DNA of 64,000 nt from Actinomycetes bacterium (GTDB lineage Bacteria > Actinomycetota > Acidimicrobiia > Spongiisociales > JAHEDJ01). The notes beneath the pieces were generated by a model. The model ran no database searches, was not told the DNA's origin, and worked only from the letters and a program-made list of their open reading frames with translations. Within the stretch, counting starts at the first letter, position 1. Every line of letters begins with the position of its first letter. Shown here one piece after another: positions 1 to 64,000 of this stretch. Where the stretch lies: NCBI GenBank assembly GCA_024641245.1, contig JAHEDK010000008.1:1-64000 (forward strand), written 5' to 3'. The translations under genes were made by a program, and so were the position numbers.

Positions 1-1188
1 GCCGGCAACACCAGTGGTTCAAATCCGACCCGGGAAGACACGCGTGACTTCTACGGAGTTGCTCCCGGTGCCAGGATCCTCAACATCAAGGTGGCGGATG
101 GTGATGGGTCCGTTGATGTTTCTCAGGTGATCGCGGCGGTCGACTGGGTTGTGCAGCATCGTAACGACAACGGGATGAATGTCCGGGTCATCAACCTGTC
201 GTTCGGAACTGATTCCTCTCAGAGTTATATGCTCGATCCGCTGGCCCATGCCGTCGAACAGGCGGTGTGGAACGGAGTCGTGGTGGTGGTGGCGGCCGGC
301 AACGACGGCAACGTCGAACCGTTGCGGAACCCGGCCCTCGACCCGTTCGTGATTGCTGTGGGCGCCGTCAATACCAACGGCACACCCAGCAACGATGACG
401 ACGTTCTCCCGGACTTCTCGAACTGCGGCACTCAGAGTCGCCATGTCGATTTGGTCGCTCCCGGTGTGTCGATCGTGAGCCTCCGCAATCCGGGATCATC
501 TGCGGATACGGACTACCCGGGTGCGGTGGTTGCCGACTCGTTCTTCAGAGGAACGGGAACTTCTCAGGCTGCTGCGGTCGTATCCGGTGCTGTCGCCGCA
601 CTTCTGAGCAAGTTCCCGGAGTTTAGCGCCACTCAGGTGAAGAACCTGTTGATAGATACCGCTCGTCCTCTCGCCGGTATCCACTCCTGGTGCCAGGGCG
701 CAGGTCTCATCGATGTGCAAGCAGCATCCCACATAAAGAAGAGTCCATCGGCAAGCTTGGAATTCTATCCGTCGATAGGGGTCGGTTCGCTGGATACGTC
801 TCGTGGTTCGTTCCATCTCGAAGGTCCTGATGGTGTGGTTCTCGAAGGTGAGATCGATTTCTTCGGCCGACCCTTCGACAGCAGCCTGCACGCTCTCAAC
901 GCCTACCGTCAGACTGCCTGGGACGGTGGTGTGTGGAACGCATCCGAGTGGACGGGCGTCTCCTGGAGCGGCCTTTCGTGGTCCGGAGTCTCCTGGAGCG
1001 GTGTGTCCTGGTCCGGCCTCTCGTGGTCCGGATTGTCCTGGTCGGGTCTGTCCTGGTCGGACATGACCTGGAACGGACTGTCCTGGTCCGGTCTCTCCTG
1101 GTCCGGTCTGTCGTGGTCCGGTCTGTCCTGGAGTGCCGGCGCCTGGTCCGGAGTCAGCTGGGACGGACCGGTAGCTCGCTATAACTGA
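1..1188 (+). CDS. S8 subtilisin-like serine protease, 3' part, with Trp-rich pentapeptide tail
   Basis: The frame is open from base 1, so the 5' part, with the catalytic Asp and His, lies outside the window. Visible are the VAPGA strand typical of subtilases, the oxyanion-hole Asn in AAGNDGN (codon at 301) and the catalytic Ser in GTGTSQAAA (codon at 562). After the catalytic domain comes a roughly 75-residue linker and then 17 units of five residues, each starting with Trp (mostly WSGLS or WSGVS). The protein ends shortly after the last unit without an LPXTG-like anchor. It is presumably a secreted peptidase; the tail may form a beta structure binding the cell surface or polysaccharide (inference). 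A terminator follows the stop. Confidence 0.9.
919..1173 (+). repeat. 17 tandem 15-bp units encoding Wxxxx pentapeptides
   Basis: Trp codons (tgg) fall exactly every 15 bases from 919 to 1159. The commonest unit is TGG-TCC-GGT-CTG-TCC. The first two and the last few units are degenerate ([15 protein letters not shown]), while the central ones are nearly identical in DNA, which points to recent expansion by slippage or unequal exchange. Confidence 0.9.
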
Positions 1189-1209
1189 TCAGAAGAGCAT
1201 TCAACCTGC

Positions 1210-1240
1210 AGGCCCCCAGGCGTGTGTCCGGGGGCCTTTC
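1210..1240 (+). terminator. Intrinsic terminator after the S8 protease gene
   Basis: An 8-bp GC-only stem (AGGCCCCC / GGGGGCCT) closes a 12-nt loop and is followed by TTTCT. It lies 21 bases past the protease stop and before asnS. Confidence 0.75.
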
Positions 1241-1249
1241 TGTGAAGGT

Positions 1250-1350
1250 TTCCAGTTCTGAGTTCTGGGTTCTGGGTTCTGCAGCGCGACGAGCCGGTGC
1301 GTTGGTCGCTCTCATCGCGACGACGCAGAACCTGAAACCCGGAAACTGGT
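1250..1350. repeat. Heptanucleotide repeat element, locus 1
   Basis: Four 7-mers in phase run from 1256 to 1283 (TTCTGAG, TTCTGGG, TTCTGGG, TTCTGCA). After about 43 bases a complementary-sense array follows (CAGAACC, TGAAACC, CGGAAAC), so the unit is a partly palindromic element. It sits between the terminator and asnS. Related loci are at 2821-2912, 13135-13222, 37131-37150 and 51857-51934. Confidence 0.7.
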
Positions 1351-1400
1351 TCCGAAATGAACGTAAGATCGCTCCGGACCATTCGGAACGGGAGTCGTAC

Positions 1401-2795
1401 ATGCAACGACAACTCATCAAGCACGTCCTGGAGCGGAGGGACTTCGGTACCGAGGTGACGGTGGCCGGTTGGGTTCGCACGCGCCGTGATTCCAAGGGCG
1501 GGTTCTCGTTCGTCGAGTTGCATGATGGGTCGAGCTTCAGTGGTCTCCAGGTCATTGCCGATGGCGAGTTGCCCAACTACGAATCCGACGTTCTGCGCCT
1601 GACGATCGGTTCTGCTGCACGGATCACGGGAGTCCTGGCGGAGTCGCCGGGCGAGGGCCAGGCCGTCGAGATCAAGGCAACGGCAATCGAGGTGTTCGGC
1701 TTCGCAGATCCGGACGAGTATCCCCTCCAGAAGAAACGGGTGTCGTTTGAGCACCTGCGTGAGATTGCCCATCTTCGTCCGCGCACCAACACGATCGGGG
1801 CGGTGGCACGGGTCCGCAATGCACTCTCTTTCGCAACGCACCGGTTCTTCCAGGAGCGTGACTTCCTGTATCTGCACACGCCATTGATCACCGCCAGCGA
1901 TGCCGAGGGAGCCGGCGAGATGTTCCGGGTGACCACCCTGGACCCATCCCGGCCGCTGCGGGGTGAAGGGGGAGAGGTTGACTTCACCGAGGATTTCTTC
2001 GGGCAATCGGCGTTTCTGGCGGTGAGCGGTCAGCTCAACGCCGAGGCGTACGCCCTGGCCCTTGATCGGGTGTACACCTTCGGTCCCACGTTTCGGGCCG
2101 AGAACTCCAACACTCGCCGGCATCTAGCCGAATTCTGGATGATCGAACCGGAGATGGCGTTTGCCGATCTCACCGACAACTCCAACCTGGCCGAGGACTA
2201 CGTGAAGTACCTGGTTCGGTATGTTCTCGATCACTGTGGCGACGACCTCGAGTTCTTCAACAAATGGGTTCAGGAGGGACTGCTGGACACGCTGGCCGGA
2301 GTCGTGGACGGCGACTTCGAACGCATCACCTATACGGAGGCGGTCGAGATCCTCACCGCTTCCGGCGAGACCTTCGAGTTCCCCGCCGAATGGGGAGCGG
2401 ACCTCCAATCCGAGCACGAGCGCTACCTGACGGAAGTCGCCATCAAGAAGCCGGTCATCGTCACCGACTTCCCCTTCGACTTCAAAGCGTTCTACATGCG
2501 CCGCAACGACGACGGGAAGACGGTCGCAGCGATGGACGTGCTCGTCCCGCAAATCGGCGAGATCGTCGGCGGCAGCCAGCGTGAGGAACGCCTCGATGTG
2601 CTGGCCGAGAGCATGGAGGTCAAGGGGATGGATCGGGATCACTACTGGTGGTACCTGGACCTGCGTCGCTTCGGGAGTGCGCCGCACGCCGGATTCGGCC
2701 TCGGACTCGAACGGGTAGTGCAGTTCACCACCGGCATGCAGAACATTCGCGACGTCATCCCCTTTCCGCGAACGCCGCGCAACGTCGGGTTCTGA
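1401..2795 (+). CDS. asnS: Asparaginyl-tRNA synthetase
   Basis: Class II aminoacyl-tRNA synthetase that charges tRNA-Asn directly. The 464 residues match the length of E. coli AsnRS, and similarity is obvious throughout. The N-terminal OB-fold anticodon-binding domain carries [10 protein letters not shown] (about residues 18-27). Motif 2 is [16 protein letters not shown] (from residue 231) and motif 3 is GFGLGLERV near residue 430; the C-terminus [10 protein letters not shown] is characteristic. The ATG at 1401 is preceded by GGGAG at 8 bases; the longer open frame upstream is repeat sequence and not conserved. Several well-studied actinobacteria lack AsnRS and use the Asp-tRNA amidotransferase route, so its presence is informative about lineage. 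Confidence 0.97.
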
Positions 2796-2797
2796 GG

Positions 2798-2912
2798 ACG
2801 TCGCAGCGAGCTGCGACTGGTTCTGGGTCATGAGTTCTGGGTTTTGTGTGCCTACGAGCTGCCGGGGACCGGAGAATCCGTACCTGCAACCCAGAACTCA
2901 GAACCTGAGGTC
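2798..2912. repeat. Hairpin plus heptanucleotide repeat element, locus 2
   Basis: Just past the asnS stop is GTCGCAGC-GA-GCTGCGAC (2800-2817). Then come 7-mers TTCTGGG, TCATGAG, TTCTGGG (2821-2841) and the complementary array CCCAGAA, CTCAGAA (2890-2904). A 13-bp perfect inverted repeat joins 2831-2843 to 2888-2900 across 44 bases. The element separates the convergent ends of asnS and the next gene. Confidence 0.7.
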
Positions 2913-2942
2913 TGCGACAGCAGATACCGACGCCTCCGTCTT

Positions 2943-3572
2943 CTAGAGGCTGTAGCTCTCCCCCCAGTGGAGTGGAACGAACTCGATGCCGGACTGCGCC
3001 AGCACGTTTTTCGCCATGCCGTTGATCCAGCCGCGTCCGAGTTCGCTCAGGTAGAAGTCGTGGATGGGGATCGCCTGCTGCGGAGCGAGACGACGGGCGA
3101 ACTCCATCGACGCAGTCGTGGAACCCCAAGGGATGAGCAGCGGCAGGGCCAGCACCGGTGCCGACCAGGTCGGCTGATAGCTATCGCCCGGGTGGGTGAG
3201 TACGCCGTCGACGGTGAAAGCCCGGTTCGGTGGTGCTGTTCCCATTGGAGTGGTTTCATGAAGGACATCTTCATGACTGACGCCGGTCGGGTCTTCGGTA
3301 ATCACCGCTATGTCGTGAGGGGCCAGCAAGGCGCCCACGGATCGGTTTGAGTACACCGTGACGTCCGAGCCCCGGTCGATGAGCCAAGACACGAACTCTG
3401 GTTTCACGTGGTCGCCGTGTTCGTGGGTGATCAAGACACGCTGAATGTCGCCGAGCGATTCGAGATCGAACTCCCCGGTGTCGAACGTGTGGAAACCGGG
3501 GTCGAGCAAGGTCGTGCCTGCGTCCGTCGTGACGGTGAGGCAGGAGTCGGTGAGGCGTCGAATGGTGGTCAT
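2943..3572 (-). CDS. MBL-fold metal-dependent hydrolase
   Basis: A 209-residue protein of the metallo-beta-lactamase superfamily. THEHGDH at residues 49-55 is the canonical metal-binding HxHxDH motif. Later His residues at THPGDS and IPIHDFY are placed where UlaG-like and RomA-like hydrolases put remaining metal ligands. No signal peptide is present, so it should be cytoplasmic. Its substrate cannot be deduced. The ATG at 3572 has a purine-rich AGGTAGGG about 10 bases upstream. It is convergent with asnS and lies 17 bases downstream of the stop of amrA on the same strand, so it may be cotranscribed with it. Confidence 0.85.
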   Translation of the reverse strand: MTTIRRLTDSCLTVTTDAGTTLLDPGFHTFDTGEFDLESLGDIQRVLITHEHGDHVKPEFVSWLIDRGSDVTVYSNRSVGALLAPHDIAVITEDPTGVSHEDVLHETTPMGTAPPNRAFTVDGVLTHPGDSYQPTWSAPVLALPLLIPWGSTTASMEFARRLAPQQAIPIHDFYLSELGRGWINGMAKNVLAQSGIEFVPLHWGESYSL

Positions 3573-3589
3573 GGCTTCGACCCTACCTG

Positions 3590-4111
3590 CTAGTTGAGGA
3601 TTTCGGCTGTGAAACGCTCGATCGTGACCTTGCTTCCCGGGCTCAGTCCCGCTTTGCGAGTGGCGAGCTCGAGCTGTCGTTCCGGGCTATCGATCCCCGG
3701 AATGGCGGGTAAGAGAAGTCCGCGCCGTCCGCCGCGTCCGGTGACGATGATGCCGTACTTCTCGGGGTCGAGATCTTGGGGATCGTCGACAGCCTCCGGC
3801 GGATCGAGCAGGTACACCGTCACGTCGAGATCCTCCACCTCGTCACGGCGCAGCGGCGGAAACCTGGGATCGGCGGTTGCCGATGAGACTGCCACACCGG
3901 CAACTTCCTTCTCCAGCGACCCCGGCCTGAGATCGAGCCGGCCGATGCACCCTCTGAGCTCGCCGTCGACTCCGTTGATCGGCGGTTTGTGTAGGGAGAC
4001 GAATACGCCCCACGGCGCCCGATCGGTATCCACGGTGGGCGCGGTTCTCGTCTCCCCGCCGACGTGCGTTCTGATCGCGTTGAGGGCCACCTCGACGAGC
4101 GGATGTGCCAT
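3590..4111 (-). CDS. amrA: AmmeMemoRadiSam system protein A (AMMECR1 domain)
   Basis: 173 residues forming one AMMECR1 domain, with the invariant LRGCIG signature at 52-57 and the following VAVSSATADPRFPPL segment typical of the family. The family is conserved from bacteria to human AMMECR1. Its biochemical role is not settled, but in prokaryotes it is repeatedly encoded beside Memo and a radical SAM protein, as here. It is transcribed divergently from the Memo gene across a 40-bp gap that must hold both promoters. Confidence 0.93.
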   Translation of the reverse strand: MAHPLVEVALNAIRTHVGGETRTAPTVDTDRAPWGVFVSLHKPPINGVDGELRGCIGRLDLRPGSLEKEVAGVAVSSATADPRFPPLRRDEVEDLDVTVYLLDPPEAVDDPQDLDPEKYGIIVTGRGGRRGLLLPAIPGIDSPERQLELATRKAGLSPGSKVTIERFTAEILN

Positions 4112-4151
4112 CGTTGAATCATGCCACAGCGTGGCGGCGTAGGGTGACTGT

Positions 4152-4988
4152 ATGGAGATGACTGTGCGGCCCCCGGCAGTGGCAGGAAGCTTCTATCGGG
4201 GCAGTGAGGGTCGTCTCCGCAACGCGGTCCGGGACATGCTGCGGGCGGCCCGTCCGGTCGAGCCGGGAGTCTCGCCGCGGATGGTGATCGTGCCGCACGC
4301 CGGCCACATCTACTCAGGGCCGATTGCCGCCGTCGCCTACCGGCTGCTGGGCCGGGAGCTTCCGACGCGAATCGGGCTGATCGGACCCTCCCATTTCGTG
4401 GGTTTCGAAGGACTGGCGGCCCCGGCGCATGGGGCCATGGCGACGCCGCTGGGAACGATCCCGGTCGATTCTGTCGTTGGCGAACTCGTTGACTGTGCGC
4501 TTGCGCACCGCTCCGAACCGGCTCACCTGCGCGAACACTCCTTGGAGGTGCAGCTTCCGTTTCTCCAAGTCGTGCTGGACGACTTCACCGTTGCGCCGCT
4601 TCTCACCGGCGATGAGGATCCCGGGCCGGCCGCCAGGGCCGTCTCTACGATGCTGGACGCCGGTCTCTTCATCGTGGTGAGTTCCGATTTGTCGCACTAC
4701 TACGACCACGAAACGGCCCGACGCCTCGATAGGGTGACGGCTCAGACCATCGTCGATCTGCGCGAGACCGATCTCGATCGTTTCAGTGCCTGCGGGAGGA
4801 CCGCGGTGCGAGGCGCGTTGCGGGTCGCCGCCGATCGCGGGTGGGGTTGTGAACTGCTCGACCTCCGAACGTCGGGTGACACCGCCGGATCGCCCGACCG
4901 TGTCGTTGGGTACGGAGCATTTGCGCTGGGCCCGGCCCGACGATCTGCTGTGGACCGGATCTCAGCGGGAACTGAGGCGGACCGGTAG
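4152..4988 (+). CDS. amrB: AmmeMemoRadiSam system protein B (MEMO1 family)
   Basis: 278 residues of the Memo family, which shares the fold of class III extradiol dioxygenases. Visible family motifs are VPHAGHIYSGP (48-58), GPSHFVGF (79-86), REHSLEVQLPF (127-137) and SSDLSHYY (177-184), which hold the conserved His/Asp residues of the putative metal site. The ATG at 4152 is used by the conserved N-terminus RPPAVAGSFY. Its 3' end overlaps the end of the radical SAM gene by 27 bp on the opposite strand. Confidence 0.93.
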   Translation: MEMTVRPPAVAGSFYRGSEGRLRNAVRDMLRAARPVEPGVSPRMVIVPHAGHIYSGPIAAVAYRLLGRELPTRIGLIGPSHFVGFEGLAAPAHGAMATPLGTIPVDSVVGELVDCALAHRSEPAHLREHSLEVQLPFLQVVLDDFTVAPLLTGDEDPGPAARAVSTMLDAGLFIVVSSDLSHYYDHETARRLDRVTAQTIVDLRETDLDRFSACGRTAVRGALRVAADRGWGCELLDLRTSGDTAGSPDRVVGYGAFALGPARRSAVDRISAGTEADR

Positions 4989-6026
4989 ACGCCGGGATCC
5001 CCAGGATCCCGGCGCCGGCTCGAAGACTCCGGCGCAATCGGTGCCGCAGCCCTGACACCGTCCGTACGCGTCGAGATTCCACCCACCCAGTTTGTACCAA
5101 TCACGTTCAATGAGCGCCGCTCCACAGTGGTGGCACCGGGTGGTCTGGCCGTTCGGGTCGTGGACGTTGCCGGTGTAGGCGTACCGTTCTCCGTTGTCCA
5201 CGGCAATGGCCCTCGCCCTGGTCAGGGTGGAGGACGGCGTTGACGGGCGGTCGACCATCTTGAAGTCGGGATGAAAGGCCGTGAAGTGATGGGGGATGTC
5301 ACAGCCGAGATTTGCAACGATCCAGCGAGTCATCTCGTTGATCTCCGCGTCCGAATCGTTGAGCCCGGGGATCAGAAGCGTCGTTATTTCGAACCACACA
5401 TCGGTCTCGTGGCGAACGTAGTCGAGCGTGTCGAGGACCGGCGCCAGACTTCCGGCGCAGGTTCGATGATAGAAGTCCTCCGTGAACGCCTTGAGGTCGA
5501 TGTTGGCGGCGTCCATGTGGTCGTAGAATTCTCGGCGCGGCGCGGGATTGACGTAGCCGGCGGTGACCGCGACGGTCTTGATGCTCCGCTCCCGGCAGGC
5601 GTTCGCTACGTCGATCGCGTACTCGTGGAAGATGACCGGGTCGTTGTAGGTGAACGCAACGCTCCGGCAGTCGAGGTCGGCAGCCACCTTGGCAATCTTC
5701 TCAGGGGATGCCTCATCGGCCAGCACGTCATTGTGCTTCGCCTTGGAGATGTCCCAGTTCTGACAGAAGCGGCAGGCAAGGTTGCATCCGGCCGTGCCGA
5801 ACGACAACACGGGTGTGCCGGGCAGGAAGTGGTTGAGCGGCTTCTTCTCGATCGGATCTACGCAGAAGCCCGAAGAACGTCCGTAGGTCGTGAGCACGAT
5901 ACCGTCGTGCTCCCTGGCTCGCACGTAGCAGAGACCGCGTTGCCCCTCGCGCAGTTTGCACTCGCGCGGACAGAGATCGCATTGCACGCGTCCGTCCTCG
6001 AGCGCGTGCCAGTACTTCGTCTGCAC
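4962..6026 (-). CDS. amrS: AmmeMemoRadiSam system radical SAM enzyme
   Basis: Radical SAM protein with the cluster-binding CNLACRFC motif (Cys 81, 85, 88 counted from the GTG at 6026). It has an N-terminal Cys cluster CDLCPRECKL and two C-terminal CxxC pairs (CHHCG, CQGCG), probably zinc or auxiliary cluster ligands. The family resembles pyruvate-formate-lyase activating enzymes but has no PFL partner here. The family length (about 340-350) supports starting near the sequence KYWHALEDGRV. The GTG at 6026 gives 354 residues but has a weak ribosome site. An in-frame ATC at 6053 sits 6 bases after a perfect AGGAGGT. The open frame reaches 6263, but that part overlaps rsgA and is unlikely to be translated. 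Confidence 0.93.
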   Translation of the reverse strand: MQTKYWHALEDGRVQCDLCPRECKLREGQRGLCYVRAREHDGIVLTTYGRSSGFCVDPIEKKPLNHFLPGTPVLSFGTAGCNLACRFCQNWDISKAKHNDVLADEASPEKIAKVAADLDCRSVAFTYNDPVIFHEYAIDVANACRERSIKTVAVTAGYVNPAPRREFYDHMDAANIDLKAFTEDFYHRTCAGSLAPVLDTLDYVRHETDVWFEITTLLIPGLNDSDAEINEMTRWIVANLGCDIPHHFTAFHPDFKMVDRPSTPSSTLTRARAIAVDNGERYAYTGNVHDPNGQTTRCHHCGAALIERDWYKLGGWNLDAYGRCQGCGTDCAGVFEPAPGSWGSRRLPVRLSSR

Positions 6027-6053
6027 GTTCGATTCTCGTGCCGCGAGGGTGAT

Positions 6054-6069
6054 GGGTCCACCTCCTCTC
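6054..6069 (-). promoter_or_regulatory. Strong Shine-Dalgarno sequence before amrS
   Basis: Read on the minus strand, GAGAGGAGGT (6069-6060) and a 6-base spacer lead to an in-frame ATC codon at 6053-6051. No ATG, GTG or TTG lies at the right distance in any frame. The next canonical start is the GTG at 6026, 27 bases further, which lacks a good ribosome site. Confidence 0.5.
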
Positions 6070-6162
6070 GTACGTCTCAGTGTCGCGCAAATTGTGGCCG
6101 GGCGCCTATGAACGCGATTCGCGTTCCGTTGGTCTAGCGGGCTCGGTTCTCGGGAGGGCCGT

Positions 6163-7260
6163 CTACCAGTCGTCGTGGAAGGTGGGGGGTTCCGCACTGG
6201 GCCGGTGCGCCGACGGGCGCCGACTCCGCCGGGCGGCTTGGCGTTCCAGCCCGCCGAGTTCACCCTCTAGGTCGCGGTAGCTCTCGAGTCGCCGTTCCTC
6301 GAGCCGACCCGATTCCACCGCCTCCCTGACTGCGCAGGCGGGCTCGTCGGCGTGACGGCAGTCGCGGAATTTGCAGGAGGCGGAGAGGGAGGCGATATCG
6401 TCAAATGCGCTTTCGAGCCCTTGCCGGGAGCCCCAGACGCCGACCTCACGCAGGCCGGGCGTGTCGATCAACACACCTCCGCTCGCAAGGGCGATCAGGT
6501 CTCTGGAGGTTGTCGTATGTTTGCCTTTGCCGTCTCCCCGCCGGGTATCTCCTGTCGATTGGACGTCACGGCCGGCTAGTCGATTGACGAGACTCGACTT
6601 CCCGGTTCCGGAGGCGCCGATCAGGGCGACCGTTGTCCCTAGCCCGATCAGCGTTTTCAGCCGGTCCACGCCTGCGCCTGTGACGTTGCTCACGGGCAGC
6701 ACTTCTACGCCCGGGGCCAGTTCTTCGAGTTCGACAACGGTGTCGTCCACATAGGTGGGTTCGACGAGGTCCAGCTTGGTGAGCACTAGGAGCGGGCGCG
6801 CACCGCTCTCCCAGGCAATGACCAGGAACCGTTCGATTCGCCCGGGTTGGACCGGCCGATCGAGTCCGTGAACGATGCCGACCCAATCGAGATTGGCTGC
6901 CAGTACCTGAACAGTCGGACGCCCATCCCCGGCCGATGGGTCGCGCCGAAGGATCGCCGTGCGGCGCGGGAGGATTGTCTCGATTACCTCACCCTCGTCC
7001 GGATCCGGGCGGATCACTACCCAATCGCCGGTGGTGGGGGTTCCGGATTCGGCGCCGGGCGGTGGTTCGTCGCGGGTCATCGGCACCCTGGTCGTTCCGC
7101 GCCGGATGGCCACCAGCGAGCTGCCCCGGTCCACGCGCAGCACCCTGCCGGGGAGACGGTCCGGTCCATCGAATTTCTTGTAGAGGGCGGCGATCGCGTC
7201 GTTCCAGCCGAGCCGGACGAGGGGATCGCCGGCGGATGTGTCGGGCGGCGATGGTTGCAT
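6163..7260 (-). CDS. rsgA: Ribosome small-subunit maturation GTPase RsgA
   Basis: Circularly permuted GTPase that acts in late 30S assembly. From the ATG at 7260 (365 residues) the order is OB-fold, then TKLD (161-164), the P-loop GASGTGKS (215-222), DTPG (266-269) and a zinc site with Cys 296, Cys 301, His 303 and Cys 309. The C-terminal tail is Arg-rich. AGGAG lies 9 bases before 7260. A second in-frame ATG at 7302 directly follows the stop of a 22-codon ORF (TGA-ACG-ATG) and could be used by translational coupling, adding 14 residues. amrS follows downstream on the same strand. Confidence 0.95.
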   Translation of the reverse strand: MQPSPPDTSAGDPLVRLGWNDAIAALYKKFDGPDRLPGRVLRVDRGSSLVAIRRGTTRVPMTRDEPPPGAESGTPTTGDWVVIRPDPDEGEVIETILPRRTAILRRDPSAGDGRPTVQVLAANLDWVGIVHGLDRPVQPGRIERFLVIAWESGARPLLVLTKLDLVEPTYVDDTVVELEELAPGVEVLPVSNVTGAGVDRLKTLIGLGTTVALIGASGTGKSSLVNRLAGRDVQSTGDTRRGDGKGKHTTTSRDLIALASGGVLIDTPGLREVGVWGSRQGLESAFDDIASLSASCKFRDCRHADEPACAVREAVESGRLEERRLESYRDLEGELGGLERQAARRSRRPSAHRPSAEPPTFHDDW

Positions 7261-7305
7261 GCGTGAGTACTCCTGGAATGAGGGTACTCCGGGAAGGCGC
7301 ATCGT

Positions 7306-7374
7306 TCAGACGGCGACGGGCGAGTGGAGCACCCTGTGAACGTGGTGCAGCAGAGGGGAGGCAGTGGTTCTCAT
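7306..7374 (-). CDS. Predicted 22-residue peptide upstream of rsgA
   Basis: A minus-strand ORF, MRTTASPLLHHVHRVLHSPV followed by AV, is preceded by a strong AAAGGAG with a 6-base spacer. It stops three bases before the upstream ATG of rsgA. Four His residues and a basic, hydrophobic character stand out. It may be a leader peptide or a coupling ORF that controls rsgA translation; nothing identifies it by homology. Confidence 0.45.
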   Translation of the reverse strand: MRTTASPLLHHVHRVLHSPVAV

Positions 7375-7626
7375 GGGTTTCTCCTTTCTCGCTCGTGATT
7401 CCGGCAGCATATCGGAGCCGCCCGGCCGACGAAAGGGATAATTGACTAGTCCGTTCATGGTTGGCGCTCCGGGATTATGGGCCGGGCGCGCGGTCTTTCG
7501 CCTCTGGTATCGGGGCTTCGATGGGGGCATCGTGGGGTTTGGAAGGGGCTGTCCGCTCGGCATTCGCCGTGCGGTCGACTTTTCCTGCATTGACCCAACG
7601 GGGAGGAACCTGAAGGAGTCATGCTG

Positions 7627-10600
7627 ATGAGAAGGGGCAAACTGCTGATCGTGGCCGTGATCGTGGCCATGTTCATCCCGACCGCCGCGCTGGCCAAACC
7701 TCCTGCGGTTCAGGCTGCTCATGACGTTGAGATCACGCTGCTGCATACAAACGACTTCCACGGTCGGCTCGAGGCCGACTCAAGTGGCCGGGGCGGCTCG
7801 GCCAACATCGCAGGCGTCGTCAACAGCATCAGAGCGGAGGTGGGCGCCGGCAACGTTGCCTTGCTGGACGCTGGAGACGTGTACTTTGCGGCACCGGCGA
7901 TCTCCCAACTTCTGATGGGGGAGAGCACCATCGACGTCTACAACTTGATGGGCTATGACGTCGCCACCTTCGGCAACCACGAGTTCGACAAGGGCCAACT
8001 CGAGTTGGCCGACCGCGTCGCCCAGTCGGACTTCCCCTGGTTGGGTGCCAACGTGGTGCTCGACGGCACCGATTGGGATCTCCCCGCCTGGGCAAAGCCC
8101 TACGAGATCCTCGAAGTGGGCGGGATCAACCTCGGCATCCTCGGCCTCGCCGGCGAGGAGACGCCCGAGGTAACACTGCTCGGTACGACCGAAGGTCTGG
8201 TCTTCAAAGATCTGACCGAGACGATCCTCCATTACTACGACGAGGTGCTGGCCGCAGCCGACGCCATGGTCGTTCTGGTGCACATGGGAACCAACGACAG
8301 TGGACCGTACGACGGGCTGACGACCGTTGCGCAGGCTCTGATCGATGCCGGCAAACCGGTCGACCTGATGATCGGCGGTCACCAGCATCAAGCGCTCTTT
8401 GCGCCGGTCATGGTCGGCGACACGGCCATCGTGGCAGCCGGGTACTACGGCAGATGGCTCGGCCAGGTGGACGTGTCGATCAACACCGAAGACAAGAAAC
8501 TGACGGTCGATTCATATCAGCTCCACACCATCACCAACCACGACCCGGGTGCGATGCTGGCCGGGCTCATGGAAGAGCTAGACGGGTTGAAGGCCGATGG
8601 CCTCATCAAGAACGAGGGCATCTACAACAGCTTGATGACCAAGCTCAAGGGCGCGCTGGCCGCCTTCGAGGCAGGTCGGTTCGATCTCATGTCTAGCAAG
8701 CTGGGTGCGTTCATCAACGAACTCGGTGCGCAGAGCGGCAAGAGTCTCCCCGCCGACGCGGCGGAGGCGATGGCAACCGAGGCCTGGACAATCGTGTTCA
8801 CGCTGCCCGACCCATCGGTGGCCGACCGAGTGGCCTACTGGGCGGACATCGTCGCTCCGATCGTCAACCAACCGGTGGTGTTATCCAACATCGACCTGAC
8901 CCGGGATTACAACGACGAATCGCTCATCGGAGACATCGTCACGGACTCGATGCTCTGGAAGGCGGATGAGTACGACGACGGTGAGGTCAACGGTTCAGTA
9001 GACATTGCCTTCACCAATCCCGGGGGTCTGCGTGCAGACATCGTTCTTCCTCCGGGTGAAACCTATCCGTTCACGGTCACCTGGGGCAACACGTTCGACG
9101 TGCTGCCGTTCGGCAACACGCTGTACCTGATGGACTTGACGGGAGCCCAGATTCAGGCTCTGCTCGATCAGTCGGCGAACCTGTACAAAGGCATCCTGCA
9201 GACGGCAGGTGCAAGCTGGTTCTGGTACAACGATTGCGGGTGCAATACACCGACGGCCTGGGGCGCGTACGGCGTCGAGGTTGATGGCGCACCCCTCGAG
9301 CGAGACGTGGTTTACCGGGTGGCGACCAACAACTTCCTGGCCGGCGGTCAGGACGGCTGGACCACCTTCGCCGCCGGTACGAATCGTTGGGACACCTACT
9401 ACGACATGCAGGAAGGCTTGGTGGAATACCTGGGTACGCTCACTGATGGTGTCATCGACGCCGACGACGTACCGATGGAACGCATCGTCCGTCTCGACGA
9501 CGTGGTCACGATGCTGCACACCAACGACACGCACGGCATCTGGCCGGAGACCTACTACTACGGCACCCCTGAGGGATTCGAGTTTCTGGCATCCACGATT
9601 GCAGCCGAGCGGGCCCACAACCCGAACGTGTTGCTGCTGGATGCGGGTGATACGTTCCAGGGCAACGCATTCGCTCAGTATTTCAGGAACGCTGATCCCA
9701 ACCCGATCGCGGAAGGGATGAACCTGCTGGGCTACGACGCCATGACCCTGGGGAACCACGAGTTCAACTTCGGACCGGCGACGTTTGCATCCATGCTGGG
9801 ACAACTCGACGCCCCGATCCTGGGGACGATCAATTTGGACGACGACGGATCCTATGGGTTCATCAACGAGAACGTTCAGGACTACATCAACCTGGAGGTG
9901 AACGGCAAGAAGGTATCGATCTTCGGGCTGACCAACCCGCGGGTGTACCGCTACGAGTTGCCGACCAACATCCCCGGGTTGACTTTCTACTCGGGTCTGG
10001 ATACGGGGTTCGAGGCTGTGCCGCAGATCCTGGCGGATGAGGCACCCGACCTGATGGTCGGGCTCACCCACATGGGTTATTCACCCTACGGTGACGAGAT
10101 CGACAGTGATGTCCTGCTCGCAGAAGGAGTGGCCGGCATCGACGTGATCATCGGTGGTCACAGCCACACCTTCCTGGATCAGGCTGTGATGGTGACGTCC
10201 GGTACCAACCCGGGTGGGACTCTGATTGCCCAGACGGGGCGCTATGCGACCAACCTCGGGCAGGTGAACGTCGGCTTCATCGGCGATGAGATCGTGCTGC
10301 GTGAGGGGTTTCTGATCCCGGCGGCCGAAGCCGTTCCGGATCCGGGCCTCGGTGCCTTCCTGGATCCGTTCATGGCCGAACTCGACGCCTACACCGGTAC
10401 CGAGATCGGGCAGACGACCGCCCCGATCGACGCACTGCAGGCCTACACCCAGGAGACCAGCGGCGCCAACGTGCAGGCCGATGCCGCCGTCTTCGAACTG
10501 ACCACGAACGGGATCGCTGTCGACTTGCACCTTTCCGGTGCGATGTCGAATAGGGTGGTCGCGGAGACAGCGACGCCGGCATCGCCGGTGACGCTCACCG

Positions 10601-11100
10601 TCAACGACATGTACACCTTGATGCCGTACGAGAACTCACTGCTGGTCATGTCGATGAACGGCCCGCAGATCAAGGAGGTTCTGGAGCGCGGGTATCGCAA
10701 CTACTGGTGGTACAAGTACGACCCGGGCAACTGGGGCGGGTACTCGCATTACACGACGTGCATGCTGGCAACCGACGCGGGCAACGTGATCGCCTACGAC
10801 GAGAAATCCGTCTCGCTCCCCGGCGACACCCCGCCGGATGGTGACAACGTCGTGTCGCTGACCATCGGTGGCGTGCCGGTGGACTTCACCGATGCCGGCA
10901 CGTACTACAACGTGTCGTCGGTGAACTACCTGGCCGCCGGTTCCTGCAACTTCAACAACGCAGGGGAAACAATCTGGCCGCTAGATCAGATCGTCGCCGA
11001 CACGCAGTTCTATGTGCGTGACTCGGTGATCGACTACGTGAGCGCTCAAGTCGGGCCGATCGCACCTGCGATCGAAGGGAGGCTCGTGTTCACGCCGTGA
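7627..11100 (+). CDS. Secreted double 5'-nucleotidase (two UshA-like units fused)
   Basis: 1157 residues from the ATG at 7627, which has AAGGAG 8 bases upstream; the ATG at 7621 is too close to it. An N-terminal signal peptide ends near AALAKP. There are two consecutive units, each with a calcineurin-like metallophosphatase domain followed by a 5'-nucleotidase C-terminal domain. The first opens with LLHTNDFHGR and has GNHEFD and GGHQHQ; the second opens with MLHTNDTHGI near residue 630 and has GNHEFN and GGHSH. The first C-terminal domain keeps NNFLAGGQDGW, whereas the second has NYLAAGSCNFN, a weaker match. Likely function is extracellular dephosphorylation of nucleotides or UDP-sugars. There is no anchor motif. 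A bidirectional terminator follows. Confidence 0.92.
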   Translation: MRRGKLLIVAVIVAMFIPTAALAKPPAVQAAHDVEITLLHTNDFHGRLEADSSGRGGSANIAGVVNSIRAEVGAGNVALLDAGDVYFAAPAISQLLMGESTIDVYNLMGYDVATFGNHEFDKGQLELADRVAQSDFPWLGANVVLDGTDWDLPAWAKPYEILEVGGINLGILGLAGEETPEVTLLGTTEGLVFKDLTETILHYYDEVLAAADAMVVLVHMGTNDSGPYDGLTTVAQALIDAGKPVDLMIGGHQHQALFAPVMVGDTAIVAAGYYGRWLGQVDVSINTEDKKLTVDSYQLHTITNHDPGAMLAGLMEELDGLKADGLIKNEGIYNSLMTKLKGALAAFEAGRFDLMSSKLGAFINELGAQSGKSLPADAAEAMATEAWTIVFTLPDPSVADRVAYWADIVAPIVNQPVVLSNIDLTRDYNDESLIGDIVTDSMLWKADEYDDGEVNGSVDIAFTNPGGLRADIVLPPGETYPFTVTWGNTFDVLPFGNTLYLMDLTGAQIQALLDQSANLYKGILQTAGASWFWYNDCGCNTPTAWGAYGVEVDGAPLERDVVYRVATNNFLAGGQDGWTTFAAGTNRWDTYYDMQEGLVEYLGTLTDGVIDADDVPMERIVRLDDVVTMLHTNDTHGIWPETYYYGTPEGFEFLASTIAAERAHNPNVLLLDAGDTFQGNAFAQYFRNADPNPIAEGMNLLGYDAMTLGNHEFNFGPATFASMLGQLDAPILGTINLDDDGSYGFINENVQDYINLEVNGKKVSIFGLTNPRVYRYELPTNIPGLTFYSGLDTGFEAVPQILADEAPDLMVGLTHMGYSPYGDEIDSDVLLAEGVAGIDVIIGGHSHTFLDQAVMVTSGTNPGGTLIAQTGRYATNLGQVNVGFIGDEIVLREGFLIPAAEAVPDPGLGAFLDPFMAELDAYTGTEIGQTTAPIDALQAYTQETSGANVQADAAVFELTTNGIAVDLHLSGAMSNRVVAETATPASPVTLTVNDMYTLMPYENSLLVMSMNGPQIKEVLERGYRNYWWYKYDPGNWGGYSHYTTCMLATDAGNVIAYDEKSVSLPGDTPPDGDNVVSLTIGGVPVDFTDAGTYYNVSSVNYLAAGSCNFNNAGETIWPLDQIVADTQFYVRDSVIDYVSAQVGPIAPAIEGRLVFTP

Positions 11101-11123
11101 CCCCACGGGATCACGGGTAATGG

Positions 11124-11153
11124 GGAGGAGCCCCGCCCCGGCGGGGCTCCTCC
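11124..11153. terminator. Bidirectional terminator between convergent genes
   Basis: GGAGGAGCCCCGC and GCGGGGCTCCTCC form a 13-bp stem with a 4-base loop, followed by CTTAA. It lies between the 5'-nucleotidase stop and the end of the minus-strand MFS gene. Confidence 0.75.
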
Positions 11154-11154
11154 C

Positions 11155-12387
11155 TTAATCCCCGTTTTCGCGCGGGGATCCCCCCTTATACGGTGGAAAC
11201 CCCGCGCGAGAACGGGTTTTCTGTTGCCAGAGGATCGCGAGCAGGGCGGCGCCTCCGAAGGTGAGCATCACCCCCCAGAGGCCCGGTCCGTACGAGCCCT
11301 GCTGGTCGACCGACCAGCCCAGGATCGGTGGTCCGAGGCCGAGGCCGGCCAGGAACCCGAAAAGCACCACACCCGAAGCCCCGCCGGATCGCTCGTGACC
11401 GGCGAATACCATCACGGCCAGCATGCCGACCGCGTTCCAGGCGGTCGCCGACGCGCCGAGCCCGAGAGCCCCCACCCACAACAACCACACGCCGCCCTTC
11501 GGGGCTACCAGGAGCGCGGCGGCGAACACGACCGACAGGCCGGCTATCTGGGTCAGTGATCTGATGTAGTCGGACGTTCGTTCGCTGTGGCGGGCCCACA
11601 TGATCCGTGAGAAGAAGGCGACCAACCCGGCGAGACCGGCGACCGACCCGGCCACCGCCACCGAGAGGCCCAGCTCCTCCTCGCCGTACAATGGGATGTA
11701 GGTGTTGACCGCTCCTCCGGCAAGTCCCATGAGAAATCCGAAAGCCGTCAGCCACAACACGGGCGTCGACCACACCACGCGAGACGGGGTCTGCCGGGCC
11801 GGATCGTGGGCCGGATCCGGCGGGACGATCAGACCGATCCCGCCGAGCATGAGGAGCGAGATGCCGGCCGCGATCGCCATCGTGGTGCGCCATCCCCATG
11901 CGAGCGCCCCGGCCGGCAGCAACATGCCGGCCAGGAAAACTCCGACCTGGACGCCCGATTGTTTGACTCCGGTTACGGCCCCTCTGCGACCCAGCGGGAT
12001 GTGGACCGAAATGAGCTTGTTGGTGCCCGGGTTCGCAGACGCCTGTCCGATGCCGGTCAGGATCCCCGCGGCGACGAGCCAGAGAAAGGACGGTGCGGCC
12101 GCGACAGCCAGAAGGCCCACCCCGCTGATGACGAAGATTCCCGTCACCGTCCTGCGACCTCCGATCCTGTCGGTTAAACGGCCGATGGTCGGCGAGGCGA
12201 TTGCGCCGACCGCCGAGAAGGCGGCCACGATCCAGCCGAACTCAGCCCTGGTGAGTGATAGGTCGTCGATGATGAACCTCGCCAGGACGGCGAAGGCCGG
12301 TCCGGCAAAGGTCGCAGCAGCCATCGCGGCCGCCATCAGGACGGTGAATCTGGTCCTATTGATTTCGCTTGCCTGTCGCCCGGTCAT
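11155..12387 (-). CDS. MFS transporter
   Basis: About 410 residues with 12 predicted membrane helices of the major facilitator type. Helix 1 runs through LMAAAMAAATFAGPAFAV, and the loop 2-3 motif is GRLTDRIGGRR. It resembles the nitrate/cyanate or oxalate-formate-type branch in general layout, but the substrate cannot be assigned. The last roughly 17 residues (RAGFPPYKGGSPRENGD) are encoded by a REP-like palindrome, so the natural C-terminus was probably shorter. The ATG at 12387 is preferred over the adjacent GTG at 12390. It is divergent from the selenoprotein candidate, with 68 bp between starts. Confidence 0.85.
   Translation of the reverse strand: MTGRQASEINRTRFTVLMAAAMAAATFAGPAFAVLARFIIDDLSLTRAEFGWIVAAFSAVGAIASPTIGRLTDRIGGRRTVTGIFVISGVGLLAVAAAPSFLWLVAAGILTGIGQASANPGTNKLISVHIPLGRRGAVTGVKQSGVQVGVFLAGMLLPAGALAWGWRTTMAIAAGISLLMLGGIGLIVPPDPAHDPARQTPSRVVWSTPVLWLTAFGFLMGLAGGAVNTYIPLYGEEELGLSVAVAGSVAGLAGLVAFFSRIMWARHSERTSDYIRSLTQIAGLSVVFAAALLVAPKGGVWLLWVGALGLGASATAWNAVGMLAVMVFAGHERSGGASGVVLFGFLAGLGLGPPILGWSVDQQGSYGPGLWGVMLTFGGAALLAILWQQKTRSRAGFPPYKGGSPRENGD
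11161..11216. repeat. REP-like palindromic repeat, copy A
   Basis: Arms CCCGTTTTCGCGCGGGG (11161-11177) and CCCCGCGCGAGAACGGG (11200-11216) are complementary with one mismatch. The 22-base spacer contains CGGTGG, related to the spacers of copies C and D. The element lies inside the 3' end of the MFS gene. Confidence 0.8.
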
Positions 12388-12455
12388 CACGGCGACCTTA
12401 CCGGGCGTGGCGGCAGCCCCGCCGCTATGGTGCTGCCCAACCGGGAGGACACCTA

Positions 12456-13118
12456 ATGCAGGCCGCAGATTTCACCTTGCTCGACCAGGCCGGCCAAGCG
12501 TGGGCGCTCTCTGAGCACCTCGATACGGCCCGGGTGGTGGTCTTCCTCCGCGGTGACTGGTGACCGTACTGCAACGGACAGCTGGTCAGCTTGTCCAATC
12601 GCTACGGGGAGATCACGAGCGCCGGTGGCCGGATCGTCGTCATCACGGTCGATTCGCCTCCGCAGAACGCCGCCATTATCGAGAAGCTGCACTTGCCCTT
12701 CCCGATTCTCAGCGATCCCGATCGCTCTCTGGCGATCGAGCCGTACGGTGTTGCCGATCCAAAGGATCCGCGCAATCTTGCCAGACCATCGATCTTCATC
12801 GTGGCACCGAACCATGAACTCGTCTTCGGCGAAGTGAGCGACGATTTCGCCGATAGGGCGGCTGAAGAGGGAGTAGTGGCCACGCTTCAGGATCTCGAGT
12901 TGCCGCCGACCACACCTGAGATCATCCAGCCAGGACCGGCAGAGCCCGGCCCCAGAGCCATGCCGCTGCATGCCATGGAGCCGTACTTCCGGGGAGCGAA
13001 ATTCGCCGTGACGGCCATGAAGCTGCGTCATCCCGAGGTGGAGGAGGATGCCGCGATCTACATCGCCCAAATGGACCGGTACATCGAGCTGGTGAAAGAG
13101 CTGAGAGGCAAAGCGTAG
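12456..13118 (+). CDS. Peroxiredoxin-like predicted selenoprotein (in-frame UGA at 12561, UxxC motif)
   Basis: The ATG at 12456 has GGGAGG 7 bases upstream. The frame runs to 13118 with one internal stop, TGA at 12561-12563 (codon 36), in the context RGDW-U-PYCNGQL. AhpC/TSA-like peroxiredoxin relatives have RGDWCPYC here, so the TGA replaces the first Cys of a CxxC motif. The thioredoxin-fold domain continues normally after it, with ITVDSPPQNA, FPILSDPDR and PSIFIVAPN. A C-terminal helical extension of about 65 residues follows. A hairpin 12 bases after the TGA fits a bacterial SECIS. Predicted role is thiol-dependent peroxide reduction or disulfide exchange. The alternative is a nonsense mutation or base error, since selA, selB, selC and selD are not in the window. 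Confidence 0.8.
12576..12596 (+). promoter_or_regulatory. Candidate bacterial SECIS hairpin
   Basis: GGACAGCU-GGUC-AGC-U-UGUCC forms eight base pairs (12576-12583 with 12588-12596), one bulged U at 12591 and an apical loop GGUC. It begins 12 bases after the UGA. E. coli fdhF has a similar distance and a GGUC-containing loop recognised by SelB, with its bulged U on the 5' side rather than the 3' side as here. Confidence 0.65.
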
Positions 13119-13222
13119 GGGGCCTTCGGCCCCGGTTCTGAGTTCTACGTTCTGGGCCCTACTGGGGCCACGGCGCAGCAGTTGAGTTGTTCGCGTCACA
13201 CCCAGATCTCAGAACCTGCTGC
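13119..13222. repeat. Heptanucleotide repeat element, locus 3
   Basis: A GGGGCC-TTC-GGCCCC hairpin (13119-13133) precedes the 7-mers TTCTGAG, TTCTACG, TTCTGGG (13136-13156). After 44 bases comes the complementary array CCCAGAT, CTCAGAA, CC (13201-13216). It fills the gap between the selenoprotein candidate and the AEC transporter and may act as its transcript end. Confidence 0.65.
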
Positions 13223-13244
13223 TGCCTCGCTAGCCTCCCGGCGC

Positions 13245-14150
13245 ATGCGCGATCTCGCTCCGATCTTCATAGACACCCTGGTCCCGGTGTTCCTCATCGT
13301 CGGGATCGGCTACTTCCTGGGTCCGCGCCTGGAGATCGATGCCCGGTCGCTGGCCAGGGCGGCCTACTACGTACTGGCACCGGCCTTCATCTTTGAGATC
13401 CTCTCGAAGGCCGACCTCGAGGCGGACGTGGTGCTGCGGGTGGTCGGCACGCTCACGATCACAACACTGGCTGGGGGACTCGCAGCTCTTGCAGTAGGAA
13501 GAGCGCTCGGCCGGCCCGCCAAAGTGACGGCCGCTTTGATCCTTGTTGCGGTCTACGGGAATGTGGGCAACTTCGGTCTGCCGGTCATCACCTTCGCGTT
13601 CGGTGAGGAGGCGCTTCCACTCGCCGGCATCGCCTTTCTCACCGTCAATGCGCTTGCCTTCTTCATCGGCGTCACCGCGGCCACCTGGCACCGGTTGAGT
13701 CCGCTCCGGGCCGTGGCAATGGGTCTGCGCACTCCGGCGCTGCTCGTGGCGCTGCCGGCGGTGCTCGTCAACGTCGGTGACGTGACCCTGCCCTTGTTTG
13801 CCGACCGTTCGATCGGTCTGCTGGCCAACGCGATGATCCCCGTGATGCTCATGACGCTCGGTGTCCAACTGGCCGCCATGGGCCGACCTCAGATCAATCG
13901 AGACGTGATGCTCGGGTCGGGCCTTCGCCTTCTCCTGGCGCCGGCCGTGACGGCTGTGCTCGTGGCGGCGTTCGGACTCGATGGAGCGGACGCCGGCGTA
14001 ACCATCATTCAGTCGGCGATGCCGGCCGCCGTGTTTACGTCCATCATCGCCATCGAGCACGATCTGGTTCCGGATCTGGTGACCACCACTGTGTTGTTCA
14101 CCACTCTGGCCAGCGCCGTGACCCTCACCGTCTTGCTGCTCATCGTCTGA
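13245..14150 (+). CDS. AEC family transporter (auxin efflux carrier fold)
   Basis: 301 residues from the ATG at 13245, with about ten hydrophobic helices. The family-typical motif YGNVGNFGLPV is near residue 103, and the inverted-repeat second half ends with QSAMPAAVFTSIIA. Such proteins export or exchange organic acids or similar anions; the substrate is not predictable. The longer open frame upstream is repeat DNA. It stands alone between the selenoprotein candidate and an acyl-CoA dehydrogenase. Confidence 0.85.
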   Translation: MRDLAPIFIDTLVPVFLIVGIGYFLGPRLEIDARSLARAAYYVLAPAFIFEILSKADLEADVVLRVVGTLTITTLAGGLAALAVGRALGRPAKVTAALILVAVYGNVGNFGLPVITFAFGEEALPLAGIAFLTVNALAFFIGVTAATWHRLSPLRAVAMGLRTPALLVALPAVLVNVGDVTLPLFADRSIGLLANAMIPVMLMTLGVQLAAMGRPQINRDVMLGSGLRLLLAPAVTAVLVAAFGLDGADAGVTIIQSAMPAAVFTSIIAIEHDLVPDLVTTTVLFTTLASAVTLTVLLLIV

Positions 14151-14223
14151 CAGATCTCCAGTGAGATGATTGCTCACGAGGTCTGAGGGACGTCCCACGC
14201 GCCGCCCTCCTAGGATGCAGGTC

Positions 14224-15432
14224 ATGACCTTCTCGATTTCGTCCTCATTGTCCGATCTGCTGCGTACTGCCCGGGAGTTCATCGATCAGGAAGTCATTCC
14301 GCTCGAAGAGGCCTTCCTCACGGGCACACCCGAGGACCTCGCCCCGGGGATTGCGAAGGCGCGGGCAAAGGCAGAAGCGATGGGAATGTGGGCTCCTGCT
14401 CTGCCGGAAGAGGTCGGTGGTGCCGGAATGTCGCTCGTCGAGTTTGCCCATCTGAGCGAGGAGTTGGGCCGCACCCCTCTCGGCCATTACGCCTGCAACG
14501 CGCAGGCTCCGGACGTCGGCAACATGGAGCTTCTGTTGGGGTACGGCAGCGAGGCCCAGAAGGAGCAGTGGCTCGAGCCGCTGGTGGCCGGACAGATCCG
14601 GAGTGCTTTCTCGATGACAGAACCCGGTCACGCCGGATCAAATCCCACCTGGATGTCCACGACGGCCGTGCGCGACGGCGACGAGTACATCATCAACGGC
14701 GACAAGTGGTTCTCGAGCAGCGCCGACGGCGCGGCATTCACGGTCGTGATGGCGGTAACCAATCCGGACGCCGAGCGATACCGGCGGGCGAGCATGATCA
14801 TCGTGCCGACTGAAAACCCGGGCTTCAAACGGGTCAGAAACACACCCGTGATGGGCGACGTCGGGCACGGTTGGTCGAGCCACGCCGAGGTGTCGTTCAA
14901 CGATTGCCGGGTCCCGATTTCGAACCGGATTGCCGGGGAAGGCGAAGGATTCGTTCTGGCCCAGGCACGGCTCGGCCCGGGCCGGATTCATCACACGATG
15001 CGATGGATAGGGATCTGCGAGCGCGCCATCGAGTTGATGTCGCGCCATGCCATCGATCGAGAGCTGGCGCCGGGACGCCCGCTGGCTACCCGACAGGTCG
15101 TACAGCACTGGATTGCCGATAGCCGGGCAGAGACCAATGCCGCTCGACTGCTGGTGCTCGACGCCGCCCACAAACTCGAAACGGTCGGAAACAAGGCGGC
15201 CCGCACGGAGATCTCAACCATCAAGTTCTTCGTTGCCAACACCCTTCAGCGCGTGGTCGATCGGGCCATCCAGGTGCACGGTGGCCTCGGTATGACCGAT
15301 TACACGCCTCTGGCTTTCTGGTATCGCCACGAGCGAGCCGGACGGATCTACGACGGGGCCGATGAGGTACACCGCAACGTGGTGGCGCGCGCCGAGTTCG
15401 CCAAATACGGTGACGTCGATCTTCGGGGCTGA
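14224..15432 (+). CDS. Acyl-CoA dehydrogenase (ACAD10/11-like)
   Basis: 402-residue FAD flavoprotein that introduces a 2,3 double bond into acyl-CoA. It has the N-terminal helical domain and the middle-domain signature FSMTEPGHAGSNPTW. The C-terminal signature is QVHGGLGMTDYTPLAFWYRHERAGRIYDGADEVHR. The DGADEVH segment places the acidic catalytic base as in the ACAD10/11 branch rather than short-chain butyryl-CoA dehydrogenases. Start choice between ATG 14215 and ATG 14224 is uncertain; AGG precedes both closely. It may work with the enoyl-CoA hydratases at 25 and 60 kb in beta-oxidation. Confidence 0.93.
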   Translation: MTFSISSSLSDLLRTAREFIDQEVIPLEEAFLTGTPEDLAPGIAKARAKAEAMGMWAPALPEEVGGAGMSLVEFAHLSEELGRTPLGHYACNAQAPDVGNMELLLGYGSEAQKEQWLEPLVAGQIRSAFSMTEPGHAGSNPTWMSTTAVRDGDEYIINGDKWFSSSADGAAFTVVMAVTNPDAERYRRASMIIVPTENPGFKRVRNTPVMGDVGHGWSSHAEVSFNDCRVPISNRIAGEGEGFVLAQARLGPGRIHHTMRWIGICERAIELMSRHAIDRELAPGRPLATRQVVQHWIADSRAETNAARLLVLDAAHKLETVGNKAARTEISTIKFFVANTLQRVVDRAIQVHGGLGMTDYTPLAFWYRHERAGRIYDGADEVHRNVVARAEFAKYGDVDLRG

Positions 15433-15515
15433 CCAAAGCTATCGCCAAACCGGCGATCTGGCTGAGAAATCCCTAGCATCGGACCAGCCGAGACGCAGAC
15501 GAGAGGGAGTGCAGC

Positions 15516-16001
15516 ATGCATACAGGCAGATTGTTCGCTTTGACCGGGGTGATCATCGGGATCATCGGTCTTTTCCTGAAGGCGCTCACCACCGACGGTG
15601 AAAGCCTCTTGCCCGCCTTGAACCAGGCCGATCCGGGGTTCCCCGACGGCATCCCGACAATCTGGGGTGGTCTCGACACATGGGCGCAGATCCTGGTGGT
15701 GATCATCATCATCACCGTCGTCGCGCTGGCGTTTTACGGTGCCAGGGCTGCAGCCATGGATCGAACATCGTCGTTGACCGTGGCCGTGCTCGGCGCAGCT
15801 CTGCTTGCCTATGCGATAGTGAAGTTCCTCGAGGCAGGCGATGAGGCAGACACTCTTCAGGCCGGTTTCGCGCAAGCTGCCGGTGGGGGCATGATCCCCG
15901 AGGCATACACGGTCGGCACTGGGATCGGATTCTTCATCCTGATCGTCGGCACGGTACTGGTGGTCGCCGGAGGTCTGAGCGGGCTACGCAGCAGCGAGTA
16001 A
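15516..16001 (+). CDS. Hypothetical four-helix membrane protein
   Basis: 161 residues with GAGGGAG 7 bases before the ATG. There are four hydrophobic segments, near residues 5-25, 50-70, 80-100 and 130-155, joined by short acidic loops. It is not recognised as a named family. It is followed directly by a strong terminator, so it is probably a single-gene transcript. Confidence 0.75.
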   Translation: MHTGRLFALTGVIIGIIGLFLKALTTDGESLLPALNQADPGFPDGIPTIWGGLDTWAQILVVIIIITVVALAFYGARAAAMDRTSSLTVAVLGAALLAYAIVKFLEAGDEADTLQAGFAQAAGGGMIPEAYTVGTGIGFFILIVGTVLVVAGGLSGLRSSE

Positions 16002-16019
16002 CTCAGCGCCGCAGAAGTC

Positions 16020-16053
16020 AGGTTGCCGGCTCGTAGAGAGCCGGCAACCTTTC
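16020..16053 (+). terminator. Intrinsic terminator
   Basis: A 13-bp perfect stem (AGGTTGCCGGCTC / GAGCCGGCAACCT) with a 5-base loop and a following TTCT tract, 19 bases after the small membrane-protein gene. Confidence 0.85.
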
Positions 16054-16162
16054 TGCTGGGGCCCTCGGTGAACTCCGGACCGAACAAGGCGGCACCCGAG
16101 CCTCCTCATCCGGGTCATCGGCGAGATCATCCCCGGCGTGTTCGTCGCCGACCGCGAGTGGC

Positions 16163-16747
16163 TCAACCGACCTCGACGTCTGCCCGGTGGAGTGCTGCAA
16201 CCATTCGGTCACCGTCTCCGCTGTTCAGTTCAACGGCAGCCGTGTAACTCAACGGCACCCTGGTACTGAACCCGGCTCCGGCGGCGTCGAGGGCCGTTGC
16301 CCCGACGCAGTAGTCGAGGGCCAGACCGACGACGACGGCTGATGTGATGCCGTTTCGATGGAGAAGCCCGGTGAGCTCCGTTTGTGTCTCGGCGCCCGTC
16401 TCCGGGTCGCGCATCGTGAATCCCGAGTAGCCGTCCTCACCGTTCGTGCCCTTGCGGACGGTCGGTCCGGCCACGATGAGACGCGGGTGCAGTTCAGCTC
16501 CCCACGATTCACCGACGCAGTGCACCGGCCAGATCCCGCCGTCCTTCTGGAAGTGCGGGGTTGAGGCGGGGTGCCAATCCTGGGTGTAGACCACGCAGGC
16601 ACCCGCCGACGCGGCCCGGATGATCTCGTGGTTGATGGCGCTCACGATCTCGTCTCCGCCGGTCACGAACAAGCTTCCACCCGGATCGGCGAAATCGTTC
16701 TGCATGTCGACGACGAGCAGAGCCGTGCTGGTCTCATAGGTGTGCAT
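16163..16747 (-). CDS. pncA: Nicotinamidase (isochorismatase-like hydrolase)
   Basis: 194 residues. It converts nicotinamide to nicotinate in NAD salvage. The catalytic triad is visible: Asp 14 in VVDMQNDF, Lys 99 in VRKGTNGEDGYS and Cys 147 in ALDYCVGATA. Metal ligands fall in DWHPASTPHF (57-66). The cis-peptide-like GLALDYCV context fits nicotinamidases rather than isochorismatases. It is divergent from pncB, which encodes the next step. Confidence 0.93.
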   Translation of the reverse strand: MHTYETSTALLVVDMQNDFADPGGSLFVTGGDEIVSAINHEIIRAASAGACVVYTQDWHPASTPHFQKDGGIWPVHCVGESWGAELHPRLIVAGPTVRKGTNGEDGYSGFTMRDPETGAETQTELTGLLHRNGITSAVVVGLALDYCVGATALDAAGAGFSTRVPLSYTAAVELNSGDGDRMVAALHRADVEVG

Positions 16748-16783
16748 GGGATGAGCCTACGTGCAGCGAGTACAGTGCGCCGC

Positions 16784-18313
16784 GTGTTGACCACCGGCAT
16801 TCTCTTCACCGACCACTATCAGCTGACGATGGCACAGCTCTACTACCGGACTGGGCTTGCCGATCGCCCGGCCCGATTCGAGCACTCGTTTCGGGCATAC
16901 CCGGATTACGGCACCCACCAGGCCGGGTACGCGATCGCGGCCGGTCTGGCCCCGTTCGTCGACTGGATGCAGCACGCCGCGTTCGACGACGAGGCTGCCG
17001 GGGTGCTCGGCGCGCTCCGATCGGGCGATGGGGGAGCGCTCTTTGGTGGTGACTTCCTCGACTGGATGCGCAGCGTCGGCGGATTCGGAGGTGTCTCTTT
17101 GTGGGCAGTCCCGGAGGGCCGGGTCGTTCATCGGAATACTCCGATCGCGGTTGTTGAAGCACCGCTCGTGGTCGCCCAGCTTCTCGAGTCGTCATTGCTC
17201 AACCACCTCAACTATGCGGCGCTGATCGCCACCAAGGCATCACGGGTGGTCGAGGCTGCCCACGGAGGATCGGTGCTGGAGTTCGGTCTTCGCCGTGCGC
17301 ACGGGTTCGGCGGAATCGGTGCATCACGGTCGGCGCTGATCGGCGGCGCCGACTTCTCGTCGAACGTCGGGATTTCTCATGAGCTGGGTATTCCCTCGAA
17401 GGGAACCCACGGTCATTCAATGGTGCAGGTGTTCATGGCGATTGCCGGGGGAGAGCTCGAGGCCTTTCAGGCCTATGCCGATGTGTATCCGGACGATTGT
17501 CTGCTGCTGGTGGACACGATCAACACGCTCGAGTCCGGTGTTCCCAACGCAATTCGCGTGTTTGAGAAGCTGAAAGCGGGCGGTCATCGACCCGTGGGAA
17601 TCCGGCTCGATTCGGGTGACCTCGCCCATCTCGCCGTCCGTTCCGCCGCCATGCTAAACGCGGCCGGCTTCGCCGACACCTCGATCGTGCTGTCGAGCCA
17701 GCTCGACGAACTCACGATCTGGCAGATCCGAAATCAGGTAGCCGAGGAGGCTCCCCGCTACGGGCTCGATGTTGATCAGATGCTCGGCCGCCTCGTCTAC
17801 GGAGTTGGATCGCGCATGGCTACATCGGACGGCGATCCCAGTTTTGACGGTGTATACAAGGCCGTGGCAATCAGAGACGACACGGGCGCTTGGAAACCCG
17901 CCATCAAGATCTCCGACTCGCCGGACAAGCTGGCACTTCCCGGCGTGAAGTCCTTGTGGAGGGTTTACGACGAACGCGGCATCGCCATTGCCGACGTCAT
18001 CGCCACGGGCGATGAGGATCTGAGCAGGCGTCCCCTGGAGATTCTGCATCCGATGAGGCCGGGAGTCGGCCGAATACTCGATGATGCGCGAATCTCGGCG
18101 ATCGAACCCCTGCTCGCGCTGATCGTGGAGCGTGGCCGGGTGGTGGCGGGCCTGGGCGACATACACGAGGCACGCCGCCGCCGGGCAGCCGACCTCGATC
18201 GATTGGACACCGGTGTGCGTCGGTTGGTCAATCCGCACACCTACCACGTGTCGATCACCAGACCGCTGCTGGAGCTGAAGCAGTCACTGATCGAGGAGCA
18301 CCGGGCACGCTGA
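16784..18313 (+). CDS. pncB: Nicotinate phosphoribosyltransferase
   Basis: 509 residues from the GTG at 16784, whose product opens with the family N-terminus LFTDHYQLTMAQLYY. It makes nicotinate mononucleotide from nicotinate and PRPP. The motifs SKGTHGHSMVQ, RLDSGDLAHLA and VGSRMATSDGDPSFDGVYK are characteristic. An ATG at 16751 would add 11 residues but would almost touch the pncA start. The divergent pncA/pncB arrangement leaves a 36-bp gap for both promoters, so shared control is likely. Confidence 0.94.
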   Translation: MLTTGILFTDHYQLTMAQLYYRTGLADRPARFEHSFRAYPDYGTHQAGYAIAAGLAPFVDWMQHAAFDDEAAGVLGALRSGDGGALFGGDFLDWMRSVGGFGGVSLWAVPEGRVVHRNTPIAVVEAPLVVAQLLESSLLNHLNYAALIATKASRVVEAAHGGSVLEFGLRRAHGFGGIGASRSALIGGADFSSNVGISHELGIPSKGTHGHSMVQVFMAIAGGELEAFQAYADVYPDDCLLLVDTINTLESGVPNAIRVFEKLKAGGHRPVGIRLDSGDLAHLAVRSAAMLNAAGFADTSIVLSSQLDELTIWQIRNQVAEEAPRYGLDVDQMLGRLVYGVGSRMATSDGDPSFDGVYKAVAIRDDTGAWKPAIKISDSPDKLALPGVKSLWRVYDERGIAIADVIATGDEDLSRRPLEILHPMRPGVGRILDDARISAIEPLLALIVERGRVVAGLGDIHEARRRRAADLDRLDTGVRRLVNPHTYHVSITRPLLELKQSLIEEHRAR

Positions 18314-18360
18314 GCCGGGCAACCGGTTTCTCGATTCCTCATCAGGCGATCCGCCGGGTG

Positions 18361-19158
18361 CTACAAACCGCCCGCGAGCGCGACGACCAGCGCTCCGGCT
18401 CCGCCCTCGACGGGCTCACCGTGCCCGAACAGCACAGTGTCGAACTTCAATCCGGCCAGCTTCTTGACCGTTTCGTTGGCAGCCACCATGTCTGAGGAGA
18501 AATCCGGATTGGCGCCGGTCACGCCGCCGTCCGTTCCATTGAGGGCGTCCCCGGCCACGAGAACTCCGCCGACCGGGTCGAAGACCGAAATGTGTCCATC
18601 GGTGTGGCCGGGCGTGTGGATGATCTGCAGGCCGAACACGTCGTCACCATCGCCGACTGCAACAATCGGCCTGGACGTCGGGATCTGCGGGATGTCCCCC
18701 TCACCCGCATAGGTCGTGGCAGAGGTGGCGACCATCAGCACCGCTTCGGCGCTGCCGATGTGATCGTTGTGGCGGTGAGTGAGGATCAGATGCTCGACGT
18801 CTTCCCAGCCGAGCCCGACGGCGGTGAGACCATCTTCGATGTCGGGAGCACTACCGGCGACACCGGTGTCGACGATGGCAGCCGAGCCGGCACGAATCAG
18901 GATGTAGGCCGAGACGAAACCTAGGTTCACCCGGCGATAGCTGACAATCTCCGTGGTGGCAGCATGAGGTACCGTCGAAGCGACCGGGAGTCGCGTTGTC
19001 GGCGGCGCGGGAGGTTGGTCGGTCGTCGTTGGGTCGCCGGTGGCGGCGGTCTCTCCGGACGCTGAACAGGCACCGAGACCCAGTACTGCGATGGCGAGCG
19101 ATGTCGTCCCGAACTGGCGAAGAAACACCCGGCGGGTGAGCGGTCGGATGGTGGGCAT
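18361..19158 (-). CDS. Tat-exported lipoprotein, MBL-fold hydrolase
   Basis: 265 residues. The N-terminus has a twin-arginine motif (TRRVFLRQF) and a lipobox ending LGACS, so it is predicted to be exported folded and lipid-anchored. A Thr/Pro-rich linker follows. The catalytic domain has LTHRHNDHIG (HxHxDH), HTPGHTDGH, AGDALNG and LFGHGEP, giving a full set of metal ligands. The layout resembles glyoxalase II-like or quorum-quenching-type hydrolases; the substrate is unknown. It is convergent with pncB. Confidence 0.87.
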   Translation of the reverse strand: MPTIRPLTRRVFLRQFGTTSLAIAVLGLGACSASGETAATGDPTTTDQPPAPPTTRLPVASTVPHAATTEIVSYRRVNLGFVSAYILIRAGSAAIVDTGVAGSAPDIEDGLTAVGLGWEDVEHLILTHRHNDHIGSAEAVLMVATSATTYAGEGDIPQIPTSRPIVAVGDGDDVFGLQIIHTPGHTDGHISVFDPVGGVLVAGDALNGTDGGVTGANPDFSSDMVAANETVKKLAGLKFDTVLFGHGEPVEGGAGALVVALAGGL

Positions 19159-19215
19159 GCGATCCCTTCTCGATGAGGCCCCGAGCGTACCGGGCCGGTT
19201 TGAAATCGGGGCCGC

Positions 19216-19734
19216 CTATCGCATCCAGATACGGAGGGCGGCTTCGAGTTCGTCAGGGTTCTGGGATCCAATCAGAATGTCCCGCCCGTCGAGCATGGTC
19301 AGGTACACGCCCCGGGACCCCTTCGCCAGGTACGCCTTCACGCCCCTGGCATACCGGACCCCCCAACCGCCGTAGTCACGAATCGGGCGAAACGTTCGAA
19401 CCTCCGCCGTCGCGATACGGTCAAAGGCGATCCGCTTCGTCCGCATCGGGGCGAATCTGATGTGGAGGGCGTCCGCACGGACTTCGGTGACGAGCTTGAG
19501 CGAGGCAAAGAGCCAGATGAGTCCAAAGCCGAACACAACGAATGCGCCTCCCACGATCGTTAGCGCGCCGTCCGACATCGGGTTGGCCCCCCACGGCTCC
19601 CCTCCGATGAGTTGCACGTAGATACCGACGGAGAAGGCGGCGATCGACGAACCGGCCGCCAGGACCACGAGCACCGTGATCCAGCCGGGGAATCGCTGCC
19701 TTTCTTCGAAGTAGGACTCGGTGTGATCGGTCAT
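19216..19734 (-). CDS. Two-helix membrane protein with C-terminal PH-like region
   Basis: 172 residues from the ATG at 19734. Two hydrophobic helices (about 18-40 and 58-80) are followed by a soluble beta-rich region. The features LHIRFAP, IAFDRIATAEVRTF, GGWGVRYARGVKAY and the ending DILIGSQNPDELEAAL match small bacterial proteins with a PH-like fold. Function is unknown. It is separated from the Tat lipoprotein gene by 57 bp on the same strand. Confidence 0.75.
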   Translation of the reverse strand: MTDHTESYFEERQRFPGWITVLVVLAAGSSIAAFSVGIYVQLIGGEPWGANPMSDGALTIVGGAFVVFGFGLIWLFASLKLVTEVRADALHIRFAPMRTKRIAFDRIATAEVRTFRPIRDYGGWGVRYARGVKAYLAKGSRGVYLTMLDGRDILIGSQNPDELEAALRIWMR

Positions 19735-20004
19735 TCCACCAGCAACGTAGCCGACCGGCCGACTTCGTGGTGGAGAGTTCGGAACGCCGCCAACCAATGA
19801 CCGGCCGCGGTCGATACCAACTGAAAGCCGCTACCTCGTTGACAGGAGCGGCAGCAGTCGCCCAATCGGGACTGGGACCTGATAGAACTGGAGTGTGGTG
19901 ACGTGGCAGCCGAATCGATCTTCTAGCCGGCAACCACAGATTCATAGTGCGACGACCACTCTCGGTGACTATGGTTGGACTAGGCAACAAAAGGGAGGCT
20001 GGCC

Positions 20005-21837
20005 GTGGCGGGCACAGTTGCAATAAAGCGCGAACGTCATCGCAGGCGGCGCCTGTGGACGCTGGCCATCATTCTCGGTCCAATCGCCTTGTGGATGTAC
20101 TGGCGGATCTTCAGCGGGGAGAAGCCGTGGCCGGGTGTACCGGACCTCGGACCGGATGCGGCCTTCTGGCTGCCCGGGATCCTGCTCGTGGTGCTTCTCG
20201 GGTTCGTCCTGCTCGCTCCCATGCTGGTGAACGCCCGATCTCCGCACATCACGTTCCGCCCTGAAGAGATCGATGTCTCGTTCGCGGATGTGCACGGTGC
20301 CGACCGTCTGAAGACTGAGGTTCGGCATACCCTCGACGTACTCCTCGACTACAAGCGATTCCGTGATGAGATGGGAGGAAGCCCCAGGCGCGGCATTCTC
20401 TTCGAAGGCCCGCCCGGTACCGGGAAGACCTACATGGCGAAAGCGATGGCTGCCGAAGCTGAAGTTCCGTTCCTTTTCGTCTCGGCCACCGCCTTCCAGA
20501 GCATGTGGTACGGCATGACCGCCCGCAAGATCCGGAAATTCTTCAAGGATCTCCGCAAGGCGGCCAGGGCCGAAGGTGGAGCCATAGGCTTCATCGAGGA
20601 GATCGACGCCATCGGGCTGAGTCGATCCGGCGTGAGTACTCCGGCATCCGGGGCAACTCACTCGCTCACGGTGAACAAGACGGGGATCAGCCAGGAAACC
20701 GGCGGCATGGTCAACGAGCTACTCATCCAGATGCAGAGCTTCGACACTCCTCCCTTCTCTTCGAAGGTGAAGGGCGTCTTTACCGACTTCCTCAATCGCT
20801 ACCTCGCCCCGGGGAACCAATTGAGAAAGGACTCGCCCGAGTACACCAATATCCTGCTGATCGCCGCCACCAACCGGGCGGCGGCACTCGACCCCGCCTT
20901 GATGCGACCTGGTCGATTCGATCGGATACTCCATTTCGATCTTCCGAGCCGCACCGCTCGACTTGCCTTGATCGACTACTTCCTCGACAAGAAATCGCAC
21001 GCTCCGGAACTCGACGATCGGGAAGCGCGCGACGACCTGGCTGCGGCGACACTCGGCTACACCCCGGCCTCACTTGAGCGATTGTTCGACGAAGCACTGC
21101 TGCTTGCCCTGCGTGATGAGAGGAACGAGTTGTCGTCTGGTGACTTGTGGCAAGCGCGGATGGAGATCGAAATCGGGCTACCCGAGCCCCTGGATCTTCC
21201 GGAGCATGAGCGACGGACCATCGCCACCCATGAAGCCGGCCATGCGACGGCCGCCTATCTGGTAGGCAAGGGTCGGAAACTCGAGGTGCTCTCGATCATC
21301 AAGCGCAAGGAGGCGCTGGGGTTCCTCGCACATCGACTACTCGAGGAGCGGCACACCCAACAGCGCAGCGAGATGCTGGCCTCGATTCAGATTTCGCTGG
21401 CCGGTATGGTTGCCGAGGAGTTGTTCTTCGACGAGTCGGGAAGTGGCCCGGCCGGTGACCTGGCGGCCGCCACGAGCATTGCAGTCGAGATGGTCGGATC
21501 GATGGGCCTCGGAGGTTCTCTGATCTCGTTCCGTGCGCTCGATGGTGGTCCGCTGGCCGGGAATCTGGCGGCAACCGTCCTGGCCGATGAGTCGGGTCGT
21601 CACGCCGTGGATGAGATTCTGAACGCCCAGAAACAGGAGGTCACGACCCTTCTGGCGGGAAACCGGCACATAATCGAAGCCCTGCGCGATCAATTGCTCC
21701 TGCGAAACGAGCTCGTCGACGAGGAGATCCTCGATGTGATCGAAGGAGCGGCTGCACCCGGCGAGACTGAGGTGCGCACCATCATCGATCTGCGCGACGA
21801 GGACCTCGTGATCCATCGAGGTCCCGAGATCGGCTGA
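20005..21837 (+). CDS. FtsH-like membrane AAA+ zinc metalloprotease
   Basis: 610 residues from a GTG with GGGAGG 8 bases upstream. Two N-terminal membrane helices (about 17-35 and 53-75) flank a short external loop of about 20 residues, much smaller than in FtsH. The AAA module has Walker A GPPGTGKT (135-142), Walker B GFIEEID (195-201, Glu where FtsH usually has Asp) and the second region of homology MRPGRFDR (300-307). Between them is an insertion of about 60 residues. The protease domain has HEAGH (409-413) and Asp 485 in GPAGDLAAAT as the third zinc ligand. It is a divergent paralogue of FtsH, probably degrading membrane proteins. Confidence 0.9.
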   Translation: MAGTVAIKRERHRRRRLWTLAIILGPIALWMYWRIFSGEKPWPGVPDLGPDAAFWLPGILLVVLLGFVLLAPMLVNARSPHITFRPEEIDVSFADVHGADRLKTEVRHTLDVLLDYKRFRDEMGGSPRRGILFEGPPGTGKTYMAKAMAAEAEVPFLFVSATAFQSMWYGMTARKIRKFFKDLRKAARAEGGAIGFIEEIDAIGLSRSGVSTPASGATHSLTVNKTGISQETGGMVNELLIQMQSFDTPPFSSKVKGVFTDFLNRYLAPGNQLRKDSPEYTNILLIAATNRAAALDPALMRPGRFDRILHFDLPSRTARLALIDYFLDKKSHAPELDDREARDDLAAATLGYTPASLERLFDEALLLALRDERNELSSGDLWQARMEIEIGLPEPLDLPEHERRTIATHEAGHATAAYLVGKGRKLEVLSIIKRKEALGFLAHRLLEERHTQQRSEMLASIQISLAGMVAEELFFDESGSGPAGDLAAATSIAVEMVGSMGLGGSLISFRALDGGPLAGNLAATVLADESGRHAVDEILNAQKQEVTTLLAGNRHIIEALRDQLLLRNELVDEEILDVIEGAAAPGETEVRTIIDLRDEDLVIHRGPEIG

Positions 21838-21927
21838 GGCACGAACACCGTCCAACAGTGTGCTTGCGAGAATGAGGGTGGCTTTGAGTCCTGGAAAACC
21901 ACGAGAGCCCTTGCGTACACTGCTGCC

Positions 21928-22296
21928 ATGTTCGAGTTCGTCACCGGTTATGTCATGGGTTCCCGGCAGGCTGGGAAGGTCGCCGGGATGGCGGCATCGG
22001 CGAACTCGTTCAACCAGGGCCCGGCCTCCAAGCTGCACGATGTGAACGATCGGCTCGATCGGCTGGTCATGGTGGTAGAGGCCATGTGGTCACTCCTCGA
22101 GGAGTCCGGGTACACCAAGGAGCAACTCGACGAGCGGATCAAGGCGATGGATCAGGTTGACGGAACCGAGGATGGGCGAGCACTTCGCCAGCGCCTCCGC
22201 TGTCCGAGTTGCGATTCTGTGGTTGTCGAAGGCATCGGGAGCTGTCAGATCTGTGGCACCGAGGTCGGTGAAGCTAGTCCGTTTGCCGGCATCTGA
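21928..22296 (+). CDS. Hypothetical protein with C-terminal zinc ribbon
   Basis: 122 residues. A Gly/Ala-rich start (GYVMGSRQAGKVAGMAASAN) is followed by a predicted helical coiled-coil stretch (about 35-75). A zinc ribbon ends the protein, formed by CPSC and CQIC. Not recognised as a named family. It lies 90 bp after the FtsH-like gene and might be cotranscribed with it. Confidence 0.7.
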   Translation: MFEFVTGYVMGSRQAGKVAGMAASANSFNQGPASKLHDVNDRLDRLVMVVEAMWSLLEESGYTKEQLDERIKAMDQVDGTEDGRALRQRLRCPSCDSVVVEGIGSCQICGTEVGEASPFAGI

Positions 22297-22343
22297 AACA
22301 CGTTGACGCAGCAAGCTGCGGAGCGGTGTGAAACAATGTCTCG

Positions 22344-22979
22344 GTGGAACCTCGACAGCACCTGGGGGCCGGACCCGATCATTGGGATGCCGTTCATCGA
22401 AGGCGAGACCCCGACCAGCTCACCTGGTTCCAGCCGACGCCTCGCCGCTCGCTGGATCTCATCGAACGCTCCGGAATAGCGCCGTCGCAGCGCATCGTCG
22501 ACGTCGGCGGCGGGTCATCCCTGTTGTGTGATGCCCTGATCGGGCTCGGGTACCGCGATGTGACTGTGGTCGACATCTCCGGCGCCGCGTTGGCGCATGT
22601 CGAGGCCAGGCTCCGGGGCACGGCTGAGTGGCTAACGCTCATCGAAGGTGATATCGGAACGCTTCACAGCGATCGGCCCTTCGACCTCTGGCACGACCGA
22701 GCTGTTTTCCACTTCCTCATCGACGATGATGAGCGCGACCAGTATGTGGGAGCCATTGAATCAAACCTCGCCGGACAGGGCCACGTCGTGATGGCGACCT
22801 TCGGGTTGCAGGGACCGGACATGTGCAGCGGGCTACCGGTTCGACGCTATGGCCCGGAGAGCCTCGCCGCCGCGCTCGGAACCCGACTCCAACCCGTGAC
22901 GTTCGAAGAAGAACTGCATGCGACGCCGGCCGGCGGTACACAGCATTTTCTCTACGGATTGTTCAAGCGGATCGACTGA
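22344..22979 (+). CDS. Class I SAM-dependent methyltransferase
   Basis: 211 residues from a GTG. Motif I is VDVGGGSSLL (about 53-62), the acidic end of strand 2 is VVDIS, and motif II is LWHDRAVFHFL. The N-terminal WDAVHRRRDPDQLTWFQ matches a family of small bacterial methyltransferases related to thiopurine and nodulation-type enzymes. The substrate is unknown. No good ribosome site precedes the GTG, so the start is the least certain point. Confidence 0.85.
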   Translation: MEPRQHLGAGPDHWDAVHRRRDPDQLTWFQPTPRRSLDLIERSGIAPSQRIVDVGGGSSLLCDALIGLGYRDVTVVDISGAALAHVEARLRGTAEWLTLIEGDIGTLHSDRPFDLWHDRAVFHFLIDDDERDQYVGAIESNLAGQGHVVMATFGLQGPDMCSGLPVRRYGPESLAAALGTRLQPVTFEEELHATPAGGTQHFLYGLFKRID

Positions 22980-23044
22980 TCCAGGTCCGAAGCCGGACAC
23001 GATCGAAAACTGCCTGGATCTTCTTGCCCACTGCCCAATGGGGG

Positions 23045-24397
23045 TTACTCCCCGGCGATCGAGATGATCTCGTCGGCGGTGATCACGAAGATGCCGTTCG
23101 TTGTGACCACCGGGCCGCCGAAGATGGAATCTCCAGCATTGAACTGCCACAAGGCGGAGCCGGTCTCAGAATCAACTGCGTACACCGTCCCATCTTGTGT
23201 GCCGAAATACACGACGCCTTCGGCAACGGTCGGAGGGGTCGTGATGCGACTCCCGGCTGTGAACGGTCCGTCCCAGACGTTCGCAGCCAGGGTCTCGAGA
23301 TCCCAGGCCATCAGGAAGGAGTTCTCAACCGCGTAGACCGTCCCGTCTGCGTAGGCGGGGGATAGCGGAGAGTCGATCTGGTCGACGATCAGGCGGGGTG
23401 CCGCGTTGCACTGGCCGGTAGGGATCACCAGGATTGACCCGTCCGTCGGAATGATCACCTGATCATCGGCAACGACGGGATGACTTGATGGGCGCATGCC
23501 CGTTGCGATTGGCGTGCAGATCGGCTCCCCGTTGGTCAACGAGATCAGATGGAGGCGGCCGTTGTCGTCTGCCGCGTAGATGGTTCCTTTGGAGATGGCC
23601 GGGGTGTGAAAGAACGGCGAAACGTAGGTATTGGGGACCGGGTAGCGCCAGACGATCTCGTGGTCGCCTCCAACGGCGATGACAGATCCTGATTCAGTCG
23701 CCACGATGATCTTGTCGTCGGCGATGAGCGGTGCGGCCGACACGTCGGATCCCAGATTCACTTGCCAGTGTTGTGAACTCCCTCCGCCGAGCGCGTTGCG
23801 CGAGTACACGGTGCCGTCCTCGCTCACCGCGATGAGGCGGGTGGCCGTTTCGCTGGTTCCCTCCGGCCCTGTCGAGTATGTGAACTGCCCGACCGCCGGT
23901 GCGGTCTGCATCCGGCCGTTGGTCTGCATGGTGAACCGGATGACTCCATTGGTCTGATCGACGGCGTAGACGACGTCGTGGGTGGCGCTCACCACGTAGA
24001 GGAACCGCCCGTACGCAATGGGGTCTGCCCCAAAGAAACCCCCTGGTCGGACGGGCTCCCAGTAGCTGCCTTCGAGTGTCCGGAATCCTCCGTTGGTCTC
24101 GCCGGTGAGAGCTATGTTGCCCCTGAAGTCGTTTCGCCCGTACACCCCGAGATCACCGGGATCGATGATCAGTGGTGCACCCGTAATCGTCGGAGGTGTC
24201 ACCGTCGTCGCAGGGGCGAGCGAGGGGGCGGTTCGCTGGTCGGCAGGTGACTCGTCTTGGAAAAGGAGGTACCAGGCGAGGGCGTTGGTGACCAGCAGCA
24301 CAACGATCGCCGCGGATGCCAGGATGGGCCACATCCGGACGGGCGGCCCCGAAACCGCCGGACGCGGAGGCCGTTCGAGGGTCGGAGGCCTCATCAT
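23045..24397 (-). CDS. Membrane-anchored PQQ-like beta-propeller protein
   Basis: 450 residues. One N-terminal membrane helix (about 22-45) is followed by a Thr/Pro-rich linker and a repeat domain. The repeats have the form DGTVYSRN, SGSVIAVGG, NGRLHLISL, DGTVYAVDSETGSALW, typical of PQQ/WD-like propeller blades; about seven can be counted. It is likely an extracytoplasmic scaffold or sensor rather than an enzyme, since no cofactor or kinase domain is seen. ATG codons at 24397 and 24394 are both possible, after GAGGG. Confidence 0.85.
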   Translation of the reverse strand: MMRPPTLERPPRPAVSGPPVRMWPILASAAIVVLLVTNALAWYLLFQDESPADQRTAPSLAPATTVTPPTITGAPLIIDPGDLGVYGRNDFRGNIALTGETNGGFRTLEGSYWEPVRPGGFFGADPIAYGRFLYVVSATHDVVYAVDQTNGVIRFTMQTNGRMQTAPAVGQFTYSTGPEGTSETATRLIAVSEDGTVYSRNALGGGSSQHWQVNLGSDVSAAPLIADDKIIVATESGSVIAVGGDHEIVWRYPVPNTYVSPFFHTPAISKGTIYAADDNGRLHLISLTNGEPICTPIATGMRPSSHPVVADDQVIIPTDGSILVIPTGQCNAAPRLIVDQIDSPLSPAYADGTVYAVENSFLMAWDLETLAANVWDGPFTAGSRITTPPTVAEGVVYFGTQDGTVYAVDSETGSALWQFNAGDSIFGGPVVTTNGIFVITADEIISIAGE

Positions 24398-24532
24398 GTC
24401 CCTCGCCCGCTAGTCGGGTTGCTCAACGGGAGTTGGTTGATTCGCGTGTCATGACTAAGCGGTTGGAGTTGCGCATCCACGAAGTACCCCTTCGCTTCGC
24501 GTCAACACTACGCGGCGTTTGGCTGGGACGAT

Positions 24533-24588
24533 CACCGTTTCGCGCGGCAACTGCGGGGTCCAGCGAGACATTGCCGCGCGAAACCGTG
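24533..24588. repeat. REP-like palindromic repeat, copy B
   Basis: Arms CACCGTTTCGCGCGGCAA (24533-24550) and TTGCCGCGCGAAACCGTG (24571-24588) match with one mismatch across a 20-base spacer. It lies in the 203-bp gap between two minus-strand genes and may end the upstream transcript. Its spacer is less like those of copies A, C and D. Confidence 0.7.
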
Positions 24589-24600
24589 TGGAATGGCCGG

Positions 24601-24849
24601 CTAGCCGTTCACCCACGAGTCATGGATCTCCACCGTCTGGACCGCTCCGGGCAGGTTCATCCACGAGTCGTGGATTTCGGCCGGCTCCGAGTCGATCAGC
24701 ACGAGCGCCACAACCACGGCGGCGATGATGGCTAGAACCGCAATCAAAAACAGCGCCAGGTTCCTCATCGACGAGGATACGTGGGCCGGGGGTAGTTGCT
24801 CCCGGACCGCGGTCGCGGTCTCGACGGGAGGTTCGCGTGTGAGCGTCAT
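24601..24849 (-). CDS. Small single-pass membrane protein with two EIHDSW motifs
   Basis: 82 residues from the ATG at 24849, which has an ideal AAGGAGG 6 bases upstream. A basic/acidic N-terminal half is followed by one membrane helix (NLALFLIAVLAIIAAVVV). The C-terminal end has two copies of EIHDSW(M/V)N separated by 9 residues, the second at the very end. At DNA level the copies are a near-identical 27-base repeat. Function unknown; the C-terminal tails face the outside if the helix is type II-like. Confidence 0.7.
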   Translation of the reverse strand: MTLTREPPVETATAVREQLPPAHVSSSMRNLALFLIAVLAIIAAVVVALVLIDSEPAEIHDSWMNLPGAVQTVEIHDSWVNG

Positions 24850-25113
24850 CACGCCCTCCTTCCGACCGGTTCCCCGAGCGGAGCTAGGCACCTCTGTGCC
24901 CCCACCTCGTTGCTGCCGCCCGTTGAACGGGCCTAATGACAGCATCGCGCCGACGCCATCCTGGGGCAATCGTTTTGCATGGTTTGATGCTGAGTATCCA
25001 TACGTCGACCGTCTCCCAATGGGAGGCACCGCATCTCGGTGGGTTTCCCAGGAGAATTCCGTCGGTGGCATCAGGATGGGACCGTGGCAGGATGGCAGGC
25101 ACAGGAGGGTTCG

Positions 25114-25857
25114 ATGACGGTTCGCTATGAGTTACGAGGCAACGTGGCGGTGATTTCGATCGAGCGACTCGATCGGCGCAACGCCATCAACCTGGAGACG
25201 GCCGATTTGCTGGGTGACGCTTGGCTTCGATTCGATTCCGATGAAGAGGCCTGCCTGGGCATTCTCACCGGCGCCGGGGGCATGTTCTCATCCGGCGCCG
25301 ACCTCAAAGACTTCGATCTCGTCGACCGTCCGGAGGGTTTCCTCGGGTTCACGAGAATGACCGTCTCGAAGCCGACGATTGCGGCGGTCGAGGGATACTG
25401 CGTGGCGGGCGGCCTCGAAATGGCCCTGTGGTGCGATCTGCGGGTCGCAGGGGAGGGAGCGGTCTTCGGGTGCTTCGAGCGGCGCTTCGGGGTGCCGCTG
25501 GCGGATGGCGGCACTCAGCGGCTACCGCATCTGGTCGGTTTGTCGAGGGCTATGGACATGGTGCTGACCGGAAGGCAGGTGGATGCCGGCGAAGCCCTCT
25601 CTATCGGAATGGCCGATCGGGTGGTCCCGAATGGGACTGCGCTGGATGCGGCACTCGAGTTGGCCGCCTCGATCGCGGCGTTTCCGCAGCCGACGGTTCG
25701 CTCCGACCGGATGGCGATGCTCGAAGGGCTGGGGCGACCCCTCGCAGAAGGATTGGAAATCGAACGCCTGCATGGCCTGGGCGTTCTCGACATCGCCGCC
25801 GAGGGCTCGGAGCGGTTTGAGAAGGGTGCCGGCCGCCACGGCGCGGGCATCGTTTGA
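25114..25857 (+). CDS. Enoyl-CoA hydratase/isomerase family protein
   Basis: 247 residues from the ATG at 25114 after AGGAGGG. Crotonase fold: oxyanion-hole segments are SSGADLKDF (about 52-60) and AVEGYCVAGGLEMAL (about 86-100). At the first catalytic Glu position of hydratases (near FGCFERRFGVPLADGG) the acidic pattern is not that of classical FadB, so isomerase or other crotonase activity is possible. It is convergent with fabH, with 3 bp between the ends. Confidence 0.9.
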   Translation: MTVRYELRGNVAVISIERLDRRNAINLETADLLGDAWLRFDSDEEACLGILTGAGGMFSSGADLKDFDLVDRPEGFLGFTRMTVSKPTIAAVEGYCVAGGLEMALWCDLRVAGEGAVFGCFERRFGVPLADGGTQRLPHLVGLSRAMDMVLTGRQVDAGEALSIGMADRVVPNGTALDAALELAASIAAFPQPTVRSDRMAMLEGLGRPLAEGLEIERLHGLGVLDIAAEGSERFEKGAGRHGAGIV

Positions 25858-25860
25858 GCA

Positions 25861-26877
25861 CTACCAGCGGAGCAGCATCGAACCCCAGGTGAAGCCGCCT
25901 CCGAAGGCGGCGACGGCCACCAGCATGCCGGGTTGGAGTGTGCCGTCCTCGACCGCGTCCCGCATGCCGAGGGGGATCGTGGCAGCCGTGGTGTTGCCGT
26001 ATTTGTGGATCGTGTTATACACCTTCTCGGCCGGGATCCCGAGTCGCTGGGCGACGGCCTCATTGATGCGCAGATTCGCCTGGTGGAAGAAGAACAGATC
26101 GACGTCATCGATCGTCACGTTGTTGGCCTCCAGGGCTTCCCGTATGCCTTCCGACATCCGCTTCACCGCGTTCACGTAGACGGATCTCCCGTTCATTTGC
26201 GGGTACTGGTCGCCGCGCTCGAGATGCGCATGCGTGACCAGCCCATCAGTGAAGGCCATCCCGGGAGAAGGAACCCACAGATCCTTGGCTCCTGTGCCAT
26301 CGGCATGCAGATGGGTGGAGAGAATCTGTGGATCGCTCGAAGTTCCGGCCTCCGTAGCTTCCACGACGACGGCTCCTGCGCCGTCCCCAAACAGCACGGT
26401 CACGTCACGCCCCCCGTCGCTGATGTCGAGGCCTTTCGAGTGTATCTCTGCTCCGATGACGAGGACCGTGCGGCACATGCCGGAGCGGATGAACTGGTCG
26501 GCGATCGATGCTGCGTAGACGAACCCGGTGCACTGCTGGCGAATGTCCAGCGCCGGGATCTCGCTGAGCCCCATCTTCGTCTGGAGGAAACAGGCGGTGC
26601 CCGGGAAGAAGTGATCGGAGCTGAGCGTCGCAACGATCAGCATGTCGACGTCCTCGTTGGCGATGCCGGCCGACGCGAGCGCGGCGTTGGCGGCTTCGAG
26701 CGCCAGATCGGATGTGGTGGTCTCGGGATCGACCCAGTGGCGCTGACGGATGCCGGTGCGCTCGACGATCCACTCGTTCGAGGTATCCATCAACTGCGCA
26801 AGGTCATCGTTGGTCACGACTCTGGGGGGAACGAACCCGCCGACTCCGATGATTTTCGATCGAACCGCTACCGTCAC
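25861..26877 (-). CDS. fabH: 3-oxoacyl-ACP synthase III
   Basis: 338 residues from the GTG at 26877, preceded by AAGGAG at 4 bases; upstream ATGs at 26907 and 26895 are in frame alternatives. It condenses an acyl-CoA primer with malonyl-ACP to start fatty-acid synthesis. The Cys-His-Asn triad is complete: Cys 116 in QQCTGF, His 265 in FFHQANLRI and Asn 295 in KYGNTTAA. GFVPPRVVTNDDL at the N-terminus fits FabH. No other fab gene is nearby, so it may be a paralogue with a special primer. Confidence 0.93.
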   Translation of the reverse strand: MTVAVRSKIIGVGGFVPPRVVTNDDLAQLMDTSNEWIVERTGIRQRHWVDPETTTSDLALEAANAALASAGIANEDVDMLIVATLSSDHFFPGTACFLQTKMGLSEIPALDIRQQCTGFVYAASIADQFIRSGMCRTVLVIGAEIHSKGLDISDGGRDVTVLFGDGAGAVVVEATEAGTSSDPQILSTHLHADGTGAKDLWVPSPGMAFTDGLVTHAHLERGDQYPQMNGRSVYVNAVKRMSEGIREALEANNVTIDDVDLFFFHQANLRINEAVAQRLGIPAEKVYNTIHKYGNTTAATIPLGMRDAVEDGTLQPGMLVAVAAFGGGFTWGSMLLRW

Positions 26878-26929
26878 GCCGCTCCTTCTGGTCATCAGTC
26901 CGGTCATGGTAGGCACGTACCGGGCACTC

Positions 26930-28117
26930 CTACCGGCCGGCGGACCTCCACGCCTCTCGAAGTGGAACCTTCGCGCCAATTCTCAGTATCGAGCCCCGAT
27001 ATACGCGTCCGCCCAATCTGATCAGGAAGTACGTTGCGGCGACCACCAGCCCCATCGAGACCAGCATTTCCCAGAACGGCACATCGGTCAGGGAGGCGCG
27101 GATCGGCATGACGAGCGGGGAGAGTGGAGGAACCATCGACCCGATGGTCGACAGGGTGCCATCGGGGTTCTCGAGAGCCGCCAGAGACACGAAATAGCCG
27201 GGTAGGAGCAGCATCACCGGGAGCATCCCGACGCTCTGGGCATCCTCCTGTCTCGACACAGTCGCTCCGATCGCCGCATAGACGACGCTGAAGAACGAGT
27301 AGCCGAGCAGGTACCAGAAGACGATCCACATCAGTACTCGCATGCTCAGCGCTCCGAGGTCCACGTCGGCGATGTCGAACATGCTCACCATGAGGAGCGA
27401 GGCGGTGCCCAACAAGATGAGTTGCACGAGGCCGAGAACGCCGATACCCAGCACCTTGCCGGCCAGCAGCTCATGTGGTCGGACCCGTGAGAGGACCACC
27501 TCGACCACCCTGGACGATTTCTCCTCCATCACTCCCATCATCACGAACTGTCCGAACATCAGGATTGAGATGTAGAGGATGAACGAACCTGCGTAGGCTG
27601 CCACTTGTTTCGGCCCTGCCTCCGGGTCGGGTTCGTTGAGCGTGCGTGAATCCAGCGGTGGCGGATTGAGCAGCGAGGTGGCTTCTTCGGCGCTGAGTCC
27701 GAGATCGGCGATGACCTGCCGGCGGTCGATGCCTTGGACCGCAGCGGTGATGATCGAAGCGAGTTGCAGAGATGGTTCCTCGTTCCAGACGAGGTCGGAG
27801 CCGTCGACGATGAGGACATCTGCGCGACCGGCCGCGACCGCGGCTTCGCCCTCACCGGTATTCGAGTACGACGTGAGTTCGACCGCCTTGTCGAATGCCC
27901 CGGCGGATGCGGACAGCGCAGTTTCGAGTCCGTCCGGCCGGCTTCCTACGACGCCGATTTCGTAGGGCGGCGCGTCTCGCATCTCGATTGCCATGAGTGG
28001 CCCGACCGCGGCGACGAGCCCGATGATGACAACCATCGATACCAGGAAGGCTCGGCTCTTGGCGCGTTGCAGGAAGTCGCGGGCCGCCACTAGGCGGATC
28101 TGACGGAGAGTGTTCAT
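26930..28117 (-). CDS. ABC-2 type transporter permease (NatB-like)
   Basis: 395 residues. An N-terminal helix (about 24-44) is followed by a large extracytoplasmic domain of about 140 residues and then five membrane helices. The segment GVMEEKSSRVVEVVLSRVRPHELLAGKVLGIG is the hallmark of NatB/CcmB-like ABC-2 permeases. It overlaps the upstream ATPase gene by 4 bp (ATGA), so the two are coupled. Together they form an exporter, possibly for Na+ or a lipid/drug; substrate not predictable. Confidence 0.9.
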   Translation of the reverse strand: MNTLRQIRLVAARDFLQRAKSRAFLVSMVVIIGLVAAVGPLMAIEMRDAPPYEIGVVGSRPDGLETALSASAGAFDKAVELTSYSNTGEGEAAVAAGRADVLIVDGSDLVWNEEPSLQLASIITAAVQGIDRRQVIADLGLSAEEATSLLNPPPLDSRTLNEPDPEAGPKQVAAYAGSFILYISILMFGQFVMMGVMEEKSSRVVEVVLSRVRPHELLAGKVLGIGVLGLVQLILLGTASLLMVSMFDIADVDLGALSMRVLMWIVFWYLLGYSFFSVVYAAIGATVSRQEDAQSVGMLPVMLLLPGYFVSLAALENPDGTLSTIGSMVPPLSPLVMPIRASLTDVPFWEMLVSMGLVVAATYFLIRLGGRVYRGSILRIGAKVPLREAWRSAGR

Positions 28118-28998
28118 CGCCGCACCGTCTCCCTGAAGATGTCGGAAAGCCGGGGTGGTTCAACCGAGAACTTCGTAACCGTACCGTCGGCCTGCGCCTG
28201 TTCGAGGAGCTGGGCGAGGTCGGTCTGACGGTCGATCAGGTACCGATTGCCACCGCGGGCGTTGCCGATGAATTGCGCTCCGGCACTCTGCGGCTTCCAC
28301 TCGTGTCCGTTGACGGTCACTTCGAGGTGGAGGTACTCGGATCGGCTCTTGAGCGTTTCGAGAACTCCCGAGACCATTACCCGGCCGTGGTCGATGATGA
28401 CGACGTCCTCGCACACGTCTTCGACCAGGTCGAGTTGATGGCTCGAGAACACGACGCCCATGCCGGAGTCGGCGAGCCGGCGCAGAATGTCGGCCATTGC
28501 CTCGACTCCGAGTGGATCCAGACCGGCGAATGGCTCATCGAGCACCGCCATTTTCGGCCTGTGGACGAGCGAAGCGGCCAGCTGTACGCGCTGCTGGTTG
28601 CCATGCGACAGCTCTTCGAGTTTGGACAGCGAGCGATCGGCAAGTCCCAGTTGGTGGAGCCAGGCGGCCGATTCGGCGGCGGCATCAGATCGGCTCAGCC
28701 CGGAGAGACGGCCGAAGTACGCAAGTTGTTCCCCGATCTTCATCTTGGGGTAAAGCCCTCGTTCTTCCGGCATGTATCCGAACGTGAGGCGGTCGGCATG
28801 GTCGACGGGCCGGCCGTTCCAAGTCACGGACCCGGTGTCGGGGTCGACGAGGCCAAACACACAGCGCATTGCGGTGGTCTTTCCGGCGCCGTTCGGTCCG
28901 AGGAATCCGACGATCCGGCCGGGAGCCACATCGAAGCCTGCGCCGTCCAGCGCCACTACATCGCCAAACCTCTTGTGAAGTCCCACGAGCGACAGCAA
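28114..28998 (-). CDS. ABC transporter ATP-binding protein (NatA-like)
   Basis: 294 residues if the TTG at 28998 is used, which follows GGGAGG at 5 bases; the in-frame GTG at 29004 overlaps that ribosome site. Walker A GPNGAGKTT, signature LSHGNQQ (Ser-His-Gly in place of SGGQ), Walker B MAVLDEPFAGLD and the switch His in SSHQLDLVE are all present. A C-terminal extension after 220 is typical of NatA/DrrA-type exporters. Partner of the permease immediately downstream. Confidence 0.92.
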   Translation of the reverse strand: MLSLVGLHKRFGDVVALDGAGFDVAPGRIVGFLGPNGAGKTTAMRCVFGLVDPDTGSVTWNGRPVDHADRLTFGYMPEERGLYPKMKIGEQLAYFGRLSGLSRSDAAAESAAWLHQLGLADRSLSKLEELSHGNQQRVQLAASLVHRPKMAVLDEPFAGLDPLGVEAMADILRRLADSGMGVVFSSHQLDLVEDVCEDVVIIDHGRVMVSGVLETLKSRSEYLHLEVTVNGHEWKPQSAGAQFIGNARGGNRYLIDRQTDLAQLLEQAQADGTVTKFSVEPPRLSDIFRETVRR

Positions 28999-29060
28999 AC
29001 ACACCTCCCGTGCGCGTTTCGCTGCAACGGTGCCACAGCGTCCGGTCGGAACACAGGGGC

Positions 29061-29096
29061 AAGTAGGGCCGTTTAGATGCCCAAAAGGCCCTACTT
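29061..29096. promoter_or_regulatory. 10-bp inverted repeat in the divergent ABC promoter region
   Basis: AAGTAGGGCC (29061-29070) and GGCCCTACTT (29087-29096) are perfect complements with a 16-base spacer. It lies between the two oppositely directed ABC operons and could be an operator or a transcript-leader hairpin. Confidence 0.4.
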
Positions 29097-29108
29097 CTAG
29101 GAGCGGAC

Positions 29109-29150
29109 TTGACAGGGGTGCATCATTATGACATCATGGAGACATCATGG
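29109..29150 (+). promoter_or_regulatory. TTGACA box and two direct repeats GACATCATGG
   Basis: TTGACA at 29109-29114 resembles a -35 box, though no clear -10 is found at 17 bases. GACATCATGG occurs at 29130-29139 and 29141-29150, an 11-base period covering the ribosome site and the ATG at 29147. A repressor bound here would block both transcription and initiation; no regulator gene is adjacent. Confidence 0.35.
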
Positions 29151-30127
29151 TAATGTCTGATGGGGATTCTGCTGGCACCAGCGCGGCAGACTGGACATTT
29201 CGAGCAGAGGACGTCACGAAGACTTACAACGGCGAGGTTTTCGCCAACGATGCCATTTCCATCGAAGTACAGCCCGGTGAGGTCTACGGGTTGCTCGGCC
29301 CAAACGGAGCCGGCAAGACCACATTTGTGAAACAGATCATCGGTCTTCTCAAGCCGACCTCCGGTCGGATCACCCTCGGCCCGTATGATCTCGTCGAAGA
29401 CCCGGACGTCGCCAGGCAACTCTGCTCCTATCTTCCTCAAGCTCAGATGCCGATCGAGTCGTTCAAGATGCACGAGGCGGTGCACATCACGGGACTCATC
29501 CGTGGCGGGCCGGCCGATGAGGTCAGGGCCCGGGGTGATGCCCTTATCGAAGCACTCGATCTCACCGAGTGGAGAAACACCATGGGCCACAAGTTGTCGG
29601 GTGGTGTCCGCAGATTGGTCGGCTACATCATGACGACCGTGTGGCCGGGCAAGGTGGTGATCCTCGATGAGCCGACCAACGACGTCGATCCGAGGCGACG
29701 CCGGCTGCTGTGGGATCAGATCCGATCGCTGGGCCGCGAGGGGGCGGCGGTATTCCTCGTCACTCACAATGTGCTCGAAGCTGAAAAGGCCGTCGATCGC
29801 CTGGCCATCATCAATGAAGGAAAGCTCATCGCGCAAGGGACGCCTTCCTCGCTGAAACTGGACGACCGCGGCCGACTCAGGCTGCAGCTGATGCTCGTGC
29901 CCGGTAACGGCGTGCCTGAGTTGCCGGCGATCGTCCACGATTCGGCCCGGGTGGGCAACAACCTGATGATGGTCATCGACGAAGGGGATGCCGCAGCAGG
30001 AATCGCCTGGGCGCAGCTGATGATGGTTGAGGGGATAGCCGAGGAGTACGCCCTCGGTGCAACGACCCTCGAGGACGTCTATATCCGTCTGACCGGCCAC
30101 ACTTCCGCGGAGCCGGACGGCACATGA
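29147..30127 (+). CDS. ABC transporter ATP-binding protein
   Basis: 326 residues with GGAG 5 bases before the ATG. Walker A is GPNGAGKTT, the Q-loop follows at YLPQAQMP, the signature is LSGGVRR, Walker B is KVVILDEPTNDVDP and the switch is VTHNVLEAE. A C-terminal domain of about 90 residues follows, as in multidrug/antibiotic exporters. It overlaps the next gene by 4 bp and heads a three-gene operon with two permeases. Confidence 0.93.
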   Translation: MVMSDGDSAGTSAADWTFRAEDVTKTYNGEVFANDAISIEVQPGEVYGLLGPNGAGKTTFVKQIIGLLKPTSGRITLGPYDLVEDPDVARQLCSYLPQAQMPIESFKMHEAVHITGLIRGGPADEVRARGDALIEALDLTEWRNTMGHKLSGGVRRLVGYIMTTVWPGKVVILDEPTNDVDPRRRRLLWDQIRSLGREGAAVFLVTHNVLEAEKAVDRLAIINEGKLIAQGTPSSLKLDDRGRLRLQLMLVPGNGVPELPAIVHDSARVGNNLMMVIDEGDAAAGIAWAQLMMVEGIAEEYALGATTLEDVYIRLTGHTSAEPDGT

Positions 30128-30915
30128 CGGCGACCGCGCACTCTATGCAGGTGATCCCGGTCAAGCGGTCCGGGCCGGTCCATTGGCTTCGCAGCTACCG
30201 GGCCATGCTTCGCTGGCAACTCACCGACATGCGACTCCTGCTTCCGCTCACCGTCATGGTGCAACTCTTGTCTGGAGTCGGGCTGGTCCTCGGATTCGGG
30301 TTGCTCATTTCCGACATCACGGAGTCCGTCGCCCTGTACCTATCTACCGGGGCAGTGGTCGTCACGCTGGTGCTCGTCGGGGTCATCATGGGCCCGCAAT
30401 TGATCGCCCAGCAGAAGAGCTCCGGTTCGTACGATTTCATGTGGTCGTTGCCGGTGCCCCGCAGTTCGGCTTCTGCGGCCTGGGTGACGCTCAACGTGTT
30501 CATTGCCCTGCCGGCGATGCTCGGCGCGCTGGGTGCGGCGATCTGGCGGTATGACGTGACATTCGAGGTGTCATTTATGGTCGCCCCCGCCGTCGGACTC
30601 ACCCTGCTGACCGGCACACTGATCGGGTATGCTATTGCCCACGCCGTTCCCAAGCCCGATATCACACAGCTGATTTCGCAGCTCTTGATCTTCGTCATAT
30701 TCGGTTTCTCGCCGATCAGCTATCCGATCGAGAACCTGCCCGGCTGGCTGGCGACTGTGAATGAGTACCTCCCGTTCTATCCGATGGCCAACGTCGTGCG
30801 TGACTCGTTGACCAACGGAATAGTGACGGAGGTGGGGCGTTCCTATGTGATTCTCGGTGTTTGGGCTTTGGGTGCGGCCATGGTTGCCGGCTGGGTGTTG
30901 AGGAGGCGGAAGTGA
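30124..30915 (+). CDS. ABC-2 type permease, first of a paralogous pair
   Basis: 263 residues, six membrane helices. It starts within the last codons of the ATPase gene (ATGA overlap). The N-terminal pattern W-RSYRAMLRW and the mid segment YDFMWSLPVPRSS recur in the next gene. The ending LPFYPMANVVRDSL is typical of ABC-2 permeases. It likely pairs with the next protein as a heterodimer. Confidence 0.88.
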   Translation: MTATAHSMQVIPVKRSGPVHWLRSYRAMLRWQLTDMRLLLPLTVMVQLLSGVGLVLGFGLLISDITESVALYLSTGAVVVTLVLVGVIMGPQLIAQQKSSGSYDFMWSLPVPRSSASAAWVTLNVFIALPAMLGALGAAIWRYDVTFEVSFMVAPAVGLTLLTGTLIGYAIAHAVPKPDITQLISQLLIFVIFGFSPISYPIENLPGWLATVNEYLPFYPMANVVRDSLTNGIVTEVGRSYVILGVWALGAAMVAGWVLRRRK

Positions 30916-31691
30916 ACGCCGCCATGCACTCGCCCGTCGTGCGGTCCGGGTCTTCCTACTGGCTCGGTAGCTACCGGTCGATGCTGCGCTTCGAGCTGAT
31001 CAACATGCGGACGTTCCTGGCGTTCGCTCTTGTCATCCAGATTCTCACCGGAGCGGGGATGGCTTTTCTCTACGGCTTCTACATCGGAGAAATGCCTGCG
31101 ACCGCACGGATGTTCATCGTGACCGGGATTCCGGCGCTGGCGCTGGTACCGATCGGCCTCGTCATGGTTCCCGCCTCGATAATGATGCACAAGATCCGCG
31201 ACACCTACGACTTCGTTTGGTCGCTTCCCGTTCCGCGCATGACGTCGGCGGCAGCCACGTTCACGGTGTTCACCGCGCTGGCGATTCCCGGCACGGCCAT
31301 TGCCTTGATCGTGGCCGATCTCTACTACGACGTCACCCTGGTCTGGTCCTGGGCGCTGATTCCGGCAGTGTTGCTGACGTCACTGATGGCGACCTCGGTC
31401 GGTTTTGCGATGGCGCACGCCATTCCCGAGCCTCGCTTCACCAACCTGTTCACCAACATCGTCATGTTCATGGCCATGCTGTTCGCGCCGATAGTGGTGC
31501 CGATCGCCCAGTTCCCGGAGTGGTGGGCCTCGGTGCACCGGGTGTTGCCGTTCTATCACATGGCCCAGATCATCCGTGCCTCCTTGTCGAACGGTCTCGT
31601 GGAGTCGGTTGGCACATCGTGGGCTGTGCTGACGACCTGGACGGTTGGGGCTTGGCTGCTCGCCGGATGGGTGGTCGGTCGCCGCAAGTGA
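30912..31691 (+). CDS. ABC-2 type permease, second of a paralogous pair
   Basis: 259 residues from a GTG that overlaps the stop of the preceding gene (GTGA) after AGGAGG. Six membrane helices; YDFVWSLPVPRMTSA and LPFYHMAQIIRASLSNG match the preceding permease position by position, showing a gene duplication. Product of a translationally coupled exporter operon with unknown cargo. Confidence 0.88.
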   Translation: MNAAMHSPVVRSGSSYWLGSYRSMLRFELINMRTFLAFALVIQILTGAGMAFLYGFYIGEMPATARMFIVTGIPALALVPIGLVMVPASIMMHKIRDTYDFVWSLPVPRMTSAAATFTVFTALAIPGTAIALIVADLYYDVTLVWSWALIPAVLLTSLMATSVGFAMAHAIPEPRFTNLFTNIVMFMAMLFAPIVVPIAQFPEWWASVHRVLPFYHMAQIIRASLSNGLVESVGTSWAVLTTWTVGAWLLAGWVVGRRK

Positions 31692-31762
31692 GCGGTTGGG
31701 CGAAACCATCGATGACCGCCCTCGGTTAGTGTCGTGACTTCGTAGGCTCGGAGGTCAACGCG

Positions 31763-33895
31763 ATGGATCGAATCGCCCGGATAATCGTCGAGCATTCCAG
31801 GCGTATCCTGGCCGTCACCGGCTTGGTCACGCTGCTGTCGCTTCTGATGCTGTTCCGCATGGACTTCAACGCGGACGTTTCCTCATTCATCATCGAGGGC
31901 AGCGCGGTCGGCAGGGATTTCGCCGATCTGCAGGACAAGTACGCCACCTCTGATCCCATCAACGTCGTCATCTCCTTGCCGGCCGGGCAGTCGTTCACGG
32001 AGAAGGCTTCGCTGTTGTCCTTGCTCGAGATCCGCAATGATCTGGCCGTGATGCCTGGCGTCACTTCGGTCGCCTCGCTGATCCCCGATGTGAATCCCCT
32101 CACCGGCACGCCGGTTACTGCGGCGATGCTGAATCTTGCACCGGATGAACAGCTCGCCGGTCTGCTCGACACGAATCCGCTGGCCGAAGTGTTTGTCAGT
32201 GAGGATGGCCGGCACTCGATGTTGATGGTTGTGCCCGACGACGACGGCATGTCCATGGCGCTGGACCTCGCCGACTACCGGCCGCCCGCCGGCATCGACC
32301 TCGTTCTGTCCGGCAACCCGGTCATCTTCGCCAAAGTGATCGATATCCTTTCCTTCTTCTTACTGGTGATTCCACCAATTGTGATGGTGTTGCTCATCGG
32401 CACCTTCTATGCCACGATCGGGGATCGGCGCTTGAGTGTGCTGGCGCTCGTGCCGGCTCTGCTCGGCGCCGTTTGGACCTTCGGATTCATCTTTGCCCTC
32501 GGCCGCCAGATCGACGTGGTGACGGTCATCGTTCCCATCTTCGTAATCGTCATGGGCTCCGCCGACGGCCTTCACTTCGTGACCCACTTCCAGGAGGTCG
32601 CCGAGCGATCAATCGATCCGGTGGAGCGGGTTCGATCTGCATTGCGACACGTCGGGGTTCCGATGATCCTTACGACGGTTTCTACCGCGGCCGGGTTCTT
32701 GTCTCTGACCTTCACCGACGTTCGCCCGATTCGTCAAATGGGATTGTTCGCCGCCACCGGAATCGTGTTCGCCGGGATCATCTCTTTCTTCTCGCTCCCG
32801 GCGCTGTTGAGCCGCCTCGCGATCGATGCCAAACACCACACTGCCATCCTCGGCCCGAAGGTGACTGCAGCACTGAAGCGGCTCGTTCTGACCAGGATCC
32901 CGGCCCTCGCATTGACCGTCGGCCTCGTTGTCTTCGCGATCCTGACCATCCCTCGACTGACCGTCGACGCGGATCAGTTGTTCTTCTTCAAGGACAACGA
33001 TCCGGTGCGGGAAGCGTTTGTCAGAACCGAGGCACTCTTCGGTGGAGCAACCCCGCTCACCGGCGAGTTCGCGTTCGATCCTGCCGGCGGCGCCGGGCAG
33101 CTCGGTGCGGTCCTGACGGTGTCGCGACAGATGGAGGCTCTGCCCGGGGTGCGGACCGTGTTCTCGCTGGCCGACATGGCAGCAGCATTGCCGACCGAAC
33201 AGGTGGAAGCGGTCTTGAGCGGGGAGGTGGAGCTCCCGCTCGGGAGCATGGTGTCTGAAGACGGACTGAGGTTCATGTTGTTGCCGTCGGGATTCAGCAA
33301 TGAAGATCTTCAGGGTTGGCTCGACTTCGTGGACGAGAACGATGAGGTGCGCGTGCTGACCGGAATGCCGATCATCTGGGATGAGATCGCTCGATTGGTG
33401 CTGACCGCTCAGGTGGTGTCGCTCGTTGTCGCCTTTCTGCTCGTGTTCGTGATGTTGATGATCGCCTACCGTCGCCTCAGGGAAACGCTGGTGTCGTTGG
33501 TCCCCGTGACGCTCACCATTGCCACTTTGCTCGGTTTCGTGGCGATATCCGGGATCCAGCTCAATCTGTTGACGGCGATTATCTCGAGCATCGTGCTCGG
33601 GGTTGGCATCGACTACTCGATCCACTTCGTGGCGGCAATCGACAACGCCAGGGGAGAGGGCGATGGATACGTGCTGCGGGCCATCGACCGCGCCGGGCGC
33701 CCGATCGTCGCCAACGCGCTCGGCATTGCGATAGCTTTGAGCGCCCTGTGGTTATCGCCGCTGGCCATACATCCACAGGTATCGATGATCATGTGGGTTT
33801 CGATGGTGACGGCCGCGCTGTCGGCGCTGCTCATAATTCCGGCCCTGCTACCCCGCGCCGGGGTCCGGCCGGTGAACGGCGTCGATCCGGACTAG
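31763..33895 (+). CDS. RND-superfamily exporter (MMPL/HAE3 type)
   Basis: 710 residues after GGAGG at 8 bases. The topology is one helix, an external domain of about 180 residues, five helices, then the same again, giving the two-fold RND plan with 12 helices. The conserved MGSADGLHFVTHF in the first half and LGVGIDYSIHFVAAIDNAR in the second mark helices 4 and 10 and carry the charged proton-relay residues. HAE3 proteins move hydrophobic molecules such as hopanoids or lipids. The 3' end overlaps the convergent receiver gene by 4 bp. Confidence 0.9.
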   Translation: MDRIARIIVEHSRRILAVTGLVTLLSLLMLFRMDFNADVSSFIIEGSAVGRDFADLQDKYATSDPINVVISLPAGQSFTEKASLLSLLEIRNDLAVMPGVTSVASLIPDVNPLTGTPVTAAMLNLAPDEQLAGLLDTNPLAEVFVSEDGRHSMLMVVPDDDGMSMALDLADYRPPAGIDLVLSGNPVIFAKVIDILSFFLLVIPPIVMVLLIGTFYATIGDRRLSVLALVPALLGAVWTFGFIFALGRQIDVVTVIVPIFVIVMGSADGLHFVTHFQEVAERSIDPVERVRSALRHVGVPMILTTVSTAAGFLSLTFTDVRPIRQMGLFAATGIVFAGIISFFSLPALLSRLAIDAKHHTAILGPKVTAALKRLVLTRIPALALTVGLVVFAILTIPRLTVDADQLFFFKDNDPVREAFVRTEALFGGATPLTGEFAFDPAGGAGQLGAVLTVSRQMEALPGVRTVFSLADMAAALPTEQVEAVLSGEVELPLGSMVSEDGLRFMLLPSGFSNEDLQGWLDFVDENDEVRVLTGMPIIWDEIARLVLTAQVVSLVVAFLLVFVMLMIAYRRLRETLVSLVPVTLTIATLLGFVAISGIQLNLLTAIISSIVLGVGIDYSIHFVAAIDNARGEGDGYVLRAIDRAGRPIVANALGIAIALSALWLSPLAIHPQVSMIMWVSMVTAALSALLIIPALLPRAGVRPVNGVDPD

Positions 33896-34266
33896 TCGTC
33901 GAGATTGAGTAGACGGCGTACCTGCGTGCGGAGGTGGGCCGGAGCGAACGGTTTGCCGATGAATGCAGAGGCGTTGGTAACGTTGGCTCTCCCGCTGATC
34001 GCGTCGTGGTCGTGCGCCGACATGATCAGAACCGGAATCAGCTTTGTCCGCTCGTCTTCGCGCAGTCGGGCCAGGATTTCCCAGCCGTCGACATCGGGCA
34101 GCGCGATGTCCAGGATGATGAGGTCCGGGACATGCTCGAAGCTGGCGACCAGGCCCGATTCTCCGTCTACCTCGGTGAGCACTTCATACCCCTCCCGGCC
34201 CAGCGCGATCTCGAGGAGTCGCAGCGTGGCGGGGGCGTCGTCGATGACAAGAATGCGGTGGGTCAC
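33892..34266 (-). CDS. Single-domain response regulator (receiver only)
   Basis: 124 residues consisting only of a receiver domain: acidic pair DD at 9-10, phosphoacceptor Asp 53 in LDIALPD, Ser 82/83 region MSAHD and Lys in IGKPF. No output domain, so it acts by protein contact (CheY-like). Start is GTG at 34266 with GGAG close upstream. No histidine kinase is adjacent. The C-terminal stop overlaps the RND exporter stop. Confidence 0.92.
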   Translation of the reverse strand: MTHRILVIDDAPATLRLLEIALGREGYEVLTEVDGESGLVASFEHVPDLIILDIALPDVDGWEILARLREDERTKLIPVLIMSAHDHDAISGRANVTNASAFIGKPFAPAHLRTQVRRLLNLDD

Positions 34267-34480
34267 TGTCTCCTACTCGGGTCGCGACGTCGGAGGGATT
34301 CTGGCACGACGGGAGAACACTTGCAGCATTCGCCGCCAACGTGAGCACAGCCGGGCCCCCGGTGGACCGGCCGTCCACTCCGAGCACCGCGATGCAGAGC
34401 CCGAGGTTGCGGTGCCTGGCTGGTCGCCGGTAATCCGTTTCGGCGGCCGGTCGAATCAACTTGTCGAAGGTGATGGCCAC
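34184..34480 (-). CDS. Possible small ORF with perfect ribosome site
   Basis: On the minus strand AAGGAGGT stands 5 bases before a GTG at 34480 that opens 98 codons (starting VAITFDKLIRPAAETDYRR). The last 83 bases overlap the start of the receiver gene in another frame, and the second half is Arg/His-rich and unconvincing. Either a short protein is made or the frame has been broken. No homology is recognised. Confidence 0.3.
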   Translation of the reverse strand: MAITFDKLIRPAAETDYRRPARHRNLGLCIAVLGVDGRSTGGPAVLTLAANAASVLPSCQNPSDVATRVGDSDPPHSCHRRRPRHAATPRDRAGPGGV

Positions 34481-34634
34481 GATGGACCTCCTTGGTAGAT
34501 GCACCTTTCATGAGTGAGAACTCCGTCGCCGGGCGTACTGTCTGCATTGTCGGGTGGGTGACAGAGATGGCGTTGGGGCGGTGAACACTTGCAGTGGATG
34601 GAGCCAACCGGTCGGGCGCTAGTGTCGTGTGTCG

Positions 34635-35162
34635 ATGCGTGCTTCCGTCTTCATCGCAACCACCACCGACGGGTTCATCGCTCGCGAGGACGGTGGACTC
34701 GACTGGCTGACCCGAGCCGACCCGGGCGATGAGGACTACGGGTTCGAGGACTTCATGGACTCCGTCGAAGCGCTGGTCATGGGCCGCAAGACGTTTGACT
34801 TCGTGCTGACGACCGGCGAGTGGGCGTACGGCAAGACACCGGTATTTGTCCTGACCAATCGCCGGCTCGAACTTCCTCCCAGATTCCCGGGACGGGTTGA
34901 GCCGATGGCACTCTCGCCGGCGGCCGTCGCCGGGGAACTCGATCGTCGCGGCATCGAGGATGTCTACGTTGATGGGGGCGAGACCATCCAGAGCTTCTTG
35001 CGCGCTGGTCTCGTGCGCCGGATGATCGTCACGCGATTGCCCGTCCTCATCGGAACCGGCATCTCGTTGTTCGGTGACCTCGACACCGACGTCGATCTGC
35101 GACTGGTCAGGTCAACTGCGTATGAGAATGGTTGGGTGCAACTCGAATACGAGGTCGTTTAG
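34635..35162 (+). CDS. Dihydrofolate reductase / RibD C-terminal family protein
   Basis: 175 residues with the features of the RibD C-terminal, DHFR-like family: SVFIATTTDGFIAREDGGLDWL at the start, MGRKTFD around residue 49, the NADPH-binding strand VYVDGGETIQSFL and the ending region LPVLIGTGISLF. This family includes pyrimidine reductases and DHFR-like enzymes of unknown substrate. An in-frame GTG at 34629 is an alternative start. Confidence 0.9.
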   Translation: MRASVFIATTTDGFIAREDGGLDWLTRADPGDEDYGFEDFMDSVEALVMGRKTFDFVLTTGEWAYGKTPVFVLTNRRLELPPRFPGRVEPMALSPAAVAGELDRRGIEDVYVDGGETIQSFLRAGLVRRMIVTRLPVLIGTGISLFGDLDTDVDLRLVRSTAYENGWVQLEYEVV

Positions 35163-35165
35163 AGG

Positions 35166-35666
35166 CTATGTAGCGGCGATCCCAGCAGCCGGGTCTGCAC
35201 CATCGATCGGTGGTTCTCGCTCGACGTGCAACGGAGCCTCCGTCCGAATCGGCGACAAGGTGACGAGGGCGACGGCACAGAGCGCTTCCACGCCCTCGGC
35301 CACGTCGTATACGCGCGATTCGCAGAACGTGAGTGTCTTGCCTGGTCGGAGGACTTCAGCTCTCGCAACCAGCCGTTGGCCGCGGGCCGGAGCCATGAAG
35401 CTGATCTTGTATTCCGCGGTGACCGCTCCGCGGCCGGGCGGCATCAGTGTTGATGCGGCACCACCGGCCGCGTTGTCGGCCAGCGCCGAGATCGCGCCGG
35501 CATGTATCACACCTGAGTGCTGATCCAGATCCGGCCGGTGCGTGAGTGTGAGTTCACACCGGCCGGGCGAGAACGAGGTCACCTCGACGCCGAGCAGGTG
35601 CATGAAGGGTTGGGAGGCAAACATCCCCTCCAGCCAGAGAGCCTGCTCACCTTCGATCTGTGACAT
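35166..35666 (-). CDS. Hotdog-fold thioesterase (PaaI-like)
   Basis: 166 residues from the ATG at 35666, which has GGGAGGAG at 5 bases. The PaaI pattern is present: LLGVEVTSFSPGRCELTL, then DLDQHSGVIHAGAISALADNAAG, with the catalytic HxGxxxALAD region. It probably hydrolyses an acyl-CoA thioester. It is convergent with the RibD-like gene (3 bp apart) and divergent from the Rieske gene. Confidence 0.9.
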   Translation of the reverse strand: MSQIEGEQALWLEGMFASQPFMHLLGVEVTSFSPGRCELTLTHRPDLDQHSGVIHAGAISALADNAAGGAASTLMPPGRGAVTAEYKISFMAPARGQRLVARAEVLRPGKTLTFCESRVYDVAEGVEALCAVALVTLSPIRTEAPLHVEREPPIDGADPAAGIAAT

Positions 35667-35832
35667 CCGGTCTCCTCCCATGGTGCATTCAGCATATGCC
35701 AATGCTGATTGACCCGGGGGCCGGGCGGTGGGTGGCCGGCAAGGCGGCTCGCACCATCGATCGACGATTTCGGCTACCTCGATGCCGGGTAGGGTCGTCG
35801 TGTCACGAAGAAACAGCAGAGGAGGCACAGCC

Positions 35833-36180
35833 GTGTCCGACGAAATGGAAGTGGGGATGGCCTCTGAGCTCCCTCCCGGCACCGTGGTGGGCGCCGGTCC
35901 CTACGCAGTCGGCAACGCCGATGCGTTGTTTGCCGTCGGTCGTCGATGCCGGCACCTCTACGCCGACCTCGCCCACGGAAGTATCGACGAAGCCGGGTGC
36001 CTGGTCTGCCCCTGGCACGGGGCCAAATACAACGTGGAATCCGGCAGGATGGTGCGCGGCCCCCAGGGTATCTTCGCCAGGATCCCCGGCCTCGGGACCG
36101 CCTTCAAAGCCCTGACCCTGGTGCTGCCGCTTCGGCGCGGCCGCGTCGCCGAAAGGGACGGAACCCTCTACGTCGAGTAG
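35833..36180 (+). CDS. Rieske [2Fe-2S] ferredoxin-like protein
   Basis: 115 residues from a GTG with GGAGG 7 bases upstream. Cluster ligands are CRH and CPWHG (CxH...CxxH). There is no membrane helix and no catalytic oxygenase domain, so it is a soluble electron carrier or an uncoupled subunit of an oxygenase. The partner enzyme is not in the window. Confidence 0.88.
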   Translation: MSDEMEVGMASELPPGTVVGAGPYAVGNADALFAVGRRCRHLYADLAHGSIDEAGCLVCPWHGAKYNVESGRMVRGPQGIFARIPGLGTAFKALTLVLPLRRGRVAERDGTLYVE

Positions 36181-36288
36181 GTCGGGTGTGAAGGGGTTCG
36201 CTTGGGCTTAGAACGCGCAGAGGTCGGCGTGAACTCCGAGGCCTGTCCTCGATCGGGATGCTCTGGTGGCTCCACGCTGCTCGTTCGT

Positions 36289-37009
36289 CTAGGTCTGTCC
36301 CGACAGGCTGGGAATTCTCGCTTCGGAGCTGAACCCAACCGAGCTGAATCCCTTGAATAGCAGCCATCCGGTGAGGAACAGCTCGTTCGCGACTATCGGC
36401 AGATAGAGAATCATCGCCGGCTCAAAGCCCTGCGTCAGGTCGGGTACGCCAAATGCATTGGCCGCGATCAACGACGCGATGGCAAGGAGACCCCAGATCG
36501 AAATGAATCGCGGAACGAGTTCCGTCCGCAACAAAAGGTTATACAAGGCGATGCCACCCAAAATGAAGGCAATCGTGGCGATCACATTCGCCGCGTCACG
36601 CTGCGCAAACGCCAGGACGCTGAGGTTCTCAAGGCCGGCCGCGTCGGCAGCACCCCATAGCGAGGTACTTCTCACTCAGATCGATGATCGACAGCGAGCT
36701 GACTTTGCTAACCATGAAGAAGGCACCCTCGAGCACCCGGAGCCCCACATAGAAAAGGGCTACGCCTTCGCTGAACTTCCTCAAGAGTGGATACAGCATT
36801 ACTGCTATGCCGATGACGGCTATGTCGTTGACCAGCTCAATGAGCACGCCCCAAACGACCTGCGCTCTGTCCGGGTAGGCATTGAGAAGGTAGTCCGATT
36901 CGCCGAGGATGGCTCCGGTGATCTCGCTGCCGATGAAGACGCCGGCGTAACTGATCAGGAAGAGTGCGCCGACGATTCGTGCCGTCTTCTTGTTTGTTGA
37001 TACAGGCAA
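36289..37009 (-). pseudogene. DUF4386-type membrane protein gene split by a frameshift
   Basis: A TTG at 37009 (after AAGGAC) opens a frame ending at 36629; the continuation is in another frame to 36289. Joined, they give about 240 residues with six helices, the DUF4386 length. The break is at the C4 run 36653-36656 (GGGG on the coding strand): with three G the frame reads LAMGAADAAGLEN and continues. So it is a one-base insertion, an assembly error or a rare programmed shift. Base composition looks less GC-rich than the neighbours. Confidence 0.7.
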
Positions 37010-37130
37010 GTCCTTCGCCCTTCACTCGCGGCGCCGTGGCGACCTGCCCGGCGCGTCATCTCTCCCTTGTACCAACCAAGGTGCCTGAGGAGTAAAGGCA
37101 AACGTCCCCGATGGGTCTGGGTCGAGCCTT

Positions 37131-37150
37131 TAGTGCCTAGTGCCTCATGT
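37131..37150. repeat. Heptanucleotide repeat, locus 4
   Basis: TAGTGCC, TAGTGCC and TCATGTC follow each other in 7-base phase in the 210-bp gap between the DUF4386 remnant and the acyl-CoA synthetase end. The sequence differs from TTCTGGG, but the period is the same; it is a weak member of the set. Confidence 0.4.
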
Positions 37151-37219
37151 CCTTCCCACAGAGGTGGTTGACGGTTGCGGCCTATCGGTGGGTTGCCGTC
37201 GAGTGCGCTATGGGGTTGG

Positions 37220-38746
37220 TCATGGCGACTCCTCGATGTAGTCCTGTTTGATGATGCGGCGCAGCGTCTTCCCGGCCACGCTGCGGGGGAAGGCATCGAG
37301 CACCAGGACCTCGCTCACCTTCTGGAAGCGTGCCGCCACGCGTTCGTTCACCCAGTCGCGCACGTCGCCGCCGGAGGCTGAGGAACCAGGGGTCAATACG
37401 ACGGCGGCGATGGGTGTTTCGCCCCAGCGCGCGTGGGGCACGCCGAACACTGCTACGTCCGTCACCTCGGGATGCTGCACGATGATCTCCTCGATATCGC
37501 GCGGATATACGTTTACTCCGCCGGAGATGATCAGGTCCTTCTTGCGATCGACGAGAAACAAGAAACCATCGTCGTCGACGTAGCCGAGATCGCCCGAGTA
37601 GAGCCAGCCATCCTTGATCGCTTCGGCGGTCAGGTCGGGGCGTTTGTAGTAGCCGGGCATGGTGATCGGGCCTCGCCCAATGATCTCGCCGACCTCGCCG
37701 GAAGGTAGATCCTTGCTCTGATCGCTCACGATCCGCATCTCATAGAGCGGGGGCGGGATGCCGACCGAGCCGGGCTTCGACTCGTAGTCGTCGCGATCGA
37801 GGATCGTCACGAATCCTTCGGTCAGTCCGTAGAGCTCGGAGAACCGGTTCGGCAGGCGACGGGCCAGTTCTTGTTTGTGCTCGAGCAGGAGTGGGGCACC
37901 GACCGATCCGATCATCTCGAGGCTCGGGAGGTGGTCCTCGTTGAAGTCGTCGTGCGCAAGGAGGTCGATTATCTGGGAAGGCACGAGCATGACGTGGGTC
38001 ACACCCTCGGATCCCATCGAGTCGATCATCCGACGGGCGTCGAATGATGGATGCAGCACATAGGTACAGCCGAGGTAGAAAGCCGGCATCAGAGTTAGGA
38101 AAGCCCCATTGAATACAAGCGACCCGGAGTGCAGTATCACGCTCTCCGGTTTGATCCGATATGACGAGGCGAAGCCCGTGCAGTAGGCCTCGCGAATCTG
38201 GTGCGTGTGGACGATGCCCTTGGGAAGGCCGGTCGTGCCGGAGCTGTAGATGATGTTGTATGTGTCGTCCCGGTCGATCACGACCCCTTGCGGTTCGGCG
38301 TCGGAGGCGAGGTCGGTCAATGCTCGATACGATCGGAATCCCGGTAGTTCCGCGTCGATCAAGAGGAAGCGGTCGTCCGGTACAGCCGTGAGGACCTCGC
38401 GCACTTCGTCGAGGTGCGGCGCCATGTCGGCCTGGCTGATGACGGCCACGGAGTCGGAGTCGTTTATCAGGTTCGACAGGCCCTCGCCGCGCAGCAGCGG
38501 GCTGAGCGGTACCACCACCATGCCGGTCTTGGCGACGGCTTGATACACCTCGAGGACCTCGAGAGAATTGCCGAGAATTGTGGCGACCTTGTCGCCCTTC
38601 CTCAAGCCCAGACCCGCCAGGGCGTTGGCGAGTCGGTTGACGCGAGCGTTGAACTCCGAGAACGTGAGCCGGTGATCCTCGAAGACGACTGCCAGCTTGT
38701 CCGGCTTGTGGCGGGTGTGTCGGATCAGCAGCGTGTTGATGGGCAT
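37220..38746 (-). CDS. AMP-dependent acyl-CoA synthetase/ligase
   Basis: 508 residues after AGGAGG at 4 bases. Adenylate-forming enzyme: P-loop [12 protein letters not shown] (about residue 166), YGLTEG, the hinge [21 protein letters not shown] and the catalytic Lys in SVAGKTLRR near the end. It activates a carboxylic acid to acyl-AMP and then acyl-CoA. The short ~500-residue form fits medium or long-chain fatty or aryl acid ligases; exact substrate unknown. Confidence 0.93.
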
Positions 38747-38794
38747 CGAGCCTCCTATGACCCTGGGAGCGCAATGGATTGTGCTCGGGTGCGC

Positions 38795-40192
38795 TCAGCT
38801 TCCGGCGAGGCTGCCGATCGGCAGATCACCACATCGTGCAAGGTAGTCGCCCTCGAGCAAGCAAGGCGGCTCCGGGCGTACAGTGCCGAGATATTCGTAG
38901 TACTCGAACTCGGGATCATCGACATTCAGGAGGGTGAGGATGTACATGTCTTGAATGGCAACGTGGTCCTCGGTCCGGATCTTGATCGTGCCTTTGGGGC
39001 CCTCGAACTCCATGCCCTCTAGCGCAGTGCGCAAAGAGTCTGCGTCGGCTGCTCCTCCGGTAGCCCTGAGCGCCTCCACCACCATGATCGCGGCATTCAT
39101 GCCGTCGGCGTCGAACTCGTCCGGGAAGGTGCCTAGTTCCGTGTCCTTTTCGATCAGGTAGTCATTGACCGGGTTATGAGGAGCCGTGTAGTGGTAGGTA
39201 ATCGTCGACGTCGTGCCGATCGAACCTGCGAAAAAGACCGGCATCACGATGTTGTCCACGAACGGCGTGCCGAGCGCGGTGTCGGCGTCCACGACGGCGA
39301 GTTCGATCGCTCCTTCCAAGAGCCGAACGAAACTCCCTCCTGGCCAGGTCACGAGGAAGGCATCGGCCTGCGTATTTGCGAGTGGTTCCAGGATGGGAGT
39401 GAAATCCGTGGTGTTGGCCGGCGCGAATAGGTCATCGGCGATGAACTCGCCTCCTTCGAATGTGCAAGCATCCTTGAAAGCAGCGGCGCCCTCGTATCCG
39501 AACGAGTAATCCGGCGCAACTTGCACGAACGTCTCATATCCGTATCCGTTGACGAAATGGTCGCAAATTGCCATGGCGTCCTGGTAATAGCTTCGACTGG
39601 CGCGAAAGGTATTTTCGTTGAATCCATTACCGGTGAGGTCGATGGAGTTTGTCGGAGCCGCGATCAGGATCACCTCGTTCTCGAGTGCGAGGTTCTGTAA
39701 AACGGCCGTGGACCCGGAGAGCACCGTTCCGATGATGATGGCGGCGCCTTCGATTTCAATCAGGTCCAGACCCGCCTCTGCGGCCAGGTCTGGATTGCTC
39801 TGATCATCCTTGAAGATCACCCGGATCTCGCATGCGCCGATCCGATAGCTCTGGACGAGTCCGGAGCCGACCTCATTACCTGTTGCGTAGGCAAAGCCGA
39901 TGGGAACGCCGCGGTTGATGTGCGCGCCATAGACGGCAAGGGGGCCGGAAAGGTCGGTAATCACACCAATGGTGATGGGTTCGGCACACGTCAAGTCGGA
40001 CACTCCAGAGGGGATTGAGGTCGAGGTCGTGTCGTCGATCCCAGTCGTCGTCACCGTGACCGCGCTGGTCACAGTCGTCCCCGTCGTAGCGGTATCCTCG
40101 GTCGTCGTCGTGTCGCCGATCCGATCGCAAGCGCCAAGGGTGAGCGTCGTGACCACAAGTACATTGAGGACGCCTCGAGCAGTGTGATTCAT
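38795..40192 (-). CDS. Branched-chain-amino-acid-type ABC substrate-binding lipoprotein
   Basis: 465 residues. Signal peptide and lipobox LGAC (Cys 22) are followed by a Thr-rich linker (about 28-65). The periplasmic-binding fold I domain shows ITIGVITDLSGPLAVYG, VIFKDDQSNPDLAAEAGLDLI, and VAPDYSFGYEGAAAFK, typical of Leu/Ile/Val- or amide-binding proteins. No livHMGF genes are adjacent, so it is an orphan binding protein or a receptor module. GAGG lies 8 bases before the ATG. Confidence 0.9.
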   Translation of the reverse strand: MNHTARGVLNVLVVTTLTLGACDRIGDTTTTEDTATTGTTVTSAVTVTTTGIDDTTSTSIPSGVSDLTCAEPITIGVITDLSGPLAVYGAHINRGVPIGFAYATGNEVGSGLVQSYRIGACEIRVIFKDDQSNPDLAAEAGLDLIEIEGAAIIIGTVLSGSTAVLQNLALENEVILIAAPTNSIDLTGNGFNENTFRASRSYYQDAMAICDHFVNGYGYETFVQVAPDYSFGYEGAAAFKDACTFEGGEFIADDLFAPANTTDFTPILEPLANTQADAFLVTWPGGSFVRLLEGAIELAVVDADTALGTPFVDNIVMPVFFAGSIGTTSTITYHYTAPHNPVNDYLIEKDTELGTFPDEFDADGMNAAIMVVEALRATGGAADADSLRTALEGMEFEGPKGTIKIRTEDHVAIQDMYILTLLNVDDPEFEYYEYLGTVRPEPPCLLEGDYLARCGDLPIGSLAGS

Positions 40193-40288
40193 GTGGTGTG
40201 CCTCATGTGTTCGGTTGTGAGGGAGTATGGGCTGCGCATCTTAGGAGCCCGGGCACTCACAGCTCCCTGGCGACAGTAGGTTGGTCGC

Positions 40289-41437
40289 GTGAGCACCGTT
40301 GTGTTTCCTTTCAGAGTCGAAGATCCCGAGGTGGTACTGAACAACCTCCGGATCGCCGCTTCCCATCCTGCCGTGGATCTGGTTCTGGCGGTGGGCGCTG
40401 AAGCGGAGTCCACGTTCGCAGCGGTTGAGGCGGCGCGGGCCGCGATCTCATCAGAAACCTCGACCCCCCTCGAGCTGATCCTCCAGGAGCGGATCGGGTC
40501 CAAACGACCCGGCAAGGGCGACGGTATGAACACCGCGCTCCGGTACTTCCTCACGGAGACCAGCGCCGACCGCCTCCATTTCTACGATGCCGACATCACC
40601 AGTTTCGGCCCGGAGTGGATCACGCGAGCGGAGAGGGGAGCGGATCTCGGGTACGACGTCGTGCGGCATTTCTTCCCGCGTTCGAGCACAGATGCCATGA
40701 TCACCTGGATGGTGACCAGGACCGGGTTCGCCCTGCTGTGGCCCCGCTCTGAGCTTCCGCAGATCGAACAACCGCTCGGCGGCGAACTGCTGTTCACCCG
40801 TCCCGTGGTGGAAGCGCTCGTCGCCAATGATCGAGTACAGGCCCAGAGCGACTGGGGCATCGACACGCTTTACACATTCTCGACCGTCCAAGCCGGGTTT
40901 TCCGTGTACGAGACCTACGTCCGGCAGGGTAAAGCCCATGCCCTGTACGGCGGCCTCACCGACCTGCGCTCCATGCTGGTTGAGTGTTTCTCCGCGATGC
41001 AGGGTCTCGCCGGCGAGCAGCTCGGAGGGGCGGTCACCCACCGGGTCGAGCCGACTGAAGCCGTCCCGGCTGCGATCACTGAGAAGATCGGCTACAACCT
41101 GGAAGCGACGTTGCAGCTACTTGGTGAGGATTGGACCGACGGACAGGTTGGCCTCCTCGAGCATTTTCCCGCGACCGTACGCAATGGAATGCTCTCCAAC
41201 TGCCGACGCCCGACCTTCCTCTTCATGGACGAAGAAGCCTGGCACGACGCGTTCAAGGTCCTCCTCGAGCATTTCGTTCCGGGTGACGCCGGATGGGAGG
41301 CACTCCTGTTTCGTCTCTGGGTGACACGGGTGATCAACTACACAGCGACCCGGGCGCTGCGCGGCTACGACCATGCTCAGCGGTATTTGCAGTCGATGGT
41401 CGCCGGCTACGTGCGTCGGGCGGTGCCTGCCCCATGA
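40289..41437 (+). CDS. mgs: Mannosylglycerate synthase (GT78)
   Basis: 382 residues from a GTG. It is strikingly similar to Rhodothermus marinus mannosylglycerate synthase along its length: VVFPFRVEDPEV at the start, RPGKGDGMNTALRYF, HFYDADITSFGPEWI with the metal-binding DxD at 100-102, DAMITWMVTRTGFALLWP and SDWGIDTLYTF. The enzyme joins GDP-mannose and D-glycerate in one step to the compatible solute alpha-mannosylglycerate, without the usual phosphorylated intermediate. It is translationally coupled to a glycerate kinase gene. Confidence 0.93.
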   Translation: MSTVVFPFRVEDPEVVLNNLRIAASHPAVDLVLAVGAEAESTFAAVEAARAAISSETSTPLELILQERIGSKRPGKGDGMNTALRYFLTETSADRLHFYDADITSFGPEWITRAERGADLGYDVVRHFFPRSSTDAMITWMVTRTGFALLWPRSELPQIEQPLGGELLFTRPVVEALVANDRVQAQSDWGIDTLYTFSTVQAGFSVYETYVRQGKAHALYGGLTDLRSMLVECFSAMQGLAGEQLGGAVTHRVEPTEAVPAAITEKIGYNLEATLQLLGEDWTDGQVGLLEHFPATVRNGMLSNCRRPTFLFMDEEAWHDAFKVLLEHFVPGDAGWEALLFRLWVTRVINYTATRALRGYDHAQRYLQSMVAGYVRRAVPAP

Positions 41438-42771
41438 TCGGCGGCGCGTTCAACAGGAGCGCGATTGCGAACGATCCGGGCAGGCGCGGGAGCCTCATGC
41501 GCGTGTTCGCCGGCGCGCTCGAGGCCGTCGATCCGGAGGCGGCCGTTCGCGCCGCACTCCAACGAGATGAGGACCGGTTGACACTGGCCGGACGCACCGT
41601 CGAACTCTCTTCGATCGATCGGTGTCTGGTTCTTTCCTTCGGCAAGGCCTCAGTCCCAATGGCTCGGGGGATCATCCATGTCGTTGACGGGCTTCAGGTC
41701 GAAGGCATCGTCGTCACCAATCAGGCTGGGCCGGTTCCCGGGTTACCAGTCGTTGAAGCGGGCCATCCGGTGCCCGATGAGAGCAGCGTGGCAGCAGCCT
41801 CCGAACTTCTCGCCCTGGCAAGAGGCGCAGGACCGAACGATCTCGTGGTGGTTGCCATATCCGGGGGAGGGTCATCGTTACTGACGATGCCGGCCGGCGG
41901 ATTGGTCTTGAGCGATCTGGCCGCCACCACCTCTCTGCTTCTGCGCAGCGGTGCGTCCATTGGCGAGCTCAACACCGTCCGGAAACACCTGTCGGCGGTC
42001 AAAGGCGGGCGTTTGATCGAGGCGGCGGCCGGCGCCGGAGCGATCCTCACGCTGGTGATCTCCGACGTTGTCGGCAACGACCTCGAGATCATCGCCTCCG
42101 GACCAACGGTGCCGGATCACTCGACGTACGGAGATGCAGAGCTCATACTCGATCGCTTCGGCGTAACCGGACGGATGCCCCCGGCCGTGCTCGACCATCT
42201 GGCTGCCGGCGGAGCGGGAAGAGTTCCGGAGACGCCGATTGGGGGAGAGGGGCTCGATCGCCAGACCATCTCCATCATCGCCGATGCCTCCAGAGCGGCG
42301 GCCGGGGCGGCGGAGGCCGCCCGGAAACTCGGGTGGGAACCGACGGTGGTCTCAGCCACCGTCACCGGTGAGGCACAGATGGTCGCGGCCGAAGTCGTCG
42401 AAGCCGCTCGAGAACTCCGGCCGGGGGAGCTGCTCATCTACGCAGGCGAAACAACCGTCACGGTAACCGGCGATGGCAAAGGGGGTCGGAATCAGGAACT
42501 GGCGTTGGCGGCCGCGGTTGGAATGGCGGGAAGCAACGACCTGGTCCTGCTCTCGGCGGGTACCGACGGGATAGACGGAGCGACGGAAGCTGCGGGGGCG
42601 TTTGCCGATGGGCGAACCGTTGAGCGTGGCCACAGGCTTCGACTCGACGCAGCAGATTTCCTGGATCGAAACGACAGTTTTTCGTATCTCTCTGCGGTTG
42701 GTGATGTGGTTGTGACCGGACCGACCGGAACGAATGTGGGAGACCTCATTCTCGTGGCCAGGAGTGGATGA
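41434..42771 (+). CDS. Glycerate 2-kinase (MOFRL family)
   Basis: 445 residues; its ATG overlaps the mgs stop (ATGA). The MOFRL/glycerate kinase family is recognised by SFGKASVPMARG, the GGGSSLL nucleotide-binding loop, NTVRKHLSAVKGGRL, ISDVVGND, and the C-terminal GDGKGGRNQELAL with SAGTDGIDG. It phosphorylates D-glycerate to 2-phosphoglycerate. Next to mgs it could recycle or limit the D-glycerate substrate of the osmolyte pathway. Confidence 0.92.
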   Translation: MIGGAFNRSAIANDPGRRGSLMRVFAGALEAVDPEAAVRAALQRDEDRLTLAGRTVELSSIDRCLVLSFGKASVPMARGIIHVVDGLQVEGIVVTNQAGPVPGLPVVEAGHPVPDESSVAAASELLALARGAGPNDLVVVAISGGGSSLLTMPAGGLVLSDLAATTSLLLRSGASIGELNTVRKHLSAVKGGRLIEAAAGAGAILTLVISDVVGNDLEIIASGPTVPDHSTYGDAELILDRFGVTGRMPPAVLDHLAAGGAGRVPETPIGGEGLDRQTISIIADASRAAAGAAEAARKLGWEPTVVSATVTGEAQMVAAEVVEAARELRPGELLIYAGETTVTVTGDGKGGRNQELALAAAVGMAGSNDLVLLSAGTDGIDGATEAAGAFADGRTVERGHRLRLDAADFLDRNDSFSYLSAVGDVVVTGPTGTNVGDLILVARSG

Positions 42772-42800
42772 GCTATATGGCCGGTAGGCCCTAGGTGCGC

Positions 42801-44204
42801 CTACTGCCTGTTTCCTACTACTTCCGCTCCCGGGAGTTCGAATCCGACAACCGCACCGCCGTCGGGAGCGTTGGTCGCACTCACGGTTCCTCCATGCTCT
42901 TGCGCGATCTGGCGCACAATGGCCAGACCGAGGCCGGAGCCCGGCATTGTTCGGGCCGTCGTCGCCCGGTAGAAGCGGTCGAACACACGGGTCTGGTCGG
43001 CCGCCTCGATTCCGGGTCCGTAATCCCGGACGTTCACGAGCCCGCCTCGCTGGACAACTTCGATCGGCGTCCCCGGCGGTCCCCATTTGACGGCGTTTTC
43101 GATGAGGTTCGACACGGCACGCTCGATGCCTCCTGCTCGGGCTTGAAGAACCGTCGGCTCGCTGTCGACATTCACTTGCCGGTCCCACCGTCGTCCGGCG
43201 CGTTGTGCGACCGATGCGACTACTTGGTCGAGCCGTACGTCGGTGAGGGGTTCATCGACGGGCCGATCGGTAGCGAGGTCGACGAGTTCCCGGACCAGTT
43301 CGGAGAGCTCCTCGAGTTCTGTCGTCGCGTCATCCATCAACTCGCGCCGCTGGTCGGCCGGAAGGCTGTCTGCCCGGGCAAGGAGTTCAATATTCGTTCG
43401 GAGGCTGGTCAGAGGCGTCCGCAGTTCGTGGCCGGCATCGGCCACGAGCTGCTGCTGCTGCCGCTTCGAGTCTGCCAGCGCGGCAAGCATCGCGTTGAAG
43501 GAAGTCGCCAAACGACCGATCTCGTCTTCCTGCGCAACGGCGATCGGCGACTCGAGGTCCTGGGTGGCCGCCACATGCTCGGCGGCCGCGGTGAGTTCGC
43601 CGACGGGTCGCAGCGCCCGGCCTGCGATCAGCCAACCGGCCAGGGCGGCAATGGCCACGCCGAGTGCTCCGGTGGAGAGCATCTTGAAGCGCATTCCGTC
43701 GAGGACGGCGAGTGCTTCGGTCAACGAACGGCCTACCTGCACGGCTCCGAGCGGATGGTCGCCGACGGTAGGGATGGTGAACGGGGCGGTGATCACGCGG
43801 TACTGCTCGCCGTCCACGTCGACGGTATGGAGCGTTGCCTGTCGTTCGCCGCCGAGAACCGCCAGATCGACGTCATCGACCGGCAGCGGACCGGACGTGG
43901 CGAAGATGGTGCCGTCTGATGACAGGATTTGCACGACGGAGTCTGGTTGGATGAACCGGGAACCGCGGCCACCGATTCCCATGCCCATTCCCATGATCGG
44001 GTCGTCGGCCAACCGGAGGGGGTCGCCTGCTGCTCCATCGAAGAGACTAAATGCGCCGAGGAACCCGATCCGCTGTTCGAGGAACGCATCGACCTCGCCG
44101 TAGACCTCGTCGGCCGCAGAGAGGTAGGCGGCCATCGACACTGCCGCCACGGCCACTGCGGCCGCCCCGGCTACGAAGAGCGTAAGGCGAAGGCGGATAC
44201 TCAT
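42801..44204 (-). CDS. Sensor histidine kinase (MprB-like)
   Basis: 467 residues. N-terminal helix, extracytoplasmic region (about 30-150), second helix, HAMP, HisKA with phosphoacceptor His 259 in [12 protein letters not shown], then HATPase with [17 protein letters not shown] and GSGLGLAIV. It overlaps the response-regulator gene upstream by 4 bp. It belongs to the envelope-stress-type class of actinobacterial kinases by layout (inference). Confidence 0.94.
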
Positions 44205-44872
44205 GGCTCTCGAATCACGTATCCGACGCCTCTCACTGTTTGGATCAGTCGTGGTGCACCGTCCGGTTCGGTCTTGCGCCGGAGGTAGCCGACGTAGACG
44301 TCGAGCGAGTTCGACGACGTCCCGAAATCAAACCCCCAGATGCGTTCGTAGATCGTTTCGCGCGTCAGCACGATGCCTTCGTTGAACATCAGGAGCTCGA
44401 GCAGCTGGAACTCGGTTTTGGTGAGTTCGATCGGTACGTCCCCGCGATGTACCAGACGGGTGGCCGGGTCGAGGGTGAGGTCTCCCACCCGCATGACCTC
44501 ATTGGTCTCCGGTTCGGATCGTCGCAGCAGCGCGCGGAGCCGGGCCAGCAACTCCTCGAGGGCAAACGGTTTGACTAGATAGTCATCGGCGCCGGCATCA
44601 AGACCGGCCACCCGGTCGGATACCTCATGCCGGGCGGTGAGCAGCAGGATCGGAGTCGTATCACCGCGCGCCCGGAGCCTTCTGGTGGCTTCGAGTCCGT
44701 CGACATGCGGCATCATCACGTCCAGAACGATGGCGTCCGGCGGGGTCTTGAGCACCCGTTCGAGGGCTTCGGCTCCGTCGTTGGCAGTGTCCACGTCGTA
44801 GCCCTCGAAGTTGAGGGCTCGTGACAGAGCCGATCGAACCTGAGCATCATCCTCGACGACAAGTACGCGCAT
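44201..44872 (-). CDS. OmpR/MprA-family response regulator
   Basis: 223 residues from the ATG at 44872 (an alternative ATG at 44902 would add 10). Receiver with acidic residues VVEDD, Asp 51 in LDVMMPH and Lys in VKPF; C-terminal winged helix with [35 protein letters not shown] and RGVGYVIRE. Its target may be the divergent lipoprotein gene, since TTCACCTTCACC repeats lie between them. Confidence 0.94.
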
Positions 44873-44987
44873 GTCGTCAGTATGGCCGTTTCGAAGTTGC
44901 ATGGGATTAGCGTACGAGTGCCTTGTGTGAACAGATTGAGAGCAAGATGAGAAAACGGTGAGCGGCCATTCTCATTGTTTCTTCAGT

Positions 44988-45002
44988 TCACCTTCACCCT
45001 GG
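44988..45002 (+). promoter_or_regulatory. Possible response-regulator direct repeats
   Basis: CAGTTCACCTTCACC contains two TTCACC units in the 183-bp gap between the OmpR-type regulator and the lipoprotein gene. OmpR-family proteins bind such direct repeats; no footprint can be inferred. Confidence 0.25.
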
Positions 45003-45055
45003 ATTTAGAGCCCAGGCCCAGACTCAGCGGACACCACAAGGAGTTTGAATCCCCA

Positions 45056-45655
45056 GTGCGGCATTTGCTATTGGTAGTCCTCGGCGTTTCTCTTGTGACC
45101 GCAGCTTGTTCGTCGGGGGGCGCCGGCGATGAGGTTGCCTCGCTCACCGCGGCTGCCACAGATGACGTTGCCGATCCCGTCGTCGACGAAGAGGTAGATC
45201 GAGAAGCCGCTTTTCTCGCCTTCACCCAATGTCTCCGGGATGAAGGAATGGAGGTCGACGACCCGGAGGTTGGAGCCGATGGCCAGCTTCGCTTGCCGCG
45301 CCCGGCAGATAATGGCGATAGGGAGGCGATGCAGGCTGCCCGTGAGGCGTGTTCGGGTCTTCTCGAAGGCGTAACACTCGGATTCGAGCAGCGAGACACG
45401 ACCGAATTCCAGGACATGCTCCTGGAATACGCGTCGTGTATGCGCGAGAACGGATATGAGATGGCGGATCCCGACCTCAGCGGATTTCAGCCCGGCTCAG
45501 GACAGGGCGGAGGTGGCGGGATCTTCGGAGGTCTCGAGGATCGCGACGATCCCGTCTTCCTCGCAGCCGACGAAGTCTGCCGTGACATCTTCGGCGACGC
45601 CGGCTTCCGCCCCGGTGGCGGTGGCGGGCCGGGCGGCGGGGGCGTTGCTCCCTAG
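45056..45655 (+). CDS. Cys-containing lipoprotein of unknown function
   Basis: 199 residues from a GTG at 45056, with AAGGAG 12 bases upstream. Signal peptide ends in the lipobox TAACSS. The mature part has two repeats of the pattern C(L/M)R(D/E)xG (QCLRDEGMEVDDPE and SCMRENGYEMADPD) and a Gly-rich C-terminus. This motif is common in actinobacterial lipoproteins linked to efflux systems (known family trend). The function is unknown. Confidence 0.8.
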   Translation: MRHLLLVVLGVSLVTAACSSGGAGDEVASLTAAATDDVADPVVDEEVDREAAFLAFTQCLRDEGMEVDDPEVGADGQLRLPRPADNGDREAMQAAREACSGLLEGVTLGFEQRDTTEFQDMLLEYASCMRENGYEMADPDLSGFQPGSGQGGGGGIFGGLEDRDDPVFLAADEVCRDIFGDAGFRPGGGGGPGGGGVAP

Positions 45656-45724
45656 CCGCAGAACGAGTGGGAGAACCATACGAACGACAAGCCCGTATTG
45701 TTACCGGCGTGAGGGAGGGACCTG

Positions 45725-46435
45725 ATGGTGAAACGATGGATAGTGCTGGCCGGCGTCGCGATAATCGGGATGGCGGCGCTGTGGTTCTTCTTCTTGCGTT
45801 CGGACAACCCTGATCCCGTCTCGCTCAGCGACGCGGTCGAGGCCGCAACAGACCCGACCGTCGTTTCAGAAACGACCCTCCCAGAGGAAGCAGTCGATGC
45901 CGGACTGGACGGAACGTGGACCGTGCTCGCAGACGACGCTACGTTTGCCGGATACCGGGTCGGCGAGGAACTGGTGGGGATCGGCGTCACCGAGGCAGTC
46001 GGCAGAACTAGTGACGTGACCGGTTCGCTCGAGCTCGAAGGATCAACACTGACCGCAGTCGGCATCGAGGTCGATATGTCGTCGCTCCGGTCTGATGACA
46101 ATCGTCGTGATGGGGCAATGCGGCAACGAGCGCTCGAGACCGGGGCCTTTCCGACCGCCTCCTTTCTGCTGACCCAGCCGATCGAGCTCGGCTCTGTTCC
46201 GACCGAGGGCGTGTCCGTCACCGTCACCGCAATCGGTGATCTCACCCTGCACGGTGCGACCCGACCCATCGAGATTCCGCTCGAAGCACAGCTGGTCGGT
46301 AACCGCATCGTCGTGGTGGGAAGCGTCGACGTCACGTACGGAGACTTTGGCATCGACCTGCCGTCCGCCCCCGTCCTCGTCGGAGTGGAAGACCACGGGC
46401 TGATTGAGCTTCAGCTCACGTTCTCTCGTCCTTAG
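45725..46435 (+). CDS. Membrane-anchored YceI-like lipocalin-fold protein
   Basis: 236 residues after GAGGGAGG. One N-terminal helix (about 6-24) and an acidic linker precede a YceI domain (about 62-236) with GTWTVLADDATFAGYRV, RDGAMRQRALETGAFPTASF and LTLHGATRPIEIPLEAQL. YceI proteins bind polyisoprenoid or other lipids. The membrane anchor suggests action at the cell surface. Same direction as the lipoprotein gene, 69 bp after it. Confidence 0.9.
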   Translation: MVKRWIVLAGVAIIGMAALWFFFLRSDNPDPVSLSDAVEAATDPTVVSETTLPEEAVDAGLDGTWTVLADDATFAGYRVGEELVGIGVTEAVGRTSDVTGSLELEGSTLTAVGIEVDMSSLRSDDNRRDGAMRQRALETGAFPTASFLLTQPIELGSVPTEGVSVTVTAIGDLTLHGATRPIEIPLEAQLVGNRIVVVGSVDVTYGDFGIDLPSAPVLVGVEDHGLIELQLTFSRP

Positions 46436-46595
46436 TTCAGGTCGTTCGTCGAATGTCAAGGTTGCTGCAGCAGCGCGGGAACCCGGGCCCTCGACCAGAA
46501 CCTCGTCGGCGTTGGTGTCGATCGCTGGTGTCTCGAATTCCGAATAGCCCGTTCACCATGTACGCTTCTGGCAGTTGGTAGTCCAAGGAGCCTTC

Positions 46596-46820
46596 GTGGC
46601 CAAGCAGGATGATGTAATTCGGGTGCAGGGGGTCGTCGTTGAGACGCTCCCCAATGCCACCTTCCGCGTCGAGGTCGATGGTGGCCTAGAGGTGCTTGCC
46701 CGCGCCGCCGGGAAGATGCGGCGGGGACGCTACATCCGGATCCTGCCCGGCGATCGCGTCGACGTGGAACTATCTGCTTACGACCCAACCCGCGGTCGGA
46801 TCGTCTGGCGCTATAAGTAG
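46596..46820 (+). CDS. infA: Translation initiation factor IF-1 (stand-alone, variant)
   Basis: 74 residues from a GTG with AAGGAG 5 bases upstream. The single OB-fold carries [50 protein letters not shown]. Compared with usual IF-1 it has ARAAGK instead of AHISGK and one extra residue before YIRIL. It lies outside the ribosomal-protein cluster, so it may be a second infA. The DNA around it has no other translation gene. Confidence 0.88.
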
Positions 46821-46855
46821 AAGTGCGCTTTTAGCGCGCCGGCCCGACCTCTCGT

Positions 46856-47344
46856 CTATACCCCAACGATGTTGCTTCGACGCTCGAGCAGTGTCACATC
46901 GCGCCATCGGCCGTTGATCTGACCGAGTCTCTCTCTTGTACCAACGACACGAAATCCACAGGATTGATGCAGCGCAAGCGAGGCCCGGTTCTCCGGGAAG
47001 ATTCCGGCCTGGAGCATCCAGATACCGGCCCGTTCGGATTCGGTGATCAGCCGTTCGAGAAGTGCTCTGCCCAGGCCACGACTCTGGGCTCCGACCGCGA
47101 CATAGACGCTCACTTCGGCGACTCCGCCATAGGCACACCGGTCGGAGACGGGGCTGAGGGCTGCCCATCCATCTATCCGGCCCGGACTCCGGGCAACGAT
47201 CCTGCCATTATGGAGGTGCCCTGCGTCCCATTCGGTCCAGGTCGGGGCTTCGACCTCGAACGTCGCGTTTCCGGTGGCGATTCCCTCTGTGTATATCTGT
47301 GCGACTGCCGGCCAATCCGAGGAACGCATTGATTCGATGGTCAT
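46856..47344 (-). CDS. GNAT N-acetyltransferase (phosphinothricin acetyltransferase-like)
   Basis: 162 residues from the ATG at 47344, with an alternative ATG at 47362 that touches a GGAG. The family pattern is clear: MRSSDWPAVAQIYTEGIATGNATFE, acetyl-CoA loop VGAQSRGLGRALLERL, and ENRASLALHQSCGFRVVG. PAT-like enzymes acetylate small amines; the natural substrate is not predictable. It is divergent from the DNA methyltransferase gene. Confidence 0.9.
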   Translation of the reverse strand: MTIESMRSSDWPAVAQIYTEGIATGNATFEVEAPTWTEWDAGHLHNGRIVARSPGRIDGWAALSPVSDRCAYGGVAEVSVYVAVGAQSRGLGRALLERLITESERAGIWMLQAGIFPENRASLALHQSCGFRVVGTRERLGQINGRWRDVTLLERRSNIVGV

Positions 47345-47380
47345 CTGCGCGAGCGTAGCCATCTCCGATAAGCTCGCCCG

Positions 47381-48238
47381 ATGATCAAACGATCGTTGGA
47401 GTGTGGAGACAACCTCGAGATCATGCGCGGCCTTCCAGACGGAGCGGTCGATTTGATCTACACAGATCCACCGTTCGGGACCGGCAAGCGAAGGCGCCTC
47501 GATTCGATCCGCACCGGGGAAGGCGACCAGATCCGCACGGGATTCGGCGACCGCCGCTATCCGTTCGAAGTCGTGTCGACGATTGAGTACCGCGACGACC
47601 TGCCTTTCAGTGAATATCTAGGCTTCCTCGAAGTTCGTTTGCGCGAGATGCGCCGGGTGCTGTCACCGCAAGGATCCCTGTATCTCCACCTCGACCATCA
47701 CGCCGTCCACTACGCAAGGATCATCCTCGATGAAGTATTCGGCCCGGAGCACTTCCTCAACGAGATCATCTGGGCTTACGACTACGGCGGCCGGCATCGC
47801 GACCGCTGGCCCCGCAAACACGATTCGATTCTCTGGTACGCCAAAAGTGACAGTTGGACGTTCAATCGCGACGAGATCGATCGCATCCCCTACATGGCAC
47901 CGGGATTGGTCGGGCCCGCCAAGGCGGCCAGGGGGAAGCTGCCGACCGATGTGTGGTGGATGACAATCGTCCCGACCAACAGCGCCGAGCGTACCGGCTA
48001 CCCGACTCAGAAGCCGCTCGGGCTCGCACGAAGAATCATCAGCGCATCATCGAATCCAGGTGATCTCGTCGCGGATTTCTTCTGCGGAAGCGGCACCGTC
48101 GGCGTCGCAGCCCAGGAACTGGGCCGTCGCTACTTGCTGGTCGACAGCAGTGCGGAAGCAGTTGCGATAACGAAGACCCGCCTGGCAACGGCCGGCGGCT
48201 CTACCGACAGGCATCCTGGAGGTAGGGGTACGGGTTGA
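47381..48238 (+). CDS. Orphan DNA N-6/N-4 methyltransferase
   Basis: 285 residues. Catalytic motif IV is DLIYTDPPFG (DPPF at 29-32) at the start, and the SAM-binding motif I DFFCGSGTVG lies near the C-terminus, giving the beta-type order. KPLGLARRIISASSNPGD precedes it, as in type II/III amino-methyltransferases. No restriction gene or specificity subunit is adjacent, so it is a solitary methyltransferase. Its 3' end overlaps the convergent peptidase gene by 38 bp. Confidence 0.9.
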   Translation: MIKRSLECGDNLEIMRGLPDGAVDLIYTDPPFGTGKRRRLDSIRTGEGDQIRTGFGDRRYPFEVVSTIEYRDDLPFSEYLGFLEVRLREMRRVLSPQGSLYLHLDHHAVHYARIILDEVFGPEHFLNEIIWAYDYGGRHRDRWPRKHDSILWYAKSDSWTFNRDEIDRIPYMAPGLVGPAKAARGKLPTDVWWMTIVPTNSAERTGYPTQKPLGLARRIISASSNPGDLVADFFCGSGTVGVAAQELGRRYLLVDSSAEAVAITKTRLATAGGSTDRHPGGRGTG

Positions 48239-49139
48239 CCGCGGCTCCATCGTCCGGGTGGATCTCGAAGTGCAAGTGAGTGCGCGATCCCTTCGCATTG
48301 CCTGAATCCCCGACCGATCCGATCACGGTACCGGCCGTTACATTGCCTGCCGTTCCGAAGCTGTCCATGTGGGAGCCGATGTAGGTGGCGCCGTCGTCGC
48401 CGTACAACTTGTACTGCATACCTCCGATGGTTCCGATCGTGAACTCGACGCGTCCCGACACCGGCGCCAGGACGGGCGTGCCCCGGGTCGCGAAGAGATC
48501 GGTGCCCTCGTGGAAACGGCCACCCGTGCGAGGGAATCCGTAGTCGTTGAAGTACGTTCCGCCGGGAACCGGGCAGATCCAGCCACCGCCCGGCACTGCG
48601 AGTACCTGACCGATGCGGATCAGATTGGGGTTGGCCAGACCGTTGAGTTCTGCAAGTGCTGAGGTTGTCGTGCCGTAGGCGGCGGCGATCTTGCCGAGGG
48701 TGTCGCCCTTCGCCACAACGTGAGCACCGGCAGATCCGGAACCTGGTGTGAAGTCCGAAACCGGACCCGACAACGAGAGCTTGGTACCGATGTACACCAC
48801 ATTCGTGTTCGTGATGCCGTTGGCGGCGGCTAACTCGGCAACCGTCAATCCATACCTGGATGCGATCGTTGATAGCGATTCGCCCGACTGGACGATGTGG
48901 GTTGCAGTTGCGCCGGAAGCTGAGGCAGCCGGAAGGTTCAACTTCTGACCGACGTAGATGCGGTTGGCGTTCGGGAGGTTGTTTTTCTCGACCAGCGCCC
49001 GGACCGTGGTCCCGTTTTCGACGGCGATCTCAGACAGGGTGTCACCCGGTTGCACGGTATACGTGGCACCGGACACGATCACGAAGAGGGCGGCGACCAG
49101 GGTCGTGATCGTTCGACGGGTTGGCGACGGCGCGAGCAT
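48201..49139 (-). CDS. Secreted LysM-M23 peptidase
   Basis: 312 residues from the ATG at 49139 after GGAGG. Signal peptide, then three LysM repeats (YTVQPGDTLSEIA, HIVQSGESLSTIA, HVVAKGDTLGKIA) and a C-terminal M23 domain with FHEGTDLFA (His and Asp zinc ligands) and HLHFEIH. It binds and cleaves peptidoglycan, or acts as an activator of other hydrolases. The end overlaps the orphan methyltransferase. Confidence 0.93.
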   Translation of the reverse strand: MLAPSPTRRTITTLVAALFVIVSGATYTVQPGDTLSEIAVENGTTVRALVEKNNLPNANRIYVGQKLNLPAASASGATATHIVQSGESLSTIASRYGLTVAELAAANGITNTNVVYIGTKLSLSGPVSDFTPGSGSAGAHVVAKGDTLGKIAAAYGTTTSALAELNGLANPNLIRIGQVLAVPGGGWICPVPGGTYFNDYGFPRTGGRFHEGTDLFATRGTPVLAPVSGRVEFTIGTIGGMQYKLYGDDGATYIGSHMDSFGTAGNVTAGTVIGSVGDSGNAKGSRTHLHFEIHPDDGAAVNPYPYLQDACR

Positions 49140-49272
49140 CAATCCTCCAATGCTCCGCCCGCTTCACTACAAAACTATCTCATCGGTGTCTGATGTCAAC
49201 CCCAGCGCGGGGAGCCACCGATACTGCAATCGGACGGGTCACTGTACTCCTTGAGGACTTCCTGGTCACGCA

Positions 49273-50346
49273 TTAGCTCGAAGCAGCCCGGCCGGCCCGA
49301 AGTTGGCCGCAAGCGGCGTCGATGTCGGAGCCGCGCGTGTCGCGGATCGTGGCATTGATATCGAGCGAACGGAGGTGTCTGACAAAAGCTCGTATCTGCG
49401 CGGTTCGGGACGGCTGGTCGGTGCTCAGGGGTGTGGGATTGAGCGGGATCACATTGACATGAGCGCCCAGGCGGCCCGCAATCGAAGCCAGCTTGGTGGC
49501 CTGCTCGATCGTGTCGTTGACGTTGTCGATCAGCGTCCACTCGATGGACACTCTCCTGCCTTTTCGACCGAAATAGGCGGCAGCCGCCGCCTCGACCTCG
49601 GCGAGGGGGTAACGCCGGTTGATCGGGACCAGCGTATTCCGGAGTTCGTCGTCTGCCGCATGCAGGCTGACGGCCAGATTGAGCTGCCACGGCTCCTCGG
49701 TGAGTCGCTGCATGCCGGGGACCAGACCGACGGTCGAAACGGTCAAGCGTCTTGGCGACATTTCCATGTCGTCGACAATCCGACGAATCGACTCCCTGAC
49801 CCGGTCGTAGTTGGCGAGCGGTTCACCCATGCCCATGAAGACGATGTTGGTCAGATGATCGGGTCCTATCGATAGGCCGACTTCCCGGAGGTACGCTCCG
49901 GCGTATGCGACCTGAGCAACTATCTCTCCCGCCTGCAAATGACGTTCGAACCCGAACTGCCCGGTAGCGCAGAAAGAGCAGGCGAGTGCACAGCCGACCT
50001 GACTGGAGATACAGAGCGTGGTGCGCCCAGGATATCCCATCAGCACAGCTTCGATGGCGGCGCCATCCGGTGCCCTGAACAGCCATTTGACCGTGGATCC
50101 CTTGTCGGCGATCTGTTCGACCTCAACCACGAACGGCCACAGGCGATCGGTCAGAGCCTTCCTCATTCCCGGAGGAAGATCGGTCATCGAAGCCGCGCTC
50201 AGGGTCGGTCGCCGATAGAGCCAGTGGTACAGCTGTTGCGACCGGTAGGGCGCTTCACCCGGAAACAGTTGCGCAAGTTCGGCGGGGTGGGTCAGGTACG
50301 GCACGACGCAAGGGTACCTAGAGGTGTTGGGTACGTGTTCTCTCAC
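49273..50346 (-). CDS. rlmN: 23S rRNA/tRNA adenine C2-methyltransferase RlmN
   Basis: 357 residues from a GTG at 50346 (the exact start is uncertain). Radical SAM motif CALACSFC (Cys 119, 123, 126), GMGEPLANYD, and the C-terminal TRGSDIDAACGQL with the methyl-carrying Cys at 346. It methylates A2503 of 23S rRNA and A37 of some tRNAs. The gene stands alone between the LysM peptidase and a permease. Confidence 0.95.
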   Translation of the reverse strand: MREHVPNTSRYPCVVPYLTHPAELAQLFPGEAPYRSQQLYHWLYRRPTLSAASMTDLPPGMRKALTDRLWPFVVEVEQIADKGSTVKWLFRAPDGAAIEAVLMGYPGRTTLCISSQVGCALACSFCATGQFGFERHLQAGEIVAQVAYAGAYLREVGLSIGPDHLTNIVFMGMGEPLANYDRVRESIRRIVDDMEMSPRRLTVSTVGLVPGMQRLTEEPWQLNLAVSLHAADDELRNTLVPINRRYPLAEVEAAAAAYFGRKGRRVSIEWTLIDNVNDTIEQATKLASIAGRLGAHVNVIPLNPTPLSTDQPSRTAQIRAFVRHLRSLDINATIRDTRGSDIDAACGQLRAGRAASS

Positions 50347-50395
50347 AGGTTGCCGACTGTCTACCGGCGATGCGCCACCTCCCTAGACTGCCCTG

Positions 50396-51799
50396 GTGGT
50401 AAAACGTCCCTGGCTGGCAACGTCCTCTAGTGACCCCGTTGGGTTATCCGACCGGGCGTTTGGGGCGCCCGAATTCGCGGTCCTGATTGCATCCCTGGCT
50501 TTTGGAGCGCCCGCATTGATTGTCGGCATCGACCTCCTCGGTATCGACCCCGGACTCGGCCTGACCGTCTCGCAACTGATTCTGGCCGCGCCGCTCGGCA
50601 TTGTGTTCGCAGCAGGGCTGATCGCGGCGTCGGCTTGGGTAGCTGCGGAGAACGGCGTTCCGACCGGATTGTTGATGAGGCCGGCGCTCGGTGTTGTCGG
50701 GTCTTGGGTGGCCGCCCTGGTGCAAGTTGCCTTCTTCATCTTGTGGACTGCTTTGGAACTCGAGTTCGGCGGCGCAGCCTTCGTCGGCGCAATGGATTCC
50801 CTGGGAGTCGGGGAGATACCAAAGCCGCTGGTGATCGGCGGCCTGGCACTAGCTGCGGCGGGTCTCCTGCTGGCCGGACTCGCCTGGGTCACCCAAATCT
50901 GGCTGTATCGTTTTGCCTTCTGGGCGGCGCTGGTGCTCATCGTTGTGCTGGCCTGGAGTTTCTTGTCGAACATCAACCTGGTGGCCCTGTTCGACGTGAC
51001 ACCAGATGCAAAGAACTTCTGGCTCGGCGTCGATGGGGTGATGGCGCTGGGCGTTGTCTTTTTCCCGGTCGTGGCAGACACGGCTCGGTTCGTCTCGGCG
51101 GCTCCATCCGCCGCCTCGGGGGCCGGGACCGGGTTCAGCGTTGCAGCCCTCGTGCTGGTCCTGGTCGGCGGGTTGCGGGCCGTCTCGGTCGACGTCACCG
51201 GCGGCGACCCGACGGCATTTCTACTCGACGGAGTTACTTCATTCGTGGCTGTCGTCATCGTCGGATGGCTGGTTGTTTCGGGCGTTGATCAGCCCTTCAT
51301 GCTCAGTTTCAGCGGAGCGACGGCTCTCTCGACGATCAGCGACCGTTTTGCCGGTCGTCTGCAAGCGCTTGTCGTCCTCGCAATGGGTGTCGTTGTCGCA
51401 CTCGTCGTGTCACGCACAACCATCCGGGAGATCACAGAACTCCTCGTGGTCGTAATCGCACAGATGCTGGCGGTGCTGCTCGCCGACTACTTCCTCGTGA
51501 GACGGAAGTACTACGAAACCGACGAGTTCTACCGGCGAAGAGGTACCTACGCCGGCGTCAACATCTATGGGCTCGTCGCGGTGCTGGCAGGTATCTTCAC
51601 TGCGATGGTGCTACGGCCGGTCGGGCCGGAAGCCTGGGTCGCCTCGCTCGACTCCTGGATCCCCGGCGACGCTCCGATCGCAGAAGCCGTCGGCCTTCCA
51701 CCGATCCTGCTCTCGATGCTTCTGAGCCTGTCCATCTACACGGGACTCGGGCGCTGGAGGATCCACGCCCGGGAAATGGTGTCCAGGTTGCGGATGTGA
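50396..51799 (+). CDS. NCS1-type nucleobase/cytosine permease
   Basis: 467 residues, about 12 helices, from a GTG. NCS1 hallmarks are the ending DYFLVRRKYYETDEFYRRRGTYAGVNIYGLVA and the GLLMRPALG segment in the second helix pair. It transports nucleobases, thiamine-like compounds or hydantoins with H+ or Na+. No substrate evidence. It is divergent from rlmN by 49 bp. Confidence 0.85.
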   Translation: MVKRPWLATSSSDPVGLSDRAFGAPEFAVLIASLAFGAPALIVGIDLLGIDPGLGLTVSQLILAAPLGIVFAAGLIAASAWVAAENGVPTGLLMRPALGVVGSWVAALVQVAFFILWTALELEFGGAAFVGAMDSLGVGEIPKPLVIGGLALAAAGLLLAGLAWVTQIWLYRFAFWAALVLIVVLAWSFLSNINLVALFDVTPDAKNFWLGVDGVMALGVVFFPVVADTARFVSAAPSAASGAGTGFSVAALVLVLVGGLRAVSVDVTGGDPTAFLLDGVTSFVAVVIVGWLVVSGVDQPFMLSFSGATALSTISDRFAGRLQALVVLAMGVVVALVVSRTTIREITELLVVVIAQMLAVLLADYFLVRRKYYETDEFYRRRGTYAGVNIYGLVAVLAGIFTAMVLRPVGPEAWVASLDSWIPGDAPIAEAVGLPPILLSMLLSLSIYTGLGRWRIHAREMVSRLRM

Positions 51800-51856
51800 T
51801 TCAGAGGCAGAGTCTGGACCAATGACCGAGAGCGCGGACCGTGGGGAACGGCTGGG

Positions 51857-51934
51857 TTCTGGGTCATAGGTTCTAGGTTCTTTGGGACGCTCCGCCGATG
51901 CCGGCGGGTGCCAATTGCCAAATGCCAGTTGCCT
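51857..51934. repeat. Heptanucleotide repeat element, locus 5
   Basis: 7-mers TTCTGGG, TCATAGG, TTCTAGG, TTCTTTG (51857-51884) are followed 29 bases later by ATTGCCA, AATGCCA, GTTGCCT (51914-51934). The order TTCTGGG-TCATRRG is shared with locus 2. It fills the gap between two convergent genes. Confidence 0.65.
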
Positions 51935-51952
51935 GCGCGGGTTGCGGGTCTC

Positions 51953-52345
51953 TCAGACTCGCTGGCGTGCCTGACCGACCCAATCAGAGAGGCGAGATTC
52001 GGACGTGTCGATCTTCGAGGCGATTTCACCTGGCGTTGCGGCGGCCAGGGCTTCGAAGGTAGTGATCCCGATTCCAGACAGCTTGGCGGCGAACACCGGA
52101 CCTATCCCCTTGATCACTGTGAGGTCGTCCGGCGTCGACTGGGCCGGTTTCTGCTGGGTCGCCTGCCGCAGGGTCGGTTCCACCTGATGCGGGCGATGGG
52201 GGACGTCGGGATGATCGTCCGGGTGGCGGAACGCGGGGGGTTGCGGCTCGCGAGGAAGGGCGAGAGAGAGGAAGCGATCGCGCATCGCCCAGATGCCGGC
52301 GGCGATGGCAATCGCGAATGCGAGGGTACGAACCAGGCGTTTCAT
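51953..52345 (-). CDS. Small membrane-anchored helix-hairpin-helix protein
   Basis: 130 residues. One N-terminal helix (about 7-21), a Pro/His-rich linker, then DDLTVIKGIGPVFAAKLSGIGITTFEALAAA, an HhH motif of the type found in DUF4332-like and NuoE-associated domains that bind nucleic acid or act as protein adaptors. Function unknown. No good start other than the ATG at 52345. Confidence 0.8.
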   Translation of the reverse strand: MKRLVRTLAFAIAIAAGIWAMRDRFLSLALPREPQPPAFRHPDDHPDVPHRPHQVEPTLRQATQQKPAQSTPDDLTVIKGIGPVFAAKLSGIGITTFEALAAATPGEIASKIDTSESRLSDWVGQARQRV

Positions 52346-52388
52346 ACTGAGGATTGTAGAAGATCAGGTTGCCGCGGGCAGGATCGGA

Positions 52389-53186
52389 TCAGAGAGCCCC
52401 GTATTTCGCCTGGAGTCTGGCGAGCCCGTTGGTATCCGCCGGCATGGTGAGCGTTACCTGGATCACCCCGGAACCTGTGCCACTGAGTGCCTGCATTGCC
52501 GCCGTGGAGAGGTCGATGCAGCGGGTGCTGTGCCGGGTCTTGAGGTCCGACATGTACGGGCCGCGGTCGTTGATTCGAACCTGAACCGATGCTCCGGTGT
52601 CAACTCTCGTCACGGTCACGACCGTGTTGAAGTCAACGAAGTGGGTGGCAGCAGTCATCGCGTTTGGGTCGAACGCTTCACCGTTTGCCGTGGTCTGGCC
52701 GGCGAAGGCGTCGCCGTAGTAGGAGGCACCGCAGGGGCCAACTCCGCCCGTCGCTTCAACAGTTCCGTCACCCGTGGTTGTGATCGTCGTTGGGGGGACC
52801 GCCGTCGTGGGGGTCGTCGTGGTTGGAGGAGTAGTGGTCGTCGTGGGGGCGACGGTGGTAGTGGTCGTGCTGCTGCTGGTGGTGGTGGTCGTGGTGGCGA
52901 TGATCTGGGGAGGGACCAGACGGGCGAATACCTCTAGTTCTGCGGTCTCCGAGAACTCGGCAACTCCGGGGCCCGTGCTCTCGAGCTGCTGTCCTGAGAA
53001 TGCCTGTGCGGCGACCAGGCCGGCAACCCCACCGCGCGCGTCTGCAGCCCGGGCGACCGCCTCCGACGGTGTAGCTTCAACAGCCGCTGTGTCGGTGGTA
53101 CCGGGCGAGAACGCTGCAAACCCGGCTACCGCCAGGAGGGCTACGCCGGCCCAAGCAACGACCGCGATCAAACGAACAAGTCGCAT
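52389..53186 (-). CDS. RlpA-like double-psi beta-barrel protein
   Basis: 265 residues from the ATG at 53186, with GGAG 7 bases upstream. Membrane helix/signal (LIAVVAWAGVALLAVAGFAAF), a Thr-rich linker (about residues 105-145) and a C-terminal DPBB domain with GASYYGDAFAGQTTANGEAFDP, RINDRGPY and CIDLSTAAMQAL. RlpA proteins cleave or bind denuded glycan strands in the septum. The catalytic Asp within the NDRGPY region is present. Confidence 0.88.
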   Translation of the reverse strand: MRLVRLIAVVAWAGVALLAVAGFAAFSPGTTDTAAVEATPSEAVARAADARGGVAGLVAAQAFSGQQLESTGPGVAEFSETAELEVFARLVPPQIIATTTTTTSSSTTTTTVAPTTTTTPPTTTTPTTAVPPTTITTTGDGTVEATGGVGPCGASYYGDAFAGQTTANGEAFDPNAMTAATHFVDFNTVVTVTRVDTGASVQVRINDRGPYMSDLKTRHSTRCIDLSTAAMQALSGTGSGVIQVTLTMPADTNGLARLQAKYGAL

Positions 53187-53345
53187 AAAAAAACTCCGCC
53201 TCCATGTCCCCGCGAGCCAGCACATGCTCGTGATGGTGGGATCGACGGTCAGGCTAGGTGTTGTGCAAATCGAGCGCAAGCCCGTATCTGGAAAACAATA
53301 GGAGGCGCGGGTCCGCATTCAACCGAGGCAATCCGGGTCGCGAAA

Positions 53346-53993
53346 TCAGCCAAAGAACGGATACTCGGGATGGCGGACGAGACCCGTCAGGTGCCCGACG
53401 TCGTTGTAGCCGAGCAACCGGGGCTCCGGAAGGGAGATCGTGCTGACCCCGGTGTTGGCCATCGCCCCCATCGGCCCGGTGTACACGTGTGTGTCATGGG
53501 GCAGGCCGATTGCCCACCGCAGGATCTGGATGATGGGGCCACCGTGTGTGAAGACAACCACCAGGTTGTCTTCAGCAGCCGGGATTTCCCGGATGGCTGC
53601 AACGGAGCGCCTTCCGACCTCGGCCCAGGACTCCCCACCGGGTCGGGTCACGTCCTCGTCGGCTCGATACCTCTTCCAGAGATCGGGCCACTCAGCCTCG
53701 ACTTCATCGGGCATCCGCCCTTCCCACGCACCGTTGGCAATCTCGCGCAACCGAGGGTCGGTCTCGACCTCGAGATCGAGACGGCCGGCGAGCGGCTCCG
53801 CCGTCTGCATTGTTCGGGGAAGGTCGCTCGAGATGATGCGGCCGATCGGAAGGGCCGAGAGCCGGGCGCCGACCGCAGCCGCCTGCTGATGTCCGAGTTC
53901 CGAGAGCGGTGCATCGGTTTGACCGATGAGCCGGCCTTCTCGATTGCCGACCGCTTCCCCGTGCCTGACGAGCAGAACGAAGGTCGTGCTCAT
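53346..53993 (-). CDS. Histidine phosphatase superfamily (phosphoglycerate mutase-like)
   Basis: 215 residues from the ATG at 53993. RHG motif VRHGEAVGN with His 11, PRTMQTAEPL and FTHGGPIIQ with the second catalytic His. Such proteins dephosphorylate small molecules; identity cannot be fixed. Overlaps the stop of the upstream gamma-glutamyltransferase gene by 4 bp, so the two are coupled. Confidence 0.88.
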   Translation of the reverse strand: MSTTFVLLVRHGEAVGNREGRLIGQTDAPLSELGHQQAAAVGARLSALPIGRIISSDLPRTMQTAEPLAGRLDLEVETDPRLREIANGAWEGRMPDEVEAEWPDLWKRYRADEDVTRPGGESWAEVGRRSVAAIREIPAAEDNLVVVFTHGGPIIQILRWAIGLPHDTHVYTGPMGAMANTGVSTISLPEPRLLGYNDVGHLTGLVRHPEYPFFG

Positions 53994-55558
53994 CGCACGC
54001 CGACCGATGTTGTGTCCACTCGGGGGTCCGGCGCACCCGTCCTCAGTCCGCCCGCCCCAACGGTGATGAGCGACACGGGTCCCCACCCACCTTCGAGATC
54101 GCCGGCGACGTCGATGTCGTGGCCGCGGCGGCGCAGGTCGTTTTGCACGCCCTCCGGCATGCGGGCCTCAACGCGAATCCGGGATGATCCCGAGAGGACC
54201 TCGGTTGTCCATCGGGGCCTCGCTTGCGCGGCACCCGGTCGGTCGCCTGCGGCGTACAGGTGGGCGGCGATCTGGGCCAGGAGCTGGGGTTGCTGGTGAC
54301 CGCCTCTCGTTCCGAGAATCAAGTCGAGTCCTCCGTCCTTAGTCCACAGTGATGGAGAGAGCGTGTGGAGTGGCCGTTTTCCGGGTGCAAGCTCGTTCGG
54401 GTGGCCGGGACTGAGGTTGAATCCGGCTCCCCGGTTGTGGAGGAAGAAACCCTGGTCGCCTGCCGCGATTCCGCTTCCGATACCCATGAAGTTCGATTGG
54501 ATGAGGGAGATGCCGAGTCCGTTTCGATCCAGCGCGCACAGATAGGTGGTGCCTCCCGGCGCGATCGCTCCGGGAGGCCATGCCCCGGCGCGGTCGGTTA
54601 TGTCTCGGCTCCGGTTTTGCAGTCGTTGATGGGATACGAGTTCGGCGGGAGGAAGTGGAGCGAAATCGGCGTCGGATACGAGATCGTTGCGTTCCCAGGC
54701 CACCGAGCGATAGGCCTCGATGAGGGTGTGCACGTACTGAGGATCGTTCGGATCTGCCGGTGGGCCGAGCTGATCGAAGATCCAGGCCGTGGCCAGCGTG
54801 AGGTAGCCCTGTGCATTCGGAGGAATCGTCCAGGCTGTGCGGCCGAAGATGTCGAGGGCGAGTGGGTCTATCCAGTCTGCCTGCTGCCGCTTGAGGTCCG
54901 CGGCCGTGATCAAAGATCCGGTGGCGGCGGTGATGGCCTGTCCTGGTGGTCCTTCGTAGAAGGCCCGGCGCCCTCCCTCTGCGATGCTGCGCAACGTACG
55001 TCTCAAGTCCGGACGCCGGATGCGATCGCCGCGTTGCGGCTCGCCGGTCTCGAAAAAGGCTCGGGCCGACGGCTGCCCCCGAAACGACGGATCCCGGCGA
55101 CGGAGGGCTGCGGCCAGTTCGGTTGAAGCCGGGAACCCAACTTCGGTCAGCCGGATGGCGGGCCGGAGGGTGTCGGAAAGGGGCATCGAGCCGTATCGAG
55201 CGGACAGGGCTTCCCATCCGTCGACGCATCCGGGAACGGTGGCGGTGAGTGGATGATCCCACGGGATATCCTTGAAACCCGACGCCCGAATGGCGTTGGG
55301 ATCTGCTCCTTCTCCGGCGCGACCAGATGCGTTCAAGGCCGTCGGTGCTTTGGCTCCCGGGTCAAAGATGATGGCGAAGAGGTCGCCTCCGATGCCACAG
55401 GTTTGGGGCTCGCATACACCGAGAACCGCGTTGGCGGCGATGGCGGCATCCACGGCATTTCCGCCGGAGGCCAGGATCTCCATTGCGGATTGCGTACTGA
55501 GGTCATGCGCCGTGACGACTACATCCCCGAACGTCTGTGCCTCGGTCCGGCGCAGCAT
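53990..55558 (-). CDS. Gamma-glutamyltranspeptidase family protein
   Basis: 522 residues. The Ntn-hydrolase pattern is present: NAVDAAIAANAVLGVCEPQTCGIGGDLFA at the start, and the autocatalytic Thr in GGTTYLCALD, followed by SNFMGIGSG and LHTLSPSLW. There is no signal peptide, unlike periplasmic GGT, so a cytoplasmic acylase-like role is possible. First gene of a two-gene operon with the histidine phosphatase. Confidence 0.9.
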   Translation of the reverse strand: MLRRTEAQTFGDVVVTAHDLSTQSAMEILASGGNAVDAAIAANAVLGVCEPQTCGIGGDLFAIIFDPGAKAPTALNASGRAGEGADPNAIRASGFKDIPWDHPLTATVPGCVDGWEALSARYGSMPLSDTLRPAIRLTEVGFPASTELAAALRRRDPSFRGQPSARAFFETGEPQRGDRIRRPDLRRTLRSIAEGGRRAFYEGPPGQAITAATGSLITAADLKRQQADWIDPLALDIFGRTAWTIPPNAQGYLTLATAWIFDQLGPPADPNDPQYVHTLIEAYRSVAWERNDLVSDADFAPLPPAELVSHQRLQNRSRDITDRAGAWPPGAIAPGGTTYLCALDRNGLGISLIQSNFMGIGSGIAAGDQGFFLHNRGAGFNLSPGHPNELAPGKRPLHTLSPSLWTKDGGLDLILGTRGGHQQPQLLAQIAAHLYAAGDRPGAAQARPRWTTEVLSGSSRIRVEARMPEGVQNDLRRRGHDIDVAGDLEGGWGPVSLITVGAGGLRTGAPDPRVDTTSVGVR

Positions 55559-55570
55559 GGTTTGCAGGCG

Positions 55571-56188
55571 CTAACGCCTGAAGCTCGGAACGAGCCGGTT
55601 GACCGCATCGAGAACCGCCCGCACTGCGGCCTGAGCCTCGTTCGGGCCGACCAGAGCGGATCCGACGACGAGCCGTTCCTCGCCGCCCGACACGATCACG
55701 ATCTGCGCAACGGCCACTTGACGGGATCCAATCGTTGGCGTTTCGAGGGCGGCGAGCGCCAGTGCCGTGTCATCTCCGATTCCGTGTTCGAGGGCGGCCA
55801 CCGTTGCTTCGCCAACCGAACGGAGGCGAGTCGTCGCTGCGCTGGGTCCGCTCGCGACGCCGGTGATCATCTCGTTCTGCCAGGCCAGGGTGACGGTCAC
55901 CGTCAGCCGGGATCCGACCGGTTCTTCCAGGATATCGACGATCGCCGGCCTGTCGCTCCGGCCAATCTCCTCGTTCTCGATCTGCACAACGGAAATGACC
56001 CGGCGGTCGACGGTCAGTCCGAATTGGGCCATTGCCAGGGACTGCACATCACGCACTACCTGCTTGGGAGCCTTCCCGGGAGTGCCCAGGATGTGTATCT
56101 CACTGATGGTTCCATTGGTCCCGACCACTCTGGCGGCATCGACGGTCGGAAGTCGGCAGAGAGTCTCTTCGAGTTCCTGGTAGCGCAT
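55571..56188 (-). CDS. Conserved hypothetical protein
   Basis: 205 residues from the ATG at 56188; the frame stays open to 56368, but that part has no ribosome site. The pattern DAARVVGTNGTISEIHILGTPGKAPKQVVRDVQSLAMAQFGLTVDRRVISVVQ resembles actinobacterial proteins of unknown function with two alpha/beta repeats (inference from memory). No enzyme motif is visible. It lies 12 bp upstream of the GGT gene on the same strand. Confidence 0.7.
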   Translation of the reverse strand: MRYQELEETLCRLPTVDAARVVGTNGTISEIHILGTPGKAPKQVVRDVQSLAMAQFGLTVDRRVISVVQIENEEIGRSDRPAIVDILEEPVGSRLTVTVTLAWQNEMITGVASGPSAATTRLRSVGEATVAALEHGIGDDTALALAALETPTIGSRQVAVAQIVIVSGGEERLVVGSALVGPNEAQAAVRAVLDAVNRLVPSFRR

Positions 56189-56499
56189 CACCGTCAATGT
56201 AGCGTTGCCCACCGGCGCGACGAAGTAATTGAGTTGCGAACCAATGCACTGGTAGGCTCCGGCCAGTCGTCTTTGACGACGAATGGCGGGGCGGGCGTGC
56301 TGGCTCGACTCACCGAAAGCGGGGCTGGGCAACTTGGGAGCCTCTGGAATTGAAGTTTGGAGGTCCAACCGGCAGAAGCCGGGGGGAGGAGGATGCCCGG
56401 ATAGAGCGATCAGCCAGGAACTAATCCCTTAGCGAAGCGGAACATTCGTCATGGTCATTAGCGACTGTGAAGAGACATCCCCTTAGGTGATAGCTCCTT
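56189..56499. other. Gene-free stretch before the HD-GYP operon
   Basis: About 310 bases separate two divergent units. No tRNA, riboswitch consensus or long ORF was found. It contains purine-rich GGGGGGAGGAGGA around 56380 on the plus strand. It probably holds the promoters of the minus-strand gene and of the short ORF at 56500. Confidence 0.4.
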
Positions 56500-56589
56500 A
56501 TGAAGGCCAAAGTGGCCCGTTTCATTGCGATTGCAAGCAGCTTGTCGGCGTTAATCGTCGCCGGTGCTGCCTCATTCAAGGTTGGCTGA
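56500..56589 (+). CDS. Predicted 29-residue peptide upstream of the HD-GYP gene
   Basis: ATG 56500 to TGA 56587 encodes MKAKVARFIAIASSLSALIV and nine more residues, a basic start followed by a hydrophobic helix. AGGTGA lies 10 bases upstream. It ends 36 bases before the GTG of the HD-GYP gene. It looks like a small membrane peptide or a leader ORF. Confidence 0.4.
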   Translation: MKAKVARFIAIASSLSALIVAGAASFKVG

Positions 56590-56625
56590 GCGCCCGTCCG
56601 GGCATCTTTCCAAAAGAGGCGAGAC

Positions 56626-57969
56626 GTGAGTACCCAGAGGCTTGTGCGAATACGACTGGCCGTCGCTTATGTGGCGATTGGTGTGATCGTGCTCACGGCA
56701 CTGATCCTCACGCAGTCATTCCCCAACGTCGCGCTCTGGGCGGCGTTCGCCGTCCCGTTCGTGTATCTCGAATGGAGAGCCGTCGAGGTGAACGATCAGC
56801 TAATGGCGAGTTCGACCATCATGGTCGCGCTCACCGGGGGCACGATCTTTGCACTCGAGGGCAGTAGTGCCGCTCTCGGCATCGCCACCATCGCCGCGCT
56901 CGGCCCACTGGTGCCACGTGACTTCCGGGAGCGCCGCTGGTTCCAGCCCGCCGTCAATTTCGGACAGCTGGTGATAAGTGCCGGATCCGCAGGTCTTGCG
57001 CTCGACCTGCTGATCCCGTCGGGCATCGACCCGGGCGCAGCCGGGAATATCGCTCTCGTGGTCGGCGCTGCTTCCGTGGCGGCGATTGTCTACGCAGTGT
57101 TGAACTACGGCCAGGTTCGGACGATTGTGCGCCTCGCCTTTGGGCGGCGCGACATTCGGCCGTGGTCGGGGATGGCGATGATTCTCGTGTCATACCTAGT
57201 GATGGGTGTGCTCGGCGGCTTCCTGGGCATCGTGTACGGCGCCGTCGGCTTCGCGGTCTTGCCTCTGATTCTCGTGGTGTTCGTTGCCGGCCACTACACC
57301 TTCGCCTCCTACGGCGAACTCCGGGAGGCCCATGAGGCGACGTTGCGGGGGTTCATCAAAGCCCTCGAAGCGAAGGACCTCTATACCCGCGGCCATACCG
57401 AGCGGGTCGCCTACTTCGCACAGTTGATCGGCGAGGATCTCGGTTTCCGTGGTTCCCGTCTCGAACGGGTCCGCGTCGCCGCCCTGATCCACGATGTCGG
57501 CAAGCTGGCAGTTCCCCGTGATCTCATTCGCAAACGGGGCCGTCTCACCGAGGAGGAGTACGGGGACCTTCAGGCCCACGCCCACGTTGTGGAAGACATC
57601 CTCGCCGAGGTCGAGTTTCTCCGGCCGATGGTGGAAATCGCCTCTGGGCATCACTCGCAGTTCGACGGCAACGGCTACGGCGGCAGTGGGCACCAACATG
57701 GACAGCGTCCCGCGATGGAGGCCCGCATTCTGGCTGTAGCCGACGCTTTCGATGCGATGACCAGCACTCGTTCATACCGGATGGCCCTCAGCCAGGATTA
57801 CGCCTTTGACGAACTGCGGCGCAATGCCGGGACGCAATTCGATCCCCACGTAGTCGAGTCGCTGGCGCGGGCTCTCGCCCGGACGGGCGAGCGGTACGGC
57901 TCTCCCGGCTTCACCGACGAAGAGCAGGCGCGCCGAATGGCGGAGGGGAGGACTCGTGGGCGGAACTGA
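56626..57969 (+). CDS. Membrane HD-GYP-type phosphohydrolase 1
   Basis: 447 residues from a GTG with AGAGGCGA upstream. Six or seven N-terminal helices (about 10-230) form a MASE-like sensor, then an HD-GYP-like domain: RGHTERVAYFAQLIG, HDVGKLAVP with His 289 and Asp 290, and the loop FDGNGYGGS where classical enzymes have GYP. It may hydrolyse cyclic di-GMP, although the divergence of GYP makes this uncertain. Its last 14 bases overlap the next gene. Confidence 0.88.
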   Translation: MSTQRLVRIRLAVAYVAIGVIVLTALILTQSFPNVALWAAFAVPFVYLEWRAVEVNDQLMASSTIMVALTGGTIFALEGSSAALGIATIAALGPLVPRDFRERRWFQPAVNFGQLVISAGSAGLALDLLIPSGIDPGAAGNIALVVGAASVAAIVYAVLNYGQVRTIVRLAFGRRDIRPWSGMAMILVSYLVMGVLGGFLGIVYGAVGFAVLPLILVVFVAGHYTFASYGELREAHEATLRGFIKALEAKDLYTRGHTERVAYFAQLIGEDLGFRGSRLERVRVAALIHDVGKLAVPRDLIRKRGRLTEEEYGDLQAHAHVVEDILAEVEFLRPMVEIASGHHSQFDGNGYGGSGHQHGQRPAMEARILAVADAFDAMTSTRSYRMALSQDYAFDELRRNAGTQFDPHVVESLARALARTGERYGSPGFTDEEQARRMAEGRTRGRN

Positions 57970-59188
57970 GCCGGCGCCGCGTTCACGGCTGATGGACGTA
58001 ATGTGGGCGATGGCTGCCGCCGCCCTCTTCGTGCTGTTGCTGATTGAAGCTCCTGGTGAACTAGCTGGGATCCTCGTGGCCGTGGCCGCTCTGGCCGGCG
58101 CTTCGCAAATCATGGTGCCGGCCACCAGCGGCAACAGGCTATCTCTCGGGTTCGCAGTTGCGGCTGCCGTACCACTCGTGATGCGAACGCCGGGGGGCGC
58201 CATCGATCTGGTCGCCAGCGGCGCCGTCTTCGTGGGAGGAGCGCTTGTCTCGTGGGCGATCGCCGTTCTGCGCGGCGAAGAAGCGGTGATCTCGCTGGCG
58301 ATCGCATTGCGCAGGGCAGTGGGTGCGGGCGTCTACGCCGCCATTCTCCGATATGTGGCCCCGACACTGGGCGGCTGGGGTCTCGACCCGGACGCCGCCG
58401 AGTTGATCGGCTTCACGCTCGGATCTGTGATCTGGTTCTTGCTCGAGATGTTCTTGTGGGCCTTCGTGACGTTCGGCCGGCGGCGCATCAGCCGCCGCTA
58501 CCTCTGGCTACTGGCCGTCAAGGACTGGATGGTGGCGTTGAGTTTGCTCGCGACGGGAGCGTTGTTTGGATTCGCCTACGCCAGGGTCGACCTGTGGGCT
58601 GCGGTGGTCGTGGTAGCTGTGCCGTATGCGTTCGCCCATCTGGCGTTTCATCGCTACCAGGATGCGCGGACGACCTACTGGCAGACGATCCGTGCGCTCT
58701 CCCGGATCCCGGAGGTCGCCGGTTTGTCGCCGGACGGTCACGGCGACCGGACGTCGGCAATGGCGGTGGAGGTCGGGCAGCGCCTCGGCCTTTCGCCGGA
58801 CGAGGTTGAGGACATCAGGTTCGCGGCCATGATGCACGACATAGGTCGGGTGACGCTGAACGAACCGAACGTGATCAAGATGGGATTCACCGAAGAGGAC
58901 ATCGCCAGGTGGGGCGCTGAGATCATCGCCGAGTCGCCATACCTCGATCGCATCGCTCACCTGGTTCGGCAGCAGCATCATCCCTACCGGCGCCCGGGCG
59001 AGTTCAAAGACCTCGAGCTACCCATGGCGTCCAAAGTGATTAAGGCGACCAGCGCCTACGACCACGCGACAACAGAACTCGGTTTCTCGCACCTCGAAGC
59101 GCTCGAGGTGCTGCACCGGGGTGCCGCCTATGACTACGACCCCGACGTGGTGGAAGCCCTGCGCGAAATCGCCGACGCCAATCTGTAG
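57956..59188 (+). CDS. Membrane HD-domain phosphohydrolase 2
   Basis: 410 residues from a GTG with GGAGGGGAGG upstream. Six or seven helices precede an HD domain: GHGDRTSAMAVEVGQRLG, MMHDIGRVTL with His 294 and Asp 295, and QQHHPYRRP. It shares layout and motif order with the preceding protein but lacks a GYP-like loop. Tandem, 14-bp overlap, so a duplicated and diverged pair. Confidence 0.87.
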   Translation: MGGTEPAPRSRLMDVMWAMAAAALFVLLLIEAPGELAGILVAVAALAGASQIMVPATSGNRLSLGFAVAAAVPLVMRTPGGAIDLVASGAVFVGGALVSWAIAVLRGEEAVISLAIALRRAVGAGVYAAILRYVAPTLGGWGLDPDAAELIGFTLGSVIWFLLEMFLWAFVTFGRRRISRRYLWLLAVKDWMVALSLLATGALFGFAYARVDLWAAVVVVAVPYAFAHLAFHRYQDARTTYWQTIRALSRIPEVAGLSPDGHGDRTSAMAVEVGQRLGLSPDEVEDIRFAAMMHDIGRVTLNEPNVIKMGFTEEDIARWGAEIIAESPYLDRIAHLVRQQHHPYRRPGEFKDLELPMASKVIKATSAYDHATTELGFSHLEALEVLHRGAAYDYDPDVVEALREIADANL

Positions 59189-59190
59189 CC

Positions 59191-59256
59191 CCAACCTCGT
59201 TTTCGCGCGGCGATTCCACCGTATTGGGAGCGATCCCCGCGCGAAAACGAGGTTGG
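59191..59256. repeat. REP-like palindromic repeat, copy C
   Basis: Perfect 20-bp arms (59191-59210 and 59237-59256; core CGTTTTCGCGCGG) with a 26-base spacer containing TTCCACCGTAT. It starts two bases after the stop of the second HD gene and ends 5 bases before the end of the convergent DUF5317 gene, so it probably terminates both transcripts. Confidence 0.85.
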
Positions 59257-59261
59257 TGGCG

Positions 59262-59852
59262 TCAGACGCGACGCGCCGAGCCGGCCTCCGCCTGCGCTCC
59301 GTGTTTGAACCAGCGCACAGGACGGCGCAGTTCGTGCTCGAGGAATCGACCGAGACCCACCGCCAGCAACACATCACCGAGCGAAATGACCTGGCCCTGG
59401 CCGATGAACCGCAACGGGATGACGTCGGCGAGAAACGCCAGACGGGTGCTTTCGTCGAGGACGAGGTGTTTGTAGTTACTGGTGAGGTCCACCGACTCGG
59501 GAAACCCGCCTGCCACGATCGCGGCGCCCTCGAGGACCGGCATGCCGCCGTTGGCCGCGATCACCGAGAAGTTCATGAGGATGCCGAGACCTGCCAACCA
59601 CATCCCCGGTCTGTCTCTGTTGAGGATCACCATGATGAGCAGCGGAACATAGGAGAACAGGATCAGCGTGATGCCGGTGGGTCTTGCCCACGTGGCGTCT
59701 TGTGGGAAGAAACCTGTGATCGACTGCAGTCCGAAGCCCAGTATGAGCAGCCACCACAGGCGCAATCGAATGTCGGACAGATTGCGCAGCTTGCCACCAC
59801 GAATAACGGCGATGGTCGCCGCAAGGAATAAGACGAGGGCCAACCAGACCAT
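59262..59852 (-). CDS. DUF5317-type membrane protein
   Basis: 196 residues with five or six helices, the pattern ILMNFSVIAANGGMPV in the middle and IRGGKLRNLSDIRLR at the first cytoplasmic loop typical of DUF5317. Function is unknown. Single gene, convergent with the HD gene pair. Confidence 0.8.
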   Translation of the reverse strand: MVWLALVLFLAATIAVIRGGKLRNLSDIRLRLWWLLILGFGLQSITGFFPQDATWARPTGITLILFSYVPLLIMVILNRDRPGMWLAGLGILMNFSVIAANGGMPVLEGAAIVAGGFPESVDLTSNYKHLVLDESTRLAFLADVIPLRFIGQGQVISLGDVLLAVGLGRFLEHELRRPVRWFKHGAQAEAGSARRV

Positions 59853-59882
59853 ACGCGAACCGTACCACTCACAGAGACCTAG

Positions 59883-60035
59883 TCAGCGCATCATGGCTTC
59901 GTGTGGCTTCGCTCCGGTCGTGGCGCCGTTGGCGGTGTCCTCCGCTTCGACGTCCGGGCGGCAACCGAATGCCGTGAAGATCGTTTCCCACCAATTGTGT
60001 GACGGGCCACTAGGTTGATCGGGTCGGAAGGACAT
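59883..60035 (-). CDS. Possible small ORF (50 residues)
   Basis: Minus-strand ORF starting MSFRPDQPSGPSHNWWETIF and ending HEAMMR. The codon third positions look coding-like (mostly G or C), but there is no ribosome site and the start overlaps the enoyl-CoA hydratase start on the other strand. Confidence 0.2.
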   Translation of the reverse strand: MSFRPDQPSGPSHNWWETIFTAFGCRPDVEAEDTANGATTGAKPHEAMMR

Positions 60036-60036
60036 G

Positions 60037-60804
60037 ATGCTCACATACGAGGTTGTTGCACCGCGAGCCACCCTCACGCTCGATGATCCGACCCGAATGA
60101 ACCCGATGTCGGTCGAGGTGATGGAGGCGGTACGGGACCGGTTGAGGCAAGCCATTTCCGACCGGACCGTGAAGGTGATTGTGATCACCGGGGCAGGCGA
60201 TCGAGCCTTCTCGGCAGGCGGAGATCTTTCGGGTGGCTTCGTGGATGAGCCGATTGCCCTCCATCATGCTCGCGGGGTCTTGTCCGAAATCTTTCGCGCT
60301 ATGAGAAGGGGAGGGAAGCCGACGGTGGCTCGAGTAAACGGGCACGCTCTGGCGGGTGGTTTCGGGCTGGCAGCCGCCTGTGACATTGTGATCGCCGTCG
60401 AGCGCGCGAAATTCGGAATGCCGGAAATCAACGTTGGCCTATGGCCAATGATGATCAGTGCGATTCTGCAACGATCCATGCCGCGCAAAGCGGCCCTGGA
60501 ACTGATGATGACCGGCCGGCTCATCACCGCTGAGGAGGCTTTTCGGCTCGGGGTGGTTTCTCGGGTGGTAGCGGTTGGCGCTCTCGATGACGCCGTCGAT
60601 GAGACCGTCACCGAGCTTGCCTCGAAGAGCCAGGCGATACTCGAACTTGGACGTGACGCTTTCTACGCGGCTGAGGACATGGGGTTTGACGCCGCGCTCG
60701 ACCACCTGCAGGGCGCCCTGACGGTGGTTTCGATGACCGACGATGCCGCCGAGGGGGTGGCCGCGTTCATGGAGAAGCGGAGCCCGAAGTGGCATGGACG
60801 CTGA
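60037..60804 (+). CDS. Enoyl-CoA hydratase/isomerase family protein
   Basis: 255 residues; the ATG at 60037 is spaced better from AAGGAC than the one at 60034. Crotonase fold with oxyanion segments SAGGDLSGG and VNGHALAGGFGLAAACD. The catalytic region reads FGMPEINVGLWPMM with Glu in the position of the hydratase acid (MPEINVG). Compared with the gene at 25 kb it is a different paralogue. Independent transcript or first of the following operon. Confidence 0.92.
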   Translation: MLTYEVVAPRATLTLDDPTRMNPMSVEVMEAVRDRLRQAISDRTVKVIVITGAGDRAFSAGGDLSGGFVDEPIALHHARGVLSEIFRAMRRGGKPTVARVNGHALAGGFGLAAACDIVIAVERAKFGMPEINVGLWPMMISAILQRSMPRKAALELMMTGRLITAEEAFRLGVVSRVVAVGALDDAVDETVTELASKSQAILELGRDAFYAAEDMGFDAALDHLQGALTVVSMTDDAAEGVAAFMEKRSPKWHGR

Positions 60805-60884
60805 GTGGTTGAGCGACCACGATGAGATCGGATAGTCGGGTGTTGGCGGTAGAGTTGTAGCGATATCGACGTCTCTGGGGACCA

Positions 60885-61613
60885 ATGAAGACGCTGCGCA
60901 TTCTGGGTTGGACGATGATATGGGCCGGTGGATTGATCCTGGCTTTCCTCGCCTATCAACTCGTCGGCACCAATCTGATCACCAGTCGCGCTCAAGAGGC
61001 CGCGGCAGATGAGGTCGCCGCCCGCTTCACCGTCGTACGAGACCAACTCCTCGAAGAAGGCGATCTCCCGCCCGCGGTCGTTCAGGATGATGACGATGCC
61101 ACGACGCACGGCACGTTCGTCGTACCTCCCGCTCCGGTCCTCTTCGAAGAGCCCATGCCTGACGAGGGAGCTGCATTCGGGATCATCAGCATCCCCAAGA
61201 TCGAACTCGAACATGTTCTGATGGAAGGTGTCGGCAAGGAGACGCTCAAAGATGGTCCCGGGCACATGCCGTGGACACCGTTGCCCGGCCAGCCGGGCAA
61301 CGCGGTGATCAGCGGCCACCGCACCACGTACGGCGCCCCCTTCTACGATCTCGACCTTCTCGAGCCCGGCGACGAAATCGTGGTGGAGACCGCCCTCGGC
61401 GACCACGTGTTCGCGATCCGGGAGGTATTGATCGTTCTCCCGACCGACGTGTGGGTAACGAACCCCAAACGCGGGGCTTGGATCACCCTGACAACCTGCA
61501 ACCCGCGCTTTTCGGCCAGGGAGCGACTCGTGATTCAGGCGGAGCTGATCGACGGTCCGAACCTCCCCTACGCGCAGGCCCAGGTCGACGAGTTCCTCGA
61601 ACCGATGTCCTGA
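60885..61613 (+). CDS. Class E sortase
   Basis: 242 residues. N-terminal helix (about 8-27), an acidic linker, and the sortase barrel. Catalytic His 145 in SGHRTTYGAPF, Cys 205 in LTTCNPRFSARERLVI and the following Arg. Class E sortases join LAXTG-type proteins to the wall of high-GC Gram-positive bacteria. No substrate with such a motif is encoded in the window; the stop overlaps the next start (TGATG). Confidence 0.92.
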   Translation: MKTLRILGWTMIWAGGLILAFLAYQLVGTNLITSRAQEAAADEVAARFTVVRDQLLEEGDLPPAVVQDDDDATTHGTFVVPPAPVLFEEPMPDEGAAFGIISIPKIELEHVLMEGVGKETLKDGPGHMPWTPLPGQPGNAVISGHRTTYGAPFYDLDLLEPGDEIVVETALGDHVFAIREVLIVLPTDVWVTNPKRGAWITLTTCNPRFSARERLVIQAELIDGPNLPYAQAQVDEFLEPMS

Positions 61614-61771
61614 TGCGACGGTTATATGCGAGCTTGCCGGGGCCGGTCGTCGTCAAGGTGCTGGCGATGAGTGTCATCGTGGTTGCCGTGCTGACTGCAC
61701 TCGTTTTCCTGTTTGAGTGGGCGGGCGACCTGCTGGATAGTGGAGGCGTGATCGGCGAACCGCCTGTCTAG
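61613..61771 (+). CDS. Small single-pass membrane protein in the sortase operon
   Basis: 52 residues starting on the overlap with the sortase stop codon (TGATG). One helix (VVVKVLAMSVIVVAVLTALVF) and a short acidic tail. A short hydrophobic ORF behind sortase E is a recurrent arrangement in high-GC Gram-positives; it could assist or anchor the sortase (inference). Confidence 0.75.
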   Translation: MRRLYASLPGPVVVKVLAMSVIVVAVLTALVFLFEWAGDLLDSGGVIGEPPV

Positions 61772-61841
61772 ATCGCGATAGCCGCTAACCGCGACTGGGG
61801 TCGGTGGCGGACTCATCAAGTGCCGAGTTGCCTCCCGAGGT

Positions 61842-61894
61842 GCGAAGGGTCGGGATGTGTGAAGGCGGATGGTGTGCTGGTCCCGACCCTTCGC
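61842..61894. repeat. 14-bp inverted repeat between convergent genes
   Basis: GCGAAGGGTCGGGA (61842-61855) and TCCCGACCCTTCGC (61881-61894) are perfect complements with a 25-base loop. It lies in the 214-bp gap between the sortase operon and the TlpA-like gene. Same size class as the REP copies but with different arms. Confidence 0.5.
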
Positions 61895-61985
61895 GATGGG
61901 CAAGGGGTTAACGACGGTTGGGCTTCGGCGAGTTCCCGGGGGAGTCTGGTCGAGGCCTGAAGGCAACCGCCGATCCGGCCATGGT

Positions 61986-62609
61986 CTACGACGAGAAGTC
62001 GGCGTCGATCCTGGCGATCAGGTCCTCGTAGGTGAGCATTCCGGTCCATTGGCGGATGATGATGCCGCCTTCATCGATGAACCAGGTGGTGGGTAACCCG
62101 AGGTATGGGAAGTGGCTGGCGATGACGCCGGTGACATCGATACCGAGGGGATAGGAGACGCCGATCTCGTTGCCGAAGGCGGTGGCGGCCCCCGGATCGT
62201 CTTCGACAGCAATGCCGAGTATCAGGATGTCGGATCGCTCCGACGCGACCCTGTCGAAGTCGGGCATCTCGGCCCGGCATGGTGGGCACCAAGAGGCCCA
62301 GAAGTTGAGGACGATGGGGCGGCCGTCATTGGCAAGATGATCAGAGAGGTCGAAGGTCTCACCCGAAAGGAGCTCGAGATCGAAGTCGGCTGCGAGCGTC
62401 CCCGCCAGCGGGCCGCCCGGCGGATGAAACACCTCTTCGGCCGCCTCCGCGTTCTCACTTGCCGCATCCCGCACCGCGGCCGCAGCGCTGGCGGGATCGT
62501 CGCGAGTGCTGACGACCGCAGCAATGATGACGGCCGCTCCAACCGCCACAAGAAAGACGATGCTGAGGAGGCCGCCACGCCGTGGCAGGGGGCCGGGTTC
62601 GGTGCTCAT
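61986..62609 (-). CDS. TlpA/ResA-like thiol-disulfide oxidoreductase, membrane-anchored
   Basis: 207 residues. One N-terminal helix (about 14-33), a linker, then a thioredoxin fold with redox motif WCPPC (Cys 108 and 111) in LNFWASWCPPCRAEM and the cis-Pro loop GLPTTWFID. It reduces or forms disulfides outside the membrane, for example in cytochrome maturation. It stands alone. Confidence 0.93.
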   Translation of the reverse strand: MSTEPGPLPRRGGLLSIVFLVAVGAAVIIAAVVSTRDDPASAAAAVRDAASENAEAAEEVFHPPGGPLAGTLAADFDLELLSGETFDLSDHLANDGRPIVLNFWASWCPPCRAEMPDFDRVASERSDILILGIAVEDDPGAATAFGNEIGVSYPLGIDVTGVIASHFPYLGLPTTWFIDEGGIIIRQWTGMLTYEDLIARIDADFSS

Positions 62610-62637
62610 AGCCCGGCAGGGTAGTAGCGGGTTTCAG

Positions 62638-63210
62638 CTAGGGAAGTCGGTCGCCGGCCCGGCTCGGTGGCGGCTGGAACACGGCGTCACGAAAGTAGCG
62701 GAGTTCTTCGATGGACTCCCGGACGTCGGCCAGCGCCCGATGGTCGCCGTGCTTTTTCGGCGCGTTCTCGATTACCTGTGGAAACCAGCGCCTGGCGAGT
62801 TCCTTGATTGTCGAGACGTCGACGATTCGATAGTGCAGAAAGTCGTTGAGGGCAGGCATATAGCGGCGGAGGAAGGCACGATCGGCGTGCACGCTGTTCC
62901 CAGCCAGCGGAGCTGATCCGGGCTCGGGAACGTGTTCGGCGATGAACTCGAGCACCAGCCTCTCTGCTTGAGCGACGGTCATCCTTGATTGCGGGACCTC
63001 CTCGATGAGGCCAGATGTCGTGTGCATCTCTTTGACGATTTCGACCATGCCGTTGAGCTGTTCGGCAGTGGCGTTGAGGACGAGGTCCGGTCCCTCGACG
63101 ACTTCAGAGAGGTTCCCATCGGTGACGATGCACGCGATCTCCAGGATGACGTCGTTATCCGGATCGAGTCCGGTCATCTCCAGGTCGATCCAGACGAGGG
63201 GTTGATCCAT
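62638..63210 (-). CDS. orn: Oligoribonuclease
   Basis: 190 residues from the ATG at 63210. DEDDh 3'-5' exonuclease: VWIDLEMTGLD (first Asp and Glu), HADRAFLRRYMP and KKHGDHRALADVRESI (His and final Asp). It degrades nanoRNAs and the linear pGpG from cyclic di-GMP breakdown, which would connect it to the HD-GYP genes 4 kb away. The open frame upstream, to 63258, contains REP sequence and is not needed. Confidence 0.94.
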   Translation of the reverse strand: MDQPLVWIDLEMTGLDPDNDVILEIACIVTDGNLSEVVEGPDLVLNATAEQLNGMVEIVKEMHTTSGLIEEVPQSRMTVAQAERLVLEFIAEHVPEPGSAPLAGNSVHADRAFLRRYMPALNDFLHYRIVDVSTIKELARRWFPQVIENAPKKHGDHRALADVRESIEELRYFRDAVFQPPPSRAGDRLP

Positions 63211-63232
63211 AGCTACGGACACTACTCCCTCC

Positions 63233-63286
63233 CCGTTTTCGCGCGGGAATAGCGCCACATGCGGTGGGATCCCCGCGCGAAAACGG
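63233..63286. repeat. REP-like palindromic repeat, copy D
   Basis: 15-bp perfect arms (63233-63247 and 63272-63286; CCGTTTTCGCGCGGG) with a 24-base spacer containing GCGGTGGGAT. It lies directly upstream of orn and 53 bases before the last gene. Confidence 0.8.
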
Positions 63287-63339
63287 AGGAATAAGGCAAC
63301 CCCCTAGATTCTCGAGCCAGGATACGTCAGGGTGGGTCT

Positions 63340-64000
63340 ATGCCTTCCGACTTCGAACTCAGATCCGTTGCCGAGCGCCAGTATGGCCTTGTCGCGAGGC
63401 GGCAGGCTCATGACCTTGGTGTGAGCTACCGGCGCCTCGATCGCCGAATACAACGTGGCGATTGGAAATCGGTTTCTCCCGAAGTGCTCGAGCTCGTTGG
63501 AGCGCCGGATTCGGGCGAAAAGAAGGCGATGGCCGCCGTTCTTGATAGCCCACCCGGAGCGGCGCTTTCTCACACCTCAGCTGCTGCCCACTGGGACATC
63601 CCCGGATTCCGGCTTTCGGAACCGTTCCACGTCACGGTCCCAAGGCAGGGTATCGACCGTCGTGGACGGCTCGCGGTCGTGCACTATCAGAAGGACTTCC
63701 CACTCGATCATGTGGTGTGGCTGAGACATATTCCAGTGACGTCGCCGGCATTAACCATGTTCCATCTCGCAGGAATGATGCATCCTGCAAAGACCGAGCG
63801 GGCGCTCGACAATGCCTGGGCGATGGACCTTCTCAACGGGCGGGTTCTTGGTGCGTTGCTCGATCGACTCGCGGCGCGGGGCCGCAATGGCATCAGACTG
63901 ATGAGGGAGCTAATCGCTGATCGCGTCGGAGAATATGTGCCACCCGAGAGCGGAAATGAGGCGAGAACCATCGCGCTCTTGACCGAAGCTGGATTGCCGA
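63340..64000 (+). CDS. AbiEi-type antitoxin / DUF559-like protein, 3' end missing
   Basis: The frame is open from the ATG at 63340 (GGTGGG 4 bases upstream) to the end, at least 220 residues. The N-terminus AERQYGLVARRQAHDLGVSYRRLDRRIQRGDW is the winged-helix typical of AbiEi-like antitoxin domains, followed by LSHTSAAAHWDIPGF. The last residues NEARTIALLTEAGLP fit the start of a DUF559 endonuclease-like domain. These proteins are common as single genes in Actinomycetota; function uncertain. Confidence 0.8.
   Translation, partial: MPSDFELRSVAERQYGLVARRQAHDLGVSYRRLDRRIQRGDWKSVSPEVLELVGAPDSGEKKAMAAVLDSPPGAALSHTSAAAHWDIPGFRLSEPFHVTVPRQGIDRRGRLAVVHYQKDFPLDHVVWLRHIPVTSPALTMFHLAGMMHPAKTERALDNAWAMDLLNGRVLGALLDRLAARGRNGIRLMRELIADRVGEYVPPESGNEARTIALLTEAGLP

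Follow-up and report, generated by a model that had tools for sequence, protein, structure and literature searches.

The gene and its in-frame UGA

On the forward strand of the window, the whole 64-kb stretch of DNA that we analyzed, positions 12456 to 13118 hold a gene predicted to encode a peroxiredoxin (Prx)-like selenoprotein with a UxxC active site. The product would have 220 amino acids, including selenocysteine (Sec) at residue 36, and the frame ends in a TAG at 13116–13118. Its only internal stop is a TGA at 12561–12563, within FLRGDW-TGA-PYCNGQL, assigned here as Sec codon 36 and as the first position of UxxC in RGDW-U-PYC. The initial annotation had reported one frame that continues through this TGA to a normal end, with AhpC/TSA similarity beyond it, and both observations were reproduced. 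The Pfam AhpC-TSA model (PF00578; 84 bits, E 9.5e-24, with the TGA read as Cys) matched residues 2–122, so that the domain, at 12459–12821 on the forward strand, spans the TGA.

Direct reading of the sequence showed a Shine-Dalgarno motif, GGGAGGA, at 12443–12449 on the same strand, with 6 nt between the motif and the ATG at 12456, and a possible −10 promoter element, TATGGT, at 12426–12431. The 20 nt upstream of the start codon were compared in 30 orthologues (L020, L024–L052). In 22 of them TANNNT ended 6–9 nt short of the start and a Shine-Dalgarno motif was missing; the other eight, which include the window's genus, had a Shine-Dalgarno-like motif and no TANNNT. The proximity of TANNNT to the start, together with the missing Shine-Dalgarno motif, suggests leaderless mRNAs in those 22. 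The gene-neighborhood search found no recurring neighbor beyond small groups of close relatives and therefore gave no clue to an operon or a partner. The analysis also revealed no link between the gene and the adjacent REP/heptad-rich region that the initial annotation had pointed out. An Rfam scan of the 64-kb window returned no family above cut-off.

Selenocysteine machinery of the genome

The assembly that contains the window is 87.6% complete and consists of 71 contigs. A search of this genome for selA, selB, selC, and selD had been proposed, with a complete genome lacking selB and selC taken as evidence against the reading; all four genes were present. SelA (434 bits), SelB (318 bits), and SelD (399 bits) each scored above their curated cut-offs, with selA lying next to selB on contig C29. 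The tRNA-Sec (selC) scored 71.9 bits against a cut-off of 47 and has a UCA anticodon; it lies on a different contig, and the tRNA scan of the 64-kb window found none. SelD provides an internal control, having an in-frame TGA itself at the canonical Sec site (SGUACKLG).

The tRNA-Sec at 131236–131326 (G000:C70; locus L009:9265-14652) directly adjoins a minus-strand ORF that by eye resembles integrases of tyrosine-recombinase type, beyond which lies a long ORF resembling, also by eye, TrwC/TraI-type relaxases. These two neighbors raise the possibility that an integrative element uses selC as its attachment site.

Conservation of the UGA among relatives

In a comparison set of 149 related genomes, all 40 orthologues that cover the site (37 long matches and three fragments) had TGA there, a constancy well outside what chance would give, and no Cys form occurred among these 40 in the order. 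This answers the call in the initial annotation for a conserved UGA in related genomes. The TGA persists although identity between orthologues drops to 42%, and no other in-frame stop was seen in the 30 orthologues inspected residue by residue. All carriers of the gene that are at least 90% complete have selA; the five of the 41 carrier genomes in which selA was not detected are 56–89% complete. Because selA is common in the order anyway (117 of the 149 relatives), its co-occurrence with the gene is consistent with Sec decoding and is not strong evidence by itself. The window's genome yielded no paralogue from this subfamily with Cys at the site; its other two matches were distant (27–29% identical).

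A hairpin downstream of the UGA

The DNA just 3′ of the UGA is nearly frozen in the orthologues. RNAalifold, run unguided, placed a hairpin of four pairs, a 1-base bulge, and three pairs at alignment columns 26–44, which correspond to 12577–12595 of the window (forward strand). We predict that this is a bacterial SECIS element. Its lower stem pairs 12577–12580 with 12592–12595, the bulge is at 12591, the upper stem pairs 12581–12583 with 12588–12590, and this copy has an extra pair, 12576–12596. Across the aligned orthologues, 99.5% of the cells were paired. In five sequences both sides of pair 27–43 differ, with A-U or G-U replacing C-G, and in five pair 31–38 has U-G for C-G. All 500 shuffles fell short of the covariation score, and slid controls scored much lower.

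Codon use, an analysis independent of folding, pointed to the same segment. At residues 41, 42, 43, and 45 the codons were GGC in 25/29, CAG in 29/29, CTG in 24/29, and AGC in 29/29 orthologues (the last of six Ser codons), and the mean z for synonymous constraint was 6.5 at these residues versus 0.5 at conserved residues elsewhere. Folding the single sequence, 60 nt from the UGA onward, gave an unexceptional z of −1.0, so the case for the hairpin rests on comparison.

The apical loop (12584–12587) is GGUC, as in the hairpin of E. coli fdhF; in this genome GGUC also occurs in the selD hairpin, about 32 nt past the selD UGA. The distance from UGA to apical loop in our gene is 20 nt. The bacterial SECIS model has a G in loop position 1 or 2 and 16–37 nt between UGA and loop (PMC13188914), and both the loop and the spacing agree with it. 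Five sequences with TTGGCC, together with the folded FxYC orthologues (seven FxYC in all), use a different, neighboring hairpin with the loop AGUU, which also fits the G rule of the model.

Fold and C-terminal tail

The AlphaFold2 model (mean pLDDT 93.8, pTM 0.90) showed a Prx/thioredoxin (Trx) fold followed by a linker and two C-terminal helices, 171–191 and 193–219. Foldseek searches with the whole model returned mainly peroxiredoxins of the BCP, AhpE, and AhpC types, with ResA among them; the nearest solved folds were BCP, AhpE, and ResA.

The helical hairpin (residues 171–219; 12966–13112, forward strand) carries a conserved PYFRGAKFA...R, in which Y177, R179, G180, and R191 are invariant in the orthologue alignment, indicating that the tail is under selection. 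No Pfam model matched residues 171–219, the AhpC/TSA-type domain being the only one recognized, and none of the 50 Foldseek matches listed for the whole model was a separate counterpart of the tail. A C-terminal helical extension had been singled out as a feature of this copy: the helices are present in the model, but they are common to the whole subfamily, including Cys forms in Rubrobacteraceae. As a guess, the hairpin mediates docking of a substrate or partner, or oligomerization.

Active site

In the profile alignment with BCP, Cys39 falls on the peroxidatic Cys, whereas Arg32, Sec36, and Pro111 take the places of the Pro, the Thr/Ser, and the Arg of the peroxiredoxin catalytic set PxxxTxxC...R; Cys39 is the only member of the set that is kept. 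The earlier proposal that Sec replaces the resolving or the peroxidatic Cys must be revised accordingly, as Sec36 occupies the Thr/Ser position of TxxC. In the alignment with ResA, the CxxC of that protein falls on UxxC; this alignment stops before Pro111, which is kept in 26 of 29 orthologues and, judged from sequence alone, stands where a cis-Pro is expected.

A genuine Sec peroxiredoxin, in which Sec36 or Cys39 acts as the peroxidatic residue and peroxides are reduced directly, would suit the AhpC/TSA domain and the solved structures that come closest in fold and in profile (PrxQ/BCP and AhpE), and selenols react fast with peroxides. The replacement of the Pro, Thr, and Arg and the superposition of UxxC on the CxxC of the Trx-like ResA argue against it, and we consider this reading rather unlikely. 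For the same two reasons we prefer a thioredoxin-type UxxC reductase of disulfides (or peroxides), and thioredoxin-like rather than peroxidase chemistry is the probable one. The genome encodes a thioredoxin reductase; an MshC-like protein (mycothiol) scored below cut-off (260 vs. 485 bits).

Cysteine homologues and the Rubrobacteraceae

In the scan of public genomes, homologues that carry Cys and read FYRGDWCPYC turned up across many phyla, including Bacteroidota and Pseudomonadota. They resemble the window protein in the core domain and the active-site signature and are 25–46% identical to it; unlike it, they have Cys at the residue aligned to the TGA, and most stop before the tail. An active site of the RGxWCPYC type belongs to the peroxiredoxin-like family cd02970.

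Cys homologues with the tail were found in Rubrobacteraceae. In the phylum sample, family f33 contained both TGA and TGC orthologues, and because some of its loci are identical to named Rubrobacteraceae records, f33 corresponds to that family. Its proteins share the core and the C-terminal extension of the window protein, many of them having Sec and others Cys; the Cys forms are 34–38% identical to the window protein. The Sec forms retain GCU-GGUC-AGC or GCU-AGUU-AGC past the UGA, while several Cys forms lack the GCU-loop-AGC hairpin sequence and some keep a remnant. The Rubrobacteraceae hairpin differs from that of the window in a 2-nt bulge and a lower stem shifted by one base, and owing to this shift base pairs scored in one fixed register failed to separate Sec from Cys forms (p 0.09); this comparison is given no weight as evidence here.

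In a maximum-likelihood tree, which excludes the Rubrobacteraceae Sec forms found later, the tailed Sec proteins from the order to which the window belongs formed one supported group (96/92) with the RGDFUTYCHG proteins nested inside. A pair with RGDWUPYCCA and the Rubrobacteraceae Cys forms fell outside the Sec group with weak support.

Several variants were seen besides. A sub-branch (L144–L150) has RGDF-U-(T/S)YCHG instead of RGDW-U-PYC, and in several of its members a gene for an Fe-S protein that by eye resembles CCG-domain proteins (LutA/LldE-like) begins immediately downstream. A further Sec group (L133, L134, L166, L181) is marked by RGDW-U-PYCC(A/G)Q and has a different hairpin downstream. 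Other Prx-like genes with an in-frame TGA encode SADW-U-PWC (L139; G105:C191) or FGNI-U-SHE (L137 and L138; G026 and G040), the TGA of the latter lying about at the Prx peroxidatic position. Paralogues with a degraded redox pair also exist: L177, L179, and L180 retain the protein, with RGDWDPYC, RGDWCAYD, or GGDWSAYD at the active site.

Interpretation

The reading as a selenoprotein, put forward in the initial annotation, is supported by the presence of selA, selB, selC, and selD, the conserved UGA, the conserved SECIS-like hairpin, and a single family that contains both Sec and Cys orthologues. On this evidence 12456–13118 is almost certainly a selenoprotein gene. Its product, leaving aside the chemistry and the role of the tail, is very probably a functional UxxC Prx-like selenoprotein.

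The hairpin at 12577–12595 would direct Sec insertion, the UGA being decoded by tRNA-Sec and SelB. The resulting AhpC/TSA-fold oxidoreductase would have a UxxC centre that acts like that of thioredoxin or ResA. The selenolate of Sec36 may attack a disulfide or peroxide substrate, and Cys39 would resolve the adduct as a selenenylsulfide. Re-reduction could then come from the thioredoxin system of the cell or from another thiol, and the two-helix hairpin would probably serve in docking or oligomerization. A bolder proposal, which we regard as doubtful, is that the tail helps to build the active site or recruits a partner of its own. The proteins would then be a separate class of actinobacterial selenoenzymes, acting on a substrate unserved by the known Prx-like selenoproteins, with repeated exchange of Sec and Cys in Rubrobacteraceae.

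The purpose of the arrangement could also be a selenium-dependent switch imposed on the selenoprotein, with the full product made only when selenium is available and a stop after 35 codons otherwise. To our knowledge, a full product that depends on selenium is inherent in all bacterial Sec decoding, and the lack of a same-subfamily Cys paralogue among the matches in the window's genome agrees with such a switch; nothing specific indicates regulation, and we judge it improbable. A pseudogene, or a sequencing or assembly error that put TGA for TGC, might be suspected in an incomplete draft genome where a single base change would yield Cys. We rejected this as a very remote prospect: the TGA recurs in 40 orthologues that span many genera and were assembled independently, which already refutes it, and the downstream residues and codons are under selection. 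A reassigned code, with UGA read as an amino acid such as Trp or Gly in every gene of the organism, would account for the conserved coding sequence past the TGA, but the chance of this is negligible and it was rejected too. TGA is an ordinary stop here: it terminates 26 of the window's 46 long ORFs that do not overlap, and it also closes the frame of several orthologues. Homologues have Cys at the site, and the full Sec system is present.

These proteins represent an unnamed selenoprotein subfamily conserved across a whole order of Acidimicrobiia-type actinobacteria, and standard annotation will cut the gene at codon 35 or start it at an internal codon. The occurrence of selA in 117 of the 149 relatives also shows how common the use of Sec is among these poorly studied bacteria. 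The Sec and Cys orthologues of Rubrobacteraceae, some of them in single-contig, essentially complete genomes, allow direct tests of the contribution of Sec and of the role of the tail.

Comparison with known selenoprotein families

Descriptions of UxxC Prx-like selenoproteins go back to the Sargasso Sea survey, which reported 22 sequences in 2005 (PMC1088965) and bears out the statement in the initial annotation that they are known from metagenomic surveys. They also occur in complete genomes, and five selenoproteins were reported in Rubrobacter xylanophilus (PMC1794560). A 2026 inventory lists UxxC/UxxU Prx-like selenoproteins under PF00578 (PMC13188914). A Rubrobacter member may already be included in these earlier counts. 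Our literature search on UxxC Prx-like selenoproteins of Acidimicrobiia or other actinobacteria found nothing specific.

Among NCBIfam models none reached its cut-off for the window protein. The top-scoring named family, the SelL-related redox protein NF040769, matched residues 2–92 with 45.1 bits against a cut-off of 120 and left the tail uncovered. The peroxiredoxin-like family cd02970 also belongs to the AhpC/TSA family, and its selenoprotein is of the UxxS type, in contrast to UxxC here, a comparison made from the inventory listing (PMC13188914).

The Prx-like thiol:disulfide oxidoreductase (UxxC) family (named representatives from Geobacter and others; WP_010940744.1) combines an AhpC/TSA domain with a thioredoxin-like UxxC, as opposed to the TxxU of Sec peroxiredoxin. 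The window protein has both the domain and the UxxC active site, and it was assigned to this family by domain and motif; the conserved signature RGDWUPYCNGQL and the helical tail would set it apart. The UxxC Prx-like kind is thus already known, and the novelty lies in an actinobacterial subfamily, as yet without a name, whose helical tail is conserved.
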